From: Marivita sp.
GTDB lineage: Bacteria; Pseudomonadota; Alphaproteobacteria; Rhodobacterales; Rhodobacteraceae
DNA length: 62,278 nucleotides
Assembly: GCF_020055675.1 (NCBI RefSeq)
Contig: NZ_JAIPUS010000018.1
Span: 1-62,278 of the forward strand
Reading direction: 5' to 3'
The notes under the pieces were generated by a model that saw nothing but the letters and a program-made list of their open reading frames with translations, ran no database searches and had not been told where the DNA came from. Shown in pieces: positions 1-62,278 of the stretch. Position 1 is the stretch's first letter, and each line of letters starts with the position of its first letter. The translations under genes were made by a program, and so were the position numbers.

Positions 1-62
1 CGGATGGCTTCCAACGCCACCTTCGCCTTGAACTCCGCCGTATAGCGTTTGCGTTTAGTCAT
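1..62 (-). mobile_element. IS3-family transposase OrfA, 5' end only (gene continues off the window)
   Basis: Reading the complement from the ATG at 62 gives MTKRKRYTAEFKAKVALEAI, the typical start of the small helix-turn-helix OrfA of IS3-family insertion sequences, which binds the element ends. Only about 20 codons are visible. The rest of OrfA, the DDE-type OrfB and the far terminal repeat lie outside. The near end of the element must fall somewhere in 63-266, but no terminal inverted repeat can be defined without the other end. The element lies just past the 3' end of the organosulfur-like operon, so it marks a possible boundary or mobility of that block. Confidence 0.8.
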
Positions 63-266
63 TTCAGGTCGGTCCCTCATCAGTCGCTAAAGCTTAGCAA
101 CTGGTCCGAAACTCCGCGACCGCCTCTGACTTGTTCACCGCGCCTTTTCGAACCGTGACTCATGCTATCTGTCGGAATCAATGGTTTCAGAGTCTAACCT
201 GACCGCGGGCCGATCAAGCAGATCGGCCCCTTCGATGTCACTTGGCAAACCGGTGCTGCGATCGGA
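63..266. other. Intergenic stretch that should contain the outer end of the IS element
   Basis: Two hundred bases without a convincing gene, between the transposase start and the stop codon of the methyltransferase gene. A GAGGG stretch about 15 bases upstream of the transposase ATG can serve as its ribosome-binding site. I see no strong terminator for the operon that ends at 267. The IS boundary and any target duplication cannot be fixed from one end alone. Confidence 0.5.
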
Positions 267-1421
267 TCAACTCGCGACGGCAAGTGCCTTTTTGGGGTCA
301 TAGAACGGGATCGGCGCAACGACACCGCCGCGTGTTTCGCCAAGTTTGTCGACTGTTACCTCGGTGCCGATATCCGTATGGCCGACGTCCAGCATTGCGA
401 GGGCGATGTTCTTTGCCAGCCGCGGAGAATAGACAGCCGACGTGATCGTGCCAATCTGCACGCCATCCTTCAGGACCGGCCAGAAGAAATCGTTGACGCC
501 CTCGAAAGGAACGCCTTCGATCTCAATACCTGTCAGCCGCTGCTTGACACCTTTTTCCTTGATCCGTTTCAGCGCCTCCTTGCCAACGAAGTCGGCCTCC
601 ATGTCAAGATTGACAAGACGGTCCAGGTTCAACTCGTAGGGGTTGTTCGCGAGGGTCATGTCGGCGTGGTAAGACAGCATGCCTGCCTCGATTCTGCGAA
701 TGCTGGAGGTGTGGCCGGGTCTGAGACCCATCGGGTAACCGACATCCAGAATATGCTCCCAAAGCCGGCTGCCAGCGGAGCCGTCACGCAGATAGATCTC
801 GTAGCCCAGTTCGCTCGTCCAGCCCGTGCGCGAAATGATCAGGGGAACCCCGTACCAATCGTATTCCATGAAACGGAAATATTTCAGTTCTGTCGGCTTG
901 AAGCCAAAGGCCTTGCGCAGGATATCGCGCGATTTGGGACCTTGAAGCTGCAAAGGTGACACATCGGGTTCGGACAATTCGACATCCATCCCGGCATTCA
1001 CCGCGACGCCCCGCGCCCACAGGAGAACATCGCTGTCCGCGATCGACAGCCAGAAATGATCCTCGGCCAACTTGAGCAGGATCGGGTCGTTGATGATACC
1101 GCCATGCTGATCGGTGAGCACCACGTATTTGCATTGCCCGACCTCGCAGGTCGAAAGGTCACGCGCGCACAAATACTGGGTGAAGCGGGCCGCATCCGGG
1201 CCCGTGATCTCGACCTGGCGCTCCACCGACACATCCGCAAGGGTCGCGTGGTTGATCAGGCTCCAGAAGTTCTGTTCCGGATCTCCGAAATCGCGGGGGA
1301 TATACATGTGGTTGTACACTGAAAAGCCCTTGGCCCCCCAGCGCAGCGCGGCGTCGGAATATGGGGATTTCCGGACTTGGGTGCCAAAGCTGAAATGTGC
1401 GAATTCTAGTTCATGTGCCAT
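267..1421 (-). CDS. DmdA/GcvT-family tetrahydrofolate-dependent methyltransferase
   Basis: A 384-residue protein of the aminomethyltransferase (GcvT) fold, which moves a methyl or one-carbon group onto tetrahydrofolate in the cytoplasm. The N-terminal third resembles DMSP demethylase DmdA: a GFSVYNHM segment near residue 32, then SVERQVEITGPDA near 65. GGIINDP near 107 carries the Asp conserved in GcvT proteins, and GWTSELGYEIYL lies near 200. Length fits DmdA (about 365) better than many GcvT relatives. It is the last gene of the operon, 27 bases after the acyl-CoA ligase. The substrate could be DMSP, but the DmdA clade has many paralogues with other methyl donors, so I do not give the symbol. 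Confidence 0.8.
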   Translation of the reverse strand: MAHELEFAHFSFGTQVRKSPYSDAALRWGAKGFSVYNHMYIPRDFGDPEQNFWSLINHATLADVSVERQVEITGPDAARFTQYLCARDLSTCEVGQCKYVVLTDQHGGIINDPILLKLAEDHFWLSIADSDVLLWARGVAVNAGMDVELSEPDVSPLQLQGPKSRDILRKAFGFKPTELKYFRFMEYDWYGVPLIISRTGWTSELGYEIYLRDGSAGSRLWEHILDVGYPMGLRPGHTSSIRRIEAGMLSYHADMTLANNPYELNLDRLVNLDMEADFVGKEALKRIKEKGVKQRLTGIEIEGVPFEGVNDFFWPVLKDGVQIGTITSAVYSPRLAKNIALAMLDVGHTDIGTEVTVDKLGETRGGVVAPIPFYDPKKALAVAS

Positions 1422-1448
1422 GATATGTATCCAGTCTGGGGTAAGGGG

Positions 1449-3062
1449 TCAGCCTTTTGAGCGGACCAGATCACGTAGCTCGTTCTTGCGGATTTTGCCT
1501 GTAGAGGTTTTCGGAAGTTCGCCAAAGACCACCTTCTTGGGCCGCATGTATCCTGCCAGGCGCTCTCTTGCGTGCGCCAGCAAGTCGTCTTCGGTTGCTT
1601 CCCCCGACAGCTCGACAAAGGCGCAGGGCACTTCGCCCCATTTTTCATCGGGCAAGGCGACAACCGCCGCGAGGCTGACGGCCGGATGGGAATAAAGCGC
1701 TTTTTCCACCTCGATCGAGGAGATGTTTTCACCCCCCGAAATGATGATGTCCTTTGAGCGGTCCCGAATCTCGATGTAGCCATCTGCGTGCTGCACCGCG
1801 ATGTCGCCCGACCAGAACCAGCCGTCCTTGAAGGCCTTGGCGGTTTCCTCGGGGGCTTTCAGATAGCCTTTCATGACGATGTTGCCGCGAAACACGATTT
1901 CGCCCAGGGTTTCGCCGTCCCATGGCACCGGGGTGCCGGTGTCGGGATCGAGCACCAGCACGTCCTCCTCAAGCTCGTAGGCGACGCCCTGACGCGCTTT
2001 CATCTCGGCCTGCTGCTCGGGTGACAGCGCGCCCCATCCGGGTTTTTCCGCGCAAACGACGGCAGGGCCGTACACCTCGGTCAGGCCGTAGACATGTGTA
2101 ATCGAGATACCCATCGCCTCCATCCCTTCGATCACGCTGGCGGGGGGGGGCGCGGCGGCGGTCATCATCTTGATCTTCTGCGGAAAATCGCGCTTTTCCG
2201 CTGCACCGGAAATCATCGACATGATGATCGGTGCCCCACAGAGATGCGTCACGCCATGATCTGCGAAGGCGTCATAGATCGCGTCGGCGCGGGGCGCGCG
2301 CAGGAACACATGCGTTCCCGCAAGCATGGTGATGGTCCAGGGAAAGCACCATCCGTTGCAGTGAAACAAGGGCAGCGTCCAGAGATAGACCGGATGATGC
2401 GGCATTTCCCAGGTTACAACGTTGTTGACCGCGTTGGTCCATGCTCCACGGTGCGAGTAGACCACGCCCTTGGGCCGCCCCGTGGTCCCGGAGGTGTAGT
2501 TGAGCGCCAGCGCATCCCACTCATCGTCCGGCAGCGCATAGGCGAAGTCGGGATCGCCCTCTGACAGAAGTGCGTCATATGTGAGCGCACCTATCCTGTT
2601 GCCCCCCGGCCCTTCGCTGTCTTCGATGTCGACGATCAGAAGATCACGCCCCGATTGTGCAACAGCTTCGGCGGCCATGGCCGAACACTCGGTATCGACC
2701 AAAAGGACCTTCGCTTCGCCGTGTTCGAGAATATAAGCGATCGTTCCGGCATCGAGCCGCGTGTTGTTCGCGTTCAGAACGGCGCCGATCATCGGCAGCG
2801 CCAGCGCACATTCAAGCGCCTCGGGGATGTTCGGTGCGATCAGGGCAACCGTGTCGCCCTTGCCGATCCCGCGCCTCGCCATCGCCGAGGCAAGCCGTTT
2901 GCAACGCGCCGCGACCTCGCCCCAGTTTCGCCGGATCGATCCATGTACCTGCGCGGGCAATTCCGGATGCACGCGCTCCACGCGTTTGAGCATCGACACC
3001 GGCGACAGCGCCGTATGATTGGCGGCAACGCGTGCCAGTTCCGGGCCGTCGAACGTCTTCAT
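1449..3062 (-). CDS. Acyl-CoA synthetase (AMP-forming), possible methylmercaptopropionate-type ligase
   Basis: A 537-residue ANL-superfamily ligase that adenylates a carboxylic acid and makes its CoA thioester. Motifs are complete: YTSGTTGRPKGV, YGLTEVYGP, GWFWSGD, and the C-terminal lysine loop GKIRKNEL. The N-terminal half resembles the bacterial group close to plant acyl-activating enzymes rather than textbook DmdB. The start is placed at 3062 because that ATG overlaps the crotonase stop as ATGA; an upstream ATG at 3074 is in frame. By position it would activate the acid left after demethylation by the next gene product, or an unrelated short or aromatic acid. Confidence 0.88.
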   Translation of the reverse strand: MKTFDGPELARVAANHTALSPVSMLKRVERVHPELPAQVHGSIRRNWGEVAARCKRLASAMARRGIGKGDTVALIAPNIPEALECALALPMIGAVLNANNTRLDAGTIAYILEHGEAKVLLVDTECSAMAAEAVAQSGRDLLIVDIEDSEGPGGNRIGALTYDALLSEGDPDFAYALPDDEWDALALNYTSGTTGRPKGVVYSHRGAWTNAVNNVVTWEMPHHPVYLWTLPLFHCNGWCFPWTITMLAGTHVFLRAPRADAIYDAFADHGVTHLCGAPIIMSMISGAAEKRDFPQKIKMMTAAAPPPASVIEGMEAMGISITHVYGLTEVYGPAVVCAEKPGWGALSPEQQAEMKARQGVAYELEEDVLVLDPDTGTPVPWDGETLGEIVFRGNIVMKGYLKAPEETAKAFKDGWFWSGDIAVQHADGYIEIRDRSKDIIISGGENISSIEVEKALYSHPAVSLAAVVALPDEKWGEVPCAFVELSGEATEDDLLAHARERLAGYMRPKKVVFGELPKTSTGKIRKNELRDLVRSKG

Positions 3063-3871
3063 TTGCCTGTCCATTCTGGCATCGGTTCCTTGCGCGTGAA
3101 GGCGTTGATCCCGGCCACGGTATCCTCGGCCATCATGTTTTCCGCCATCACGCGACCGGCATAGGAATAGGCCTCTTCCAGCGGCATCTCGGCCTGTTCG
3201 TAAAAACCGCGCTTGCCGATCTTGACGGCGGCCGGAGATTTATCCGCGATAATTCGCGCCATTTGCATCGTCGTGTCCTCGACTTCGGCCAGCGGCACGA
3301 CGCGGTTCACCAGACCCATTTCGGCGACCCGCGCGGCGGGCAGAAATTCCCCAAGCAGCAGCATTTCCATTGCCATCTTGCGCGGCACGTTGCGCGACAG
3401 GGCAACCATCGGGGTCGAGCAGAACAGCCCGATATTCACTCCGGATGTTGCGAATGTCGCATCCTCTGCTGCCACCGCCAGGTCGCAAGAGGCCACAAGC
3501 TGGCAGCCTGCCGCCGTGGCAATGCCCTTGACCTCTGCGATCACCGGCTGAGGCAGATGCACAACGCGCAGCATCATTGCCGAGCACTTGGCGAAGAGGT
3601 CCTGGAAATACTGGAAGCCCCCGTCGTCATCCGCCCGGCGCGCCGTCATTTCCTTGAGATTGTGACCGGCGCAAAAATGTTTGCAGCCGCTGCGCAGGAT
3701 CACGGCCTTTACGCTGCGGTCGTCCGCGATCGTGTCGAAGGTCCGTGACAGCGCGTCCAGCATCTCCTCTGACAGTGCATTGATGGATTTGGGAGCGTTC
3801 AGCGTCAGAATGGCAATGCCATCCTGGTCCGAACGCAGGATCAGCTGATCGTTTTCCAAAGTTCCGTCCAT
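3059..3871 (-). CDS. Crotonase-fold protein (ECHDC3-like) lacking both catalytic glutamates
   Basis: A 270-residue enoyl-CoA hydratase/isomerase family protein. The CoA-pocket segment HFCAGHNLKEM near residue 65 is intact. At the two positions where hydratases carry catalytic Glu, it has AAGCQLVASCD (Gln) and FATSGVNIGLF (Gly). The sequence most recalls human ECHDC3-type proteins. DmdD, the methylthioacryloyl-CoA hydratase of DMSP degradation, depends on those glutamates, so this protein cannot use that mechanism unchanged. The start is the ATG at 3871, with GGAGAGAG directly upstream; a TTG at 3883 is less likely. Its 3' end overlaps the ligase by four bases. It may bind CoA thioesters or use other residues. 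Confidence 0.85.
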   Translation of the reverse strand: MDGTLENDQLILRSDQDGIAILTLNAPKSINALSEEMLDALSRTFDTIADDRSVKAVILRSGCKHFCAGHNLKEMTARRADDDGGFQYFQDLFAKCSAMMLRVVHLPQPVIAEVKGIATAAGCQLVASCDLAVAAEDATFATSGVNIGLFCSTPMVALSRNVPRKMAMEMLLLGEFLPAARVAEMGLVNRVVPLAEVEDTTMQMARIIADKSPAAVKIGKRGFYEQAEMPLEEAYSYAGRVMAENMMAEDTVAGINAFTRKEPMPEWTGK

Positions 3872-3922
3872 AACTCTCTCCAATGTGCCCCGGCCCTGTC
3901 CGGTGGCGTCAGCCTGCCCAGG

Positions 3923-4387
3923 TCAGATAGCCAGGTCGAGACGCGGCTTCCAGAAGGGGCGAAACAGTTCGATCTTGGGGCAGCGGTTCATCACCACTTT
4001 CAGCCCCGCGTCTTCCGCCAGTTTCGCGGCATCATCATCATAGACGCCAATTTGCCCCCACAAGACCTTTGCGCCGATCGCGATTGCCTGTTCGGTGATG
4101 GCGTAAAGCTCTTCCCTGGGGCGGAAGACCTCGACCATGTCAACGGGACGGTCGATCTCTTGAAGCGAATGCACCACCGGGATCCCGCGAATCTCGGTCA
4201 GGTTCGGATTAGGATTTACCGGGATCATATCATATCCGGTCTCGTGAAGCACACGCAGCACGCCATAGCTGAACTTGGTCTTGTCTGCGCTGGCCCCGAC
4301 CATGGCGATCGTGCTCACCGATTTCAGGATATCAGAGAGGTAACGCTGGTCGTAATCGTAGCGGTCATCAAGCGCTGTTGCGGGCAT
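3923..4387 (-). CDS. CoA-binding domain protein, YccU-like
   Basis: A 154-residue single-domain Rossmann-like CoA-binding protein. Visible marks are TIAMVGASADKTKFSYG near residue 26, the nucleotide-binding glycine turn, and the C-terminal MNRCPKIE segment typical of the YccU group. It resembles the N-terminal domain of succinyl-CoA synthetase alpha without the ligase half. Such proteins have no firm enzymatic role. Here it sits one base after the ferredoxin stop and before the crotonase gene, so it is translated with CoA-thioester enzymes and may carry or protect a CoA intermediate. That last point is inference. Confidence 0.85.
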   Translation of the reverse strand: MPATALDDRYDYDQRYLSDILKSVSTIAMVGASADKTKFSYGVLRVLHETGYDMIPVNPNPNLTEIRGIPVVHSLQEIDRPVDMVEVFRPREELYAITEQAIAIGAKVLWGQIGVYDDDAAKLAEDAGLKVVMNRCPKIELFRPFWKPRLDLAI

Positions 4388-4388
4388 T

Positions 4389-4757
4389 TTAACGTTCCTT
4401 GGGTGTGGCGATGTCCGCCTTCAGCTCATGCGGCTCCAGCGGATCGAGGAAGGGGTTGCGGTAAAGCTGGCCGTGACTCTCGACGCCGATTTCGAGCGTC
4501 AGGTCGCTTGTCGGGCGCGCGACGCAGAGCAGGACATAGCCGTTGTTGATCTGACGGTTGTTCAGCGCCACCTGGCGGCGTTGATCGACTTCGCCGGACG
4601 TCAGCCTGGCCGCGCAGGTGATGCACCCGCCGTATTTACAGCCATATGGCAGATCGACGCCCTGCTCGCGCAGGGTGTCGAGCAGGGGCCTGCGCGCCTC
4701 GACCGTGTAGGTCGCATCGCCACGGTTGGCGATTGTGATGCGACAGGTCTCGGTCAC
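4389..4757 (-). CDS. [2Fe-2S] ferredoxin, plant type
   Basis: A 122-residue electron carrier. PYGCKYGGCITCAARL followed about 40 residues later by LLCVARP gives the four cysteines of a plant-type cluster (C-x4-C-x2-C...C). The start is assigned to the GTG at 4757 because it overlaps the oxidase stop as GTGA. The longer open frame to 4889 lies wholly inside that upstream gene and is arginine-rich shadow sequence. No reductase is encoded nearby. Close coupling to the SBP56 homologue suggests it takes electrons from, or gives them to, that enzyme or the methyltransferase, but no partner is proven. Confidence 0.88.
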   Translation of the reverse strand: MTETCRITIANRGDATYTVEARRPLLDTLREQGVDLPYGCKYGGCITCAARLTSGEVDQRRQVALNNRQINNGYVLLCVARPTSDLTLEIGVESHGQLYRNPFLDPLEPHELKADIATPKER

Positions 4758-6112
4758 AGCCAGATATCGCTGGTGCAGTCGCCACCGGGGTAACGGGTCT
4801 CGTGGCAGCGGCTTGGACCATTGGGCTCCTGGCCGAAATCGACGATGAAATCGGGGTTGATCTTCATGCCGCCGTTTTCGACATCGCAATCGATCATCAC
4901 CATGACACCACCTTGCTCACGGATCTCGGGGTAGAACTGGTTGTCCCAGGTGCTGAACAGAGACGTCGTGACATAGAGCCGCTTGCCATCAAGACTTAGC
5001 TGATACATCTGCGGCCCGCCCGCGACCTTGACACCGTTGACCTCGGGGGCCTTTCCCAGCAAGCCGCCCATCCAGACCTGCCCGGTAAGCACCGGATTGT
5101 GGGGGTCCTCGATGTTATACTGGCGCATGTCGCCATGCAGCCAATTGTTCAGGTAAAGGTACTTGTCATCCATCGACACCAGGATCGCGCTCATCACGCC
5201 GGGCACGGGGATCGGCCACTCGGGATGTGGCTCGTTTTCCACGTCGATGATCTTTTCCCATTCCCACTTGCCCGCCTCTGACTTCCAGAAATGGATCACG
5301 TTGGCCGACAGGGCCGCGCCGCAGAAGCCATGCGTGCTGTCGGGGTCATGGTGGAACTTGACCTCTAGCGGGATCAGACCGTCTTCGCCCAGATACATCG
5401 TCTCGACCGGCTCGCGCTTTTCGAAATCCCAGATGTGCAGGCGCCGACCATACTTGAGGTGCCCCACTTCTTCCAGATCGAAGCCCGGCATGAAGGTGTT
5501 TGGCGCGGCCCATTCGGACGAGACCATGACGTTGTGGCGCGGTTGATACCAGAAGTCATAGCCGAAGGGGATGTCGCCCATGGAGTTTTCCCACCGGCCC
5601 ACGATCTCGAAATCCTTATCGAGATGCAGGTAGCCGCCGGGCGCTTCACCCTGAGCATCGCCGAGAAAGGAGATAATGATTTCGCTTCCGAGGCAGTGCA
5701 CGGTGTGCGGACCACTTAGGTTGGTCTTCGATTTGATCTCGGCCCCGTCAATCACCTTGTGCAGACGCGGCGCAAAGGGGTCGGTGGCGGTGTCGATGAC
5801 GTGGATGTTGTTTGACCGAACCCCCGGCACCAGGAGGTATTTGCGCGACATGCCCGTGTCATCGTGGCACGAGGAGCAGGCGTTCCAGCCCATGTGGTGC
5901 AGCTCATCGCCGATGCCCGGCATCTCGAGCCGGTGAACGACCTGGCTGTAAGTCGGGCTGTCAGGATCGGCATCAACAGTCGCCAGGTAATCCGGCTTCT
6001 GAATCCCGGTCCCTGTATAAATGGCGATCGTGTAAAGCAGCTTTTCGCGGGGGGCCTTGATGGCCTCGGCCGGGCTTGCATACCCCGGACCGCAACATGC
6101 GCCGTCCATCAT
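4754..6112 (-). CDS. SBP56 / methanethiol oxidase family protein
   Basis: A 452-residue seven-bladed propeller protein of the selenium-binding protein 56 family; bacterial MtoX and human SELENBP1 oxidise methanethiol to formaldehyde, hydrogen sulfide and peroxide. It aligns by eye with SELENBP1 from end to end: HHMGWNACSSC at residues 72-82 (cysteines 79 and 82), GYDFWYQPRHNVM, NWLHGDMRQY, and the C-terminus RYPGGDCTSDIW. The start is the ATG at 6112, after GGGAGGAG. No signal peptide follows this start, unlike characterised periplasmic bacterial MtoX. First gene of the operon, divergent from an IclR regulator. Copper dependence is family knowledge, not visible here. Confidence 0.88.
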   Translation of the reverse strand: MMDGACCGPGYASPAEAIKAPREKLLYTIAIYTGTGIQKPDYLATVDADPDSPTYSQVVHRLEMPGIGDELHHMGWNACSSCHDDTGMSRKYLLVPGVRSNNIHVIDTATDPFAPRLHKVIDGAEIKSKTNLSGPHTVHCLGSEIIISFLGDAQGEAPGGYLHLDKDFEIVGRWENSMGDIPFGYDFWYQPRHNVMVSSEWAAPNTFMPGFDLEEVGHLKYGRRLHIWDFEKREPVETMYLGEDGLIPLEVKFHHDPDSTHGFCGAALSANVIHFWKSEAGKWEWEKIIDVENEPHPEWPIPVPGVMSAILVSMDDKYLYLNNWLHGDMRQYNIEDPHNPVLTGQVWMGGLLGKAPEVNGVKVAGGPQMYQLSLDGKRLYVTTSLFSTWDNQFYPEIREQGGVMVMIDCDVENGGMKINPDFIVDFGQEPNGPSRCHETRYPGGDCTSDIWL

Positions 6113-6124
6113 CACACTCCTCCC

Positions 6125-6172
6125 TTGCGATAACGTTTCGATTCTCGTAATTCGATAATTAGATTCTCGCAA
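6125..6172. promoter_or_regulatory. Divergent promoter region with repeated elements, likely IclR operator
   Basis: The 70-base gap between the oxidase start and the iclR-type start contains a direct repeat GATTCTCG at 6140-6147 and 6162-6169, spaced 22 bases (about two helical turns). It also has TTCGAT at 6138-6143 and 6151-6156, and outer inverted hexamers TTGCGA (6125-6130) and TCGCAA (6167-6172). IclR proteins bind paired sites in such positions, so this is the natural operator for the adjacent regulator. No clear -35/-10 pair stands out in the AT-rich core. Confidence 0.5.
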
Positions 6173-6182
6173 GGTAAAAAAT

Positions 6183-6950
6183 ATGCATCTTGAACGCATA
6201 ATAGGCATCCTGGAAATCGTGGGGCAGTTGGAGGAGGCAAGTGTGGCCGAGATCTGCGCTCATATGGACCTGCCAAAGCCATCCGCCTACAGGCTGGTAC
6301 AGGATTTGGTCAGCGTCGGTCTGCTGGAACCCGTCACGCGCGGACAGTTCGCCATCGGCACCCGCCTGAAGCGGATAACCCACAGCGACCATTCGGACCG
6401 CGCGTTGCTGGACTTGATGGCACCCCCACTAAAACAAGCCGCCACGGAATTCGGAGCTGCGTTTTTCCTCTCGCGGCTGCGCGGCAAGACCGTGGAAATC
6501 ATCCATGTCGAGACACCGGAAACAGGGGTATCCTACCTTCATCCGGGGTTGGGAAAGCGCCCCTTGCACGCCTGCTCCTGCTCGAAGGCGGTTGCCGCCT
6601 TTTCGCCCGATCTCTTCGTGACCGGCGAAATGGAAGGCCGGTTGCGCGCCTACACCGAATTCACCTTGACCAACGTGCATGACCTCGAAGCGGAATTCGA
6701 CACGATCCGGCGCCGCGGCTTCGCGGAATGCGTCGAAGAAATCGAACGGGGATTGTGCTCGGTCGCGGCGCCGCTTGCACAAAGCGGACCCGGGGCCACG
6801 ATGTCGATCGGCGCAGCCGGTTCAGTGCGTGTGTTCACGTCAGCTTTCCGCGAAATGCTGGGCCCGCAGATCGTTCAGATCGCACAAGAGATTGCACCAA
6901 ACCTCGGCTGGGAGGCCAGCCCGGACATAAGAGCCAGGGCGGGCGCCTGA
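6183..6950 (+). CDS. IclR-family transcriptional regulator
   Basis: A 255-residue regulator. Residues 1-60 form a winged helix-turn-helix (EASVAEICAHMDLPKPSAYR is the recognition region); the remainder is an IclR effector domain, with the conserved pattern CSCSKAVAAF near residue 130. It starts 70 bases from, and points away from, the oxidase/ferredoxin/ligase/methyltransferase operon, so it is the likely local repressor or activator responding to a small acid substrate. The ribosome-binding site is weak (AAGG at 6171-6174). Its effector cannot be read from sequence. Confidence 0.9.
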   Translation: MHLERIIGILEIVGQLEEASVAEICAHMDLPKPSAYRLVQDLVSVGLLEPVTRGQFAIGTRLKRITHSDHSDRALLDLMAPPLKQAATEFGAAFFLSRLRGKTVEIIHVETPETGVSYLHPGLGKRPLHACSCSKAVAAFSPDLFVTGEMEGRLRAYTEFTLTNVHDLEAEFDTIRRRGFAECVEEIERGLCSVAAPLAQSGPGATMSIGAAGSVRVFTSAFREMLGPQIVQIAQEIAPNLGWEASPDIRARAGA

Positions 6951-7022
6951 CGTAAGGGGACCGTCGCTTTGTTCGGTTGATGCCGCCAGAAGCACGCAGC
7001 ACCGCCGTCGACTTTTTCGACG

Positions 7023-8183
7023 TTACGACGTCAACCTGTCGCCCAAACGTTCCAACATCCCCAGGCACTTCGACATCTGGTCGAGCGATACGAATTCATC
7101 CGCCTTGTGCGCCTGTTCGATTGAGCCGGGGCCACAAACCACCACGTCGGTGCCGAGCGCCTGGAACAGGCCCGCTTCGGTTCCGAAGGCGACCAAGTCA
7201 CTGCTGTTTGCGCCGGTAAGATCGCTGACGATCCGGCGGGCCTCATTTTCGTCGGTGGGGAAAAGGCCGATGACCTCTCCGATGACTTCTGTCGTGATCG
7301 ACGCCTCCGGGTAAACGGCCTGCATTTTCGGCAGCAGCTCTGCCTCGCAAAACGCACGCAGGTTTTCCTTGACAAATTCCGCGTCTGACAACTGAACCGG
7401 GCGCATTTCCCATTCGACATGGGCGGACGGTGCGATCACGTTATGCGCAACGCCGCCAACAAGGGCGCCCAAGTTCACGGTTGTCCAAGGCGGATCAAAC
7501 GGGCAATCGGCCGGGGCGCGGGCACGCAGGGCATCCTTGAGACCCAGAAGATGGTGCACGTAGCGCACGGCATATTCGACCGCGTTCACCCCATGATCGG
7601 GGTTGGACCCGTGCCCGGCCAGCCCCTCGAACCGTGTGGTATATTCATTGCATCCCTTGTGCCCATCGATGATGCGCATCTCGGTGGGCTCCCCGATGAT
7701 CGCGATTCCGGGGGTCAGGCTCCGTTCGCTGAGGTGTTCGACAAGATGGCGCGCGCCAAGGCACCCGACCTCTTCGTCATACGTGAAGGCGAAATGCACA
7801 GGGCGGTCGCCGACGCGGTCCGCGAAATGCGGGGCCATGGCAAGTGTTGCCGCGATGAACCCCTTCATATCGCAGGCTCCGCGGCCATAGAGCCGCCCAT
7901 CCACCGCCCCCATCCGAAACGGATCGCGGGTCCAGGGCTGGTCGGCGACGGGCACCACATCACTGTGACCGGACAGAAGAATGCCGCCGTCGCGATCGGG
8001 ACCAAGCGTTGCGAAAAGATTGGCCTTTGTTCCGCAGGGCGATGACATGACCTCACAGCGCGCACCGGCATCTTCCAGCAGACCGGCCATGTGCAGGATC
8101 ATGTCGAAATTACTGTCAGCGGACATCGTCGGATAGGCGATCAGATCGCCGAGGATTTCCGTGCTGCGCTCAAGATACCCCAC
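7023..8183 (-). CDS. M20-family deacetylase, acetylornithine deacetylase (ArgE)-like
   Basis: A 386-residue zinc amidohydrolase of the M20A group. Metal-site motifs are present in order: LLSGHSDVVPV, GRGACDMKGF, TYDEEVGCLGA and IIGEPTEM. ArgE proteins remove acetyl from N-acetylornithine. The start is a GTG at 8183 with AAAGGA eight bases upstream, four bases after the stop of the M24 hydrolase, so the two are co-translated. Beside an ectoine-hydrolase-like gene, a deacetylase for N-acetyl-2,4-diaminobutyrate is an attractive alternative to arginine synthesis. That substrate change is inference. Confidence 0.82.
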   Translation of the reverse strand: MGYLERSTEILGDLIAYPTMSADSNFDMILHMAGLLEDAGARCEVMSSPCGTKANLFATLGPDRDGGILLSGHSDVVPVADQPWTRDPFRMGAVDGRLYGRGACDMKGFIAATLAMAPHFADRVGDRPVHFAFTYDEEVGCLGARHLVEHLSERSLTPGIAIIGEPTEMRIIDGHKGCNEYTTRFEGLAGHGSNPDHGVNAVEYAVRYVHHLLGLKDALRARAPADCPFDPPWTTVNLGALVGGVAHNVIAPSAHVEWEMRPVQLSDAEFVKENLRAFCEAELLPKMQAVYPEASITTEVIGEVIGLFPTDENEARRIVSDLTGANSSDLVAFGTEAGLFQALGTDVVVCGPGSIEQAHKADEFVSLDQMSKCLGMLERLGDRLTS

Positions 8184-8187
8184 GGCT

Positions 8188-9372
8188 TTAGTCCTTTACG
8201 AAGAGCTTGCGTTCCACATTGCAGAGCGTTTCGGCCACTCCGTCTTCCGTGATCAGGATGGTCTCGGTTGTCTCCAGACCCCAACTGTCCATCCAAAGCG
8301 CAGGCATGAAGTGAAACGTCATGCCCGGTTGCAGAACGGTCATGTCCTCGCTTCGGATGGAGGCTGTGCGTTCGCCCCAGTCGGGCGGGTAACTCAGACC
8401 GATGGGATATCCACAGCGTCCGTTGCGTTCGATGCCGTGCTTCTGACACACATCGATAAAGGCGTTGGCGATATCGCAGGTCCGGTTGCCGGCGCGCGCC
8501 GCTTCGACCCCAGCTTCGATTCCCTCCAGCTGCGCCTTTTCAGCGTCCAGAAGGGCCTGCGGCGGCGTCCCCAGATAAACGGTCCGGCACAGCGGCGCAT
8601 GGTAGCGGCGGTAGCAGCCGGACAATTCGAAGAACGTCGCCTCGCCTTCGCGCATCGGATCGCCGTTCCACGTGAGGTGCGCAGCCGTCGCATCGAGGCC
8701 GGACGGGGTCAGCGGCACGATCGCCGGGTAGTCGCCCCAGATGTCGTCCACCCCGGTGATCCCTGCGTGAAAAATTTCGGCCACGAGTTCGTTCTTGCGC
8801 ACACCGGGTGCAGCCTTTTCGATGGCGATCCCGAGAATCTTTTCGGAGATCCGCGCCGCGTTGCGGATGAAAACGACCTCTTCCTCTGACTTGATCAGGC
8901 GCTGCCAGTTCACCAGCGACATGGCATCCATGATCGTGGCTTCGGGCAATTCCGCGCAAAGCACCTCGTGGGCCTTGGCGGAATAGTAGTAATTCTCCAT
9001 CTCCACGCCGATCCGGGACGTCTCCAGCCCCAGGTCCCGGAAATGTCCCGCCAGATCTTCCATGGGGTGTTGCAGCGTCGACTGCACGAAGTGGTCGGAA
9101 TAGCCATGGATATTGTCCTCGGACATCCAGCACGTGCGCGCCGCGCCGACCGCATCCATGTTCCGGCCCCACCAGATAGGCTCGCCCTCCATCTGGATGA
9201 TCACACCCTGATGCACGTAAAAGGACCACCCGTCATACCCAGTCAGCCAGGCCTGGTTCGACGGGTCGGTCACAAAAATCGCGTCAAGCCCTGCGCGCTG
9301 CATCGCTTCGCGCGTCAAGGCCAGGCGGCGGTCATATTCCATCTCGCTGAAGGGGGCGTGTCCCTGTGGCAT
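8188..9372 (-). CDS. doeA: M24-family hydrolase, ectoine hydrolase (DoeA/EutD)-like
   Basis: A 394-residue creatinase-fold protein that matches ectoine hydrolase along its length. DPSNQAWLTGYDGWSFYVHQ lies near residue 36; later come NYYYSAKAHE, LVNWQRLIKS, GDYPAIVPLTP, GYPIGLSYPPDWGERT and TFHFMPALW. DoeA opens the ectoine ring to N-acetyl-2,4-diaminobutyrate. The Asp pair that binds metal in true M24 peptidases is replaced (RRYHAPLCRTVYLG), as in metal-free creatinase-like members. Start ATG at 9372 with AGGA six bases before it. It shares an operon with the M20 deacetylase. Related creatinase-like hydrolases acting on other cyclic compounds remain possible. Confidence 0.8.
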   Translation of the reverse strand: MPQGHAPFSEMEYDRRLALTREAMQRAGLDAIFVTDPSNQAWLTGYDGWSFYVHQGVIIQMEGEPIWWGRNMDAVGAARTCWMSEDNIHGYSDHFVQSTLQHPMEDLAGHFRDLGLETSRIGVEMENYYYSAKAHEVLCAELPEATIMDAMSLVNWQRLIKSEEEVVFIRNAARISEKILGIAIEKAAPGVRKNELVAEIFHAGITGVDDIWGDYPAIVPLTPSGLDATAAHLTWNGDPMREGEATFFELSGCYRRYHAPLCRTVYLGTPPQALLDAEKAQLEGIEAGVEAARAGNRTCDIANAFIDVCQKHGIERNGRCGYPIGLSYPPDWGERTASIRSEDMTVLQPGMTFHFMPALWMDSWGLETTETILITEDGVAETLCNVERKLFVKD

Positions 9373-9529
9373 GAATGATCCTAACTACGGTGGGTCTGGT
9401 ATGATGGGCCCATCTGGACTACGTGTGCCGCAGACTGGATCTGACACTGGGCAGAATTCTTGAGAGGTTCAAGAGATTTCAGCCCACCGCTCATAACACC
9501 TGCCATCGGCAGAACTTACGGAGGCCGCG
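9373..9529. promoter_or_regulatory. Divergent intergenic region with a 12-bp palindrome
   Basis: The region between the M24 hydrolase and the aminotransferase must hold both promoters. A perfect palindrome GATGGGCCCATC lies at 9403-9414, about 30 bases upstream of the hydrolase start, and is a candidate operator. No regulator gene is adjacent. The GGAGG at about 9520 belongs to the aminotransferase. I could not assign a convincing sigma-70 -35/-10 pair. Confidence 0.35.
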
Positions 9530-10903
9530 ATGCTACGGAATGATCAACTCGATCAATGGGATCGGGACAACTTCTTTCATCCCTCGACACACCTCGCCCA
9601 GCACGCGCGCGGCGAAAGCCCGAACCGGGTGATCCGGACCGCATCTGGCGTGTTCATCGAGGATCGGGACGGCAATCGCATGCTGGATGCATTTGCCGGA
9701 CTCTATTGCGTCAATGTGGGCTATGGCCGCCAGGAAATCGCGAAGGCGATTGCCGATCAGGCCCGCGAACTGGCGTATTACCATTCCTATGTCGGGCATG
9801 GCACCGAAGCGTCGATCACCCTGTCCAAGATGATCCTCGACCGGGCGCCGTCCAACATGTCCAAGGTCTATTTCGGGCTTGGCGGTTCGGATGCGAACGA
9901 AACCAACGTCAAGCTTGTCTGGTATTACAACAACATCCTTGGCCGTCCGAAAAAGAAAAAGATCATCTCGCGGTGGCGCGGGTATCACGGCTCGGGGCTT
10001 GTCACCGGATCGCTCACCGGGCTGGAGCTGTTCCACAAGAAATTCGACCTGCCTGTGGAGCAGGTGATCCACACCACCGCGCCGTATTACTACCGGCGCG
10101 GAAACCTCGATCAGACGGAGGCACAATTTGTCGCGCAATGCGTGCAGGATCTGGAAGACCTGATCGAACGTGAAGGGGCCGACACGATCGGCGCCTTTAT
10201 CGGGGAACCGATGCTCGGCACCGGCGGCATCGTACCGCCCCCCGAAGGATATTGGGCCGCGATCCAGGCGGTATTGAAAAAACACGACATCCTGCTGATC
10301 GCAGATGAGGTCGTGACCGGTTTTGGCCGTCTTGGCACGATGTTCGGATCCGAGCACTACGGCATCGAGCCGGACATCATCACCATCGCCAAGGGCCTCA
10401 CGTCGGCCTATGCGCCGCTGTCCGGGTCCATTGTCTCGGACAAGGTCTGGTCTGTCCTGGAACAGGGAACGGACGAGAACGGCCCCATTGGTCATGGCTG
10501 GACCTATTCCGCCCACCCGATCGGGGCCGCGGCCGGGGTTGCCAACCTCAAGCTGATCGACGAACTCGATCTGGTGTCAAACGCAGCCGATGTCGGGGCT
10601 TATCTCAATGCCGCGATGGCGGACGCGCTGGCCGATCATCCTCATGTCGGAGAGGTCCGCGGCGAAGGCATGATCTGTGCCGTGGAATTCGTCAAGGACA
10701 AGGATAATCGCGCATTCTTCGATCCGGCAGACAAGGTTGGCGCGCAATTGTCCGGCAAGCTGCTCGAGCAGGACAAGATCATCGCGCGCGCCATGCCTCA
10801 AGGCGATATCCTTGGCTTTGCGCCGCCCTTCTGCCTGAGCCGCGAAGAGGCGGACCAAGTGGTCGCCGGGACCCTGCGGGCGGTCAAGGCTGTGCTCGGA
10901 TAA
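9530..10903 (+). CDS. Class III aminotransferase (omega-amino acid:pyruvate type)
   Basis: A 457-residue PLP enzyme, fold type I, class III. The phosphate-binding and cofactor region is clear: YFGLGGSDANETNVKL near residue 115, SRWRGYHGSG near 148, LLIADEVVTGFGRLG near 257, and the Schiff-base lysine in TIAKGLTSAYAPLSG near 286. The ribosome-binding site is GGAGG. It faces away from the doeA-like/argE-like pair, which suggests a transaminase step on the same compound, for example diaminobutyrate to aspartate semialdehyde as DoeD does. Taurine or beta-alanine aminotransferases share this architecture, so substrate is open. Confidence 0.85.
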   Translation: MLRNDQLDQWDRDNFFHPSTHLAQHARGESPNRVIRTASGVFIEDRDGNRMLDAFAGLYCVNVGYGRQEIAKAIADQARELAYYHSYVGHGTEASITLSKMILDRAPSNMSKVYFGLGGSDANETNVKLVWYYNNILGRPKKKKIISRWRGYHGSGLVTGSLTGLELFHKKFDLPVEQVIHTTAPYYYRRGNLDQTEAQFVAQCVQDLEDLIEREGADTIGAFIGEPMLGTGGIVPPPEGYWAAIQAVLKKHDILLIADEVVTGFGRLGTMFGSEHYGIEPDIITIAKGLTSAYAPLSGSIVSDKVWSVLEQGTDENGPIGHGWTYSAHPIGAAAGVANLKLIDELDLVSNAADVGAYLNAAMADALADHPHVGEVRGEGMICAVEFVKDKDNRAFFDPADKVGAQLSGKLLEQDKIIARAMPQGDILGFAPPFCLSREEADQVVAGTLRAVKAVLG

Positions 10904-10919
10904 GCGTCGTCCGAATGCG

Positions 10920-11792
10920 ATGGGACATCTTGGACCCTACCTGATCGGAATCGATGGCGGCGGGACCGGCTGCCGCGCCGCCATCAGTGATCGCGCGGGA
11001 AACATTCTCGGGTCCGCCAATGGCGGACCTGCGAACTACACCAGCGATCCTGACGGGACTGTGCGCAATCTGATCGGGGCGCTTGGATCGGCGGCACGGA
11101 ATGCGGGGCTGGATCTGCCAGAGCTGGCCAATGTGCCGGCGCATGTCGGCCTTGCCGGGATCGTGTCACCCGAGACCGCACGCGCACTGGCCGCAAAACT
11201 GCCCTTGCTTCGCTGCACCGTGACTGACGATCAGGTCACCACCGTCTTCGGAGCTTTGGGCGACAGAAACGGCGTTGTAATCTCGGTCGGAACCGGTTCC
11301 TTCATTGCGGTCAAACGCGGGGCTAACATCCGGCACATCGGTGGTTGGGGCCTGCAGCTTGGAGATCAGGCATCCGGCGCCTGGCTGGGCCGAAAGGCGT
11401 TGCAACGCTGCGCCTTGACCCGCGATGGCTTGGCGCAAAACTCCGGGCTGACCACTCGGATCTGGCAAGATTTCAACAACGATCCGGCAAAACTGATTGC
11501 CTTTGCCCAATCCGCGACGCCGGCTGACTTTGCGACCTACGCAACGGAGGTGATGGCCGCGGCGACGCAGGCCGATTCACAGGCAATCGAGATTGTAGCC
11601 GAAGCGACGGCGTATTTGTCGCTATGTCTTGAAACAACGGGATTTTCGAAGGAAGATCACCTGTGCCTGACGGGGGGATTAGGGCCGCTCTTTGCACAAT
11701 GGCTGCCGCGCACGGCCCAAAACCGATTGACGGGGCCACGCGGCACCGCGCTTGACGGGGCATTGGCCCTGGCTCGACAGATGGTACCCTAG
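10920..11792 (+). CDS. BadF/BadG-type ATPase, probable N-acetylglucosamine/glucosamine kinase
   Basis: A 290-residue ASKHA-fold kinase. LIGIDGGGTGCRAAI near residue 8 is the phosphate-1 loop, VISVGTGSFIAV near 120 the phosphate-2 loop, and HIGGWGLQLGDQASGAWLGR near 140 is characteristic of the eukaryotic-type N-acetylglucosamine kinase group. LCLTGGLGPL near 254 is the adenosine motif. It would phosphorylate GlcNAc or GlcN at C6. The downstream deacetylase (NagA) supports GlcNAc. It lies 16 bases after the aminotransferase, but the two are unlikely to be functionally linked. Confidence 0.82.
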   Translation: MGHLGPYLIGIDGGGTGCRAAISDRAGNILGSANGGPANYTSDPDGTVRNLIGALGSAARNAGLDLPELANVPAHVGLAGIVSPETARALAAKLPLLRCTVTDDQVTTVFGALGDRNGVVISVGTGSFIAVKRGANIRHIGGWGLQLGDQASGAWLGRKALQRCALTRDGLAQNSGLTTRIWQDFNNDPAKLIAFAQSATPADFATYATEVMAAATQADSQAIEIVAEATAYLSLCLETTGFSKEDHLCLTGGLGPLFAQWLPRTAQNRLTGPRGTALDGALALARQMVP

Positions 11793-11867
11793 CGCGTGTC
11801 ACCAAAGAGGTCACGCATCAGAACCGACCCCGTCAGCGTTTCTCCAAACAGGATCAAGAGAATGCCA

Positions 11868-11993
11868 GCCACCACCCAGATGCACCCCGAAATTGAAAAG
11901 GTCGCAGGTGCGGTCGACCGGCTCTTGTCCCACGGGGCCAGGGCCAACATGGATGCGCCGCGCCACCTGAACCAAGCCACGGAAAACCCATGA
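11868..11993 (+). pseudogene. Internally deleted SIS-type glucosamine-6-phosphate deaminase remnant
   Basis: A 41-codon frame starting at 11868, with AGGA upstream, that ends in a TGA overlapping the nagA ATG. Its first part, TQMHPEIEKVAGAVDRLLS, follows the pattern of the N-terminus of SIS-domain (NagB-II/AgaS-like) deaminases. Its tail, DAPRHLNQATENP, resembles their C-terminus (proline, then HL-x-KVT). The roughly 300 residues between, including both SIS domains, are absent. The position between the kinase and nagA is where the deaminase gene normally sits. The simplest reading is an in-frame deletion scar. A short unrelated ORF is the alternative. Confidence 0.5.
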
Positions 11994-13144
11994 CCCGCCG
12001 CGCCCTTGTCGGAGCAGATATATTCGACGGCCGGACCCTGTACGAAGACCATGCGCTGCTCCTGGACGGGAATGTGTTTGTCGGGGTCGTACCTATTGCC
12101 AAGGCGCCCGCCAAATACGTCCGGCAGGAGGTGAGCGCCGGGGTCCTCATGCCGGGCTTTGTCGACCTGCAAGTCAATGGCGGCGGCGGTATCCTTTTCA
12201 ACGAGGAAACCACGGTCGATGGGCTGCGCCGCATCGCGATGGCCCATGCCACCACTGGCACACGCGCCTTGCTGCCCACGCTGATCACCGACACATGTGA
12301 CAAGACCCGGGCCGCGATCGACACCGTGGACGACGCGATCGCGAAAGGCGTGGCCGGCATCATGGGACTACACCTCGAAGGCCCACATATCGCACAGGCC
12401 CGCAAGGGGGCGCATGCGCCCGAGCTGATCCGCCCCATGACCGATGCCGACGAGGCGCTGCTTTGCGACGCCGCGCAACGGCTTCCAAACCTCATGGTCA
12501 CACTCGCGCCGGAAACCGTCGCGCCGGAACGGATCGCGCGCTTGACCAAAGCCGGGGTGATCGTCTCGCTCGGTCATTCAGACTGCACCTGTGACCAAGC
12601 CGCGGCGGCAATCGATGCCGGGGCGCGCTGCGTCACCCATCTGTTCAACGCGATGAGTCAACTGGGCAGCCGCGAACCCGGCTTGGTCGGTGCGGCACTC
12701 GACCATGGCAGCCTGCATGCCGGGCTGATCGCCGATGCAGTTCATGTTCATCCCCGCACGATACGCGCGGCGATGGCGGCCAAGACCGGCCCCGGCGCGA
12801 TTTTCCTCGTCAGCGATGCAATGGCGACAGCGGGATCGGAGATCACCGAATTTCAACTGAACGAACGACGGGTGCTGCGCCGCGATGGACGCCTGACGCT
12901 GAGCGACGGCACATTGGCCGGGGCGGATCTGGACCTGTCGTCGGCGGTCGCTATGCTCATCAACCGCGTCGGCATCAAGCCGGAAATCGCATGTGCCATG
13001 GCCAGTTCGGGCCCTGCGCAGGTTTTGCGGTCCGCATCGGAATACGGCGTCTTTGCCGAGGACCGGCATTGGGCGGGCATCCATCTCGACCCGAGCTTTC
13101 GGTATGATGCAAAGACCACTGCCGCACTCTGCGAGACGGTCTAA
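11990..13144 (+). CDS. nagA: N-acetylglucosamine-6-phosphate deacetylase
   Basis: A 384-residue amidohydrolase that deacetylates GlcNAc-6-phosphate. It shows MPGFVDLQVNGGGG near residue 54, the metal-site Glu in GLHLEGPHI near 127, VSLGHSDCTCDQA near 190, THLFNAMSQL near 216 and the catalytic Asp region FLVSDAMATAG near 273. The ATG overlaps the stop of the short deaminase remnant. Upstream lies the matching kinase. With the deaminase apparently lost here, its product glucosamine-6-phosphate must be used by a deaminase elsewhere or feed cell-wall synthesis. The 3' end overlaps the convergent btuF-like gene by four bases. Confidence 0.93.
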   Translation: MTRRALVGADIFDGRTLYEDHALLLDGNVFVGVVPIAKAPAKYVRQEVSAGVLMPGFVDLQVNGGGGILFNEETTVDGLRRIAMAHATTGTRALLPTLITDTCDKTRAAIDTVDDAIAKGVAGIMGLHLEGPHIAQARKGAHAPELIRPMTDADEALLCDAAQRLPNLMVTLAPETVAPERIARLTKAGVIVSLGHSDCTCDQAAAAIDAGARCVTHLFNAMSQLGSREPGLVGAALDHGSLHAGLIADAVHVHPRTIRAAMAAKTGPGAIFLVSDAMATAGSEITEFQLNERRVLRRDGRLTLSDGTLAGADLDLSSAVAMLINRVGIKPEIACAMASSGPAQVLRSASEYGVFAEDRHWAGIHLDPSFRYDAKTTAALCETV

Positions 13145-13959
13145 TTGTCAGGCAGTGCGTCCAATGCGTCGACTTTTTCCGACACTTGTGACACCGCGTC
13201 CAGAACGGATGGAACGCCGCAAACCCAGGCCACCGAGCTATGCAGCACCGGAAACGCGGCCAAGGCAGGATGCGTCGCCATTTCCTCGGATTGCGAAAAC
13301 CCTCCGAACGGCTGCGCCCCGATCAAAAGGTCGGGCTGATGCAGGATGACCTGCTCCAGGGACACGGTGCCGTTGCCCTGAATCCCAAGCTCCACCGACA
13401 GGTTGCGCGCACCGCCGGCCACAAGGATATCATGGCTGAGCGTTCCGGCCCCGAGCGAAAACCCGTTCGGCAAAAAGAAGGCTGCCAACGGCGCATCCTC
13501 TGCCGGTGGGGGCAAGCGCGCCAGATCGGTCTCGAACTGCGCGGCAATCGCCTCTGCTTTGTCGGACTGATTCAGCACCTGACCCATTTTCCGGATCTCG
13601 TCGGGGATATCTGACAGGGCCGAGGTGATCGGGAACGTCTCCACCTTGATCGAAATCGACTCCAGCATCCGCAAAAAGGCCGGATCGTTGAATGCCCCCG
13701 CAACCACGACATCGGGGTTTTGCATGGCTATCGTCTCGGATTGGGCGTTGTTGGTGGAATAGTTCACCGCTTCCTGCGCCATGACAGATGTTCGCGGATC
13801 AACGGATAGCGGGCTGAGCGAGACGATTTGTTCCGGTTCGGCCAACAGCAGCACGAGCTGATCGGTGCAGACATTCACCGATACAACCCGGGGCAAATCG
13901 GATGCTCCGGCCCCCGAAGGGACCAGCGCAGAAATCAACAGCGCCAGACCGCGCCACAT
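13141..13959 (-). CDS. ABC transporter substrate-binding protein, cobalamin/iron-complex type (BtuF-like)
   Basis: A 272-residue periplasmic binding protein with an N-terminal signal peptide (MWRGLALLISALVPSGAGAS, cleaved before DLPRVVS). The opening RVVSVNVCTDQLVLLLAEPE is the usual start of BtuF/FhuD-like domains, and PDVVVAGAFNDP and QPDLLIGAQ follow. It lies three bases downstream of the TonB-dependent receptor and under the same cobalamin riboswitch, so a cobalamin or cobinamide ligand is most likely. The permease (BtuC) and ATPase (BtuD) are not in this window. Confidence 0.85.
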   Translation of the reverse strand: MWRGLALLISALVPSGAGASDLPRVVSVNVCTDQLVLLLAEPEQIVSLSPLSVDPRTSVMAQEAVNYSTNNAQSETIAMQNPDVVVAGAFNDPAFLRMLESISIKVETFPITSALSDIPDEIRKMGQVLNQSDKAEAIAAQFETDLARLPPPAEDAPLAAFFLPNGFSLGAGTLSHDILVAGGARNLSVELGIQGNGTVSLEQVILHQPDLLIGAQPFGGFSQSEEMATHPALAAFPVLHSSVAWVCGVPSVLDAVSQVSEKVDALDALPDN

Positions 13960-13962
13960 CGC

Positions 13963-15795
13963 CTAGAACGAGGTTTCGACACCAAAGCGGATGGTCCGCT
14001 CTGGCGCATTGAAGCCGCGCACGGTCTGGTAGGACGCGTCGGCCACATTGTCGATCACACCGTATACCGACGCGGTTTCGGTGATGTCATAGCGGGCGGA
14101 CACATCCCAAACCGTAAAATCGTCAAGCCGGGTCGGTGTTCCGGCCCCATCAAGGCTGTCAGCCGCGCGGGTCATGTTCACACCGAGTTGCAGCCGATCT
14201 GTCACATCGGCTTCGAGCGCGAGTGACAGGTCATGCCGTGGCACACGCACCACACGCTCTCCGTCGTTCTCGGCATCGGTCAGAGTGTAGGCGCCGGCCA
14301 GACGCACATGATCCGTGATTGCGTAGCTCCCACTCAGCTCGAACCCCCGCGTCGTCGTGGTGCCATCGGTCTGGATGTAGCATCCGAAGCTTTGCGACGG
14401 AAGACAATCGGGCGACGCGCCAAAGCCGATCAGGTCCTCGATCTCGGACCAGAACGCGGTTGCCTTGACGGTCGCGCGATCTCCGTAGGAATGCTCGATC
14501 CCAAGATCGAAGCTCAGGCTTTCTTCCGGGTCGAGCGCGACCGAACCCGCATACGGACCGAACCTTTCGTAAAGCGATGGTGCCCGATACCCGGTTCCCA
14601 AGGATGTGCGCAGTATCGTTGCGTCGTTGATCCGATAGGACAACGCCGCGCGCCCGGACAGCTGTCCGTCGAAATCCGAATACTCGTCGTAGCGCAGGGT
14701 CAGCGAAAGCTCCATTGCATCGATCGGAGTGGCCTTCATCTCGGCAAAGGCGGCCGAATTCGACGCGTCATAGTCATCGCCATCCAGTTCCGCCCGTTCC
14801 TCGGTCCAATCCGCCCCAAACGCAAACGACACGGACGATGATACATCGCCCCGCGCCAGATACGCCACCGTATCGCGCGCGCCAAGGAATTCCCGGGTGA
14901 AGCCTCCGGCATCGAACCGGTCGATCTCGTACCGGCTGAAGGAAAGGTCATGCGACCAGCCCCCGGTTTCGACCTCTCCGAACACCCGCACCCCGCGGCG
15001 TGTCTCGTCGCTTTCGCCGGTCGGGTCGGTGGTGGAGCGATCAAATTCGGTTGTGCCGTCCGACCAGAACCCATTGGCGCCGACCCGGATCGCGTCACTG
15101 ACCTGATACGCGGCGTAAAGCGTCACATTGCTTTGGGTGAACCCATCGTTCTCATCGTCGGTGTCGCGCGCCGAAAACCCTTCCGAGGTCACGCGGCCAA
15201 GGCTCAGGGCCAGTTCTGCGCGGTCGTCCAGGTACCCGAGACTCAGGGTCGCCGCGCGGGTCTCATTGCTGCCCAGCTCGGCCTTTGCCCTGCCCGAAAC
15301 CCCGGACTTGGCGGGCCGCCAGCTTTGCAGCTCGACCGCTCCCGCGATCGCGTCGGAGCCGTAGATGGCAGATTGCGTGCCCTTGATGACCGCGATCCGG
15401 TCCAGCGCGCCAGTGGTCAATGGGCCGAAGTTGAAAGCGGTTTGAACCGAGGACGGATCGGCGATATCGATCCCGTCCAGCCGCACACCTACATACGGGA
15501 CACCAAGGCCACGAATCCGCACGGATGAAACACTGCCCAGGCCGCCGTTCGCGCTGGCCGACACACCGGGCAATGAGGCAAGCGCCTGTGTCGCACCAAG
15601 ACCCTCGCGGACAATCGCGTCACGTTCCGCGACGTCGATGATGGCCCCGGTGGTTTCAAGACTTGTCGGAAGCAACCCGCCGAAAACGACAATGTCTTCC
15701 AGTTCGACAACAGGCCCACCCAGGTCCTGTGCCGCCAAAACGGAGGGCGCAACAAGAGTGGAACACAAGAGAAGTTTGGTCGTGAGACGTACCAT
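13963..15795 (-). CDS. btuB: TonB-dependent outer-membrane receptor, BtuB-like
   Basis: A 610-residue receptor: signal peptide (residues 1-22), a short Ton box region (ELEDIVVFGG near 31), a plug domain (residues about 45-160 with GVSASANGGLGSVSSVRIRG and KGTQSAIYGSDAIAGAVEL), then a beta-barrel ending in phenylalanine, the outer-membrane assembly signal. Length and plug fit BtuB. The cobalamin riboswitch upstream and the BtuF-like gene downstream make vitamin B12 the probable substrate. Energised by the TonB-ExbBD system encoded elsewhere. Confidence 0.9.
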   Translation of the reverse strand: MVRLTTKLLLCSTLVAPSVLAAQDLGGPVVELEDIVVFGGLLPTSLETTGAIIDVAERDAIVREGLGATQALASLPGVSASANGGLGSVSSVRIRGLGVPYVGVRLDGIDIADPSSVQTAFNFGPLTTGALDRIAVIKGTQSAIYGSDAIAGAVELQSWRPAKSGVSGRAKAELGSNETRAATLSLGYLDDRAELALSLGRVTSEGFSARDTDDENDGFTQSNVTLYAAYQVSDAIRVGANGFWSDGTTEFDRSTTDPTGESDETRRGVRVFGEVETGGWSHDLSFSRYEIDRFDAGGFTREFLGARDTVAYLARGDVSSSVSFAFGADWTEERAELDGDDYDASNSAAFAEMKATPIDAMELSLTLRYDEYSDFDGQLSGRAALSYRINDATILRTSLGTGYRAPSLYERFGPYAGSVALDPEESLSFDLGIEHSYGDRATVKATAFWSEIEDLIGFGASPDCLPSQSFGCYIQTDGTTTTRGFELSGSYAITDHVRLAGAYTLTDAENDGERVVRVPRHDLSLALEADVTDRLQLGVNMTRAADSLDGAGTPTRLDDFTVWDVSARYDITETASVYGVIDNVADASYQTVRGFNAPERTIRFGVETSF

Positions 15796-15934
15796 GGCAA
15801 AGACCCCGGTCTTTTTCCGGCAAATATGGCCGGATCGGTAACTTTAATCTGGAACGCAAGGCATCCGCAGACGGTGATGGACACCACTGCGGACAGCGCC
15901 GCCGCCCTGTCGCACCCCGCGACCGGACTGGGTG

Positions 15935-16125
15935 TTGGCTTACGGCAGGTCTCCTGACTTGCGGATCATCGCTCTGCTGGCCTTCCCAGTCGCCCAAGGG
16001 GTCCCAGTGGCAGTTTCAGCGTCGCTCACCGCTCACAGTTGCGGGGGCAGTCGCGGATTTGCCTCTCGACGCACCGCGTTCCCTTTTCACCGGACGCTGT
16101 GACACGCCCAGACCGTAAACACCCT
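15935..16125 (-). ncRNA. Cobalamin (AdoCbl) riboswitch
   Basis: On the minus strand the conserved core is easily read: GGTGAAAAGGGAA (complement of 16079-16091), AAATCCGCGACTGCCCCCGC and CAACTGTGAGCGG (complement of about 16030-16060), GCCACTGGG (complement of 16003-16011), GGGAAGGCCAGCAG, and the closing GTCAGGAGACCTGCC (complement of 15944-15958). These are the signature segments of the B12 element. It lies in the leader of the BtuB-like gene, 140 bases before its ATG. High cobalamin is expected to reduce expression of the receptor and binding protein, probably at translation or by termination in 15800-15930. Confidence 0.95.
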
Positions 16126-16480
16126 CATGTGCACGTGCGGCCGGTCGCAGGTCAAGCCTTGTCTTTTGGAACGGCTGATGTGGGACATGAGGGGAAACGC
16201 TCTTGTTGACGTGTCTACAGCTTTTGCAGCGGCGCGCTGCCGCCGCAGACCCGAACGCTTGGCGCTTACCTGCATCGGCAACGTCTTGGTGCATGTCGCA
16301 AAAGACAGATGAAGTGGCCTTTCGCAAGACACTCTCCTGTCATATCCTCGGGTGCTCCGTGATCCGCGTAGCGCAGCATGTAAACGGCCGGTGCACCAGG
16401 CATTTGCATGGTCTGCGTCCAGATCACCCTGTATGGATCAAATGCGGTGCCCGGACCACCCGGACGAAGGGGATTGGCTG
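16126..16480. other. Intergenic region between riboswitch leader and deacylase gene
   Basis: About 355 bases holding the promoter of the riboswitch transcript (minus strand) and that of the deacylase (plus strand). Small open frames on both strands lack recognisable families, and I treat them as chance. No clear palindrome, terminator or sigma-70 hexamer pair was found. AAGGGGA at about 16468-16474 is the ribosome-binding site of the next gene. Confidence 0.4.
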
Positions 16481-17524
16481 ATGGCCAAAAGAACTGAATT
16501 CGCGATCGGAGGCGAGACCGTCGCCCCGGGCACACGCCGGACCATTGATCTTCCGGTCAGCGTCATGTCGGATCATACACCGGCTACCATGTCGGCCCAT
16601 GTCATCCATGGACGGCGCAAAGGCCCGGTCGTTTTCGTCAGCGCGGGTGTGCACGGGGACGAGATCATCGGTGTCGAGATCGTGCGCCGCCTTCTTGGCA
16701 TGCCCAACCTGGATCGCCTTCGCGGTACGCTGATCGCGGTGCCGATTGTCAACGCGTTCGGGTTTCTGACGCATTCGCGCTACCTGCCTGACCGGCGCGA
16801 TTTGAACCGGTGTTTTCCCGGAACCCAAGGCGGGTCCTTGGCCTCGCGGCTGGCGAAATTGTTCATGACCGAAATCGTCGGGCGCAGTGACCTCGGGATC
16901 GACCTGCATTCAGCTGCGGTGCATCGGACAAACCTGCCGCAAGTCCGCATATCCCCGGACAACCGGGAAACTTTGCGTCTTGCACGGGCGTTCGGCGCGC
17001 CGGTGATCCTGCGCTCACAGCTGCGTGACGGATCATTGCGTGGGGCCGCCAAGGATGCGGGCATTGACGTTTTGCTCTATGAAGCGGGTGAGGCATTGCG
17101 TTTTGACGAAATGGCCGTGCGCGCGGGCGTATCGGGAATTTTGCGGGTGTTGAAAGATCAGTCCATGCTGCCCGCCAAGGGCATTTCCAAAGCGCGTCGA
17201 AAACCCTTGTTGTCGATATCGAGCCGCTGGATACGGGCACCCCAGGGTGGGCTGTTGCGGTCGTTCAAGTCAGAGGGCGATATGGTCTCGGACGGGGAGA
17301 CACTGGCCATCGTATCGGATCCGTTCGGCGCGGTGGATATGCCGATTACAACTGAGTGCGCGGGCCTGATCGTCGGCCGCACCGTTTTCCCCAATGTGAA
17401 TGAAGGCGACGCGCTTTTCCACGTCGCGCAGGTTGCCGACCCTGACGAGGCTGAACAAACCCTCGAACATCTTTCGTCACAACTCGAGGATGATCCGATC
17501 TTTGATGAGGACGAGATTATCTGA
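16481..17524 (+). CDS. Succinylglutamate desuccinylase/aspartoacylase (AstE/AspA) family protein
   Basis: A 347-residue zinc carboxypeptidase-like deacylase. FVSAGVHGDEIIGVEI near residue 52 holds the H-x2-E metal pair, RDLNRCFPG near 108 the substrate-binding arginine, and GIDLHSAAV near 144 the third ligand. After residue 250 a small barrel-like domain follows (APQGGLLRSFKSEGDMVSDG, resembling a biotinyl/lipoyl fold). The start is the ATG at 16481 preceded by AAGGGGA; the frame is open 43 codons further but without family similarity. Relatives include ectoine-pathway DoeB, but a RimK-linked or aminoacyl substrate is equally possible. No functional neighbour is in the same direction. Confidence 0.82.
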   Translation: MAKRTEFAIGGETVAPGTRRTIDLPVSVMSDHTPATMSAHVIHGRRKGPVVFVSAGVHGDEIIGVEIVRRLLGMPNLDRLRGTLIAVPIVNAFGFLTHSRYLPDRRDLNRCFPGTQGGSLASRLAKLFMTEIVGRSDLGIDLHSAAVHRTNLPQVRISPDNRETLRLARAFGAPVILRSQLRDGSLRGAAKDAGIDVLLYEAGEALRFDEMAVRAGVSGILRVLKDQSMLPAKGISKARRKPLLSISSRWIRAPQGGLLRSFKSEGDMVSDGETLAIVSDPFGAVDMPITTECAGLIVGRTVFPNVNEGDALFHVAQVADPDEAEQTLEHLSSQLEDDPIFDEDEII

Positions 17525-17587
17525 CGGCTGGGTTGAACGGCCATGCTCATGCGCTGACACAGTTGTCACACAAGACCCTGCCAAAGC

Positions 17588-18529
17588 TCAGGCCGGTCCG
17601 GGATCGCAGGTTCCCAGCACGGATACCTCGGGTGCACGCGCGGTGAGGGACCCGCAAATCAGCTGGAGCAACAGTTGAAACTCATCCTCGCGCGATGTGC
17701 CCTTGCGCCAGACCATGCCGATGGTGCGGGATGGCGATGTCCCGTGGAATGGCCTTGCGATGACCAGGTCCTGATGCGCCACTTCCGATTTCACGTAGAG
17801 CGCGGGCATCAGCGACACCCCCATGCCCGTCGCCACCATCTGGCGCAGCGTGTCCAGGCTGGTGCCTTCGTAATCGTGGGACAGCTCAACCCCGTAGTCG
17901 TCCGAGATGGTGCGAACAAGCTCATAGAGCTTGTGACCCGGCTCCAGCGACAGGATCACCTCGCCCTTGAGCATGACAGGATCGATCGCAGGCTCGGATG
18001 CCAGGCGGTGATCCGATGGCATGACCACTTCGATCGGTTCACGAAACAGCGGCCGCGCCTCGAACTCGGATTGCGTGACCGGGAGCGGGAAGAACAGCAG
18101 ATCAAGAGCACCGTCTTCGAGGCTGCGCAAAAGTGCATCGGGCAAGCCCTCGCGCACGTAGAGGCCCAGCTTGGGGTACTGGCGGTGCAGGTCGGGAATG
18201 ACCAAGGGCAGGAAGTACGACCCCAGGGTCTGAACCACGCCGACCCGGATGACGGAAGACAGAACGCTTTGCTGCAATTTCGCGATCGTATGGATTTCGG
18301 CCACCTCGCGCAGGATTCGGCGCCCGCGTTCAGCGATTTCCTTGCCGGTGGGCGTCATCATCACCTTTGACCGGCCCCGTTCCACGAGGGTTGTGCCCAG
18401 CCGCGCCTCCAGCTCCTTGAGCTGGGCGCTGAGCGTGGGCTGGGTGACATTGCACAATTCGGCCGCACGTCGGAAATGAAGCTGATCGGCCACGGCGATC
18501 AAGTAGCGTAATTGTTGCAGACTCGGCAT
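17588..18529 (-). CDS. OxyR-like LysR regulator without redox cysteines
   Basis: A 313-residue LysR-family regulator with clear OxyR character throughout: LHFRRAAELCNVTQPTLSAQ (helix-turn-helix, residues 17-36), RGRSKVMMTPTGKEI, GYFLP-like linker and GTSLDTLRQMVATGMGVSLMPAL. In the region matching E. coli Cys199 and Cys208 it reads LEPGHKLYELVRTISDDYG, with Lys and Ser at the two cysteine positions. Peroxide sensing by disulfide formation is therefore not expected. A perfect OxyR-type box lies just before its start. It is divergent from the Mrp antiporter operon, which it may regulate together with itself. Confidence 0.85.
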   Translation of the reverse strand: MPSLQQLRYLIAVADQLHFRRAAELCNVTQPTLSAQLKELEARLGTTLVERGRSKVMMTPTGKEIAERGRRILREVAEIHTIAKLQQSVLSSVIRVGVVQTLGSYFLPLVIPDLHRQYPKLGLYVREGLPDALLRSLEDGALDLLFFPLPVTQSEFEARPLFREPIEVVMPSDHRLASEPAIDPVMLKGEVILSLEPGHKLYELVRTISDDYGVELSHDYEGTSLDTLRQMVATGMGVSLMPALYVKSEVAHQDLVIARPFHGTSPSRTIGMVWRKGTSREDEFQLLLQLICGSLTARAPEVSVLGTCDPGPA

Positions 18530-18542
18530 CCGGGATCTTTCG

Positions 18543-18557
18543 ATAGATTTGATCTAT
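18543..18557. promoter_or_regulatory. OxyR-type operator (ATAG-N7-CTAT)
   Basis: The 15 bases ATAGATTTGATCTAT fit the published OxyR half-operator ATAGnTnnnAnCTAT at every fixed position, and are embedded in a 7+3+7 inverted repeat (18542-18558). The site starts 14 bases upstream of the OxyR-like ATG at 18529, a typical autoregulatory position. A second adjoining box expected for a tetramer is not evident. The mrpA start is 200 bases further on. Confidence 0.7.
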
Positions 18558-18758
18558 CAGATACACGCCCTTTTTCAATTTGGTCAACACCAGAGAAGAG
18601 CCTAAGTCCAATCCCAGCGAGGGAGAGCGAAGCGTGAACAGGACCGACTTCCCAGAGCAGGGAACCCGATCAAGCATGACCGCGTTTTGCTACTTGGCGG
18701 ACACGGCGTGGCAGTGCACGGCGAATGCCTCACAGGAGTGTAGCGGAGTGTTTTCCTG

Positions 18759-21017
18759 ATGGCGGGTGGTTTTCCGACGGATGTGCGTGGCAACGGTGCG
18801 ATCGGTGTTGTCCCGGTACTCTTTTCCGCGGCGCTCTTTGTCTATTTCGCGTCACTGGTCCCGACCATCGCTGCGGGGGATATCCTGCGTGTATCCGTGC
18901 CCTGGGTGGCGTCGCTCGGCATTGATTTCGCCGTCCTGGTCGATGGGTTGAGCCTGACCTTCGCCTTGCTGATCTCCGGCATCGGGACATTGGTGCTACT
19001 CTATTCCAACACCTACCTCGCAGGGCACCCGCAGTATGCCCGATTTGCGCTGTTCCTGACGGCCTTCATGGTCTCGATGCTGGGGCTTGTGCTTGCCGAT
19101 GACCTGATCCTGCTGTTCGTGTTCTGGGAACTGACGACGCTTACCTCTTACATGCTGATCGGCTTTTCGCATGAATCCGAGAAGAGCCGCCGAAACGCGT
19201 TGCAGGCCCTGTTCGTGACCGGGGCCGGGGGGGTGGCGTTCCTTGCAGGATTGATCCTGTTGGCAGCGGCGACAGGCACGACAAGCATTTCAGGCTTTAT
19301 CGCGATGGAGGAGGATATTCGCCAGCACGCGATGTATCTGCCGATCCTGATCCTGCTGCTGGCCGGCACCTTTACCAAGTCAGCCCAGGTACCGTTCCAT
19401 TTCTGGCTGCCCAACGCCATGGCCGCCCCCACCCCGGTGAGCGCCTTCCTGCACTCGGCCACGATGGTCAAGGCGGGGGTCTACGTGATGGCGCGACTGC
19501 ACCCGGCGATGGCGGGCACCGATGTGTGGCTTTGGACCTTGACCATCTTCGGCGCGGTCACGGCGGTGTTCGCCAGCCTTCTGGCGCTAAGACAAACCGA
19601 TCTGAAACAGGCGTTGGCCTATACGACGCTGATGGCGCTTGGCACGCTGACGCTGTTTCTGGGACAGGAATCCGGCTACGCGATGACCGCCTTTGGAACG
19701 TTCCTGATCGTCCATTCGCTTTACAAGGCGGCGCTGTTTCTTGTGGTCGGGTGTATCGACCTGTCGGCCGGCACGCGCGAGACCGATCAACTGGGCGGAT
19801 TGGGACGATTGATGCCGGTAACCGCCTTCTCTGCAGCGCTGGCAGCGTTTTCCATGGCCGGGTTTCCGCCCTTCCTCGGCTTTATCGGCAAGGAATTGAA
19901 ATATGCGGGCGCCCTGGCCGTTGCCTCCGAGCCTTTGCTGGTGGCAGGCGCGGTGCTTTTGTCGAACGCGCTGATGTTGGCGGTGGCGGGCGTCGTGGCG
20001 TTTCGCCCGTTCTGGCGCAGCAGCGTGCCCGCAGGACAAAGCCCGCGCGAAGCCCCTTGGCAGATGTGGGCCGGGCCGCTTGTGCTGGCCTGCCTCGGGG
20101 CGCTTTTCGGCATTTATCCGGACCTGCTTCAGGTCGCATTAATCAATCCTATGGTTGTTTCCCTCACTGGTGAAATCAGCGAGGCAAAAGAGTTGCAACT
20201 TTGGGCCGGGTTCAACATCCCGCTGATCCTGAGCGTCGCGACCTTTGTGCTTGGTCTGCTGATTTATGCCGGCCATGTCAGCCTCCGGGCCCGTCTGGCG
20301 TCGGTTTTTGGGGGGCTTCCCAACCTCGATACGGGGTGGGACCGCTTCCTTCACGGGCTCAAAGAGTTTGCAAAGTTGCAAACCCGGATCGTGCAAAACG
20401 GCAAATTGTCGAGCTACCTGTTCGGCACATTCCTGACCATCGCAGCCGGTATCCTGCTGACACTCGTCTATACCGGGATGCCCACGATCGCGGTGGACCT
20501 GTCGGATGTCGAATGGAAGCACACGTCGATCGCATTCCTGACGATTGCCGGATCTCTGCTGGTGCTGGCCACAAGTTCGCGTATCGCAGCCATCTCCGCG
20601 CTTGGTGTTGTCGGCATCGGAATCGCGATGATCTTCATCGTCTTCAGCGCACCGGACGTTGCCATCACCCAGTTGCTGGTCGAAACGCTCGTTGTCGTTC
20701 TGGTCGCGGTCGTCATGTTGCGCCTGCCCGCCCTGCCCCGTGCCGAGTTCCGGCCGGGTCACGCGGTCCTGTCGCTGGCCGTTGGCGCAGCAGTCACATT
20801 GACGGTTGTCTCGGTTGTCTCCAACCCGCTTGATCTGCGCGTGACGGAATATTTCGAGGCGACCAGCTGGCCCGAAGCCTATGGGCGCAACATCGTCAAC
20901 GTGATCCTTGTGGATTTCCGCGCGCTCGACACCTTTGGCGAGATCGCGGTCGTCGTGATCGCTGCCTTGTCCGCATATGCGCTGTTGCGCACAACACGGA
21001 AGGGAGGCCCGGAATGA
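18759..21017 (+). CDS. mrpA: Mrp antiporter subunit A (with MrpB-like C-terminal domain)
   Basis: A 752-residue polytopic membrane protein, the large NuoL-like subunit of the Mrp/Mnh Na+(K+)/H+ antiporter. The conserved segment FVFWELTTLTSYMLIGF lies near residue 115, KSAQVPFHFWLPNAMAAPTP near 207, HSATMVKAGVYVMARLHP near 231, and the C-terminal region (ISALGVVGIGIAMIFIVFSA, DVAITQLLVETLVVVL) is the DUF4040/MrpB-like part. The N-terminus is short: only one hydrophobic helix precedes the LGIDFAVLVDGLSL segment, and an in-frame TAG lies at 18741, so a usual first helix seems missing. GGAGTG eight bases upstream is the likely ribosome-binding site. Confidence 0.92.
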   Translation: MAGGFPTDVRGNGAIGVVPVLFSAALFVYFASLVPTIAAGDILRVSVPWVASLGIDFAVLVDGLSLTFALLISGIGTLVLLYSNTYLAGHPQYARFALFLTAFMVSMLGLVLADDLILLFVFWELTTLTSYMLIGFSHESEKSRRNALQALFVTGAGGVAFLAGLILLAAATGTTSISGFIAMEEDIRQHAMYLPILILLLAGTFTKSAQVPFHFWLPNAMAAPTPVSAFLHSATMVKAGVYVMARLHPAMAGTDVWLWTLTIFGAVTAVFASLLALRQTDLKQALAYTTLMALGTLTLFLGQESGYAMTAFGTFLIVHSLYKAALFLVVGCIDLSAGTRETDQLGGLGRLMPVTAFSAALAAFSMAGFPPFLGFIGKELKYAGALAVASEPLLVAGAVLLSNALMLAVAGVVAFRPFWRSSVPAGQSPREAPWQMWAGPLVLACLGALFGIYPDLLQVALINPMVVSLTGEISEAKELQLWAGFNIPLILSVATFVLGLLIYAGHVSLRARLASVFGGLPNLDTGWDRFLHGLKEFAKLQTRIVQNGKLSSYLFGTFLTIAAGILLTLVYTGMPTIAVDLSDVEWKHTSIAFLTIAGSLLVLATSSRIAAISALGVVGIGIAMIFIVFSAPDVAITQLLVETLVVVLVAVVMLRLPALPRAEFRPGHAVLSLAVGAAVTLTVVSVVSNPLDLRVTEYFEATSWPEAYGRNIVNVILVDFRALDTFGEIAVVVIAALSAYALLRTTRKGGPE

Positions 21018-21433
21018 ACTCCGTTATCCTGCGCGTCGGCACGCGCTATCTTGCCGGGCTGCTGCTTGTCTTCTCGTTCTACATGATGCTGCGCGGCCAT
21101 AACGAACCCGGCGGCGGCTTTATTGGCGGGCTTATCGGCGCCACCGGCTTCGTGCTTTACGCCATCGCCTGCGGCACCGAAGACGCGCGCGCCGCGCTGC
21201 GCGTCCTGCCCCAGACCATCGCGATCTGGGGGCTGGGCATCGCGCTTCTGGCCGGTGTCTTCGCAGCGGTGTTCGGCGATGCGCTGTTCACCGGGCAATG
21301 GCTGTTCATCGGCGCAACCGACGATGACAAAGGGGTTCCGCTGTCGACGGTTCTGGTTTTCGACATCGGGGTCTACCTGGTTGTATTCGGGTCGATCCTC
21401 ACGCTTGTCTTCGCGATGGAGGAAGAGGTCTGA
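21014..21433 (+). CDS. mrpB: Mrp antiporter subunit B
   Basis: A 139-residue membrane protein of the MnhB family, with four predicted helices and the characteristic GHNEPGGGFIGGLIGATGF near residue 29. It overlaps mrpA by four bases (ATGA) and mrpC by one base. It belongs to the MrpA-G complex in the cytoplasmic membrane and is needed for assembly and ion exchange. Because MrpA already carries a C-terminal MrpB-like domain, this gene supplies the second, separate MnhB part, the usual arrangement of seven-gene operons. Confidence 0.92.
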   Translation: MNSVILRVGTRYLAGLLLVFSFYMMLRGHNEPGGGFIGGLIGATGFVLYAIACGTEDARAALRVLPQTIAIWGLGIALLAGVFAAVFGDALFTGQWLFIGATDDDKGVPLSTVLVFDIGVYLVVFGSILTLVFAMEEEV

Positions 21434-21795
21434 TGGAGTTCCTGTATGCCATTACCATCGGGGTCCTCGTGTCATCGGCGGTTTACCTGATGCTGTCCAA
21501 CAACCTTTTGCGGTTCATCTTCGGCCTTGTCCTGATTTCGAACGCGGCAAACCTCACGATCTTTGTGTCCGGGCGCATGACAGATGGGGCCCCGCCGCTG
21601 ATTCCGGAAGGGGCGGACGCGCCGCTCGGGGCCGCGGCCAATGCGCTGCCGCAGGCGCTGGTGCTGACAGCCATCGTGATCGGCTTTGGCCTGTTTGCCT
21701 TTGCCATCGTGCTGGTGTTCCGGGCCTGGACGACGCTCGGATCGCTGACACCTGACGACATGCGACTGGCCGAACCTGACGAGGCCCAAAAGTGA
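21433..21795 (+). CDS. mrpC: Mrp antiporter subunit C (NuoK-like)
   Basis: A 120-residue protein with three hydrophobic helices, homologous to NuoK of complex I. YLMLSNNLLRFIFGLVLISN near residue 16 and LPQALVLTAIVIGFGLFAFA near 76 are the family landmarks. The start overlaps the mrpB stop as TGATGG. A conserved Glu of NuoK-like proteins is not obvious in the first helix. Its role is part of the proton path in the antiporter complex. Confidence 0.92.
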   Translation: MEFLYAITIGVLVSSAVYLMLSNNLLRFIFGLVLISNAANLTIFVSGRMTDGAPPLIPEGADAPLGAAANALPQALVLTAIVIGFGLFAFAIVLVFRAWTTLGSLTPDDMRLAEPDEAQK

Positions 21796-23288
21796 GCTGG
21801 TATCTTGCCACACCGATTGTCATTCCGTTCGTCACGGCGGTCCTGGCCTTTCTGCTGCGGGCGACGCCGTGGGGGCGCTGGGTCTCGGTTTGCGGGTCAA
21901 CGCTCCTGCTGATTGCATCGATCGCCCTGATGAGCGTGGTGCTGCGCGATGGCGTGATCGCTGGGCAGATGGGCCAGTGGCCTGCACCGTTCGGGATCAC
22001 GCTGGTCGCTGACCTGCTGTCGGCCGTCATGGTGTTGATCACGGCCATCGTCGCTGTTGCCGTGTCGATCTATGCCATTGCCGATGTCGACGAGGGCATG
22101 GAGCGACTGGGCTATCACACGCTGTTCAACATGCTGATCGCGGGGGTGGTCGGGGCGTTCATCACCGGCGACTTGTTCAACCTTTATGTCTGGTTCGAAG
22201 TCATGCTGATCGCCTCTTTCGGCCTGCTGGTTCTTGGCGGCCGGCCCGAACAGATCGATGGAGGGGTGAAATACGTGGCGCTGAACCTTGTGTCCACGAT
22301 CCTGTTCCTGACGGGGATCGGATTGCTTTACGGCATGACGGGCACTCTCAACCTTGCCGATCTGGCCGGCGCCGTGGACGGCGCGGACCCGCGATTGCTC
22401 ACGGTCGTTGCGGTGATGTTCATGATCGCCTTCGGCGTGAAGGCGGCCGTTTTTCCGCTGTTCTTCTGGCTCCCTGCGTCCTATCATACGCCTGCTTTCG
22501 CGGTATCGGCGGTGTTTGCCGGACTGCTGACCAAGGTGGGTGTCTACGCTCTGCTGCGTATGTTCACGCTGGTCTTTGACCACGACACGGCCTTTACCCA
22601 CACGATCCTTCTCTGGGTCGCGGCGCTGACCATGGTCGTCGGCGTGCTGGGGGCCGCGGCGCAAAGCGACATGCGAAAGATCCTGTCGTTCCACATCGTG
22701 AGCCAAATCGGCTACATGATCCTCGGCCTTGCGCTTCTGACGCCTTTGGCCCTTGTCGGGGCCGTGTTCTACCTGGTTCACCATATCGTGGTAAAAGCAA
22801 ACCTGTTCCTGATCGCCGGCGTGGTCAAGCGGATCGCGGGAGATACGGATTTGGCGCGGATCGGCGGACTCTACAAATCCGCGCCGGTGCTGGCGATCCT
22901 GTTCGTGATCCCGGCCTTTTCGCTGGCTGGCTTTCCGCCGCTGTCCGGATTCTGGGCAAAGTTCCTGCTGGTCAAGGCGGCGCTGGAGGTCGAAGGCTGG
23001 ATCATAGCCGGGATCGCCCTCGCGGTTGGCTTGCTCACCATATATTCCATGACGAAAATCTGGGCACAGGCGTTCTGGGAACCGCATCCCGAGGCCGTGA
23101 CCCCGAAACTGTTTTCCCTGTCAGGACGAGATCGGGCAGCGCTGCTGCTGCCGATAGCCGGGTTGGCTCTGCTGACGATCATCATCGGAGTGATGCCAGA
23201 GCCATTCGTCCGATTTGCCCAAGACTCGGCAGCCCAGCTTCTTGATCCGTCCGCCTATATCGCCGCAGTTTTGGGAGACCCGTCATGA
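21792..23288 (+). CDS. mrpD: Mrp antiporter subunit D (NuoM/N-like)
   Basis: A 498-residue membrane protein homologous to the antiporter-like complex I subunits. It contains FNLYVWFEVMLIASFGLLVL near residue 128 (with the key Glu), AFGVKAAVFPLFFWLPASYH near 215 (key Lys), and SDMRKILSFHIVSQIGYMIL near 290. The start is a GTG at 21792 overlapping the mrpC stop (GTGA). With MrpA it is thought to drive ion translocation. Confidence 0.93.
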   Translation: MSWYLATPIVIPFVTAVLAFLLRATPWGRWVSVCGSTLLLIASIALMSVVLRDGVIAGQMGQWPAPFGITLVADLLSAVMVLITAIVAVAVSIYAIADVDEGMERLGYHTLFNMLIAGVVGAFITGDLFNLYVWFEVMLIASFGLLVLGGRPEQIDGGVKYVALNLVSTILFLTGIGLLYGMTGTLNLADLAGAVDGADPRLLTVVAVMFMIAFGVKAAVFPLFFWLPASYHTPAFAVSAVFAGLLTKVGVYALLRMFTLVFDHDTAFTHTILLWVAALTMVVGVLGAAAQSDMRKILSFHIVSQIGYMILGLALLTPLALVGAVFYLVHHIVVKANLFLIAGVVKRIAGDTDLARIGGLYKSAPVLAILFVIPAFSLAGFPPLSGFWAKFLLVKAALEVEGWIIAGIALAVGLLTIYSMTKIWAQAFWEPHPEAVTPKLFSLSGRDRAALLLPIAGLALLTIIIGVMPEPFVRFAQDSAAQLLDPSAYIAAVLGDPS

Positions 23289-23767
23289 ACACCTTCGGAC
23301 TGAACATCATTCTGGCCATTGCGTGGGTGGCATTTACGGGCAGCGTCTCCTTGACCGGATTGATCACCGGATTTGCCATCGGCTATGGCGCGCTTTGGCT
23401 GATCCAGCCGCTGATCGGAACCAGCACGTATTTCACTCGCGTCACCGCATGGATCAAGCTCATCATCATGTTCCATTACGAATTGGTCCTGTCGAGCCTT
23501 GAAGTGGCGGTGGACGTTCTGACGCCACGCCATCGGGCGCGGCCCTCGATCATCGAAATGCCTCTTGATGTGAAAACGGATACCGGAATTCTCTTGGTCA
23601 CGAATCTGATATCGCTCACGCCCGGCACGTTGAGCCTTGATGTAAGCGAGGATCGCAAGACGCTTATGATTCATGCCATGTTCGCGGACGATCACGAGGC
23701 CATTCTGAGCAACCTCAAGAGCGGCATGGAGCGGTGGGTCATTGAAGCGGTGGAGGGTGCGACATGA
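23285..23767 (+). CDS. mrpE: Mrp antiporter subunit E
   Basis: A 160-residue protein: two N-terminal hydrophobic helices (residues about 1-45) followed by a cytoplasmic domain with TDTGILLVTNLISLTPGTLS near residue 98, typical of MnhE. It overlaps mrpD and mrpF by four bases each (ATGA). MrpE is required for full complex activity in characterised systems, though its mechanism is less clear than MrpA or D. Confidence 0.92.
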   Translation: MNTFGLNIILAIAWVAFTGSVSLTGLITGFAIGYGALWLIQPLIGTSTYFTRVTAWIKLIIMFHYELVLSSLEVAVDVLTPRHRARPSIIEMPLDVKTDTGILLVTNLISLTPGTLSLDVSEDRKTLMIHAMFADDHEAILSNLKSGMERWVIEAVEGAT

Positions 23768-24063
23768 GCGGTTTTCTCGAACTCAGCCTGGAAATCGGAT
23801 TCATGTGCGTCGTTGCGTCGGTCGTGCTGGCCTTCGTGCGCATGATCAAGGGGCCAAGCCTTCAGGACCGCGTCGTGGCGCTGGATTTCATGACGGTGGC
23901 CATTGTGGCCTTCTGCGGGCTGGCCGCTGTGCGGTACAGGACAAGCGCATTTCTGGATGTCGCACTTGTTCTGGCGCTTGTCGGCTTTCTGGCAACTGTT
24001 GCGCTCGCCCGCTTCGCCGAACGTAACATCGTGCGCAACCGCAAGGGTGGAACCGATGATTGA
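23764..24063 (+). CDS. mrpF: Mrp antiporter subunit F
   Basis: A 99-residue protein with three hydrophobic helices and the MnhF/PhaF segment IKGPSLQDRVVALDFMTV near residue 28, containing the conserved Asp pair. It starts in the mrpE stop (ATGA) and its 3' end overlaps mrpG by eight bases. Part of the Mrp complex, probably in ion conduction. Confidence 0.92.
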   Translation: MSGFLELSLEIGFMCVVASVVLAFVRMIKGPSLQDRVVALDFMTVAIVAFCGLAAVRYRTSAFLDVALVLALVGFLATVALARFAERNIVRNRKGGTDD

Positions 24064-24415
24064 AATAATCGCTGGATGCCTCATCCTTTTGGGAGGCGTG
24101 TTTGCCGTGATCGGTGGGCTTGGCCTGCTCCGCATGCCCGACGTTCTGATACGGATGCACGCCTCGACCAAGATCGGCACGCTGTCTTGCGGCTTGATCC
24201 TCGCTGGCTGTGCCGTGGTCTTTGCAGAACCGGATATCGTCATAAGGGTCATTGCAATTGTCTTGTTCATCCTGCTGACTGCCCCGATCGGTGCGCACAT
24301 GATGGGACGGTCTGTGTTGTCCACTGGCGTCGACCTCTGGCAGAATGAGGATATCGCGCAGGACCGTGTCGAGGATGCGCTCCTCCGGGAGCACGACACT
24401 CCGGAAGAAAAATGA
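24056..24415 (+). CDS. mrpG: Mrp antiporter subunit G
   Basis: A 119-residue protein of the MnhG/PhaG family: LILLGGVFAVIGGLGLLRMP near residue 9, then MPDVLIRMHASTKIGTLSCG near 27, then a third helix. The start chosen is the ATG at 24056, which matches the family N-terminus (MIEIIAGC). The open frame extends 51 codons upstream through mrpF in another frame without similarity. Last gene of the operon; the hairpin at 24424-24453 follows. Confidence 0.92.
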   Translation: MIEIIAGCLILLGGVFAVIGGLGLLRMPDVLIRMHASTKIGTLSCGLILAGCAVVFAEPDIVIRVIAIVLFILLTAPIGAHMMGRSVLSTGVDLWQNEDIAQDRVEDALLREHDTPEEK

Positions 24416-24423
24416 TGCATGCG

Positions 24424-24453
24424 TAAAAAAAGGCCGCCCGAAAGGACGGCCTT
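24424..24453 (-). terminator. Rho-independent terminator of the HU gene, possibly bidirectional
   Basis: On the minus strand AGGCCGTCC, loop TTTC, GGGCGGCCT (nine pairs, one G-U) is followed by seven T residues. It lies 23 bases after the HU stop codon. The same stem follows the mrpG stop by nine bases on the plus strand, where the T-run is short (CTTTCC), so it may also limit mrp readthrough. Confidence 0.88.
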
Positions 24454-24475
24454 TCCGTTCAGGTTGGCTTCCGGA

Positions 24476-24763
24476 TCAGTCGTTTACACTGTCCTTGAGC
24501 GCTTTCGCGATGGTCATCTTGACAACCTTGTCCGCGTCTTTCTTGAACTGTTCGCCGGTGGCCGGGTTACGCACCATGCGCTCGGGCCGTTCGCGGCAAT
24601 AGATCTTGCCAACACCTGGAAGCGTCACGGCACCGCCGTTCGCAACTTCCTTGGTGATGACACCGGTAACCGCGTCCAGCGCAGCACCAGCGGTTTTCTT
24701 GTCGCTGCCCATTTCTTCGGCCAGAGCGGCCACAAGCTGGGTCTTGGTCATTGGTTTCGCCAT
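24476..24763 (-). CDS. hup: HU-family DNA-binding protein
   Basis: A 95-residue histone-like protein that bends DNA non-specifically. It has the alpha-helical dimerisation half (residues 1-45: TKTQLVAALAEEMGSDKKTA) and the beta-arm region GGAVTLPGVGKIYCRERPER followed by RNPATGEQF, the proline-bearing arm tip. Length is slightly above E. coli HU (90) because of a few extra N-terminal residues (MAKPM). Single gene with its own terminator. Whether it is HU or an IHF subunit is settled for HU by the arm sequence. Confidence 0.93.
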   Translation of the reverse strand: MAKPMTKTQLVAALAEEMGSDKKTAGAALDAVTGVITKEVANGGAVTLPGVGKIYCRERPERMVRNPATGEQFKKDADKVVKMTIAKALKDSVND

Positions 24764-24946
24764 TTCGTGGTCTCCTTCGCTGCCCGATTTTGGGCCTCAT
24801 GGGCAAAAATTAACCGTATATTGCGGTGAAACACAACGCTTTGTGGCCCTGATCTGGTGGTTTTTCGCCGCTAAAAGCGGTTTTCCACAGATTTCGACAC
24901 CCCGAACAGGCAAAAGACGCCGGTCGGCCAACCAACAGGGCCAAAT

Positions 24947-26431
24947 TTACAAGAAAGCGGTTTCCTCGAAACTGCGCAATTTTCTGCTGTGAATGCGTTC
25001 AAGCGGCATTTCGCGGAGCTGTTCCATGGCATGAATCCCGATCATCAGGTGCCGGGAGACCTGTGTCTTGTAGAAATCGGACGCCATCCCGGGCAGCTTC
25101 AATTCGCCGTGCAGCGGCTTGTCGCTGACGCAGAGCAAGGTTCCGTAGGGCACCCGGAACCGGAACCCGTTGGCAGCAATCGTCGCGCTTTCCATGTCGA
25201 GCGCGATGGCACGGCTCTGGCTGAGCCGTTGCACCGGGCCGCGCTGATCACGCAGTTCCCAGTTGCGGTTGTCGACGCTGGCCACGGTGCCCGTCCGCAT
25301 GATCCGCTTGAGATCGTATCCATCCAGTTGCGTTTCCTCGGCCACCGCCTGCTGCAACGCGATCTGGATCTCGGCAAGCGCCGGGATCGGCACCCAGACC
25401 GGCAGGTCGTCATCCAGCACCCGGTCTTCGCGCAGATACGCGTGGGCAAGGACAAAATCTCCAAGGCTTTGCGAATTGCGCAGCCCCGCGCAATGGCCCA
25501 CCATCATCCAGGCGTGCGGACGCAGCACCGCGATATGATCGGTCGCGGTCTTGGCATTGGATGGCCCCACCCCGATATTTACCAGGGTGATCCCGGACCC
25601 GCCCGCTCTTTTGAGGTGGTATGTCGGCATTTGCGGCATCTTTTCAACCGCGGGCAGCGGCGCATCGGGCTCTGAAATCTCTGCATTTCCGGTGCTCACG
25701 AACGCAGTGTAACCGCTGTCGGGATCGGCCAGCTGCGCCCGCGCGTAGGCCTCGAATTCGGCGACGTAGAACTGGTAGTTGGTAAACAGAACATGGTTCT
25801 GAAAATGTTCGGGATTGGTGGCGGTATAATGCGCCAGCCGGGCAAGCGAATAATCCACCCGCTGCGCGGTGAAAGGGGCCAGCGGTTCTGTCCCGTCCGC
25901 CGCAGGCTGGGCAACACCGTTGACGATATCGTCGTTGGTGGTCGCAAGATCCGGCACATCGAACACGTCGCGCAGGATAAAATCGGCCGCACCTTCTTGC
26001 GGCACGGTAATCGCGGCGTCGTTGGACACGGCAAAATGTACCGGCATCGGCGTATTGGACATCGCGACCTGCACCGGGACATTGTGATTTTCCAGCAAGA
26101 GCGAGACCTGCTGTTCAAGGTAGTGGCGGAACAATTCCGGCTGCGTGATCGTCGCGGCATGAGAGCCGGGATGCGATACATGACCAAAGCTCAGCCGACT
26201 ATCCACCTTGGCGAAACTGGTCGTCGTGATCCGCAGCTCCGGGTAAAAGGCGCGGTAGCGGACACCGGGATGGCCCTGCTCCATCGCGGTCTGGAAGCTG
26301 TCGCACAGAAACCGAACGGAGAGATGATAAAGCTCGCAAAGCCGGTTAACAGCGGCTTCCGAGTCATCGAACCGCTCGGCCGCGGGGGCCTCAGGGGAAA
26401 TGATATCCAGGTTGCTCGAACGGTTCTGCAT
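24947..26431 (-). CDS. amn: AMP nucleosidase
   Basis: A 494-residue enzyme that hydrolyses AMP to adenine and ribose-5-phosphate. The C-terminal nucleoside-phosphorylase-like domain shows ITLVNIGVGPSNAKTATDHI near residue 282, PHAWMMVGHCAGLRNSQSLGD near 307 and ALDMESATIAANGFRFRVPY near 420, where the Glu contacts ribose. The N-terminal ~180 residues are the Amn-specific domain. Length matches E. coli Amn (484). Ribosome-binding site GGAAAGG six bases before the ATG. A small hairpin (CCGC-TTTTA-GCGG, complement of about 24868-24880) downstream may terminate it. Confidence 0.92.
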   Translation of the reverse strand: MQNRSSNLDIISPEAPAAERFDDSEAAVNRLCELYHLSVRFLCDSFQTAMEQGHPGVRYRAFYPELRITTTSFAKVDSRLSFGHVSHPGSHAATITQPELFRHYLEQQVSLLLENHNVPVQVAMSNTPMPVHFAVSNDAAITVPQEGAADFILRDVFDVPDLATTNDDIVNGVAQPAADGTEPLAPFTAQRVDYSLARLAHYTATNPEHFQNHVLFTNYQFYVAEFEAYARAQLADPDSGYTAFVSTGNAEISEPDAPLPAVEKMPQMPTYHLKRAGGSGITLVNIGVGPSNAKTATDHIAVLRPHAWMMVGHCAGLRNSQSLGDFVLAHAYLREDRVLDDDLPVWVPIPALAEIQIALQQAVAEETQLDGYDLKRIMRTGTVASVDNRNWELRDQRGPVQRLSQSRAIALDMESATIAANGFRFRVPYGTLLCVSDKPLHGELKLPGMASDFYKTQVSRHLMIGIHAMEQLREMPLERIHSRKLRSFEETAFL

Positions 26432-26733
26432 GCACTGCCTTTCCGGGGTCTGCCCGCCATTGGCACAGGTTGGCAGGTCAATGACACGGGATCAAGTTTC
26501 CCGCAATCGCCCCGCGGATTTGCCCCTGGTGGAGCTCAAGCTCCGTTCACCCGAAGCGTTCGGATCCAGCCTGTGCGGCGTCGGTTTGAAATTTCTGGTC
26601 TGCGCCGTGCCGGTCTGAAATTCACCCTGTTCGAAACGGGGTCGGACGCGGCACGTGACAGTGCCGGGGCAAAGGGGTCCTTGACTTCGCACTGCGGCAG
26701 GTGTGCTGTACCGCAATAAAACTGGAGGACCAA
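26432..26733. promoter_or_regulatory. Divergent intergenic region (amn / aldolase-like gene)
   Basis: Three hundred bases without a gene. A possible plus-strand promoter is TTGACT at about 26681 with TGCTGT 17 bases later. A near repeat GGTTTGAAATT / GGTCTGAAATT lies around 26582-26622, and a small hairpin (GGAGC-TCAA-GCTCC) near 26531. None is strong enough to name. GGAGG at 26722 is the ribosome-binding site of the following gene. Confidence 0.35.
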
Positions 26734-27489
26734 ATGACCGTCACGCATCTCGCCCGCAACATGGACCACTGGCAAGAGCGCGCCGATCTGGCCGCAGCCT
26801 TTCGCTGGACGGCCCGGATGAACATGCATGAAGCCGTCGCCAACCATTTCAGCGTGTCGATCAACGAGGACGGTACGCGATTCCTGATGAATCCCAATCA
26901 GATGCATTTCTCCCGGATCAAGGCAAGCGATCTGATCGTCGTCGATGCCAATGATCCCGATACGCTGGATGGCCCGGATGCGCCGGACCCGACCGCCTGG
27001 GGATTGCATGGCGGCTTGCACCGGCACTGCCCCCACGCCCGCTGCGCGATGCATGTGCATTCGATCCACGCCACCGTGCTCGCCACCTTGCAAGACCCCC
27101 GCCTCCCGCCGGTCGACCAGAATTGCGCTGCTTTCTTCAACCGCTACGTCGTGGACAGCGATTACGGCGGACTTGCCTTCGAGGAAGAGGGCGAACGCTG
27201 TGCCCGCCTGTTCACCGATCCCAAGCAAAAGGTGATGATCATGGGCAACCACGGTGTCATGGTGATCGGAGACAGCGTGGCCGACACGTTCAACCGTCTT
27301 TACCATTTTGAACGTGCGGCCGAGACCTATATCCGCGCGCTTCAAACCGGCCAGCCTCTGAAGGTTCTGCCCGACGAGATCGCCGAGAAAACGGCACAGG
27401 AGATTGAAGCCTACCCGGAACAGGACCTCCGCCATTTGCAGGAATTGAAGTTAATTCTGGATGAAGAGGGATCCGATTACGCTGCTTGA
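26734..27489 (+). CDS. Class II aldolase/adducin family protein
   Basis: A 251-residue protein of the class II (zinc) aldolase/adducin fold, the family of fuculose- and ribulose-phosphate aldolases. Metal ligands can be read in HCPHARCAMHVHSIHATVLA (residues about 98-115, HxH) and in MGNHGVMVIGD near 170. AVANHFSVSI near residue 33 starts the fold. The start at 26734 is favoured by ACTGGAGGACCAA just upstream. No sugar genes are close, so the substrate is unknown; many such stand-alone proteins in Rhodobacteraceae have no assigned reaction. Confidence 0.8.
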   Translation: MTVTHLARNMDHWQERADLAAAFRWTARMNMHEAVANHFSVSINEDGTRFLMNPNQMHFSRIKASDLIVVDANDPDTLDGPDAPDPTAWGLHGGLHRHCPHARCAMHVHSIHATVLATLQDPRLPPVDQNCAAFFNRYVVDSDYGGLAFEEEGERCARLFTDPKQKVMIMGNHGVMVIGDSVADTFNRLYHFERAAETYIRALQTGQPLKVLPDEIAEKTAQEIEAYPEQDLRHLQELKLILDEEGSDYAA

Positions 27490-27558
27490 GCGTTACAAGG
27501 ACGGGTGCACCCTATTTGCACCGCTTGTCCTTGGGAATTTCGGAACCATCTTCGGACC

Positions 27559-28422
27559 ATGAATAAAGTCTTGCTCTCACTTGGTCATGGCTACTGCGTA
27601 TCCCATCTAGCCCGGCGGCTGGTGCCGCAGGGCTGGCGGATCGCGGGCACCACGCGGGATCCCGACAAATTCGCATCTCTGCGGGCGCAGGGGATCACCC
27701 CGCTCTTGTGGGACAGGGACGCGATCCTGCCTTGGCTCGAACACGCGAGCCACCTGCTCGTTTCCGCCGGGCCCACCGAAACAGGAGATCCGGCACTTGC
27801 GCTTTTGCAACCCGACATCACCAAACAGGCGGCCCGGCTAGACTGGGCCGGGTACCTGTCGACGACAGGCGTGTATGGCGACGCGCAGGGCGGCTGGGTG
27901 GACGAATGCACCCCACTGACGCCGGACACTGAACGCGGACGCCGCCGGGTGCGTGCAGAAGCGGCGTGGTCCGCGATTCCTGACCTGCCGCTGCACATCT
28001 TTCGGCTGGCTGGAATTTACGGTCCAGGCCGCGGCCCATTTGCCAAGGTGCGGGAGGGCAGCGCACGCCGGATCATCAAGCCGGGACAGGTGTTCAGCCG
28101 CATCCATGTCGAAGATATCGCGCAAACGCTGGAAGCATCGATGGCACATCCGAAACCGGGCGCGGTGTATAACCTGTGCGATGATGATCCTGCACCGCCG
28201 CAGGATGTTATCGCCCATGCCGCGGATCTGCTTGGCGTTGAAAGGCCCCCCGAGGTGCCGTTTGACGAGGCAGATTTGAGCCCGATGGCCCGCAGCTTTT
28301 ATTCGGAAAGCAAACGCGTCCGAAACGCCAAGATCAAATCCGATCTTGGCGTGACGTTGAAATACCCGGACTACCGGACCGGATTGGCAGCGCTATTGGC
28401 CGAAGAACGGGCAAGGCAATGA
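27559..28422 (+). CDS. NAD-dependent epimerase/dehydratase-like SDR (YeeZ-like)
   Basis: A 287-residue extended short-chain dehydrogenase fold. The N-terminal nucleotide turn is atypical: LLSLGHGYCVSHLARRL near residue 4 in place of GxxGxxG. YLSTTGVYGD (residue about 96) supplies the catalytic Ser/Tyr region, and FRLAGIYGPGRGP follows. It resembles YeeZ-like proteins of unknown substrate. The start at 27559 puts the nucleotide-binding strand at the N-terminus; an earlier in-frame codon at 27505 adds 18 unrelated residues. Overlaps the next gene by four bases. Confidence 0.8.
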   Translation: MNKVLLSLGHGYCVSHLARRLVPQGWRIAGTTRDPDKFASLRAQGITPLLWDRDAILPWLEHASHLLVSAGPTETGDPALALLQPDITKQAARLDWAGYLSTTGVYGDAQGGWVDECTPLTPDTERGRRRVRAEAAWSAIPDLPLHIFRLAGIYGPGRGPFAKVREGSARRIIKPGQVFSRIHVEDIAQTLEASMAHPKPGAVYNLCDDDPAPPQDVIAHAADLLGVERPPEVPFDEADLSPMARSFYSESKRVRNAKIKSDLGVTLKYPDYRTGLAALLAEERARQ

Positions 28423-29051
28423 CCGACAGGACCTTTGCTCCACGAACGCTGACAAGCCTTCTGGACACGCTTGACCCGGAAACGTCTGTCACCGGGGCAA
28501 CCACCCAGACGCGCGATGCGCGCGATGGTCTCACCGTCAGGGAAATGCTGGACCGTGTCGGCGCCCGATCCTTCGGTGCGGCGCTCCTGGTGCCGTCACT
28601 GGTTCTTGTGTCGCCATTGTCCGCGATTCCGCTCGTCCCGACGATCAGCGGATTGCTGATCCTGACAATCGCCACACAGGCGTTTCTGGGGCGCGAACAC
28701 CTCTGGCTGCCGAAATTCCTGTCGCGTCGAAAACTGCGCCGTGATCAGTTGGCCCGGGTGGTGCAAAACCTGCGCAAACCGGCGTACTGGCTGGACCGGA
28801 ACAGCCGCGACCGGCTGCGGTTCCTGTCAGGCCGGCCGATGGATCGCGTTGCGCTATTCGCGGTCATGCTCGTCGCGGCCACATGGCCCTTTCTGGAGCT
28901 CCTGCCGATGTTCACATCGGTCAGCGCCGGGGGTGTGGCGCTTGTCGCATTTGCACTGATGGTCCGGGACGGGGTCGTTCTGATCGGCGGCTACATGGTG
29001 CTGGCCTTGTCTCTCGGCGTGGTAGTGACCCTGGTTGCCGGCCTCACCTAG
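28419..29051 (+). CDS. ExoD-family membrane protein
   Basis: A 210-residue inner-membrane protein with hydrophobic segments at about 55-85, 145-165 and 170-208. The segment SFGAALLVPSLVLVSPLSAIP and the following PTISGLLILTIATQAFLGRE are the signature of the ExoD family, named from Rhizobium exoD mutants with altered exopolysaccharide and alkali sensitivity. Molecular activity is unknown. It overlaps the epimerase-like gene by ATGA, suggesting co-translation. Confidence 0.85.
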   Translation: MTDRTFAPRTLTSLLDTLDPETSVTGATTQTRDARDGLTVREMLDRVGARSFGAALLVPSLVLVSPLSAIPLVPTISGLLILTIATQAFLGREHLWLPKFLSRRKLRRDQLARVVQNLRKPAYWLDRNSRDRLRFLSGRPMDRVALFAVMLVAATWPFLELLPMFTSVSAGGVALVAFALMVRDGVVLIGGYMVLALSLGVVVTLVAGLT

Positions 29052-29150
29052 CACGCGTCGCGGGCATCTACATTCCAACGAGCGTCCCTGACCGTCTGAC
29101 ACCACAGGCCCGAAAAACGCAAAATCCGGACCCGCTTTGTGCGCCGCAGA

Positions 29151-31076
29151 TCAGGCACGTTTGCTCATTGCAGCAACATTCATCACATCCAGAACCTTCG
29201 CCTCGATATGTTCAGCGTTGAGTTGTGCCACGTCATACATCGCCGCAGGGCTGGCTTGATCGATGAAAATATCGGGCAGAACCATGGAGCGGTATTTCAA
29301 CCCTCGGTCAAACACGCCCTCTTCGGCCAAAAGTTGCGAGACATGGCTGCCAAAGCCACCAATCGCGCCTTCCTCGATGGTGATGAGCGCCTCATGTTCG
29401 GACGCCAATTGGAGGATCAAGTCACGATCCAGCGGCTTGGCAAAACGCGCATCCGCCACTGTCGGCGTGATCCCCTTGCCTGCAAGCGCCTCGCATGCGG
29501 TCATGACTTCGCCCAGGCGTGTGCCGAAAGACAGGATCGCGACCTTGCTGCCCTCGCGGATCATGCGCCCCTTGCCGATCTCAAGAACTAGGCCACGTTC
29601 GGGCATCTCGACTCCCTGCCCCTCACCGCGTGGATAGCGAAAGGCAATCGGTCCGTCACCATGCGCCGCTGCGGTGGCAACCATGTGTTTCAGTTCGGCC
29701 TCGTCTGCTGCCGCCATGACGACGAACCCCGGCAAATTCGAAAGGTAAGCCACGTCATAGCTGCCGGCATGAGTCGCCCCATCGGCCCCGACAAGCCCTG
29801 CGCGGTCGATGGCAAAGCGCACAGGCAAGCGCTGGATCGCCACGTCATGCACGATCTGGTCAAAGCCGCGTTGAAGGAAGGTGGAGTAAATCGCGCAGAA
29901 CGGCTTGAGCCCACCCGCCGCCAGACCGGCGCAAAAGGTAACACCGTGCTGTTCGGCAATCCCGACATCAAACGTGCGCGACGGATATCGGTTGGCGAAC
30001 AGATCCAGCCCCGTACCATCCGGCATCGCGGCCGTCACCGCGCAAATCAGCGGGTCATCCGCCGCTTCCTGCATCAACGCTTGCGCGAACACCTTGGTAT
30101 AGCTGGGCGCATTGGAGGGTGATTTCTTCTGCTCGCCCGTCACCACATCGAACTTGGCCCGCGCATGGCCGCGGTCCGCAGCGCCTTCGGCGGGGGCGAA
30201 CCCCTTGCCCTTCTTCGTCGCGATATGGATCAGGATCGGCCCATCCGCGCGCTCCTTTACCGTGCGCAGGACGGGCATCAACTGGTCAAGGTCATGGCCA
30301 TCGATCGGCCCGATATAGGAAAAACCCAACGCCTCGAACAACGTCCCACCCACGGTCATTCCCTTGACCAGATCGCGCGCGCGCTTGGCCCCTTCGCGGA
30401 AGGGCTCGGGCAGAAGACTCACAGCGCCCTTGGCGGCGTCCTTGAAATCCTGGAACGGCGCGCCGGCATAAAGCTGCGACAGGTAAGACGACATGGCCCC
30501 CACCGGTGGTGCGATGCTCATTTCGTTATCATTCAGGATCACGATCAGGCGCTTGTCGAGGGCACCCGCATTGTTCATCGCCTCATAGGCCATGCCCGCA
30601 CTCATCGCGCCATCCCCGATCACGGCGATCGCGTCCCCGTGACCGGTATCGCAATTGCCGCCCAAATCCCGCGCAACGGCAAAGCCCAGCGCGGCCGAGA
30701 TCGACGTGGAGCTATGCGCCGCGCCAAATGGATCATAGGGCGATTCCGACCGTTTGGTGAAGCCGGAGAGCCCGTTCTCCTGCCGCAGCGTGCCCATCTT
30801 GGCACGTCGCCCTGTCAGGATCTTGTGTGGATAACACTGGTGCGACACATCCCAGATAATCTTGTCGCGTGGCGTGTCGAATATGGCGTGCAGCGCCACC
30901 GTCAGCTCGATCACCCCCAGCCCGGCGCCCAGATGCCCGCCGGTCCTGGATACCGCTGCAATCGTATCGGCGCGCAGCTCGTCTGCGAGCTGCGCGAGCT
31001 GTTCGTCGGAAAACCGTTTCAAATCCGCCGGTGAGGACACGGTATCGAGAAGCGGAGTGTCTGTAGGGGTGGTCAT
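29151..31076 (-). CDS. dxs: 1-deoxy-D-xylulose-5-phosphate synthase
   Basis: A 641-residue thiamine-diphosphate enzyme that condenses pyruvate and glyceraldehyde-3-phosphate, the first step of the MEP isoprenoid pathway. [18 protein letters not shown] near residue 46, [14 protein letters not shown] near 75, the TPP motif [20 protein letters not shown] near 151, and the transketolase pyrimidine-binding domain from about 320 ([15 protein letters not shown]). The last gene of the deacetylase-xseB-ispA-dxs run; ispA ends 22 bases upstream. ATG at 31076. Confidence 0.96.
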
Positions 31077-31097
31077 GTACCGCGCCTCCGGGTCGCA

Positions 31098-31967
31098 TCA
31101 GGTATCGCGCGAGATAACGAACCGCGCTGCGTCATTCAAGGTTCTCGCCCTGTCACCATAGGGCGACACGGCATCACAGGCGGCCTCGACAAGCTCTGCG
31201 GCACGGCGTTTCGCGCCCTCCAGTCCCAGCAACGAGACAAAGGTCGCCTTGCCCCGATCCGCATCCTTGCCGACCGCTTTGCCAACGATAGTCTTGTCAC
31301 CTTCCACGTCCAGAATGTCATCCGCGATCTGGAAGGCCAGGCCAAGCGCATTGGCGTAATCGGTGAGCGGTTGCATATCCGCCTGCGCCATGCGTGCGCC
31401 CGCCTGCGCCGACCAGACAATCAATGCGCCAGTCTTGCCGGCCTGCAACGCGGTGATCTGCTCAAGTGTCAAAGGCGCATCCGTGGATTCCGCCGCGATA
31501 TCGAGCGCCTGCCCCAAAACCATCCCGCTGCGGCCCGACGCGCGCGCGAGGCTGCGCGCAAGCTCCACGCGCACTTCTGCCAAGGGGTGACAGGCCGGCT
31601 CCAGCACAAGCTCGAATCCAAGCGTTTGCAAGGCGTCGCCGACCAATACGGCCGTGCCGTCATCCCATTTGCGATGCACGGTGGGCAGACCGCGGCGCAG
31701 ATCGTCATCGTCCATGCAAGGCAGATCGTCATGCACGAGGCTGTAGGCGTGGGTCGCCTCGATCGCGGCGGCGGCCCAGATCGCCTGCGCCTGCGGCACT
31801 TCATGCAACCGTGCCGTCTCCAAAACCAGAAAACCGCGCAACCGCTTGCCACCCGAGACGGCATAGCGCATCCCGTCCGCCAGGGGCAGGTCGGGGCCGT
31901 CTTTCAGAACTGTTTCAAGATGTGCGCCGATCGCATCGGCATCGTGGCGCAGGGCATCGGCAAACAT
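31098..31967 (-). CDS. ispA: Farnesyl (geranyl) diphosphate synthase
   Basis: A 289-residue trans-prenyl synthase. The first aspartate-rich motif is SLVHDDLPCMDDDDLRRG near residue 80, the second FQIADDILDVEGD near 212; GGKRLRGFLVL lies near 40. Short-chain class: the residues before the first motif (ATHAYSLVHDD) fit FPP synthases. It supplies C15 (or C20) diphosphates for quinone and hopanoid synthesis. Nine bases separate it from xseB upstream, and 21 from dxs downstream, so the isoprenoid genes form one operon. Confidence 0.94.
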   Translation of the reverse strand: MFADALRHDADAIGAHLETVLKDGPDLPLADGMRYAVSGGKRLRGFLVLETARLHEVPQAQAIWAAAAIEATHAYSLVHDDLPCMDDDDLRRGLPTVHRKWDDGTAVLVGDALQTLGFELVLEPACHPLAEVRVELARSLARASGRSGMVLGQALDIAAESTDAPLTLEQITALQAGKTGALIVWSAQAGARMAQADMQPLTDYANALGLAFQIADDILDVEGDKTIVGKAVGKDADRGKATFVSLLGLEGAKRRAAELVEAACDAVSPYGDRARTLNDAARFVISRDT

Positions 31968-31976
31968 TGCGGCGGC

Positions 31977-32219
31977 TTAGTCCGGATCGAACGGCGCAGT
32001 GCCCTTGGGCTGACCGTCGGCATCCAGCGTGATCGCCGCCACCTTTTCCTGCGCCTCGTTCAGCTTGGCCTCGCAGCGCTTCTTGAGAGCCGCCCCGCGT
32101 TCGTAGAGCGAGATGGACTCCTCAAGCGCCACGTCGCCGCGCTCCAACTGGCCAACCACCTTTTCCAACTCGGCCATCGCGGTCTCAAAGCTCATTTCTT
32201 CTACCGGTGTCTCGCTCAT
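31977..32219 (-). CDS. xseB: Exodeoxyribonuclease VII small subunit
   Basis: An 80-residue protein with the XseB pattern SFETAMAELEKVVGQLERGD at residues 9-28, LEESISLYERGAALKKRCEA at residues 33-52, and the acidic tail. It forms the many-copy small subunit that wraps XseA in the nuclease degrading single-stranded DNA. It overlaps the deacetylase-like gene by four bases and leads into ispA, a common alphaproteobacterial order. Confidence 0.94.
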   Translation of the reverse strand: MSETPVEEMSFETAMAELEKVVGQLERGDVALEESISLYERGAALKKRCEAKLNEAQEKVAAITLDADGQPKGTAPFDPD

Positions 32220-33142
32220 GACGCGGCCTCCATCAATTCATCAACATGCGCGCGTGCGCTGTCTGCCAAGGCTGACAAATCATAGCCCCCTTCCAGAGTC
32301 GAGACGACACGACTCTCGCAAAGCTCGGCCGCGAGCGCGCAAAGCTCCCGGGTGAGCCAGCGGAAATCTTCGGTTGTCCATTGCAGCTCGGCGAGGGGAT
32401 CATCCTGATGCGCGTCAAAGCCCGCCGAGATGATGATCAACTCCGGCTCGAAGGCGCGCAAGCGCGGGAAAATCCGCGTCTCGTAGGCCGCACGCATCTC
32501 GGCGCTACCGCTGCGCGGGGCCAGCGGGATGTTCAGCACATTGTCATACGCACCTTTTTCGGATGGATCGCCGCTGCCCGGCCAAAGTGGCATTTGCTGA
32601 CTGGTGATCGTCAGCGCGCGCGCTTCGTCCCACAATAAATCCTGCGTCCCGTTGCCGTGATGCACATCAAAATCCACAACCGCCACGCGGCGCAACCCAT
32701 GCGCCTGAAGCGCGTGTTTCGCACCGATCGCGGCATTGCCGAATAGGCAGAACCCCATCGGCGTCGATGTTTCGGCATGATGCCCCGGCGGCCGGATCGC
32801 GCAGAAGGCATTGGAAACCTCCTCGTCCAGCACCATGTCCACCGCGCGCACGACCGCGCCCGCAGCCCGCATGGCCGCAGCCACGCTGCCGGGTGACATC
32901 CATGTGTCGGCATCCAGTTGGTTAAAGCCGTCCTTCGGGGCGGCCACGGTGATGGCCTCGATATGCGATCGCGGATGGACATAAGCCAGATGCGCCGGAT
33001 CCACCAATGGCGCGCTCTCGCGCGTCAGGTCCAACCCTTGCAACGCATGCAGCACATGTTCCAGCCGCGCGACTCGTTCCGGGTGCCCGTTCGGTGTAAC
33101 GTGATCCAGACAATCTGCATGTGTGATCAATGCCGTCCCCAT
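32216..33142 (-). CDS. Histone deacetylase-family amidohydrolase
   Basis: A 308-residue class II HDAC-like enzyme (acetoin utilisation/acetylpolyamine amidohydrolase relatives). Zinc and catalytic residues are visible: RPPGHHAETSTPMGFC near residue 117 (His pair), VAVVDFDVHHGNGTQDLL near 152 (Asp-His), and ELIIISAGFDAHQDDPL near 238 (second Asp). The start is the ATG at 33142, six bases after GAGGGG; another in-frame ATG at 33148 abuts that site. Bacterial members act on acetylated small amines or unknown substrates. First gene of the xseB-ispA-dxs operon. Confidence 0.9.
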   Translation of the reverse strand: MGTALITHADCLDHVTPNGHPERVARLEHVLHALQGLDLTRESAPLVDPAHLAYVHPRSHIEAITVAAPKDGFNQLDADTWMSPGSVAAAMRAAGAVVRAVDMVLDEEVSNAFCAIRPPGHHAETSTPMGFCLFGNAAIGAKHALQAHGLRRVAVVDFDVHHGNGTQDLLWDEARALTITSQQMPLWPGSGDPSEKGAYDNVLNIPLAPRSGSAEMRAAYETRIFPRLRAFEPELIIISAGFDAHQDDPLAELQWTTEDFRWLTRELCALAAELCESRVVSTLEGGYDLSALADSARAHVDELMEAAS

Positions 33143-33191
33143 GCGCATCCCCTCGCATCTTCTCTTTTCAAATATGCAAAAACCAAACCCG

Positions 33192-33893
33192 TCAATCGGG
33201 TGCAAGCATATACCCCGCGCCGCGCACCGTTTGCAGGTAGCGGGGCTGCTTCGGATTGTCCTCGAGCTTGCGGCGCAGACGGGTGATCTGCACATCCACC
33301 GCACGCTCCTGGCTCTGGCCGCGGTCGCGGCCCAATTCTTCGACCAACTGCGACCGGCTGAGCGGTTCACCGGGTTTGCCTGCGAAGATCTTCATCAGCT
33401 GGATCTCTGTCGAGGTCAGCCGCACAAGATCTTCGCCGCGCCACATCTCGGAGCGTTCCGTGTCATAGCGGATCGGCCCGAGGTTCAAGTATTTCGGCGC
33501 ACCATTATCAGCCACCAGCTCCGGCATCCGGCGCAGGATGGCGTTGATCCGCAGAAGCAGTTCCTTCGGCTCGAACGGCTTGCTCAGGTAATCGTCGGCC
33601 CCGGCCTCCAGCCCCGCGATTCGATCTTCGGTTTCGGCCCGCGCCGTAAGCAGCAGGATCGGCGTTGCGGCCGTCTCACGGATTCGCCGCGTCAGGCTGA
33701 TCCCGTCCTCGCCCGGCATCATCACGTCGAGCACGATCAGGTCAAAATCCAGACCCGACAGGATGCGACGCGCATGCGCCGCATCACGCGCGGAGGTGAC
33801 AAGGAAGCCGTTGCGGATCAGGAATTTCTGCAACAATCCACGAATGCGCTCGTCATCATCGACGATCAGCAGATGTGCGTCTGGATCAGCCAT
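33192..33893 (-). CDS. petR: OmpR-family response regulator (PetR-like)
   Basis: A 233-residue two-domain regulator. Receiver residues: LLIVDDDERI near 8 (acidic pair), LIVLDVMMPGEDG near 53 (phospho-Asp), LLLTARAET near 80, and the Lys in YLSKPFEPKE near 101. The C-terminal winged helix (about 135-230) ends in VDVQITRLRRKLEDNP. It is translated one base after the MarR-like gene. The MarR + OmpR pair without a kinase is the arrangement of petP-petR of Rhodobacter capsulatus, needed for cytochrome bc1 gene expression; the symbol rests on that synteny and size, not on a search. ATG at 33893. Confidence 0.78.
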   Translation of the reverse strand: MADPDAHLLIVDDDERIRGLLQKFLIRNGFLVTSARDAAHARRILSGLDFDLIVLDVMMPGEDGISLTRRIRETAATPILLLTARAETEDRIAGLEAGADDYLSKPFEPKELLLRINAILRRMPELVADNGAPKYLNLGPIRYDTERSEMWRGEDLVRLTSTEIQLMKIFAGKPGEPLSRSQLVEELGRDRGQSQERAVDVQITRLRRKLEDNPKQPRYLQTVRGAGYMLAPD

Positions 33894-33894
33894 A

Positions 33895-34428
33895 TCAGCG
33901 CCCGTCCCGCAGCGCGATATAGGCCTGCCGCATATCCTCATCCATCATGGCTTCGAGCACCGTCTTGAATCCCGCGACCGCCTCAGGCCCCGCCTTGCGA
34001 TATGCATCCCGCATCCGCACTCGTTGCGCGTCCGACAATTGCTGTTCCAGCGCCTTGCCCGCCTCGGTCAGGGTCAGATGCCGTTCACGTTTGTCACTGC
34101 GACCGATATGGCTTTGGACCAGACCATCCTCGATCAAGGTCCGCAAGACACGGTTCAGCGATTGCTTCGTGACCCCGAGGATGGCCAGCAGGTTATTCAC
34201 CGTCGTGCCCGGCGCGCAATGGATGAAGTGCAGCGCCCGGTGATGCGCCCGACCATAGGACAGTTCTTCTAAAATGCGGTCCGGATCGGCCGTGAACCCG
34301 CGATAGGCAAAAAACATCGCTTCGATACCCTGTCGAAGCTGTTCATCGGTAAGATACAGCAGCGCCTGCCCGGTTGATGCGCTTTGGGATTGTCCGTCCG
34401 CCATGAGTCGCCTGTCCGATCCTTGCAT
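33895..34428 (-). CDS. petP: MarR-family regulator (PetP-like)
   Basis: A 177-residue MarR-type winged helix protein: DEQLRQGIEAMFFAYRGFTA early, then HFIHCAPGTTVNNLLAILGV, VTKQSLNRVLRTLIEDGLV (recognition helix) and the wing RSDKRERHLTLTEAG. The start at 34428 has GAGG seven bases upstream; an earlier frame to 34476 would run through a promoter and operator. It precedes petR by one base. A near-perfect inverted repeat 14 bases upstream of its start is the likely operator for self-control and for ilvE. Confidence 0.78.
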   Translation of the reverse strand: MQGSDRRLMADGQSQSASTGQALLYLTDEQLRQGIEAMFFAYRGFTADPDRILEELSYGRAHHRALHFIHCAPGTTVNNLLAILGVTKQSLNRVLRTLIEDGLVQSHIGRSDKRERHLTLTEAGKALEQQLSDAQRVRMRDAYRKAGPEAVAGFKTVLEAMMDEDMRQAYIALRDGR

Positions 34429-34442
34429 TTGGTTGCCTCGAA

Positions 34443-34459
34443 AATAAGTCAGTCTTATT
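34443..34459. promoter_or_regulatory. Inverted repeat, probable MarR/PetP operator
   Basis: AATAAG-TCAGT-CTTATT, a 17-base inverted repeat with only one unmatched pair around the central base. MarR dimers bind elements of this size. It lies 14 bases before the petP-like start and its right arm overlaps the first two bases of the -35 box of the ilvE promoter, so binding could repress both genes. Confidence 0.6.
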
Positions 34460-34486
34460 GACATTCCAAGGATCAAATGCTAGCAA
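34458..34486 (+). promoter_or_regulatory. Sigma-70-type promoter of ilvE
   Basis: TTGACA (34458-34463, a perfect -35), a 17-base spacer, and TAGCAA (34481-34486) as -10. Transcription would begin near 34493, giving a leader of about 75 bases with AAGGAGG before the ilvE start. The -10 is weak, which fits a regulated promoter. Confidence 0.6.
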
Positions 34487-34566
34487 ATCCTAAATTTGAC
34501 GCAATATTATGTCCGTTGCGGCCCTATTTTGCGCAATTAACGAAAATTCAGGCAAGGAGGTTAGAC

Positions 34567-35436
34567 ATGGCCGGAACATATGACAACCGGGATGGGATGA
34601 TCTGGATGGATGGCCAGATGCTCGACTGGCGCGACGCGAATGTCCACATCCTGACCCACGCGATGCATTATGCCAGCTCGGTCTTCGAGGGGGAACGGGC
34701 CTATGGCGGTACGATTTTCAAATCACGCGCGCATTCGGAGCGGCTGAAGCGGTCCGCGGAGATGATTGATTTCGAGATCCCCTACACCGTGGACGAGATC
34801 GAGGCGGCCAAGGCCGCTGTGATCGAGGCAAACGGGCTGTCCGATGCCTATGTCCGCGCCATTGCATGGCGCGGCGCCGGAGAGGATATGGGTGTCGCCT
34901 CCGCCCGCAACCCGGTGCGCATGGCGATTGCGACATGGGAATGGGGTGCCTATTACGGTGACGCCAAGATGAAGGGGGCCAGGCTTGACATCTCCAAGTG
35001 GAAGCGTCCCTCGCCCGAAACGATCCCCAGCCATGCCAAGGCCGCCGGTCTTTACATGATCTGCACCATGTCCAAACATGCCGCCGAGGCCAAAGGGTGC
35101 TCCGACGCGATGATGTTCGACTATCGCGGATACGTGGCCGAGGCGACGGGCGCCAACATCTTTTTCGTCAAGGACGGCGAGGTTCATACGCCCGAACCGG
35201 ATTGTTTCCTCAACGGGATCACGCGACAGACGGTGATCGGGATGCTCAAGGATCGCCAGGTCGCGGTGCACGAACGCCACATCATGCCCGAAGAGCTTGA
35301 AGGCTTCGAACAATGCTGGCTGACCGGGACCGCGGCCGAAGTCACGCCGGTCGGGCAGATCGGCGACTACAATTTCGAGGTTGGCTCTCTGACACGCGAG
35401 ATCGCTGAAAGCTACGAAAAGCTCGTCCGCAGCTGA
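34567..35436 (+). CDS. ilvE: Branched-chain amino acid aminotransferase
   Basis: A 289-residue fold-type IV PLP enzyme that transaminates leucine, isoleucine and valine. MIWMDGQMLDWRDANVHILT starts the protein; HYASSVFEGERAY near residue 36, the PLP lysine in PETIPSHAKAAGLYMICTMS near 145-163, and the phosphate-binding GYVAEATGANIFFVK near 190 follow. The ATG at 34567 has a strong AAGGAGG seven bases upstream; the 30-codon upstream extension is rejected. Followed directly by the 62-bp palindrome. Confidence 0.93.
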   Translation: MAGTYDNRDGMIWMDGQMLDWRDANVHILTHAMHYASSVFEGERAYGGTIFKSRAHSERLKRSAEMIDFEIPYTVDEIEAAKAAVIEANGLSDAYVRAIAWRGAGEDMGVASARNPVRMAIATWEWGAYYGDAKMKGARLDISKWKRPSPETIPSHAKAAGLYMICTMSKHAAEAKGCSDAMMFDYRGYVAEATGANIFFVKDGEVHTPEPDCFLNGITRQTVIGMLKDRQVAVHERHIMPEELEGFEQCWLTGTAAEVTPVGQIGDYNFEVGSLTREIAESYEKLVRS

Positions 35437-35440
35437 TCCC

Positions 35441-35502
35441 GACCCCGCGGGAAGCAAAAGGCCCTGCATGTACATGCAGGGCCTTTTGCTTCCCGCGGGG
35501 TC
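35441..35502. terminator. Perfect 62-bp palindrome, bidirectional terminator between convergent genes
   Basis: Two 31-base arms are exact reverse complements with no spacer (centre at 35471/35472, TGT|ACA). The inner part, AAAAGGCCCTGCATG and its complement ending CCTTTT, has the form of a bidirectional intrinsic terminator; the outer part extends pairing with GACCCCGCGGGAAGC. It starts five bases after the ilvE stop and ends four bases before the permease stop codon of the opposing operon. Confidence 0.85.
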
Positions 35503-35506
35503 GCCC

Positions 35507-36697
35507 TTACCCGGGCGACATGCCCCGCAGCTTTTCGGAACGACGCCGCAGTATTTCCACCGTGGTCAGCAAGCAGATCGAGATCGCCACCAGGATTGTC
35601 GCCGCCGCGAGGATCGTCGGTGAGATCTGTTCGCGCAGGCCGGTGAACATCTGCCAAGGCAGCGTCTGCAACTCGGCCGAGCCGATGAACAGGACCACGA
35701 CCACCTCGTCGAAGGAGGTGATGAAAGCGAACAGGCCGCCCGAAATCACACCGGGAAGGATCAGTGGCATCTGCACCTTGAAAAAGGTCGTGACCGGGTT
35801 CGCCCCCATATTGGCCGCCGCCCGCGTCAACGACCTGTCAAACCCGACAAGCGTGGCCGTCACGGTGATGATGACAAAGGGAATTCCCAGAACCGCGTGC
35901 GCCAGCACAATGCCCCAATACGTGCCGACAAGACCGATCTTGGAATAAAAGAAGTACATCCCCGTCGCAGAGATGATAAGCGGCACGATCATCGGCGAGA
36001 TCAGGATGGCCATGATCGCACGCCGGCCGGGAACGTGGCTTTGGCTGAGTCCGATCGCGGCCAAGGTCCCAAGCGAGACCGATATCAACGTCGCAACGGG
36101 CGCGATCATCAGGGAATTCTTGACCGCGCCGGTCCACTCCGGGTTGGTCAGAAAGTCGCGGTAATGCTTGAGGCTGTAGCCCTCCGGATCAAACCGCAGC
36201 ATTTCCGGCGTGAAGGTAAAGAAATTCTCGGCGTTGAAGGACAGCGGCATCACCACGAGGATCGGCGTGATGAGGAAGACGAAAATCGCCCCGCAGATCA
36301 CCCGGAATGCATAGTGCCAGAGCACCTGCCCACCGGTCAGATAGGGCAACAGACGCTCGCGGTAGCGCCCCAGGCCGACCCAGTAGATGAACCAGCCAAA
36401 GAACCAGCCAAAGAGCGCGCCCACGACCAGTCCCGGCGGTCCGCCCAGCAGGACACCCGCAATTGCCACGATCGCGATCATGGCCCAACGCACCGGCTTT
36501 TCCATCTCCTCGCCAAGAACTTGCATGGCAAGAAAAGCCAGTCCTGCCATCAGGACGGCGCCAGCGACAACGCCCAGCAGGCCAGAACCTTGTGCGGTCC
36601 CGATGAAGAGCCCTGCAACGGCACCGGCCAAAGCCAGAACCCCCGCGGTAAAGCCCATCGGCTTTTTTTCGATCGGTGTGAGAATCGCTTCCGACAT
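35507..36697 (-). CDS. ABC transporter permease, PotC/PotI-like, with extra N-terminal membrane segments
   Basis: A 396-residue permease. The binding-protein-dependent transport domain occupies about residues 130-390, with the EAA loop reading TRAAANMGANPVTTFFKVQM near 295. Before it, about 115 residues hold three or four extra hydrophobic segments (GFTAGVLALAGAVAGLFIG, MAGLAFLAMQV, WAMIAIVAIAGVLLGG, LVVGALFGWFFGWFIYWVG). Typical PotC is about 265 residues. Last gene of a five-gene importer operon, three bases after the partner permease. Family suggests polyamine or related cationic compounds; substrate is not proven. Confidence 0.85.
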   Translation of the reverse strand: MSEAILTPIEKKPMGFTAGVLALAGAVAGLFIGTAQGSGLLGVVAGAVLMAGLAFLAMQVLGEEMEKPVRWAMIAIVAIAGVLLGGPPGLVVGALFGWFFGWFIYWVGLGRYRERLLPYLTGGQVLWHYAFRVICGAIFVFLITPILVVMPLSFNAENFFTFTPEMLRFDPEGYSLKHYRDFLTNPEWTGAVKNSLMIAPVATLISVSLGTLAAIGLSQSHVPGRRAIMAILISPMIVPLIISATGMYFFYSKIGLVGTYWGIVLAHAVLGIPFVIITVTATLVGFDRSLTRAAANMGANPVTTFFKVQMPLILPGVISGGLFAFITSFDEVVVVLFIGSAELQTLPWQMFTGLREQISPTILAAATILVAISICLLTTVEILRRRSEKLRGMSPG

Positions 36698-36700
36698 GTC

Positions 36701-38398
36701 TCAGCCCCCCAGTTTGACGTTGTCGATGCCGACGATCCGGTCGTAGGCCCAGTAGAGCGCCAGGACCACCACGAGCAGGATCGATCCCAAGGCCGCTGCA
36801 AGCCCCCAGTTCAACGAGGTCGAAATGTGATAGGCAATCCGGTTCGAGATGAAGATACCCGAGGTGCCACCGACGATTTCCGGCGTGATGTAGTAACCGA
36901 TCGACAGGATGAACACGAGAATGGACCCGGCGCCGATGCCCGGCACCGATTGCGGGAAATAAACCCGCCAGAAAGAGGTCCAGTTGGTCGCACCCAGCGA
37001 CCTCGCCGCGCGCACATAGGAGGGCGGTATGGTCGACATCACCGAGTACATCGGCAGGATCATGAACGGCAGAAGGATATGAGTCATGGCGACGATGGTG
37101 CCGAATTGGTTGTTGATCATCACCAATCGTCCGTCATCCGCCACCATGCCCAGCCAGACCAGCACATCGTTGATCACCCCCTGCTGCTGTAGCATGACCT
37201 TCCACGCAGAAGTCCGGACAAGAAGCGAAGTCCAGAACGGCAGCAGGACAAGGATCATCAGAAGGTTGGCCCGGCTCGCCGGCAGGTTCGACAGAAGGTA
37301 GGCCACCGGATAGCCAAGCAGGATGCAACTGAAGGTGATGACCATGCTCATGAACAGGGTGCGCTGGAACAACAATCCGTAGATGCGTTCATCCTCGTCG
37401 CGCATCGCTGGACCTTCTTCGGTCTTCTGCATGTCCACGGAGTTCAGGAAATAGCCTGAGGTGTAAGCCGGGCTGTAGGTCTTGATGATTTGCCAGATCT
37501 CCGGTGTGACCCAATCTTCGTCGATTTCCTCGAACCCGTCACGAAACGAGATGGTTTCGAAATCCGGGCTGGCCACGAGATCGGCCGCGCCTTGCAGCAT
37601 GTCGGACCGCGGGCCGGAATACCCTGAAACATCACCCTCGGACAAATCCTGGTAAAGCGCCGTATGCACAACGGACCAGGGTTCTTCTTCCAGAGGGCTT
37701 TCCTCTTCCTCGTTCTGCATGAACCGCGCGAAATTTTCGTACGTGGTGGCGGTACGCGGCAAGATATCTGCAATGCCGGAGCGCAGTTCAAAGGCGGGCA
37801 TCCGGCTTTCGCCATCCCAGCCTTCCTGTGCCGAGATCCAGTCCGGATCGCCCATCAGCTCGGCCCAGGGCCGTGCCTCGTCCCAGTTTTCGTCAAGGTC
37901 CTCGAATTGATCGAGATAGACCTCACCGATGTCGTCAACACCCCTGCCCGCCTTGCGGAACATCGAAGATGCACCGGTCATTTCATAGTTTAGCCGCGAC
38001 CCAAGCCGCGTGTGCATCTTGTTCTCGGCCGCGTAGAAAATGTCGTAGTAGGCCGCCTCGAACACGTCATCTCCGGGCGCCTCTTCGGAGGCGGCGTCGT
38101 AGTCGGTCAGCGCGGTGACGGTGCGGGGCAGAGTTTCCCCGACGATCTGGTTCTCGACCGAGCGGAACAGCATGTCGCCGATCGGCGCGATAAAGCTGAT
38201 CAGGACAAAAATCAAAAGCGGCGCAATCAGCGCAAGCGCCCGAAGTTTCTGTGCCCGCAACGCGCGGTTCAGAGATTGTTTGAGCGGTTTGCCATCGGCG
38301 GCAAGGACCGGCCCGTCATCCGCCTTGTCCGCGGCGCGCAGGGCGTTGTCCGGCGTCGGGCCAGTGATCTTGTCTGGTTCTGATGCTGCGTCCGTCAT
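36701..38398 (-). CDS. ABC transporter permease, PotB-like, with large extracytoplasmic insertion
   Basis: A 565-residue permease. One transmembrane helix at about 55-75 (LIAPLLIFVLISFIAPIGDM) is followed by roughly 260 residues of acidic, soluble sequence (for example ENEEEESPLEEEPW-like stretch) before the five-helix transport domain from about 345. The EAA loop is YVRAARSLGATNWTSFWRVY near 475. Typical PotB is about 285 residues, so the insert between helices 1 and 2 doubles it and would be periplasmic. The gene sits three bases after DUF1330 and three before the partner permease. Confidence 0.85.
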   Translation of the reverse strand: MTDAASEPDKITGPTPDNALRAADKADDGPVLAADGKPLKQSLNRALRAQKLRALALIAPLLIFVLISFIAPIGDMLFRSVENQIVGETLPRTVTALTDYDAASEEAPGDDVFEAAYYDIFYAAENKMHTRLGSRLNYEMTGASSMFRKAGRGVDDIGEVYLDQFEDLDENWDEARPWAELMGDPDWISAQEGWDGESRMPAFELRSGIADILPRTATTYENFARFMQNEEEESPLEEEPWSVVHTALYQDLSEGDVSGYSGPRSDMLQGAADLVASPDFETISFRDGFEEIDEDWVTPEIWQIIKTYSPAYTSGYFLNSVDMQKTEEGPAMRDEDERIYGLLFQRTLFMSMVITFSCILLGYPVAYLLSNLPASRANLLMILVLLPFWTSLLVRTSAWKVMLQQQGVINDVLVWLGMVADDGRLVMINNQFGTIVAMTHILLPFMILPMYSVMSTIPPSYVRAARSLGATNWTSFWRVYFPQSVPGIGAGSILVFILSIGYYITPEIVGGTSGIFISNRIAYHISTSLNWGLAAALGSILLVVVLALYWAYDRIVGIDNVKLGG

Positions 38399-38401
38399 GG
38401 C

Positions 38402-38689
38402 TCAGGTGCCCTCGACTAGAATGATTGTGCTGGTTGCCGTGCAACGGCGGATCTCTGCGACCTCTTGATAGCCGGGATCGTGATACGCGCGCTTCGCTGC
38501 GTCGAAATCGTCGAATTCAATGACAACATGCCGGTCTTCGCTGTCGCCTTCCATCGTCTCGGACCGGCCGCCCCGAACGATGAACCGCCCGCCAAAGCTC
38601 TCGAGGATCGGCGTATCCCGCTCGATATATTCCTTGTAGGCCTCGGGATCGCTCACAGTGATGTGGCCGATGATATAGCCCTTGGGCAT
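38402..38689 (-). CDS. DUF1330 family protein
   Basis: A 95-residue small alpha/beta-barrel (dimeric ferredoxin-like) protein. The family pattern is clear: GYIIGHITVSDPEAYKEYI near residue 4, RFIVRGGRSETMEG near 35, VIEFDDFDAAKRAYHDPGYQ near 56. The start at 38689 matches the family N-terminus; 24 upstream codons are rejected. DUF1330 proteins have no established reaction. It lies inside the ABC importer operon between the binding-protein and permease genes, so it may process or sense the imported compound. Confidence 0.87.
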   Translation of the reverse strand: MPKGYIIGHITVSDPEAYKEYIERDTPILESFGGRFIVRGGRSETMEGDSEDRHVVIEFDDFDAAKRAYHDPGYQEVAEIRRCTATSTIILVEGT

Positions 38690-38779
38690 GGCGCTGTCCT
38701 TTTTGCCGGGGCGGGCTGGATGGCCCACCCCTGTCTTTGAAGGATGGGCAAATCTGCCCACCCCAAGCCCAATCCGGGC

Positions 38780-39892
38780 TTATCGTGCGAGCCACGCCTG
38801 GAACTTCGCGTCGATGTCGTCGCGATAGTCGGCCCAGAACTCGTAATTGTAGACGAAGATGTTCCCCGAATTATCGGGTGCGGTCGGCATGTGTTGCCCC
38901 ATGGCGATGCCCAGCTCGGCATGATCACCCACGAGCGGCGCCGAACTTTCACGGGCCGGCCCGTAAGAGATATACGCCGCCTGGTCCGCCAGACGCTGCG
39001 TGTCGGTGGCGAAACGGACAAAGTCCTGCACCCGTGCCAGACGATCATCGGGCAGATCATCGGGGATGATCCAGCCGTCGAGGTCAAAGACCTGTGCGTC
39101 CCACATCATGCCAACCGGCTGGTCCTGCTCTTCGATCACGCTGAACAGACGACCGTTATAGGTCGAACCCATGAAGATCTCGCCATCCGCCAGAAGCTGC
39201 GGCGTGTCCGCACCGGCAGACCACCAGATCACCTCGTCCTTGATCGTGTCGAGCTTGGCAAGCGCCTGGTCCTGGCCTTCACTGGTTTCCAGAACGTCGT
39301 AGACGTCGTCCTTGGCGACGCCGTCACATAGCAGAGCCCATTCCATGTTGTTGATCGGGCGCTGTTCCAGCGACCGCTTGCCCGGATAGGTCTCCAGGTC
39401 GAAGACCGAGCAGATATCGGACGGCGGTTCCACGCCCTCGGGCACCATGTCCGTGCGATAGCCGAAGGTCGTGGAGTACACGATCTGCGGGATAAAGCAG
39501 TCAGACACGATAAGGTCGCCGAAGTCGTCGCTTGCATCGGTCCCATCAGGGGCCGGCTTCAGCAATTCGTCATGGTCGACTTCCATCGCCAGACCTTCGT
39601 CGCACAGACGGATCGCGTCGGACGCGACCACGTCCACGAGGTCCCATGTGACGTTGCCCGCTTCGTTCATCGCGCGCAACTTTGCCACAGCTTCGTTGGA
39701 ACTCTCGTCCCAGGACGCGCTGACATCCGGGTTCATTTCCAGGTAGGGCTCAAGGTACGCCTTCTGCTGGCTGTTCTGATATGCGCCACCCCAGCTGACA
39801 AGCGTCATGCTGTCTGCCATGTCCTGAGCAGTCGCACCAGAGGCGGCAACGGTGAGTGCGCTGGTCGCCAGAAGTGTTTTCGTCAGTTTCAT
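38780..39892 (-). CDS. ABC transporter substrate-binding protein, PotD/PotF family
   Basis: A 370-residue periplasmic protein with signal peptide MKLTKTLLATSALTVAASG (cleavage near ATAQD). The mature part opens SMTLVSWGGAYQNSQQKAYL, the usual start of extracellular polyamine/opine-type binding proteins, and continues with YNGRLFSVIEEQ and YISYGPARESS. It is separated from the ATPase gene by 113 bases containing a hairpin and from DUF1330 by 90 bases. Likely ligand is a polyamine-like or small cationic/zwitterionic molecule. Confidence 0.88.
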   Translation of the reverse strand: MKLTKTLLATSALTVAASGATAQDMADSMTLVSWGGAYQNSQQKAYLEPYLEMNPDVSASWDESSNEAVAKLRAMNEAGNVTWDLVDVVASDAIRLCDEGLAMEVDHDELLKPAPDGTDASDDFGDLIVSDCFIPQIVYSTTFGYRTDMVPEGVEPPSDICSVFDLETYPGKRSLEQRPINNMEWALLCDGVAKDDVYDVLETSEGQDQALAKLDTIKDEVIWWSAGADTPQLLADGEIFMGSTYNGRLFSVIEEQDQPVGMMWDAQVFDLDGWIIPDDLPDDRLARVQDFVRFATDTQRLADQAAYISYGPARESSAPLVGDHAELGIAMGQHMPTAPDNSGNIFVYNYEFWADYRDDIDAKFQAWLAR

Positions 39893-39964
39893 TCATATTC
39901 TCCCGTTTCGGTCCGCTTATAGAAAGCGGCATTGGCTGTCGGACCGACCAACCAACACCTCTAA

Positions 39965-39998
39965 TGTCGCGGGGAGCGCTGAGCGCGTCTCCGCGACA
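39965..39998 (-). other. Intercistronic hairpin between ATPase and binding-protein genes
   Basis: TGTCGCGG at 39965-39972 pairs with CCGCGACA at 39991-39998, extended by partial pairing inside. No T-run follows on the minus strand. Such stems after the first gene of importer operons can stabilise the downstream binding-protein mRNA or cause partial termination, giving unequal subunit levels. Confidence 0.55.
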
Positions 39999-40005
39999 CG
40001 TAAAC

Positions 40006-41136
40006 TCAGTTTGTTGCATCCAGCGCGCGGCAGTCTTCGGGCAGCCACCCGATTTCGATCTGCGTGCCGGGCGTCAAACGTTCCTGGTCCGGAGCGTTCC
40101 GCGTCTTGATGACAAACTCGTCATTGCCGGCCACCTTGAGACGCGTTCGGAAAATATCACCCATGTAGATGAATTCGAGCACATCCGCCTTGAGCGTATG
40201 CGCCCCTTCCTGGAGGCGATCCTTGTTGATCTCGACGCGTTCGGGGCGGATCGACACGCGCGTGCGCTCGCCAACCTTGCTGACATTGACCGGGACCGCG
40301 TCGATCAGCCCGCCATCATCAAGCTCCACCAGGCAGGTGTCGCCCTTGATCTCGCGGATCGTGCCATCCAGCGTGTTATTTTCACCGATGAACTGCGCCA
40401 CAAAGCTGTTCTCGGGTCGCTCGTAAAGCTCATCCGGTGAGGCCAGCTGCTGGATCTTGCCATCATCGAACACCGCAACACGATCCGACATGGTCAGCGC
40501 CTCGGTCTGGTCATGGGTCACATAGACCACTGTGATGCCAAGACGGTGCGCAAGATCGGTGATCTCGAACTGCATCTTTTCGCGCAATTGCTTGTCCAGA
40601 GCGCCCAATGGCTCGTCCATGAGAACCAACTCGGGCTCGAACACCAGGGCGCGGGCCAACGCGATGCGCTGTTGCTGCCCCCCCGACAATTGTGCCGGGC
40701 GCCGTCCGCCGAAATCTCCCATCTCGACCATATCCAGCGCGCGCTTCACTTTCGCTTCGCGGTCGGATTTGCCAATGCTCCGCACTTCAAGTGGGAAGCT
40801 CAGGTTCTCGGCGATCGTCATGTGGGGGAACAAGGCGTAGTTCTGGAACACCATCCCGATACCGCGCTTGTGCGGCGGAATGTTGTTGATCGCCTTGCCA
40901 TCCAGCCGGATGTCCCCGTGGGTTGCGGTTTCAAACCCGGCCAACATCATGAGGCAGGTGGTCTTGCCTGACCCCGATGGCCCGAGCATCGTAAGAAACT
41001 CGCCCTTCGGCATGGTGAGGTTAAGGTCTTTCACGACGAGCTGAAGGCCATCGTAACTTTTCTGCACTCGATCAAATTCGACGAACGCGTCTTTCTGCGA
41101 CGAGTCGGGCAAAAACGAACTCCCTGTTGTGTTCAC
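40006..41136 (-). CDS. ABC transporter ATPase, PotA-like
   Basis: A 376-residue importer ATPase. Walker A GPSGSGKTTCLMMLAG near residue 53, Q-loop MVFQNYALFPHM, signature LSGGQQQRIALARAL near 148, Walker B LVLMDEPLGALD near 170, H-loop VTHDQTEAL. The C-terminal 120 residues form the TOBE regulatory domain (ENTLDGTIREIKGD onward). The start is a GTG at 41136 with GGAG seven bases upstream. First gene of the operon ATPase - binding protein - DUF1330 - permease - permease. Confidence 0.92.
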   Translation of the reverse strand: MNTTGSSFLPDSSQKDAFVEFDRVQKSYDGLQLVVKDLNLTMPKGEFLTMLGPSGSGKTTCLMMLAGFETATHGDIRLDGKAINNIPPHKRGIGMVFQNYALFPHMTIAENLSFPLEVRSIGKSDREAKVKRALDMVEMGDFGGRRPAQLSGGQQQRIALARALVFEPELVLMDEPLGALDKQLREKMQFEITDLAHRLGITVVYVTHDQTEALTMSDRVAVFDDGKIQQLASPDELYERPENSFVAQFIGENNTLDGTIREIKGDTCLVELDDGGLIDAVPVNVSKVGERTRVSIRPERVEINKDRLQEGAHTLKADVLEFIYMGDIFRTRLKVAGNDEFVIKTRNAPDQERLTPGTQIEIGWLPEDCRALDATN

Positions 41137-41568
41137 GGATTGGCTCCGTTTGTTTCAACAGAATAAATCGCGTTGAGGATGACATTGCAACAACGTCGTT
41201 CACATTTTGACGTTTTGCCCATCCTTGCGGGACATATGACCAATTTCTGACCGCTCTTGCCGGAAGATTGCCCGCGAGACGCTCAGATTAAGGAAATCTG
41301 CTCCAAGAGGTTTGAATTGTTTACGAGGTAAATACACAAAGATACAGCGCTCGAATGACGCCGTCCACCATTTGAAGCTGACAAATACTGCGATTCGAGG
41401 AGTGCTGAATTGACTGTAAGTTGCGCTGGGTCGGCCGCATAAAAATGCTCGATGAGCACACGCTCGAACGCATCATGACAACCGTTCTTCTTGACCTTGG
41501 CAAACCGTTCGCGTCAGGTAAGCACCCAAGTGGGCACTGCCTGCACATCACCAAAGAGGACCGCAGAT
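41137..41568. promoter_or_regulatory. Intergenic region upstream of the importer operon and the sulfotransferase
   Basis: More than 400 bases without a confident gene. For the importer operon a weak minus-strand promoter can be drawn: TTGCAA (complement of 41185-41190) and TTATTC (complement of 41161-41166). The remainder is more AT-rich than the flanks, with no clear repeat. The open frame of the sulfotransferase extends to a TTG at 41491, but that part lacks similarity. Confidence 0.35.
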
Positions 41569-42477
41569 TTGACCCACAAGCTGATCGAGAAATTGCGCGA
41601 CCAGCTTGGTCGACCTGCACCTGAACCAGCCGCCCCCGCCTCGTTCAAGAGAGCCCTTGAAGATTTCAGTCACATCCCTTCGCCGCTAAAACGCCCGCCC
41701 ACCTGTCAGGCCATGATGATCGATGACTGCAGGATTATATACCTTCCGATCGCCAAGAACGCCTGTTCATCCCTGAAGCGCACTATTGCCGAGTTGGGTG
41801 GCGTGATCCCGGCAAAAGGCGAGGACATCCATCATAAGCTCGATTCCGAGCACACAGGACTTCAGTTCGAGGATCGGTCCGATCACGAAATTAGGGCCGC
41901 TTTATCGGACACCGATTGGATGCGATTTGTTGTTTTGCGCGATCCACTTGACAGGCTTGTCAGCGTGTTTGTCGAAAAATTCGTTCTGAACAGGAATATT
42001 CCCGCGCAAGCCCCCACGATCGGCCCGGTCTACCAGGCGGTCCTACTGAAAGAGACCATCACGCCCGAGGACTTCGACCGGGGCCTCACCTTCCGTGAAT
42101 TCGCGGAATATATTCTCTCCGAAGAACCGGCACGCCTGAATGGCCACTGGCGCCCACAATCGGCATACCTTGATCACATTCCCTTCACCCATGTCTACGA
42201 CGTCAATCGCCTCGACCTTCTTGCGCGTGATCTGCGGGCGCATCTTGGCCGCGACATCGCTCTGCCAAGGATGAACGTGTCCCGTGAAAAGAGCAACGAG
42301 CTGATCTACCACAAATGGGCGCCCGACGCCCGACCAGCCGATCTTCCGACCCCGAAGAAACTCAGCGTGGAAAGTTTCCTGCCAGACGGTCTGCATCGCA
42401 AGCTCATCGAGTACTACGCCACTGATCTGACCCTGCATCGCCTGGCCCAAAGGCCCGACGAGGCACATCCAGCCTGA
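41569..42477 (+). CDS. Sulfotransferase family protein (carbohydrate-type, Sulfotransfer_2)
   Basis: A 302-residue enzyme expected to move sulfate from PAPS to a sugar hydroxyl. The 5'-phosphosulfate-binding segment is IIYLPIAKNACSSLKRTIAE near residue 56 and the 3'-phosphate segment FVVLRDPLDRLVSVFVEKF near 121. No ATG suits: a TTG at 41569 is preferred because AGAGGA lies eight bases upstream; another TTG at 41491 extends the frame. The next genes encode KpsT- and KpsE-like capsule exporter parts, so the acceptor may be a surface polysaccharide. Confidence 0.8.
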   Translation: MTHKLIEKLRDQLGRPAPEPAAPASFKRALEDFSHIPSPLKRPPTCQAMMIDDCRIIYLPIAKNACSSLKRTIAELGGVIPAKGEDIHHKLDSEHTGLQFEDRSDHEIRAALSDTDWMRFVVLRDPLDRLVSVFVEKFVLNRNIPAQAPTIGPVYQAVLLKETITPEDFDRGLTFREFAEYILSEEPARLNGHWRPQSAYLDHIPFTHVYDVNRLDLLARDLRAHLGRDIALPRMNVSREKSNELIYHKWAPDARPADLPTPKKLSVESFLPDGLHRKLIEYYATDLTLHRLAQRPDEAHPA

Positions 42478-42612
42478 AGCCGGATGCCCCCGCGATCTGA
42501 AAACAATACCGCCTTGTTGCTAAAGATTGGCCACAATCCAGTCAAAGTCGACATCTAAACCCTTCGGAAACCATACCGTGCAATGCCTGTACGGATATGA
42601 AGCGGGGTTTTG

Positions 42613-43272
42613 ATGCTGGAATTCGACACTGTCAGCAAATCGTTCTGGACGGGGTCACACCGCAAGGTGATCCTCGACCGGGCGTCGTTTCGTGTCGAAC
42701 TGGGCGTCTCCCTGGGAATCCTCGCCCCGAACGGTACCGGCAAGACCACGCTTATCAAGATGATGGCGGGTCTGGAAAAGCCTGATGAGGGCGAGATCCG
42801 CAAGACCAGCCGCGTGTCCTTTCCGCTTGGCTTCATGGGCGGCGTTGTCACCCGACACTCGGCGATGGAAAACTCCCGGTTCATTGCCCGGCTTTACGGC
42901 ATCGACCCCGATTATGTAGAGGCGTTTTGCCGGTGGCTCTGCGATCTCGGCGAATATTTCGATCAGCCCTTGGGCACCTACTCATCGGGTATGCGCGCCC
43001 GGTTCACATTCGCGCTGATGCTGGCGCTGGATTTCGACATCTACCTCGTCGACGAAGGGATGCCGACCTACACGGATGTAGAATTCAACCGCAAGGCGGG
43101 TGACATCCTCGCCGAACGGCTACGCACCACCACAATGATCATCGTGTCACACCAACCCGAAACTCTGGCCCGGTTTGCCAGCAAGGCCGGCGTTCTCATG
43201 GACGGTCAGTTGCACATGTTCGACACCTTGGAAGAAGCGAAAATGCTCTATGACTACGAAACCCAAGGCTAA
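42613..43272 (+). CDS. Capsular polysaccharide export ATPase, KpsT/CtrD/Wzt type
   Basis: A 219-residue ABC ATPase. Walker A is LGILAPNGTGKTTLIKMM near residue 35, with Pro-Asn in place of the usual Arg-Asn of KpsT. GFMGGVVTRHSAMENSRF is the family-specific region near 75, the signature is TYSSGMRARFTFALML near 125, and LVDEGMPTYTD is the Walker B region. It is shorter than Wzt with a carbohydrate domain, so capsule-type. The partner permease (KpsM) is not found in the window. The ribosome-binding site is weak (GGGG). Confidence 0.87.
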   Translation: MLEFDTVSKSFWTGSHRKVILDRASFRVELGVSLGILAPNGTGKTTLIKMMAGLEKPDEGEIRKTSRVSFPLGFMGGVVTRHSAMENSRFIARLYGIDPDYVEAFCRWLCDLGEYFDQPLGTYSSGMRARFTFALMLALDFDIYLVDEGMPTYTDVEFNRKAGDILAERLRTTTMIIVSHQPETLARFASKAGVLMDGQLHMFDTLEEAKMLYDYETQG

Positions 43273-44887
43273 ACGGTTCCGCATCAAGCGCACTGCGACC
43301 CCCGGCGGCGGTGGCCAGATGGCAGCGGCCGGCGCAGGCGCGCCCGGTCGTTCCGAGCTCTCCGCGACACCGGCCGAGCAACCCCGCATCAAACGTCCCG
43401 AGGACGGCGGTGTTGCCAAGGCTCTTGCCGCCATCCGCGAGGAAGGCCTGACAGGTCGCCAGTTGCGCATGGCGCGGCGCATTGCCCAGAAGAACGGTCT
43501 CGAACCGGCGTCCGACATAGAGGCGGTTTACCTGCTGCGGCTCAAGGGGATCGACCCGTTCGAGCGGGAGAACGCGCTCGACCTGATGATGCCTCCCACC
43601 CAACGCAAGCAGGAGTCGGACAAGACAGAGCCGCCCGAAGACGCGCGCAAGGCCCATCCCTTGGCCAAACGGCCGGGACTGCCCCAGACCACGGACGACA
43701 CCAAGAACCTGCCCGCCACCGACAGCCGCAGCCCGGCAGAGCGCCGGTCGCAGGAAATCATGGTGATCCAGAAAGACATGGCACGCCGCCGCAGACGCCG
43801 CTTGCGGATGCTCTTCGCGCGCCTGTTTGCCTTTGTTTTGCTGCCGACGCTGATCGCGGGCTGGTATTTCTTCACCGTGGCGACACCGATGTATGCAACC
43901 AAGTCGGAATTCCTGATCCTCAAGGCGGAATCCGGAGGCGGCGGGATGGGTGGCCTTTTCTCGGGAACCCAGTTCGCCACCAACCAGGATGCGATCGCGG
44001 TGCAAAGTTACCTGACCTCCAAGGATGCGATGCTGCGACTCGACCGGGATGAAAACTTCAAGGAGCATTTCTCCCAGCCCGACCTCGATCCGTTGCGCCG
44101 GCTTGATCCCGACGCCACGTCAGAGGATATGTACAAGCTCTACAAGAAATACGTGCAGATCGGATATGACCCGACCGAAGGCGTGATCCGCATGGAGGTC
44201 GCTGCAGCCAATCCTGATGTGGCCACGAATTTCTCGACCGCGCTTATCGGCTATGCCGAGGAACGCGTGGACAACCTGTCGGCCCGCAAGCGCGAAAATG
44301 CCGTCAAGGATGCCCAGCTTGGCCTGCAAGAGGCCGAAGCGGCCCGCCGCGAGGCGCAGGAACGACTTGTCCGCCTGCAACAGGAAAGTTCGGTTCTCGA
44401 TCCCCGGGCGCGGATCGGGGCGCTGCAAGCGCGGATCGAATCGGTGGAAACGCAGCTTCAGGAAAAGAACCTGCAGCTTCAGGCACTTTTGGACAACGCC
44501 CGTCCGAACCGCAGCCGCGTTGAAGGGGTCGAGGCCGACATCCGTCGGCTTGACGCGCTCAAGGCGGAGATCAACTCTGAAATGACCAAAGAGACCGCAG
44601 GCGCGGGATCGCTGGCCGAAACCGCGGTTCAGATCCAACTTGCCGAGGCGGACCTGGCAACCCGCGACATGATGCTGTCTGCCGCGCTGGAGCGTCTGGA
44701 TCAGGCAAGGCGTGACGCCGATAGCCAGGCGAGGTATCTTACAACATCCGTTTATCCATTGGCGGCACAGGACCCAAGCTACCCGCGCGCCTTCGAGAAC
44801 ACGCTGCTGACCTTGCTGATCTTCTCGGGCATCTATCTCCTGATTTCGCTGACCGCGTCGATCCTGCGCGAACAGGTCGCCAACTAG
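43250..44887 (+). CDS. Capsule export inner-membrane/periplasmic adaptor, KpsE/CtrB/BexC type
   Basis: A 545-residue polysaccharide co-polymerase-like protein. Residues 1-180 are a long, low-complexity, basic and acidic cytoplasmic region ending in RRRRRRLRMLF; a transmembrane helix follows (FAFVLLPTLIAGWYFFTV near 192). The periplasmic part contains a long coiled coil (about 325-470, e.g. LQQESSVLDPRARIGALQAR), and the second helix is at the C-terminus (LLTLLIFSGIYLLISLTAS). KpsE is about 380 residues, so the N-terminal extension is unusual. It overlaps the ATPase gene by 23 bases. Start ATG at 43250. Confidence 0.87.
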   Translation: MTTKPKAKRFRIKRTATPGGGGQMAAAGAGAPGRSELSATPAEQPRIKRPEDGGVAKALAAIREEGLTGRQLRMARRIAQKNGLEPASDIEAVYLLRLKGIDPFERENALDLMMPPTQRKQESDKTEPPEDARKAHPLAKRPGLPQTTDDTKNLPATDSRSPAERRSQEIMVIQKDMARRRRRRLRMLFARLFAFVLLPTLIAGWYFFTVATPMYATKSEFLILKAESGGGGMGGLFSGTQFATNQDAIAVQSYLTSKDAMLRLDRDENFKEHFSQPDLDPLRRLDPDATSEDMYKLYKKYVQIGYDPTEGVIRMEVAAANPDVATNFSTALIGYAEERVDNLSARKRENAVKDAQLGLQEAEAARREAQERLVRLQQESSVLDPRARIGALQARIESVETQLQEKNLQLQALLDNARPNRSRVEGVEADIRRLDALKAEINSEMTKETAGAGSLAETAVQIQLAEADLATRDMMLSAALERLDQARRDADSQARYLTTSVYPLAAQDPSYPRAFENTLLTLLIFSGIYLLISLTASILREQVAN

Positions 44888-44918
44888 ACGCAAATCTGAC
44901 ACAGGTGACAAGCCAAAG

Positions 44919-44940
44919 CGCGCGCCCTATAAGGCGCGCG
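44919..44940 (+). terminator. GC-rich hairpin after the KpsE-like gene
   Basis: CGCGCGCC (44919-44926) pairs perfectly with GGCGCGCG (44933-44940) across a CTATAA loop. No T-run follows, so it is a weak intrinsic terminator or a stability element between the exporter gene and the pyrophosphatase gene. Confidence 0.4.
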
Positions 44941-44970
44941 ACTTCACGTTAGGCAGAGCAGAGGCCCCAC

Positions 44971-45891
44971 ATGACCACCCTTGTTTTCGGACATAAATCC
45001 CCCGACACCGACAGCACCGGCAGCCCGATCATCTGGGCGTGGTACCTCAACCAGATCAAGGGCGAAGACGCCAAGCCGATCCTTCTGGGCGAGCCCAACA
45101 CCGAGGCTGCGTTCATGCTCGATCACTGGAAGCTGGACAAACCCGAGATCATCTCGGACGTGTCGGCAGATCAGCCGGTGGTCGTGGTCGATACCAACAA
45201 CCCCGCCGAACTGCCCTCGCAGATCAACAGCGCCGATATCCGCGCGATCATCGATCACCACAAGCTTGTCGGCGGGCTGGAGACAAAAGGGCCAATCGAC
45301 ATCCGCATCGAACCGGTCGCCTGCACCGCCACGATCATGTGGAAAATGATCGGCAATGATCTGGCCCAGGCTCCGACCGGCATCAAGGGCGCGATGCTGT
45401 CCTGCATCCTCAGTGACACGCTGGAGTTCCGCTCGCCGACGACAACTCAGGAAGACACCGCCATCGCCCATTCGCTCGCAGAGGACCTGGGCGTGTCGAT
45501 CCCCGATTACGCGGCCAGGATGTTCGCCGCGAAATCCGACGTCTCCGCCTTCTCCGACGCCGAATTGCTGCGCATGGACAGCAAGGAATACACCGTCGGG
45601 GACACGAAATTCCGCGTTTCGGTACTCGAGACCACAGCGCCCGCAACCGTCCTCGCCCGCAAAGACAGCCTCATGTCCACCATGCAGGACGTGGCATCCG
45701 AAGATGGCGTCGATCAGGTGCTGCTCTTTGTCGTCGACATCCTGAACGAGGAAGCGACCCTGCTGGTCCCCAACGCCCTTGTGAAAACCACCGCGGAAAA
45801 GAGCTTTGGCGCCACCGTGTCCGACGACACTGTTGTCTTGCCCGGCGTCGTCAGCCGAAAAAAGCAGATCATCCCCAACCTCGCGGTGTGA
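44971..45891 (+). CDS. ppaC: Manganese-dependent inorganic pyrophosphatase (family II)
   Basis: A 306-residue DHH/DHHA2 enzyme that hydrolyses pyrophosphate. TLVFGHKSPDTDSTGSPII at residues 3-21 provides His and Asp ligands, VVVDTNNPAEL near 71 the next Asp, and AIIDHHKLVGG near 92 the DHH motif. The C-terminal SRKKQIIP carries the substrate-binding Arg-Lys pair. Length matches Bacillus PpaC (309). Ribosome-binding site GAGG nine bases before the ATG. Terminated by the hairpin at 45918. Confidence 0.95.
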   Translation: MTTLVFGHKSPDTDSTGSPIIWAWYLNQIKGEDAKPILLGEPNTEAAFMLDHWKLDKPEIISDVSADQPVVVVDTNNPAELPSQINSADIRAIIDHHKLVGGLETKGPIDIRIEPVACTATIMWKMIGNDLAQAPTGIKGAMLSCILSDTLEFRSPTTTQEDTAIAHSLAEDLGVSIPDYAARMFAAKSDVSAFSDAELLRMDSKEYTVGDTKFRVSVLETTAPATVLARKDSLMSTMQDVASEDGVDQVLLFVVDILNEEATLLVPNALVKTTAEKSFGATVSDDTVVLPGVVSRKKQIIPNLAV

Positions 45892-45917
45892 CCCGACCCG
45901 AAGAGTGCGCGTTTTCC

Positions 45918-45947
45918 AAAGGGGGTGCTGGACGGCATCCCCTTTTT
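45918..45947 (+). terminator. Rho-independent terminator of ppaC
   Basis: AAAGGGGGTGC and GCATCCCCTTT form an eleven-pair stem (one G-U) with a short loop, followed by further T residues (CCTTTTTC). It lies 27 bases after the ppaC stop codon and 40 before the next start. Confidence 0.8.
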
Positions 45948-45985
45948 CATGTGACCTGACGATCAAATTTCCGGAAAGACACAAA

Positions 45986-46858
45986 ATGACCCAGATCATC
46001 GATTCGCTCGCCGATATCGCCAACCGCTACGACGTGCTGCTCGTCGATCTTTGGGGCTGCGTGCATGATGGCGTGACCGCCTTTCCCGAAGCGGTGGCTG
46101 CGCTCAAGGGGTTTCGGCAGGGCGGCGGAACCGTGGTGCTGCTCACCAATGCGCCACGCTCGCGCCACGAGGTTGCCAAACAGATCGTCCGCTTCGGCAT
46201 TCCGGAAGACGCATATGACACCATCGCCACCAGCGGCGACAGCGCCCGTGCCGCGATGTTTCGAGGCGCGGTGGGCGAAAAGGTCTGGTTCATGGGCGAG
46301 CCTCACGATGAGTCCTTCTTTGCTCCGTTGGAGTTGGTCGACGAGCCGGTAAACATCCAGCGGGTCGAATTGGACAAGGCCGACGGAATCGTCTGCTGCG
46401 GCCCCTTCGATCCAACTGCAGACCCGGCAGAGAACCGGCCACAGTTTCTTTATGCCAAGCAGATGGGGCTCAAGCTTCTTTGCGCGAACCCGGATATCGT
46501 GGTCGATCGTGGCGACAGCCGCGAATGGTGCGCTGGCGCCTTGGCGGCCCTGTATACCGAGATGGGCGGCGAAAGTCTGTATTTCGGCAAACCGCACCCG
46601 CCGATCTATGACCTCGCGCGCCGTCGTCTTGCGTCGCTTGGCAAAGATGCCGACGCGTCGTGCATGTTGGCAATCGGAGACGGCATACAAACCGACATCA
46701 GCGGTGCAATGGGCGAAGACATCGATTCGCTGTTTATCTCCGGCGGGTTGGCCAAGGCCGAGACCAGAACTTCGCACCAACCCGATCCGGAGGCGTTGGA
46801 AGCCTATCTGTCGACGGAAAGAGCGTCGCCGACATATACCATTGGACAGCTGCGCTAG
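45986..46858 (+). CDS. HAD-superfamily hydrolase, subfamily IIA (TIGR01459-like)
   Basis: A 290-residue haloacid-dehalogenase-type phosphatase. Motif I is altered at the second aspartate: VLLVDLWGCVHDG near residue 18 has DLWG. Motif II is VLLTNAPRSR near 53; motif III/IV lie in YFGKPHPPIYDLA near 200 and AIGDGIQTDISGA near 232. The pattern DLWGxxHDG is usual for this alphaproteobacterial subfamily, related to NagD and phosphoglycolate phosphatases. The start is the ATG at 45986; an open frame upstream covers the end of ppaC and the terminator. Substrate unknown. Confidence 0.87.
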   Translation: MTQIIDSLADIANRYDVLLVDLWGCVHDGVTAFPEAVAALKGFRQGGGTVVLLTNAPRSRHEVAKQIVRFGIPEDAYDTIATSGDSARAAMFRGAVGEKVWFMGEPHDESFFAPLELVDEPVNIQRVELDKADGIVCCGPFDPTADPAENRPQFLYAKQMGLKLLCANPDIVVDRGDSREWCAGALAALYTEMGGESLYFGKPHPPIYDLARRRLASLGKDADASCMLAIGDGIQTDISGAMGEDIDSLFISGGLAKAETRTSHQPDPEALEAYLSTERASPTYTIGQLR

Positions 46859-46961
46859 GGCAGATTTTACTTGCGTTTCTGCGGCCGCGAAGTAAGAAAG
46901 TTTCACCACATAGTGCTGGACTTGTTTTTTATTACCCCGTCGCCGAAGAGCGGAGAGCGAA

Positions 46962-47405
46962 ATGTTGGATAACCTGCCACGCGGAACGATCTGCATTGAA
47001 GATATCGAAATGGGCATGTCCCGCCACCTGCGCAAAGAGGTGACGGATCGGGACATCGAGATGTTCGCGCAAATCTCGACCGACCGGAACCCGGTCCATC
47101 TCGACGAAGACTACGCACAGGATACGATCTTCGAAGGACGTATCGCGCACGGGATGCTGACCGCTGGTCTGATCTCGGCGGTGATCGGGGAACAGCTTCC
47201 CGGTCATGGCACCGTCTATATGGGTCAAACGCTAAAGTTTCTCGCTCCGGTCCGCCCCGGCGACATGGTCTATGCCGAGGTCAGGGTGATCGATATCGAC
47301 ATCGCGAAACGCCGCGTGACGCTGGACTGTCATTGCTCTGTCGATGGCAAGAAAGTCCTCATGGGCGAGGCCAAGGTACTCGCGCCGTCGCGTAAATTCG
47401 ACTGA
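46962..47405 (+). CDS. MaoC-family (R)-specific enoyl-CoA hydratase-like protein
   Basis: A 147-residue single hot-dog domain. DRNPVHLDEDYAQDTIFEGR followed by IAHGMLTAGLIS (residues about 46-76) is the hydratase-2 motif with catalytic Asp and His. GQTLKFLAPVRPGDMVYAEV follows. Such PhaJ-like proteins hydrate enoyl-CoA to (R)-3-hydroxyacyl-CoA. A small imperfect hairpin (about 46868-46897) lies between the HAD gene and this one. No beta-oxidation gene is adjacent; it may be co-transcribed with ribF downstream. Confidence 0.87.
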   Translation: MLDNLPRGTICIEDIEMGMSRHLRKEVTDRDIEMFAQISTDRNPVHLDEDYAQDTIFEGRIAHGMLTAGLISAVIGEQLPGHGTVYMGQTLKFLAPVRPGDMVYAEVRVIDIDIAKRRVTLDCHCSVDGKKVLMGEAKVLAPSRKFD

Positions 47406-47522
47406 TCTCGCCACCGGCGCGGAGGCGTTGACGCATCCGCAGTGGTCCACTCCCGGAAAATCGCCCCGACCGCCACGGTGCGGGGATTGCAACGCCACGA
47501 AGCCCCGGCTAGTGCTCGGACT

Positions 47523-48455
47523 ATGAAAATCGTACGGGATTACCAATTCGTCTCTGACGGGGACAAGGGCGCAACTGTCGCCATTGGCAATTTCGACGGC
47601 GTGCATTCCGGCCATCAGGCGGTGATCCAACAGGCGCGCGACGCAGTGCCGGACGCGCCGCTCGGCATCCTGACATTCGAACCGCATCCGCGCGAATATT
47701 TCAGGCCTGACGCCCCGCCCTTCCGCCTGATGAGCGCCGAGGCCCGCGCAACGCGACTGAACAAGCTCGGGGTCGAAATTCTGTATGAACTCAACTTCAA
47801 CCTGCACTTGGCAGAGCTCAGCCCGGACGCATTCTCCAGGAAGGTCATCGCAGATGGGCTCGGCCTGCGGCATGTCGTGGTCGGCGCAGATTTCTGTTTT
47901 GGAAAGGCGCGGGCCGGGACTGTCGACACCCTCATCGCCTCGGGCAAGAAACTAGGGTTCGGCGTCACCGTGGCCGAGCTTGTGACCGCCTCCTCTGGCG
48001 CCGTGTCCTCGACGGCAATCCGCACCGCGCTGTCCGACGGCAACCCCCGCGTGGCCGCCGAGATGCTGGGCCACTGGCACCGGATCGAGGGTCCCGTGAT
48101 TACCGGCGAACAGCGCGGCCGGGACCTTGGATACCCGACCGCCAACATGTCCATCGACGGATTGCACCCGCCCAAGCTTGGCGTGTACGCGGTGCTGGTC
48201 GATGTTCTGGATGGTCCGCATGCCGGATCCTATCTTGGTGCCGCCTCGATCGGGGTCCGGCCGATGTTCGGGGAAAACCGGGCCAACCTGGAAACCTTCC
48301 TTTTCGATTTCACCGGCGATCTTTACGGCGCGACAGTGTCGGTCGCGCTGGTGGATTTCCTGCGCCCCGAAGAAAAATTCGACAGCATTGACGCCCTTGT
48401 TGTGCAGATGGAGGCCGACTGTGCCAAAGCCCGCACGGTTCTGACCGCGCTATGA
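47523..48455 (+). CDS. ribF: Bifunctional riboflavin kinase / FAD synthetase
   Basis: A 310-residue enzyme that makes FMN and then FAD. The N-terminal nucleotidyltransferase has VAIGNFDGVHSGHQAVI near residue 19 and the ISSTAIR-like VSSTAIRTAL near 159; the C-terminal kinase has GRDLGYPTANMSI near 199. The chosen ATG at 47523 gives the family N-terminus; an in-frame start at 47442 is upstream. It overlaps ycgN by ATGA. Confidence 0.95.
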   Translation: MKIVRDYQFVSDGDKGATVAIGNFDGVHSGHQAVIQQARDAVPDAPLGILTFEPHPREYFRPDAPPFRLMSAEARATRLNKLGVEILYELNFNLHLAELSPDAFSRKVIADGLGLRHVVVGADFCFGKARAGTVDTLIASGKKLGFGVTVAELVTASSGAVSSTAIRTALSDGNPRVAAEMLGHWHRIEGPVITGEQRGRDLGYPTANMSIDGLHPPKLGVYAVLVDVLDGPHAGSYLGAASIGVRPMFGENRANLETFLFDFTGDLYGATVSVALVDFLRPEEKFDSIDALVVQMEADCAKARTVLTAL

Positions 48456-48925
48456 GCGATGATCCGATCGACCGCAGCGAACTTGCGCCCAGGTTCTGGG
48501 AGCACAAGGCGCTCACCGACCTTGGCCCGAAGGAATGGGAGGCGCTGTGTGATGGCTGCGGCAAATGCTGTCTCAACAAACTGGAGGACGAAGAGACGGG
48601 CCATGTGGAGTTGACCTGCGTCGCCTGCCGCCTGTTCGACGACAGCACCTGCCGCTGCGCGCAATATGACATCCGGCACCAGTTCGTGCCGGAATGCATC
48701 GTGCTCAAGCCGTCGAATATCGACAGTCACGCATATTGGATGCCGCAGACCTGCGCCTATCGCCTGTTGTGGGAGGGCAAGCCGCTTTACGACTGGCACC
48801 CGCTGATTTCGGGCACCCCCGACACCGTTCACAGCGCGGGCGTTTCGATGCGGAACGCAACCGTGCCGGAATTCGAGGTGCACGAGGACGACTGGGAAGA
48901 TCACATCATCGAGGAGCCAACCTGA
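48452..48925 (+). CDS. YcgN/YkgJ-family cysteine-cluster protein (UPF0260)
   Basis: A 157-residue protein with CDGCGKCC near residue 33 (CxxCxxCC), CVACRLFDDSTCRCAQY near 58 and further C in TCAYRLLW near 106, which suggests a zinc or Fe-S binding fold. The family has no proven reaction. It is translationally linked by ATGA to ribF upstream and by TGATG to the threonine aldolase gene downstream. Confidence 0.9.
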   Translation: MSDDPIDRSELAPRFWEHKALTDLGPKEWEALCDGCGKCCLNKLEDEETGHVELTCVACRLFDDSTCRCAQYDIRHQFVPECIVLKPSNIDSHAYWMPQTCAYRLLWEGKPLYDWHPLISGTPDTVHSAGVSMRNATVPEFEVHEDDWEDHIIEEPT

Positions 48926-49974
48926 TGTTTTTCGCCTCCGACAACAGCGGTCCAGTGCCGCAAGCCGTCTTGGACACGCTGGCCGAGGCCAACGCAGGCC
49001 ATGTCATGGGCTATGGGGCGGACCCGATGATGGACGAGGTGCGCCAACGCCTCCGCGACCTGTTCGAAGCGCCGGAGGCTGCCGTCTACCTTGTCTCGAC
49101 CGGCACCGCCGCGAACGCGTTGGCGCTGGCCACCTTGACCGAGCCCTTCGACACGATCTTCTGCACCCCGGTGGCGCATATCGAAGAAGACGAGTGCAAC
49201 GCACCGGAATTCTACACTGGCGGCGCCAAGCTGACACTTGTGGACGGCCCGGACCGGATGACACCCGACACGCTGGCCCGTGCCATCGAAAGCCAGGGCA
49301 ATCGCGGCGTGCATGGCCCCCGCCGCGGCGCGGTATCGATCACGCAAGTGACGGAAATGGGGAATGTCTATACGCTGGACGCGCTGAAAGCGCTCTGCAA
49401 AGTGGCCGCCTCGTATGATCTGCCGATCCATCTGGACGGCGCGCGCTTTGCCAACGCGATTGTCGCGCTTGAGTGTACGCCCGCCGAGATGACATGGAAA
49501 CTGGGCGTCGACGTGGCAGTGTTCGGCGGGACCAAGAACGGGCTCATGGGGGTCGAAGCCGTGATCTTTTTCGATCCGGCCAAAGCGTGGGAATTCGAAC
49601 TGCGGCGCAAGCGCGGCGGGCATCTGTTCTCCAAGCATCGCTACCTTTCGGCGCAAATGGCGGGCTATTTGCGCAACGATCTCTGGCTGGATATGGCACG
49701 CCGCGCCAATGCCAAGGCAGCGCATCTTCTGGCCGGTATGGACGGCTGCCCGCAGGTGCAGATCGTCAATGACGTGACCGCCAACATGATCTTCTTCGAA
49801 GCCCCCCGCGCGCTGCACCAGACTCTGAAGGCGGCCGGGGCCACATATGCCCTGTCCGGCGGATCGCTGGAGACAGGCGACGCCGAAGCCATGCTGCGCG
49901 GGCGGCTGGTCTGTGACTGGTCGATCGCCGACTCGCAATTAGACCGCTTCGTTTCCCTGTTGCCCAAAAAGTAA
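48925..49974 (+). CDS. ltaE: Low-specificity L-threonine aldolase
   Basis: A 349-residue fold-type I PLP enzyme that splits threonine to glycine and acetaldehyde. YLVSTGTAANALALATLTEP near residue 53 binds the cofactor phosphate, HLDGARFANAIVAL near 171 carries the Asp, and the PLP lysine is in VAVFGGTKNGLMG near 200. The start overlaps the ycgN stop as TGATG, so the longer open frame from 48694 is rejected. Followed by a terminator shared with hspQ. Confidence 0.92.
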   Translation: MFFASDNSGPVPQAVLDTLAEANAGHVMGYGADPMMDEVRQRLRDLFEAPEAAVYLVSTGTAANALALATLTEPFDTIFCTPVAHIEEDECNAPEFYTGGAKLTLVDGPDRMTPDTLARAIESQGNRGVHGPRRGAVSITQVTEMGNVYTLDALKALCKVAASYDLPIHLDGARFANAIVALECTPAEMTWKLGVDVAVFGGTKNGLMGVEAVIFFDPAKAWEFELRRKRGGHLFSKHRYLSAQMAGYLRNDLWLDMARRANAKAAHLLAGMDGCPQVQIVNDVTANMIFFEAPRALHQTLKAAGATYALSGGSLETGDAEAMLRGRLVCDWSIADSQLDRFVSLLPKK

Positions 49975-49997
49975 AAGGGCCCCCTTTCGGGAGCCCG
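49970..49997 (-). terminator. Terminator between convergent ltaE and hspQ
   Basis: GGGCCCCC (49977-49984) pairs with GGGAGCCC (49989-49996) with one mismatch. On the minus strand the stem is followed by TTTTACTTTTT, so it terminates hspQ; on the plus strand it lies three bases after the ltaE stop. Confidence 0.7.
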
Positions 49998-50036
49998 GCA
50001 CTCATTAGGTTCGTGGCAAACTAGGAGAGAAGAGAG

Positions 50037-50372
50037 TCAGTTGTACTGGAAATGCAGCTCGTAGCTGCCATCCTCGAAGGTGCCGAACAGGTCCGGCACA
50101 TCGGGGTGTTCAACGGGTTCGCCTGAGTAATCGGCGATGAGGTTCTGTTCCGAAACGTAGGCCACGTAAAAGCTTTGATCGTTCTCGGCCAGCAGATGAT
50201 AGAACGGCTGTTTCTTGGCCGGTCGGCTGTCCTCGGGGATCGCTTCGTACCACTCTTCGGTATTGTTGAATTCCGGATCGACGTCAAAAACCACGCCCCG
50301 GAAGGGGTGGCGGCGATGACGAACGACCTGGCCGATGTTGTATTTTGCGCGTTGTCTGATCATGTGTCCCAT
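50037..50372 (-). CDS. hspQ: Heat shock protein HspQ (YccV-like)
   Basis: A 111-residue hemimethylated-DNA-binding/YccV-domain protein, in enterobacteria an adaptor that modulates Lon protease. MIRQRAKYNIGQVVRHRRHP at residues 4-23, GVVFDVDPEFNNTEEWY, KKQPFYHLLAENDQSFYVAY and VPDLFGTFEDGSYELHFQYN (the C-terminus) are diagnostic. The start is the ATG at 50372 (GGGGG seven bases before) or 50363 three codons later. The much longer open frame upstream is shadow. I could not make out a clear sigma-32 promoter. Confidence 0.93.
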   Translation of the reverse strand: MGHMIRQRAKYNIGQVVRHRRHPFRGVVFDVDPEFNNTEEWYEAIPEDSRPAKKQPFYHLLAENDQSFYVAYVSEQNLIADYSGEPVEHPDVPDLFGTFEDGSYELHFQYN

Positions 50373-50591
50373 CCGTTGCCCCCTACTTGCCCGATTTTCG
50401 ACAAATTGTCCAATTGGTGAGGCAATTTTCAGAGAAACAGTCTGTGCAACATGGGGACACATCGGTTTTTCATGGAAAAACAGGAACTTGCCGGCCCGAG
50501 GAAATGTGATTTCCTCGATCCTCGGAATGCGGTATAGATTGCTCAATCCGAAAGACGGAGCAACCGTCTTCGATAAATATGCGAGAGGCCC

Positions 50592-51182
50592 ATGAGCAGA
50601 TTCTTTCGCGCCTTGGTGATTGTCTTGCTTGCGGCCTCCTGTGGTGGCGGCGGCGGCACATCGGCGCCGCGTGACCTGGACAATGCCTGTTCGATCCTGA
50701 AGCAGCGCCCCGGCTACTTGAGGGCGTTTCGCGCCGCGGAGCGCAAATGGGGCGTGCCGGTGCATGTTCAGATGGCGGCAATGTACCAGGAAAGCAAGTT
50801 CAAGTCGGACGCGCGGACGCCGTTCCAGTACAAGCTCGGAGTCATCCCGGTCGGGCGGCAAAGCTCGGCCTTCGGCTATAGCCAGGCGCTGAACGGGACG
50901 TGGGAAGAGTACCAAGAAGATCAACGCGCCTTCCGCGCACGGCGCAACAATATTCGCGATGCTGCGGATTTCATGGGCTGGTACATGGCCGGATCGAACC
51001 GCAGCCTTGGCATTTCACTCTACGATGCGCGCAGTCAGTACCTCGCCTATCACGAAGGCCGCACCGGATTTTCCCGTGGAACATACAACGGCAAATCATG
51101 GCTCCTGCGTGTCTCTGACGAGATCGCATCACGCGCCCGGAGATACCAAGGCCAACTCGCCACCTGCAACGTGCGCAGGTAA
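50592..51182 (+). CDS. Lysozyme-like (SLT-fold) lipoprotein
   Basis: A 196-residue secreted lipoprotein: signal peptide with lipobox LLAASC (Cys17), a glycine-rich spacer (GGGGG), then a transglycosylase-like domain. WGVPVHVQMAAMYQESKFKS near residue 54 holds the probable catalytic Glu, AFGYSQALNGTWEEYQ near 97 and AADFMGWYMAGS near 124 complete the fold. Acts on peptidoglycan at the outer or inner membrane. Ribosome-binding site GAGAGG. Monocistronic; a 30-bp palindrome follows. Confidence 0.85.
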   Translation: MSRFFRALVIVLLAASCGGGGGTSAPRDLDNACSILKQRPGYLRAFRAAERKWGVPVHVQMAAMYQESKFKSDARTPFQYKLGVIPVGRQSSAFGYSQALNGTWEEYQEDQRAFRARRNNIRDAADFMGWYMAGSNRSLGISLYDARSQYLAYHEGRTGFSRGTYNGKSWLLRVSDEIASRARRYQGQLATCNVRR

Positions 51183-51193
51183 GTCCGTTGCGG

Positions 51194-51223
51194 ACCCATT
51201 GTTTCGCGCGCGAAACAATGGGT
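51194..51223. repeat. Perfect 30-bp palindrome
   Basis: ACCCATTGTTTCGCG (51194-51208) is followed directly by its reverse complement (51209-51223). It lies 12 bases after the lipoprotein gene stop and 88 bases before the convergent hpf stop. No T-run on the plus strand. It could be a terminator stem, or a binding site given its exact symmetry. Confidence 0.7.
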
Positions 51224-51311
51224 GAGCGCTTCTGACCCTTTAAGCTTTCGTTAACCTGTCATGGCCTCGGGGCAAGCCCTGCCTGACAGACAGGGGCAGC
51301 CTCCGTTCCGC

Positions 51312-51629
51312 CTAGCGGCGTTTGTCGAGCTTGCCGAACTCGCTTTCCAGCAGCGCCCGCATCTTTTTGCCGGCCCCCCGCAGCGACGCGTCGACATCGG
51401 CATCGGCATGCGTGACAGTCTGCGGCTGCATCCCCTCGGGACGTGCTTCGACCGTGCATTGGATATCATCCGCACCGCCCTTTGCCCCGTTGACATCAAC
51501 GAGGTGCACCTCCACCCGCGAGAGCCGGTCGGTCAGATGCCCCAAGGCGCCGCTCACGGTGGTCTCGGCAATCTCGGCCAGGCGCTCATCGCCCTGAATG
51601 TGGCTGTCGGTGTTCAGCTGGAACTGCAT
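51312..51629 (-). CDS. Short HPF/RaiA-like ribosome-associated protein
   Basis: A 105-residue beta-alpha fold resembling the N-terminal domain of ribosome hibernation factors: MQFQLNTDSHIQGDERLAEI starts it, ALGHLTDRLSRVEVHLVDVN near 28 and DIQCTVEARPEGMQPQTVTH near 54 follow, ending in a basic tail DKRR. It lacks the long C-terminal dimerisation domain. The typical HPF start matches the ATG at 51629; 40 upstream codons are rejected. It probably binds the 30S decoding region, or a variant role. Confidence 0.8.
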   Translation of the reverse strand: MQFQLNTDSHIQGDERLAEIAETTVSGALGHLTDRLSRVEVHLVDVNGAKGGADDIQCTVEARPEGMQPQTVTHADADVDASLRGAGKKMRALLESEFGKLDKRR

Positions 51630-51760
51630 GATGGGTCTCCTGTAAGTGTCCCATTGAGATATGCAGTCGCACCAATGGCAACAAGGGGCGGACGGTCTGC
51701 GCAACACCGGCGCCGGACCGTGCCCATCGCCGCGTGAGACAGGCCGCAAGCGACGCCGGA

Positions 51761-52357
51761 TCAGCGGGATGCCCGGCGCTCCATCTCGATGTTGAACAGA
51801 CGGTCCGCCAGTTGCTTGCGCTCAAGCGCGCCCAGGACAACCGTGGTTTGGCTGCCGCCATCGTCGGTGATGACCCACTGGCGCAGCTCGACCGGGTCGT
51901 TGGTGAACTTGAGCTCGATGCTGCCGTATTCCGGGTTCTCCGGGTCCTGCGCGGTCACCGTCGTGGCAGTGCCGTCATAACCGTGGGCCACCACCATGTT
52001 GGCGCGGGTCAGGTCGACGTTGCGGGCGAGGATCAGCCCCAGCGGGGTTCGGTTGAGCGGGTATGTGTTCGGCTCGCTGTTCAGCTTGCGGTCGAAGACC
52101 ACCACCGTGCCGTTGTTGGCCATCACAAGCGCCTGTTCCGGTGGGTTGTATTCGAAGCGCACCGTGCCGGGGCGGCGCAAATAAAGCGTGCCGGTCGAAA
52201 TCGTGTCGTCGGCGTTTATTTGGGTGAAGCTGCCTTCGGCGCTGGTCAGTTGGTTGAGATAATTGGACAGCGCCCCAAGGGAGAGCTGCTGGGCCTGCGC
52301 GGGCAGTGCCAACATCCATGCAAGCATGGTCACCAGGCCGATGAAAGGGAATCGCAT
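51761..52357 (-). CDS. lolA: Outer-membrane lipoprotein carrier protein LolA
   Basis: A 198-residue periplasmic chaperone that shuttles lipoproteins to the outer membrane. Signal peptide MRFPFIGLVTMLAWMLALPAQA is followed by a LolA domain with LTSAEGSFTQINADDTISTG near residue 37, LYLRRPGTVRFEYNPPEQAL near 57 and LKFTNDPVELRQWVITDDGG near 149. It is 103 bases downstream of ftsK on the same strand, as in many Rhodobacteraceae. Confidence 0.92.
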   Translation of the reverse strand: MRFPFIGLVTMLAWMLALPAQAQQLSLGALSNYLNQLTSAEGSFTQINADDTISTGTLYLRRPGTVRFEYNPPEQALVMANNGTVVVFDRKLNSEPNTYPLNRTPLGLILARNVDLTRANMVVAHGYDGTATTVTAQDPENPEYGSIELKFTNDPVELRQWVITDDGGSQTTVVLGALERKQLADRLFNIEMERRASR

Positions 52358-52406
52358 AGGGTTTGGTCCTGTCTGCTCGAAACGCGTTGGACCTTATATG
52401 GCGAAC

Positions 52407-52435
52407 CGGGCGCTGTTATGCGATAGCAGCGCCCG
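52407..52435 (-). other. Hairpin between ftsK and lolA
   Basis: CGGGCGCTG (52407-52415) pairs exactly with CAGCGCCCG (52427-52435). On the minus strand no T-run follows the stem, although TTTTT does on the plus strand where nothing is transcribed. It may partly separate ftsK from lolA expression or stabilise the ftsK 3' end. Confidence 0.45.
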
Positions 52436-52460
52436 TTTTTGTGACCGGATCGGCAGGTCC

Positions 52461-55394
52461 TTACTGCTCTGGCACCAGGATCTCGCGTTTTCCGACATGA
52501 TTGGCAGCCGAAACCACCCCTTCTTCCTCCATCTGCTCGACCAGTCGGGCGGCCTTGTTGTAGCCGATTGCCAGCTTGCGCTGGATATAGGAGGTGGAAC
52601 ATTTGCGGTCGCGCACAACGATGCCCACGGCCTGATCGTAAAGCGCGTCTTCGCCATCGGTGTTCCCGCCGGTATTCAGGCCAAGTACAGCGTCGATGTT
52701 GTCGGCTTTTTCGTCCTCGGGGCCTTGTACAACGCCGTTGACATATTCCGGCGGGCCGTAAGCCTTGAGGTGGGTGACGATCTCTTCGACCTCTTCGTCC
52801 GACACGAAAGGCCCGTGGCACCGGGTGATCCGGGCTCCGCCGGCCATATAGAGCATGTCGCCCTGCCCCAGCAATTGCTCGGCGCCCATTTCGCCAAGGA
52901 TGGTGCGGCTGTCGATCTTCGACGTCACCTGGAAGGAAATCCGCGTCGGGAAGTTCGCCTTGATCGTGCCGGTGATGACATCGACGGAGGGGCGCTGCGT
53001 GGCCATGATCAGGTGAATTCCGCTCGCCCGCGCCATCTGCGCCAGCCGCTGTATGCAGGCTTCGATCTCCTTGCCCGCGACCATCATCAGATCGGCCATC
53101 TCGTCCACGATGACGACGATATAGGGCATTTTGACCGGCTGGATTTCCTCGGTCTCGAAGATCGGCTCGCCGGTTTCGTCGTCAAAACCGGTCTGCACGG
53201 TGCGTTCGAACATTTCGTTCTTGCTCAGCGCGTCCGCCACGCGGCTGTTGTAGCCGTCGATATTGCGCACGCCCATCTTGGACATCTTGCGGTAGCGGTC
53301 TTCCATCTCGCCCACGACCCACTTGAGGGCGACAACCGCTTTCTTGGGGTCGGTGACCACGGGAGAAAGCAGATGCGGGATGCCATCATAGACGCTGAGT
53401 TCCAGCATCTTGGGGTCGATCATGACAAGGCGCAGATCCTGTGGGCTGAGCTTGTAGAGCAACGACAGGATCATGGTGTTGATCGCGACCGATTTCCCCG
53501 AGCCGGTGGTGCCTGCGATCAGCAGATGAGGCATCTTGGCAAGGTTTGCGACAATCGGGTCGCCACCTATGTCCTTGCCCAGCGCGAGCGGAAGCTTTTG
53601 TGTTCCGTCTCCGTAATCGCGCGTGGACAGAATTTCCCGGAAGGACACCATCTCGCGGTTTTCATTGGGCAGTTCGATCCCGATCACGCTGCGACCGGGC
53701 ACGGTGGACACGCGTGCAGACAGCGCGGACATCGACCGGGCGATGTCATCGGCGAGCCCGATCACGCGGGACGCCTTGAGACCCGGCGCGGGTTCCAGCT
53801 CGTACATGGTGACAACCGGGCCGGGGCGAACGCTCACGATCTCGCCCTTTACGCCGTAGTCATCAAGCACCGTTTCCAGCATGCGCGCGTTCTCTTCCAG
53901 CGCCTCGTCGCTGAGGTGGTGGCGTTCGATCGTGGAGGGGTCCATCAAGAGACCAAGCGGCGGCAATTCATAATCTGTCTGGGTGTCTTCGAATTGCAGG
54001 CTCGGCTGAGCCTCGGCCTTTGCACGCCTGGAGGGCTGAACCGGTTTGCGCTGTGGCTGTTGGACAACCTTGCGGGCGTCCGGGTCGGGCGCGGGTGGGC
54101 GCGGGATCGACGGGGCGGCCTGCGGTTCGGGGGCGGCATCGCCGTAATCGTCCCAATCGGTCATATCGTCCAGGGTATTCTCGTCCGGCGCGCCTGCATA
54201 GGCAGCCTGCGGCGCATAAGTGCCCGCGGTGACAGGCGGCTCGGCGCGCATCGCCGGTTCAGGACGTGCTGTCACGGGCGGCTCTGGCGGCAAGTCGGGA
54301 TTCGGCTTGAAGATCAGCGGGTCCGGGCCGCGGCCACGTCCTTTGGTCAACGGGGCGGCGACGGCGGAGGTCACAGACGGGTTGCTGCGCACGCGGGACT
54401 TGATCGCATCGGCAATCTTGGCGCGCACACGGTCGTCACCCGGCAGCGTTTCCGGCAAATCCCCTGTAGGCCACGTCTCGACCAGCTCTGGCTGCGGATC
54501 GGCGCGGCGCATGAGCGATGGCATCTTGGACAGGATGCCTGTTTTTTGCGGCATCTGCACCACGGGATGGGGGGTATCAGGCTGCGGATCGACCGTTTGC
54601 GGCGATGGCGCAGCGACGCGGGTGACACGGGGTTCGGCGGACTGCGCTGCGGCCCACTCTGCGGCATCGGCCTCGTCCTGCGCCCGCTGGGCGCGGCGGT
54701 CGGCGTTGCGCGCCTGCATGTCGCGCGCGGCAGAAATCGCACCGGATGCACCTTTGCCCAGAAGCGACAGCAGCGTGGCGTAAACCATGATCACACCAAC
54801 CACGAGAAAACGGGCCATGCGGGACAATTCAGCCTTGGTAAAGCCAAGCACGAAGGCGCCCATGATCAGAACCAGACCGCCCAGAAGCAACATCATCAGC
54901 TTGAGCGCGAATGTCGTGCCCAAAGGCAGGATCGTCAGGATCGCACCCATCATCATGTCGCCGAACAGACCACCAAGACCAAAGCTGTGGGTCCAGGCGG
55001 TGGTTTCAGGGACACCCGCGGCATAGACAGCCGCCAGGGCCACCCAGATCGGCGCGAAGATCAGGCAGGTCAGCGCGCGGTTTTCGCCCTTGTGCAGGGC
55101 AAGACGGGCGCCCCAGACCAGAAGGACCAGCGCAAGACCCCAGCTGGCCCAGCCGACAATCATGAACAAGGGGGCCGCGACCGACGCTCCGGCACGACCA
55201 AGCCAGTTTTGCACCGGGGCATCGGTGGCGGACAGCCAGCTCGGGTCGGCAGGCGAATAGGACCAGATCATCGAGGCCGCCAATGCGCCCAGCGCCATGA
55301 GCAAGAAGCCACCCAGTTCCTTGCCACGTTTTTCGATCGCAGCCTGCATGTTGCTGTCAAAGAGGGGGTCACGCCCCCGCGCCTGATATGCCAT
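52461..55394 (-). CDS. ftsK: DNA translocase FtsK
   Basis: A 977-residue septal DNA pump that clears the chromosome terminus during division. N-terminal membrane part (about residues 20-190: [49 protein letters not shown]-like region), a proline/acidic linker (200-480), then the motor with Walker [19 protein letters not shown] near 626 and [15 protein letters not shown] (Walker B). The winged gamma domain ends the protein ([20 protein letters not shown]). The start at 55394 has GAGG upstream, 11 bases after the aminotransferase stop. Confidence 0.95.
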
Positions 55395-55405
55395 CCTTCG
55401 CCTCT

Positions 55406-56596
55406 TTATTGGTCTTTGCTGCCATACAGGCAGTCCCTGATCTTCGTCAGGCCGCTTTCGGTTTCGTCTTTCGGGGCCACCATGGCGACCCGGATATACT
55501 GCGTGCCGGGATTGCCGGTCTCGGTGTCGCGCGACAGGTAGGCACCGGGCAGAACCCGAACGCCGGTTTCCTGCCAAAGCTTCAAAGCCGCCGCTTCACC
55601 GTCATCCACCGGCAACCACAGGAAGAACCCCGCCTGCGGTGACCGGTAGCCCGGCACATTGCCGAAGATGCGGTCGGCCAGCGCGTATTTCTCGGCATAA
55701 AGCGCGCGGTTTTCTTCGACATGCGTCTCGTCCCTCCACACCGCCTCGGCCACGGCCTGAAGCGGCAGGGGCAGAGGTGCGCCTGAATAGTTGCGCAATT
55801 GCTGGAGGCGCCGGATCGATTCGGGACCACCCGCCACGAAGCCCGACCGCAGACCCGGCAGGTTGGAGCGTTTGGACAGCGAATGGAAGATCAGCACGCG
55901 TTCGGGATCGGCCCCCATCTCCTGCACCACCTGCAAAGCGCCCACGGGCGGCATGTCGCGGTAGATCTCGGAGTAGCACTCGTCGGCGAGAATCCGGAAA
56001 TCGTGCTTTTCCGCCAGCGCGATCAGCCGTTCCCAATAGTCCCGGTCGGCCACGGCGCCCTGCGGATTGGCGGGTGAACAGACATAGGCCAGCGCGGTGC
56101 GGTTCAGGACGTCATCGGACAGGCCCTCGAAATCCGGCAGATGGCCCGTCGCTTCGGTCGCGTTGACGAACACCGGCTCCGCCGCGACCGAAATCGCCGA
56201 GATCAGGTAGACCTGGTAGAACGGGTTCGGCATCAGAACCACGGGCTGGGCCCCGTTCTTGGTTTCTGGACACAGCGCCATGCCAACGTTGTAGAGCCCC
56301 TCGCGCGTGCCATTCAGCGCCATGATCTGCGCGTCGGCATCAAGGACGACACCATAGCGCCGCTGCACCCAGTCGCGGATTGCGCCGCGCAGTTCGGGCG
56401 TGCCTTCGTTGGGCGGGTACTTGTTGAACCCGGCCATGTTCTGCATGAGGATCTCGGAGATCCACGCCGGAAAGGCGTGTTTCGGCTCTCCGATCGACAT
56501 GTGAATCACCGGCCCACCCGGTTCATGCACGTCCAACAGGGCGCGCAGACGCGGAAACGCATAGGCCGGAAGGTTTGAAAACCGGTCGGGAAACAT
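55406..56596 (-). CDS. Class I/II aminotransferase, DapC-like
   Basis: A 396-residue PLP enzyme. [13 protein letters not shown] near residue 32, [20 protein letters not shown] near 93, [20 protein letters not shown] near 166, [18 protein letters not shown] near 197, and the Schiff-base lysine in [17 protein letters not shown] near 231. The ending [14 protein letters not shown] supplies the carboxylate-binding Arg. The family includes succinyldiaminopimelate transaminase DapC of lysine synthesis. The start at 56596 (MFPDRFSN) fits better than 56617. Upstream of ftsK, same strand. Confidence 0.85.
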
Positions 56597-56706
56597 GCCA
56601 ATACTGCCTCTGATCAAGGGTCGTCAGCGCCCTCTTTGGGGGCAAATTACATAGGCGGGGCGGCGGCGTCCAGAAAAAGAGCGTGACGGTCAGCCTGTTG
56701 TGGCTT

Positions 56707-58035
56707 TCAGGCCAATGCCCGTTCCGCCGCCAGCCCAAGTCGCAACAACCGTCGTTCATCAAAGGGTTGCGCCATCAGTGACACCCCGCATGACGGCGTG
56801 CCGGTGGGCAGGGTCAGGGCACAGACCCCCATCAGGTTGCCGATGCGTGTGTTGCGCAGGGTCAGCAGATTTTCTGTGACGTAATAGTCACTGTCGGTCA
56901 TCAAACGGTCCACGTTCGGCGGCGTGATCGGGCATGTCGGGCAGAGCACCGCGTCGAATCCGGCTGTGGCCTGAAGATAGGTCGTCCGACAGCGTTCCAG
57001 AGTGTGCCAGGCGGCCACGTAATCGGCGGCGGAAAACGCCTTGCCGGATCGGAACCGCGCAAGGATCTCGGCGAACATCGCGTCCGGATTGGCCTCGATC
57101 ACGTCTTTCCAGGTGCCGTAGGCTTCGGCGCTGTAAAGGATCGCCGACAGCGCCATCGCGGTCTCGAGTTCGGGCACGGCAATGTCGACGATCTCGGCCC
57201 CGGCCTCCTTGAAACGCTGAACCGCGTGATCAAAGCCACTGCGCGGGTCGTCGCGCAGATCCTCCAGCGCCGTGGTGGTCAGACGCGCGAACCGCCGTCC
57301 CTTGAGATTGCCGGGCATCATGTCGATGGGGTTTTCGCCCTTCATGATGGCAAACAGCAGGGCGGCATCCTCGACCGATTTGCCCAAGGGACCAACGGTG
57401 TCGAAGTTCGCGGCCAACGGCACCGCGCCCTTGAGGCTGAGCACTCCGGCGGTGGTCTTGAGGCCCACAAGGTCGTTCCACGCGGAGGGGACACGGACCG
57501 ACCCGCCCGTGTCCGACCCGATGGCAGCGGGGGCAAGACCGAACGCGACCGAGGCGGCCGCCCCCGATGACGACCCGCCCGGCGCGTTGTCGGGGTCGTG
57601 GATGTTGGGGGATGTGGCGGTTCTGGGGTTCAGGCCCAGACCGGAAAACGCCAGCTCGCTCAGATGCGTCTTGCCAAGGCACACCAGCCCCCGGTGGGTG
57701 GCGGCTTGCAGAACCTCGGCATCGGTGTCGGGTGTCCGCCCGTCCAGCAGTTTGGATCCGGCTTCTGTCACCACGCCAGCGGTATCGAACAGGTCTTTCC
57801 AACTGATCGGAACACCGTCCAGCGGCGAGCGGCGCAGGTTCAAACGCGCCCGCTCCCGCGCAGCCTCGGCCTCGGCCAAAGCGCGTTCAGGGGTCAGGCG
57901 GGCGTAGATGCGGTCGCGATGTTCATGCGCGTCGATGGCATCGAGGTAGGTTCGGGTCAACGCGACCGGATCGATCTCTCCTGCGTCAATGCCGCGTCCA
58001 AGATCGGCGGCCGTCATATCCTGCCAGTCGGTCAT
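56707..58035 (-). CDS. Amidase signature family hydrolase
   Basis: A 442-residue Ser-Ser-Lys amidase. Catalytic Lys is in VPISWKDLFDTAG near residue 74, and the serine pair in PGGSSSGAAASVAFGLA with AIGSDTGGSVRVPSAWNDLV (about 145-180). Similar to indoleacetamide, mandelamide and GatA-like amidases; with no GatB/GatC nearby it is a stand-alone amidase of unknown substrate. The start at 58035 has GGGGAG eight bases upstream; the 74-codon extension into the divergent UbiH-like gene is rejected. Confidence 0.9.
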   Translation of the reverse strand: MTDWQDMTAADLGRGIDAGEIDPVALTRTYLDAIDAHEHRDRIYARLTPERALAEAEAARERARLNLRRSPLDGVPISWKDLFDTAGVVTEAGSKLLDGRTPDTDAEVLQAATHRGLVCLGKTHLSELAFSGLGLNPRTATSPNIHDPDNAPGGSSSGAAASVAFGLAPAAIGSDTGGSVRVPSAWNDLVGLKTTAGVLSLKGAVPLAANFDTVGPLGKSVEDAALLFAIMKGENPIDMMPGNLKGRRFARLTTTALEDLRDDPRSGFDHAVQRFKEAGAEIVDIAVPELETAMALSAILYSAEAYGTWKDVIEANPDAMFAEILARFRSGKAFSAADYVAAWHTLERCRTTYLQATAGFDAVLCPTCPITPPNVDRLMTDSDYYVTENLLTLRNTRIGNLMGVCALTLPTGTPSCGVSLMAQPFDERRLLRLGLAAERALA

Positions 58036-58123
58036 GCTTGTCTCCCCTGCCCTGTCATTTGGCGCGACGGTAGCGGCAGAGAAGCGCATGGACAATCCCG
58101 CCTGCGCCTCCATATCTCGGGAT

Positions 58124-59341
58124 ATGAACACGAGATCCGATATCCTTATCGTCGGCGGCGGCCTGAATGGTCCCATGCTGGCCCTGGCGGCGGCCCGGTC
58201 GGGCCTTCGCAGCACCGTCATCGACGCCCGCCCCGAAGGTGCCCGGCGCAGTGACAATTTCGATGGACGCTCCTATGCGCTTGCCCTCGCCTCTGTCCGA
58301 ATGCTCACAGCGCTGGGGCTGTGGGACGGGTTGAAAGCCGATGCGCAGCCGATGACCGAGATCAAGGTCAGCGACGGGCGCGCAGGCGATGCCGAGGTGT
58401 TTCTGGGTCTGCACTTTGACAGCGCGGAGATCGAAGAAGGCCCGATGGGCCATATGCTCGAAGACCGATATCTGCGGCGCGCGCTGCTCGAGGCGATGGC
58501 GGCAGAGCCTTTGGTGACGCATCTGGCCGGGGACTCGGTGGTGGATCAGACGGTCACGGCCTCGGGCGCGTCAGTGACACTGGCGTCGGGCGAAGTGGTA
58601 TCCGGGCGGTTGATCGTGGGCGCCGATGGACGCCAAAGCGGCACCGGTCAGCGCGCCGGCGTGCGCCGCACCGAATGGGATTATCCGCAGACCGCGCTGG
58701 TCTGCGCGATCGGGCATGAAAAGCCGCATGGCGGGGTCGCGCATCAGCTTTTCCTTCCCGCCGGGCCGTTGGCAATCCTGCCGCTCACCGGCAACCGCTC
58801 CTCGATTGTCTGGAGCGAGCGCACGGGTCTGGCGCAAGAGATCAATGCGCTGTCGGACGCGGATTACCTGACCGTGCTGCGCCCGCGTTTCGGCGATTTC
58901 CTGGGCGAGATTTCACTTGCAGGCGCACGGTTCACCTATCCGCTGGGGCTGACCGTGGCGAACCGCTTTGTCGCGGACAGGGTCGCGCTGGTGGGTGACG
59001 CGGCGCACGGGATGCACCCGATCGCAGGCCAAGGCTTGAACGCCGGTCTGCGCGATGTCGCAGCCCTGGCGCATGTGATCGGCCACGCGGTGCGGCGCGG
59101 CGAGGATTTTGCAAGCCCGCAGGTCCTGGCCCGCTACGAGCAATGGCGCAGGTTCGACACGGCAACGCTTCTGACTGCAACGGACTTGTTCAACCGCCTG
59201 TTTTCAAGCGACAACCCGATCCTGCGGGCAGGTCGCGATCTGGGCATGGCGGCGATCAACACCATGCCCGCTGCGCGACGGACCTTCATCCGAGAGGCGG
59301 CCGGATTGAACGGCGACCTGCCGGACCTGATGGCGGGCTGA
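58124..59341 (+). CDS. UbiH/UbiF/VisC-type FAD-dependent hydroxylase
   Basis: A 405-residue flavoprotein monooxygenase that hydroxylates the quinone ring in ubiquinone synthesis. SDILIVGGGLNGPMLALAAA near residue 5 is the FAD turn, RLIVGADGRQSGTGQ near 163 the DG motif, and DRVALVGDAAHGMHPIAGQG with LNAGLRDV (about 285-312) the GD motif of the family. The start at 58124 gives the family N-terminus. Which of the ring positions it acts on cannot be read. 88 bases separate it from the divergent amidase gene. Confidence 0.9.
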   Translation: MNTRSDILIVGGGLNGPMLALAAARSGLRSTVIDARPEGARRSDNFDGRSYALALASVRMLTALGLWDGLKADAQPMTEIKVSDGRAGDAEVFLGLHFDSAEIEEGPMGHMLEDRYLRRALLEAMAAEPLVTHLAGDSVVDQTVTASGASVTLASGEVVSGRLIVGADGRQSGTGQRAGVRRTEWDYPQTALVCAIGHEKPHGGVAHQLFLPAGPLAILPLTGNRSSIVWSERTGLAQEINALSDADYLTVLRPRFGDFLGEISLAGARFTYPLGLTVANRFVADRVALVGDAAHGMHPIAGQGLNAGLRDVAALAHVIGHAVRRGEDFASPQVLARYEQWRRFDTATLLTATDLFNRLFSSDNPILRAGRDLGMAAINTMPAARRTFIREAAGLNGDLPDLMAG

Positions 59342-59358
59342 CGCCCCGCTTGACGCCG

Positions 59359-60885
59359 CTACTGGATTCGCATTCCGTTCGCGAGGACATGCCCCTGTTC
59401 GTTGATCGTGAGCGACGATTTGAGGCTGTCCTCCCCGTCACCCGGCACAGCGAACATGCTCATCATCATGCGCGCGCCCATAGCGTCTTCCTCGGTGACA
59501 AGACCCATCGAAATCAGCTTGTCGATCAGCGCGTTCACCCCGTCAAACGTCAGTTCCACGGATCCTGTCGGGCGCGGAAAACCTCCAAAGGTCTCCATAT
59601 CCTCGTTATCGAAGGTGAATGATCCGGTCCCGCCCATTGTGGCGCCGGCAAGCTCGACGGTGAGATCGTTGAGCGTCAGCGCGTTCAATTCCCCCGGTGC
59701 CACCCGGGTTTCCTCGACCCGAGCCATGGCTTCGGGATCAAACAGGTTGACGCCGGGCGTGACCTTTCCGGTCAGGTCAAGCGCGATGGTGGCAGCGTCG
59801 CGCGGCAGGATCGTCTCTGGATCGATGATGTTCCAGATGACATCCGATAATTCGAACCCGCGGAGCGCAATACCCATCGCCATATCCTGCGGCGTGTCCG
59901 CCTCGGCGATCGGGGCAGTAAGGTTCAGCGCGGTTTCCGCCATCTTGAAATCCAATGGCACAGGCATCTCCGGACCCGACATCGAGACCGTTTGCCCGGT
60001 CGCGCCAAGGCTGTAGGACAACGCGGTGTCGTCCATCGAGAAATCCAGCGCGACCGAAGCGCTGCCGGTCGTCCCCGCGGTTGTTCCGTTATCTTCGGTG
60101 AAGGCGAATTGCGACTGCCCGTCTTCATAGCTCACGGACCCGTCGGCGGCAAACCCGCCGGCCGCAAGGCTTTGCGGATCACTGGAGTCGAATCCTTCGG
60201 GCAATGTGCTGTCACTCTCGGCGGCAAACGCCTCCATCGCCCCGGCCAGGATCATCGCCTCGCCACCATCGGGATTCGTAAACGCCAGATCATAACTGGC
60301 CGAGCCGGCTCGCGTATCCTGGACGATCTGCACCCCGTCCCTGGTATCGGCGACAATCTTGCCGGTGACATCATCGAACACGAGGTCGAACCGCGCATCC
60401 TCGCGGCTGATCTCCTTGCCATCTATCGCCAGGTCGATCAGCGACATTGTCAATTGGTTCGCAACAAATGCATAGGTCATGTTGCCGGGTTCGCCGGAAA
60501 CGACTGTTTCCATGGCGTCCGTGCCATAGCCCAGCATCATCGTGACCGGTGCATCGCCCTCGGGTGTCGCAGAGATCGAGATCGGGATGGCAGCGGGCAG
60601 GGTCATCAGGACCGACCCGTCTGCGGCCTCGATCAGATCGATCCCGTCCATCGTGATCCTGATGCGGCTGTCATCTTCGGCCCCTGAGTAGCGCAGGTCG
60701 ATGTCGGACACGGTCAGCCCGTCGTCATCGGGTATTTCCGTGGCGGTGACGGAATAGCCAAACCCTTTGAACGTGGATTCAAGGCTGGTCCAGACCTGCT
60801 GCGCGGTCAGTTCGGCCATTGCGGTGCCGGACGTCAGGCCCAAGGCAAGGACCACCCCCGAAGAAACGCGAACAAGACGATGCAT
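59359..60885 (-). CDS. DUF2125 family secreted protein
   Basis: A 508-residue protein with signal peptide MHRLVRVSSGVVLALGLTSG (cleavage near AMAELT), then a beta-rich repeat-like body: QQVWTSLESTFKGFGYSVTA near residue 29, YDLAFTNPDGGEAMILAGAM, SVALDFSMDDTALSYSLGAT, and near the C-terminus GSVELTFDGVNALIDKLISM. DUF2125 proteins are common in Alphaproteobacteria, with no known function; an envelope role is likely. The start at 60885 has AAAGGAA six bases upstream; the open frame to 61635 runs antisense to the SDR gene and is rejected. Confidence 0.85.
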   Translation of the reverse strand: MHRLVRVSSGVVLALGLTSGTAMAELTAQQVWTSLESTFKGFGYSVTATEIPDDDGLTVSDIDLRYSGAEDDSRIRITMDGIDLIEAADGSVLMTLPAAIPISISATPEGDAPVTMMLGYGTDAMETVVSGEPGNMTYAFVANQLTMSLIDLAIDGKEISREDARFDLVFDDVTGKIVADTRDGVQIVQDTRAGSASYDLAFTNPDGGEAMILAGAMEAFAAESDSTLPEGFDSSDPQSLAAGGFAADGSVSYEDGQSQFAFTEDNGTTAGTTGSASVALDFSMDDTALSYSLGATGQTVSMSGPEMPVPLDFKMAETALNLTAPIAEADTPQDMAMGIALRGFELSDVIWNIIDPETILPRDAATIALDLTGKVTPGVNLFDPEAMARVEETRVAPGELNALTLNDLTVELAGATMGGTGSFTFDNEDMETFGGFPRPTGSVELTFDGVNALIDKLISMGLVTEEDAMGARMMMSMFAVPGDGEDSLKSSLTINEQGHVLANGMRIQ

Positions 60886-61005
60886 GGAATTTCCTTTGAC
60901 ACAGATTGCATCCATACCTTCGAACGCTTGCTCGGCCGGGTCAAGTGGGTGGACGCTGGCTGCTGTCCGCAGTAGCAGTGAGATGACCAGAACGGAGGAT
61001 GTCAC

Positions 61006-61758
61006 ATGACCGATTTGACCGGAAAGACCGCTCTCATCACCGGGGCCAGCCGTGGCATCGGGGCGGAGGCTGCACGGGCGTTCGCGGACGCCGGCGCCAA
61101 TGTTGCGCTTGTTGCGCGCTCGGCTGACAGCATTGCCGATCTCGCCGGAGACATCGGCTCCCGCGCCGTCGCGATTCCCTGCGACATTAGCCGCTTCTGG
61201 GAAATGGAACAGGCTGTCGAAAACTGCGTAACGGCCTTTGGCGGGCTTGATATCCTGGTCAACAACGCGGGCGTGATCGACCCGATCTCGCGAATAGAGG
61301 AGGTCGATCCCGAAGCCTGGGGGCAGGCGATCGACATCAATCTCAAGGGCGTTTTCCACGGAATACGCGCCGCGTTGCCAGTGATGCAACACGCCGGCGG
61401 CGGTACCATTCTGACCGTGAGTTCCGGCGCGGCGCATGGCCCGGTGGAGGCATGGTCGCATTACTGCGCGTCCAAGGCGGGCGCCGCAATGCTGACCATG
61501 TGCCTGCACAAGGAAATGGGCGAAAAGGGCATTCGCGCAATGGGGCTGTCGCCGGGCACCGTCGCGACGCAGATGCAAAAAGAGATAAAGGCCAGCGGCA
61601 TAAACCCGGTGAGCCAGCTTGATTGGTCCGAGCATATCCCGGCCGACTGGCCGGCCCGTGCGCTGCTGTGGATGTGCGGACCCGAGGCGGATGGCTTCGC
61701 CGGATCGGAAATTTCGCTCCGGGACGAGAGCATCCGGCAGAAGGTTGGCCTGACGTGA
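61006..61758 (+). CDS. Short-chain dehydrogenase/reductase (classical SDR)
   Basis: A 250-residue NAD(P)-dependent oxidoreductase. TALITGASRGIGAEAARAFA near residue 8 is the TGxxxGxG turn, ILVNNAGV near 83, and the catalytic Ser-Tyr-Lys read as TVSSGAAHGPVEAWSHYCAS then K (about 137-158). PGTVATQM near 183 follows. Substrate is unknown. The next crotonase gene overlaps it by GTGA, so the pair may act on an acyl-CoA or hydroxyacyl compound. Confidence 0.9.
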   Translation: MTDLTGKTALITGASRGIGAEAARAFADAGANVALVARSADSIADLAGDIGSRAVAIPCDISRFWEMEQAVENCVTAFGGLDILVNNAGVIDPISRIEEVDPEAWGQAIDINLKGVFHGIRAALPVMQHAGGGTILTVSSGAAHGPVEAWSHYCASKAGAAMLTMCLHKEMGEKGIRAMGLSPGTVATQMQKEIKASGINPVSQLDWSEHIPADWPARALLWMCGPEADGFAGSEISLRDESIRQKVGLT

Positions 61759-62278
61759 TCGACGTTGAAAACGGCGGCACGCTGTGCAGGCTGACCATCA
61801 ACCGCCCGGACAAGGCCAACTCGCTGACCGCCGACATGCTGGAGGCGCTGTGCACAGGCATCGAGGACGCGTACGACGCCCGTGCGATCCTGCTGACCGG
61901 CCTGGGCAAGGTGTTTTCCGCCGGGGCCGACCTTGAGGCTGCAAAAGCCGGGCTCGCAAAGAGCCCGTTGTGGGAACGGCTTTCGGGCGCTCTGGCACGT
62001 CATCCGGGACTCACCATCGCGGCGCTGAACGGGACTGTCGCGGGGGGTGCGATGGGCATGGTTCTGGCGTGCGATCTGCGCATCGCGGTGCCGGGAACAA
62101 AGGTCTTTTACCCGGTCATGAAGCTGGGCTTTTTACCCCAACCCTCTGACCCGGCCCGCTTGGCAACGCTTGTCGGATCGTCGCGCGCCAAGATGATCCT
62201 GATGGCTGGGCAAAAAATCGCCACCGAAGACGCGCTGGCTTGGGGCTTGATCGACGAGATCACGGATCAAGACAATCT
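61755..62278 (+). CDS. Enoyl-CoA hydratase/isomerase family protein (3' end beyond window)
   Basis: The first 174 codons of a crotonase-family gene, starting at the GTG at 61755 that overlaps the SDR stop. LCRLTINRPDKANSLTADML near residue 11 and GKVFSAGADLEAA near 50 are the family landmarks. In the oxyanion and catalytic region it reads VAGGAMGMVLACDLRIAVPG and FYPVMKLGFLP; the two glutamates of true hydratases are Gly and Val here. It therefore resembles isomerase/hydrolase-type or non-classical members. The C-terminus is missing from the window. Confidence 0.85.
   Translation, partial: MIDVENGGTLCRLTINRPDKANSLTADMLEALCTGIEDAYDARAILLTGLGKVFSAGADLEAAKAGLAKSPLWERLSGALARHPGLTIAALNGTVAGGAMGMVLACDLRIAVPGTKVFYPVMKLGFLPQPSDPARLATLVGSSRAKMILMAGQKIATEDALAWGLIDEITDQDN

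Follow-up and report, generated by a model that had tools for sequence, protein, structure and literature searches.

The conserved unit at this locus consists of three genes rather than six, encoding an SBP56 protein, a ferredoxin and a CoA_binding_2 protein. At roughly even odds (ca. 0.5), the locus is an IclR-controlled operon for oxidising methanethiol, this substrate being derived from a methylated sulfur acid that is demethylated, activated with CoA and demethiolated; the genes outside the three-gene core probably supply methanethiol or use its products. The stretch analysed (the window) is an entire contig of 62,278 nt from a marine bacterium, in which gene calls together with Pfam and NCBIfam profile scores confirm the positions given for seven genes in the sequence-only reading:

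4754..6112, minus strand: SBP56, putative methanethiol oxidase of the cytoplasmic SELENBP1 type (cluster 1), 452 aa; Pfam SBP56 683 bits
4389..4757, minus strand: plant-type [2Fe-2S] ferredoxin, GTG start; Pfam Fer2 57.7 bits; Cys 40, 45, 48, 78
3923..4387, minus strand: CoA_binding_2 protein with one cysteine (Cys136); Pfam CoA_binding_2 125.6 bits (gathering 22.8)
3059..3883, minus strand: ECHDC3-family (PRK08139) crotonase, TTG start; NF006008 387 bits (cut-off 313)
1449..3074, minus strand: PRK08162-type AMP-forming acyl-CoA ligase; NF006020 824 bits (cut-off 677)
267..1421, minus strand: DmdA-like protein, GcvT fold; NF009133 379 bits (378 in the genome scan; cut-off 410)
6113..6182, no strand: divergent intergenic region of 70 bases between the IclR and SBP56 starts, presumed promoter/operator
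6183..6950, plus strand: IclR-family regulator, divergent from the operon; Pfam IclR_C and HTH_IclR

The tight packing described earlier was likewise found on direct reading of the sequence: SBP56 and ferredoxin genes overlap by 4 bases (GTGA, 4754-4757), a single base (position 4388) separates the ferredoxin from the CoA-binding gene, and a ligase ATG at 3062 gives an ATGA overlap with the crotonase (3059-3062). For the crotonase, an ATG at 3871 is probably the start rather than the TTG. The contig ends 266 bases beyond the operon, inside a transposase-like start, so that the downstream side is cut off.

A three-gene core and its variable neighbours

Conservation was followed in 80 named loci, the best 80 of at least 578 relatives, of which 41 are not AT-rich and 39 are; 38 are titled SAR11 and, being relatives of one another, make the 80 loci a non-independent set. 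A second set of family loci was counted from 40 that were fetched, with L070 dropped beforehand (no usable SBP56) and G079, G090 and G136 giving two loci each. The two sets were not summed because some genomes are represented in both, with identical SBP56 in L044/L172, L039/L119, L045/L166, L040/L123, L035/L114 and L036/L117. Codon-usage gene calls were approximate and missed the SBP56 of L051, L056, L062 and L063, which tblastn detects; counts therefore rest on tblastn.

Among these best 80 loci, the ferredoxin follows SBP56 in all 80 and the CoA-binding gene is found in 78, the other two ending at a contig edge first. The two genes are thus constant partners of this SBP56, and the earlier view that they had been added to a DMSP-like set does not hold. 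The Rubrobacter SBP56 (63%) has no adjoining ferredoxin or CoA-binding gene annotated.

The remaining genes behave differently. The order SBP56, ferredoxin, CoA-binding protein, crotonase, ligase, DmdA-like protein, with or without rhodanese/MBL inserts, occurs in 6 of the 41 loci that are not AT-rich (within the best 80 of at least 578), in 2/34 family loci of at least 76% identity and, from SBP56 to the DmdA-like gene, on one Phaeobacter plasmid, a recurrence that is more than chance. Within the same 41 loci, crotonase is present in 13, ligase in 10 and the DmdA-like gene in 14, all three occurring together in any order in only 9, while most loci have none of the three over thresholds. Crotonase, ligase and DmdA-like gene are therefore variable accessories, present in a minority of core loci and, being absent from most of them, possibly passengers. 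The co-occurrence proposed for the six genes is accordingly borne out in part, the full order recurring elsewhere with only three genes near-invariant; a single fixed six-gene pathway was rejected, as the core is constant over the 80 named loci and the remainder varies. A divergent IclR gene accompanies the core in 35/41 loci that are not AT-rich versus 0/39 AT-rich ones, and near the AT-rich cores (again within the best 80 of at least 578) IclR, rhodanese, MBL, ligase and DmdA-like genes each number 0/39 over thresholds.

SBP56 as a putative methanethiol oxidase, and its partners

Judging from its residues, the window SBP56 is very likely a methanethiol oxidase. Human SELENBP1 needs H73, H74, H137, H140, D189 and E252 (PMC10362175), and all six of these copper residues are present here as H72, H73, H136, H139, D186 and E250. 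Together with C79 and C140 they do not vary between the window protein and nine aligned relatives (63-95% identity), C446 being kept in 9 of the 10 sequences. These three cysteines lie in the conserved motifs GWNACS, HTVHC and GGDCS/T (GGDCT here), which are shared with RdMTO (C82, C143, C448) and RlMTO (C76, C140, C456), both Rhodobacteraceae cluster 1 enzymes that convert methanethiol to sulfane sulfur (PMC10936201). The window spacing of 61/306 is that of RdMTO, a Roseobacter enzyme. In a comparison of 129 SBP56 copies (119 distinct sequences, some genomes included twice), spacings of 61/305-307 were found in 118/122 clade I copies, exactly 61/306 in 115, and of 64/316 in 5/5 clade II copies, which fits the two tested enzymes; all four copper patterns matched in 121/122 and 5/5 copies, respectively. 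The cysteines regarded as essential in these two bacterial enzymes are not required in SELENBP1, whose C80S and C141S variants remain active, indeed slightly more so, and the studies disagree on products, with H2S and H2O2 reported for SELENBP1 (PMC10362175) versus sulfane sulfur without H2O2 (PMC10936201).

The operon has a counterpart in the mtoX operon of Hyphomicrobium and Ruegeria pomeroyi (PMC5739008), which also encodes an SBP56 oxidase and, in R. pomeroyi, has an IclR gene directly upstream; there, mtoX transcription is raised by methanethiol, MMPA and DMSP. However, MtoX is predicted to be periplasmic and occurs with SCO1/SenC and MauG (PMC5739008), whereas the window SBP56 has the ferredoxin and CoA-binding protein as partners, and a profile search found neither SCO1/SenC nor MauG among the operon genes. 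An assignment as MtoX was rejected (NF052453, 147 bits versus a cut-off of 650), and no signal peptide was seen in the window SBP56 on inspection by eye.

The ferredoxin shows the ligand pattern C-X4-C-X2-C-Xn-C (C40, C45, C48, C78) and scores 79.4 on TIGR02008, narrowly under the cut-off of 81.15; it may serve as electron donor in the turnover of copper or cysteine, or in the reduction of a bound persulfide. The CoA-binding protein, with 2DUW and 1IUK as solved relatives, might bring CoA as sulfur acceptor or carry a CoA thioester.

Neighbouring genes in relatives also point to sulfur and formaldehyde. In some of them a split version of the bifunctional sulfurtransferase/dioxygenase Blh, a rhodanese gene followed by a persulfide dioxygenase gene, is inserted in the operon, and would carry the sulfur onward; in the Phaeobacter operon the Blh-type dioxygenase reaches 367 bits on NF040641 (dioxygenase part only). 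The window operon is without them, and three homologues of the Blh-type dioxygenase are found in this genome, all on other contigs. In L064, a related SBP56-ferredoxin pair has a glutathione-dependent formaldehyde dehydrogenase next to it (608 bits, cut-off 544); annotation or gene calls place this enzyme near the pairs of L072 and L066 as well, and in L072 a PpoB2 copper chaperone follows the pair. The earlier proposal of methyl/organosulfur catabolism around a methanethiol-oxidase homologue is thus strengthened by the active-site residues, the tested relatives, the Blh-type inserts and the formaldehyde-oxidation genes near some related pairs.

Possible sources of methanethiol

In the proposed route, the DmdA-like protein would demethylate DMSP or a closely related methylated sulfur acid, with tetrahydrofolate as methyl acceptor. 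The PRK08162 ligase would convert the methylthio acid so formed to its CoA thioester, and the ECHDC3-type crotonase would free methanethiol from that thioester. As shown for relatives, copper-dependent SBP56 would then convert methanethiol to formaldehyde and sulfane sulfur (or H2S).

The DmdA-like protein, presumed from its sequence to be a THF-dependent demethylase, has 3TFH as its best solved DmdA match (284 bits) and keeps W201, Y207 and Y210, which correspond to W197, Y203 and Y206 of 3TFH, residues that we take to be important. Among DmdA-like hits of at least 55% identity, the tryptophan and first tyrosine are kept in 42/42 and the second tyrosine in 34, with F in the other 8; a literature search on these pocket residues gave no usable match. 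GcvT-like proteins (33-35%) near the SAR11 core have F where DmdA has W and were rejected as DmdA.

A possible but clearly less probable alternative is that the three-gene core is a general methanethiol/thiol detoxification unit, with crotonase, ligase and DmdA-like protein being separate catabolic genes (for short-chain acids or methylated amines) beside it. This would account for the many core loci that lack the accessories and for the crotonase-ligase pairs in L179-L181, genomes in which the search found no SBP56, and would suit the several alkyl thiols accepted by SELENBP1 (PMC10362175). Against it, DmdA-like genes recur beside SBP56 of two clades in different arrangements, lying within 4 kb of SBP56 in 11 of the 35 family genomes having both (hand count; 7 clade I, 4 clade II). 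Crotonase also lies directly upstream of SBP56 in 38/39 AT-rich loci (within the best 80 of at least 578), although these are close relatives and not independent. The widespread ligase paralogue (53-56%), by comparison, shows no linkage to any of these genes in 20/20 control loci, hand-picked from a list that spans a portion of 248 genomes. Around DmdA-like genes themselves, OsmC was found in 11/20 loci, crotonase in 10/20, ligase in 9/20 and SBP56 in 4/20, in a biased sample drawn from 20 of 49 genomes, some already seen near SBP56.

A variant DmdABCD pathway, with its dehydrogenase encoded elsewhere and the crotonase acting as methylthioacryloyl-CoA hydratase, appears unlikely. The operon resembles DmdABCD in having a GcvT-fold demethylase, an acyl-CoA ligase, a crotonase and methanethiol as product, and in the genome scan no DmdA homologue reaches the cut-off, the window protein being far above the next best (378 versus 98 bits). 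The earlier statement that DmdC is missing stands for the operon, in which no acyl-CoA dehydrogenase occurs up to the contig end, but the downstream side is cut and two PF12806 domains, presumably of the DmdC kind, occur on other contigs, as does a DmdB-like ligase (742 bits, cut-off 822). Conversely, the DmdA and DmdB models both stay under cut-off in the operon: the ligase gives 280-281 bits on the DmdB model NF005426 (cut-off 822) versus 824 on the PRK08162 model, so the earlier remark that it is not DmdB was right. The description of the crotonase as Glu-less was also correct, Gln128 and Gly148 replacing both DmdD glutamates (Glu121, Glu141). The E121A/E141A double mutant of DmdD is inactive (PMC3660561). 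A DmdD-like hydratase was rejected for the crotonase because both catalytic glutamates are replaced.

Demethylation of a methoxy acid, as also suggested earlier, with the DmdA-like protein as O-demethylase and SBP56 acting on something other than methanethiol, has in its favour a weak similarity of the DmdA-like protein to O-demethylases for syringate (72 bits) and vanillate (48 bits) but is very improbable given the far higher DmdA score (379 bits) and the sulfur genes in the same operon elsewhere. A role of the operon in the metabolism of selenium (as methylselenol or selenite) instead of sulfur, to which selenium binding by the SBP56 family and the N-terminal CC motif (C6, C7) might point, is scarcely credible: SELENBP1 is active without selenium and yields no H2O2 from methaneselenol (PMC10362175), and no gene for selenium metabolism caught the eye next to the core.

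The crotonase and wider implications

To return to the methanethiol-oxidising operon, its demethiolation step leads to a more speculative, and on balance doubtful, proposal: that ECHDC3-type crotonases, with both hydratase glutamates gone and the adjacent GLFCSTP cysteine kept (C155 here), may be thiol lyases that act on 3-(methylthio)propanoyl-CoA or another beta-thio acyl-CoA, eliminate methanethiol (or H2S) from it directly and pass this product to SBP56. The best solved matches of the crotonase are 3MYB (262 bits) and human ECHDC3 2VX2 (206 bits), the latter being closer than mitochondrial enoyl-CoA hydratase (ca. 106 bits). To our knowledge, ECHDC3 has no demonstrated function. A literature search on its function gave nothing usable, and the matches listed for ECHDC3 with SELENBP1 are, by title, expression, proteome or review-type studies; as far as these searches show, the locus would be the first genomic hint of a possible role for ECHDC3-type crotonases. 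If the proposal were true, there would be a demethiolation route without DmdC, and human ECHDC3 and SELENBP1 might act in sequence on methylthiopropionyl-CoA from methionine; a literature search on methionine transamination gave nothing usable.

No literature match was found for the operon genes together, and the matches listed for SBP56 next to ferredoxin, CoA-binding or crotonase genes contain nothing on such a neighbourhood; in one paper (PMC10203303) a selenium-binding protein occurs a single time, as an entry of an expression table. The report on RdMTO and RlMTO (PMC10936201) is an enzyme study whose main text does not use the terms operon, gene cluster, ferredoxin or CoA-binding. The loci compared here indicate the ferredoxin and the CoA-binding protein as constant partners of a putative methanethiol oxidase that occurs in Rhodobacterales, in SAR11 and in some bins titled Gammaproteobacteria. 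If either is required, in vitro work with SBP56 alone lacked part of the system, and such missing partners might bear on the disagreement over its sulfur product.

Methanethiol is one of the main compounds formed when DMSP is degraded in the ocean. The core provides concrete candidate genes for how the very abundant SAR11 group may handle it, and one SAR11 crotonase homologue reaches 337.5 bits on NF006008 (cut-off 313).

Layout of the operon and its conserved core

Positions 267-6950 of the window are occupied by seven genes, six on the minus strand and one, encoding an IclR regulator, divergent from them. The tight packing claimed in the sequence-only reading was confirmed at the following junctions, given here with two flanking features:

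4754-4757, minus strand: GTGA overlap of the SBP56 and ferredoxin genes
4388, minus strand: one-base gap between the ferredoxin and CoA-binding genes
3059-3062, minus strand: ATGA overlap of the crotonase and ligase genes, provided that the ligase starts at 3062
1-62, minus strand: start at the contig edge, reading MTKRKRYTAEFKAKVALEAI
7023-9372, minus strand, upstream of the IclR gene: acetylornithine-deacetylase-type gene and DoeA-like ectoine hydrolase gene (the latter with 591 bits, below the cut-off of 613)

The window comprises the whole of contig G000:C59, and the operon stops 266 bases short of its end. Because the contig edge carries what we take to be the start of an IS3-type transposase, an insertion element may have truncated the downstream side of the operon.

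That the six-gene order is conserved as a unit was not borne out: a three-gene core is near-constant, while the full order is found in a minority of loci. SBP56 was matched in 101 of the 295 genomes of the window's family, clade I copies (ca. 66-96% identity to the window protein) occurring in about 40 genomes as read off the match list; further matches correspond to clade II (ca. 42-45%) and to five proteins at 31-34%. Forty family loci were fetched and 39 were usable. In the 34 with at least 76% identity, the ferredoxin gene follows SBP56 in 33 (it is missing in locus L058) and the CoA-binding gene is always present; in the five of 66-72% identity, these partners occur in five and one, respectively. 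The scan of named genomes, from which the best 80 of 578 loci were kept, gave the ferredoxin in 80/80 and the CoA-binding gene in 78/80, the contig stopping ca. 450-490 bases past SBP56 in the other two (L149 and L173). From these family and named loci, the conserved unit is therefore SBP56 - ferredoxin - CoA_binding_2. In the window, the set of four cluster cysteines is complete in the ferredoxin, and the CoA-binding protein carries a single cysteine. Further away, Paracoccus seriniphilus (SBP56 68%) has the ferredoxin and not the CoA-binding gene, and in Rubrobacter (63%) neither partner is annotated beside SBP56. Among the top literature matches in open-licence PMC papers, where absence is weak evidence, no description was found of these two partners of SBP56, nor of a link between SBP56 and an ECHDC3-type crotonase or its SAR11 spread.

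AT-rich loci (G+C below 0.42) make up 39 of the best 80 of 578 named loci, with titles that refer to Pelagibacteraceae or Pelagibacterales in 38 cases and to SAR116 in one; other titles among these 80 include SAR116, Granulosicoccaceae, Hyphomicrobiales and Geminicoccaceae, many being metagenome bins whose titles may mislead. SBP56 is unusually slow-evolving, with a median of 90% identity to the window protein in the AT-rich (SAR11) loci of this best 80 of 578, in which identity to the window is 72% for the ferredoxin, 78% for the CoA-binding protein and 44% for the crotonase. In many SAR11 loci a second CoA_binding_2 gene, ca. 40% identical to that of the window, directly follows the first (for example L137, 11179-11604), so that one core module can hold two distinct CoA-binding proteins. 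The same SAR11 locus has, near the core (L137, 3376-8169), EgtB/EgtD-like, small kinase and nucleotidyltransferase genes, named by reading the sequence, and a Rieske oxygenase gene, named by domain search. In locus L069 (genome G014), a clade I SBP56 (ca. 70%) is broken into two pieces, with TGA and TAG inside the second match, and is adjoined by ferredoxin and CoA-binding matches.

Accessory genes and the DmdA-like protein

The complete gene order can be written SBP56 - ferredoxin - CoA-binding - (rhodanese) - (MBL) - crotonase - ligase - DmdA-like. It is present in six of the 41 named loci outside the AT-rich group (L104, L107, L108, L110, L113 and L116; best 80 of 578), in two of the 34 family loci (L033 and L055) and, with rhodanese and MBL genes inserted, on plasmid pP30_b of Phaeobacter inhibens (L071). 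Of the 34 family loci of at least 76% identity, 16 have a divergent IclR gene, 10 rhodanese, 9 crotonase, 7 ligase, 6 a DmdA-like gene and 2 MBL. Rhodanese, MBL, crotonase and DmdA-like genes were each also found near the core without the others, and the ligase, in loci with the core, only together with the crotonase. In 38 of the 39 AT-rich loci (best 80 of 578) the crotonase gene immediately precedes SBP56, in the same orientation; ligase, rhodanese, MBL, IclR and DmdA-like (at least 55% identity) genes passed thresholds in none of the 39. Speaking against a tie to SBP56, crotonase-ligase pairs (L179-L181) also occur in genomes where the family search gave no SBP56 match. The MBL protein of the Phaeobacter operon aligns with positions 131-422 of model NF040641 (367 bits, missing the full-length cut-off of 625), which corresponds to the dioxygenase part of Blh; the preceding gene carries a rhodanese domain, and together the two amount to a split Blh.

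With the DMSP demethylase model, the window DmdA-like protein reaches 379 against a cut-off of 410, and the next protein of the genome 98; thus no canonical DmdA was found in the genome by profile search. W197, Y203 and Y206 of DmdA 3TFH are kept as W201, Y207 and Y210. Among matches of at least 55% identity, the W and the first Y occur in 42/42, while F replaces the second Y in eight. A solved TMAO demethylase has Y where DmdA has W, and distant GcvT-like proteins (ca. 20-40%, mostly SAR11) have F there in 29/39, the remaining ten failing to fit the pattern. According to PMC7487153, the key DMSP-specific residue of DmdA is a W, numbered there after the alignment of that paper, with F in another clade; this W probably corresponds to W197.

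A DmdA-like match at E 1e-100 was obtained in 49 family genomes, 35 of which also have SBP56, and in 11 of these 35 (hand count) the two genes share a contig and are no more than 4 kb apart. The SBP56 concerned belongs to clade I in G000 (the window's genome), G032, G036, G123, G208, G281 and G290, and to clade II in genomes G006, G113, G161 and G282. Linkage between SBP56 and the DmdA-like family does not depend on the core. In 20 fetched of the 49 genomes, which are not an unbiased choice, neighbours of the DmdA-like gene included OsmC (11), crotonase (10), ligase (9) and clade II SBP56 within 5 kb (4). Around a control, the widespread 53-56% identical ligase paralogue, crotonase, SBP56, CoA-binding, MBL, rhodanese, OsmC and DmdA-like genes exceeded the thresholds in 0/20 genomes. 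A membrane-like protein of 218-225 aa adjoins clade II SBP56 in three loci (L079, 3392-4048; L088; L092); that of L079 had no match in a Pfam search.

SBP56 as a probable methanethiol oxidase and candidate genes for its products

A methanethiol oxidase role for SBP56 of the window type is already known. Residues reported as required for this activity in human SELENBP1 (PMC10362175) are all present and invariant in an alignment of the window SBP56 with nine relatives. The three cysteines have a spacing of 61/306 in the window protein, shared by 115 of 122 clade I copies, whereas 5/5 clade II copies have 64/316. According to PMC10936201, RdMTO of Roseobacter denitrificans has cysteines 82, 143 and 448 (61/305) and RlMTO of Ruegeria lacuscaerulensis cysteines 76, 140 and 456 (64/316). 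Sulfane sulfur, with no H2O2, is what either enzyme makes from methanethiol, in vitro as well as in E. coli, and most of this activity is lost when any of the three is changed. By spacing, clade I would represent the RdMTO branch. The two sources disagree on cysteine role and sulfur product, since SELENBP1 C80S and C141S are described as slightly more active, with H2S and H2O2 as products (PMC10362175).

Assignment of the window SBP56 to MtoX was ruled out (147 bits, cut-off 650); MtoX differs in being predicted periplasmic and accompanied by SCO1 and MauG (PMC5739008). The IclR gene beside SBP56 parallels the one directly upstream of mtoX in R. pomeroyi, where mtoX transcription is raised by methanethiol, MMPA and DMSP (PMC5739008). 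In SAR116, methanethiol oxidases (SELENBP1/mtoX) are predicted in most subclades (PMC12262181).

Neighbouring genes fit formaldehyde, sulfur and copper as partners of SBP56. In Paracoccus seriniphilus, SBP56 - ferredoxin is followed by a PpoB2 copper chaperone gene, and an S-(hydroxymethyl)glutathione dehydrogenase is annotated close by. In locus L064, SBP56 - ferredoxin is divergent from a class III alcohol dehydrogenase gene (608 bits, cut-off 544); this locus also encodes an MBL protein 61% identical to the Blh-like one. Locus L066 has a dehydrogenase similar to that of L064, judging from its first residues, adjoined by a putative esterase (PF00756) that we take for S-formylglutathione hydrolase. 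Two other loci of this group, L065 and L067, show no such genes in the stretch listed.

The crotonase and a proposed pathway

The window crotonase belongs to PRK08139 (387 bits, cut-off 313), its closest solved proteins being 3MYB (262 bits) and human ECHDC3 2VX2 (206 bits), with ca. 106 for mitochondrial enoyl-CoA hydratase. The SAR11 crotonase of L137 gives 214 and 213 bits to 3MYB and 2VX2 and also exceeds the PRK08139 cut-off. DmdD catalysis depends on Glu121 and Glu141, the E121A/E141A double mutant being dead, and methanethiol is described as not released from MMPA-CoA by DmdD (excerpt of PMC3660561). The window protein instead has Gln128 and Gly148 at these positions, a match supported by the identical 20-residue spacing. 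Among 90 crotonase matches in fetched loci, some of them not adjacent to an SBP56, 74 fit both residue patterns, every one with Q and G; the other 16 failed at least one pattern, including L051 (30% identity, not in such an operon), whose second site holds the canonical E. GLFCSTP occurs in 86/88 crotonase matches, again including some not adjacent to an SBP56, and its C155, judging by spacing, may correspond to DmdD residue 148, beside the peptide touching the Glu121 site.

In the proposed pathway, the DmdA-like protein would transfer a methyl group, CoA activation would come next, the crotonase would release methanethiol and SBP56 would oxidize it, as demonstrated for its relatives. Judging from chemistry, the ferredoxin might supply electrons and the CoA-binding protein might transfer sulfur or CoA. 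In the boldest reading, the crotonase, devoid of the glutamates, would directly remove the thiol from a beta-thio acyl-CoA and, if so, the missing dehydrogenase would be unnecessary.

Finally, a cluster in locus L190 (8848-12721) groups crotonase, CoA_binding_2, Blh-like MBL (74% identical to that of Phaeobacter) and PRK08162 ligase genes without SBP56, which is located at another site of that genome. This cluster lies beside an XRE-cupin regulator and possibly corresponds to a related thiol-acid pathway.
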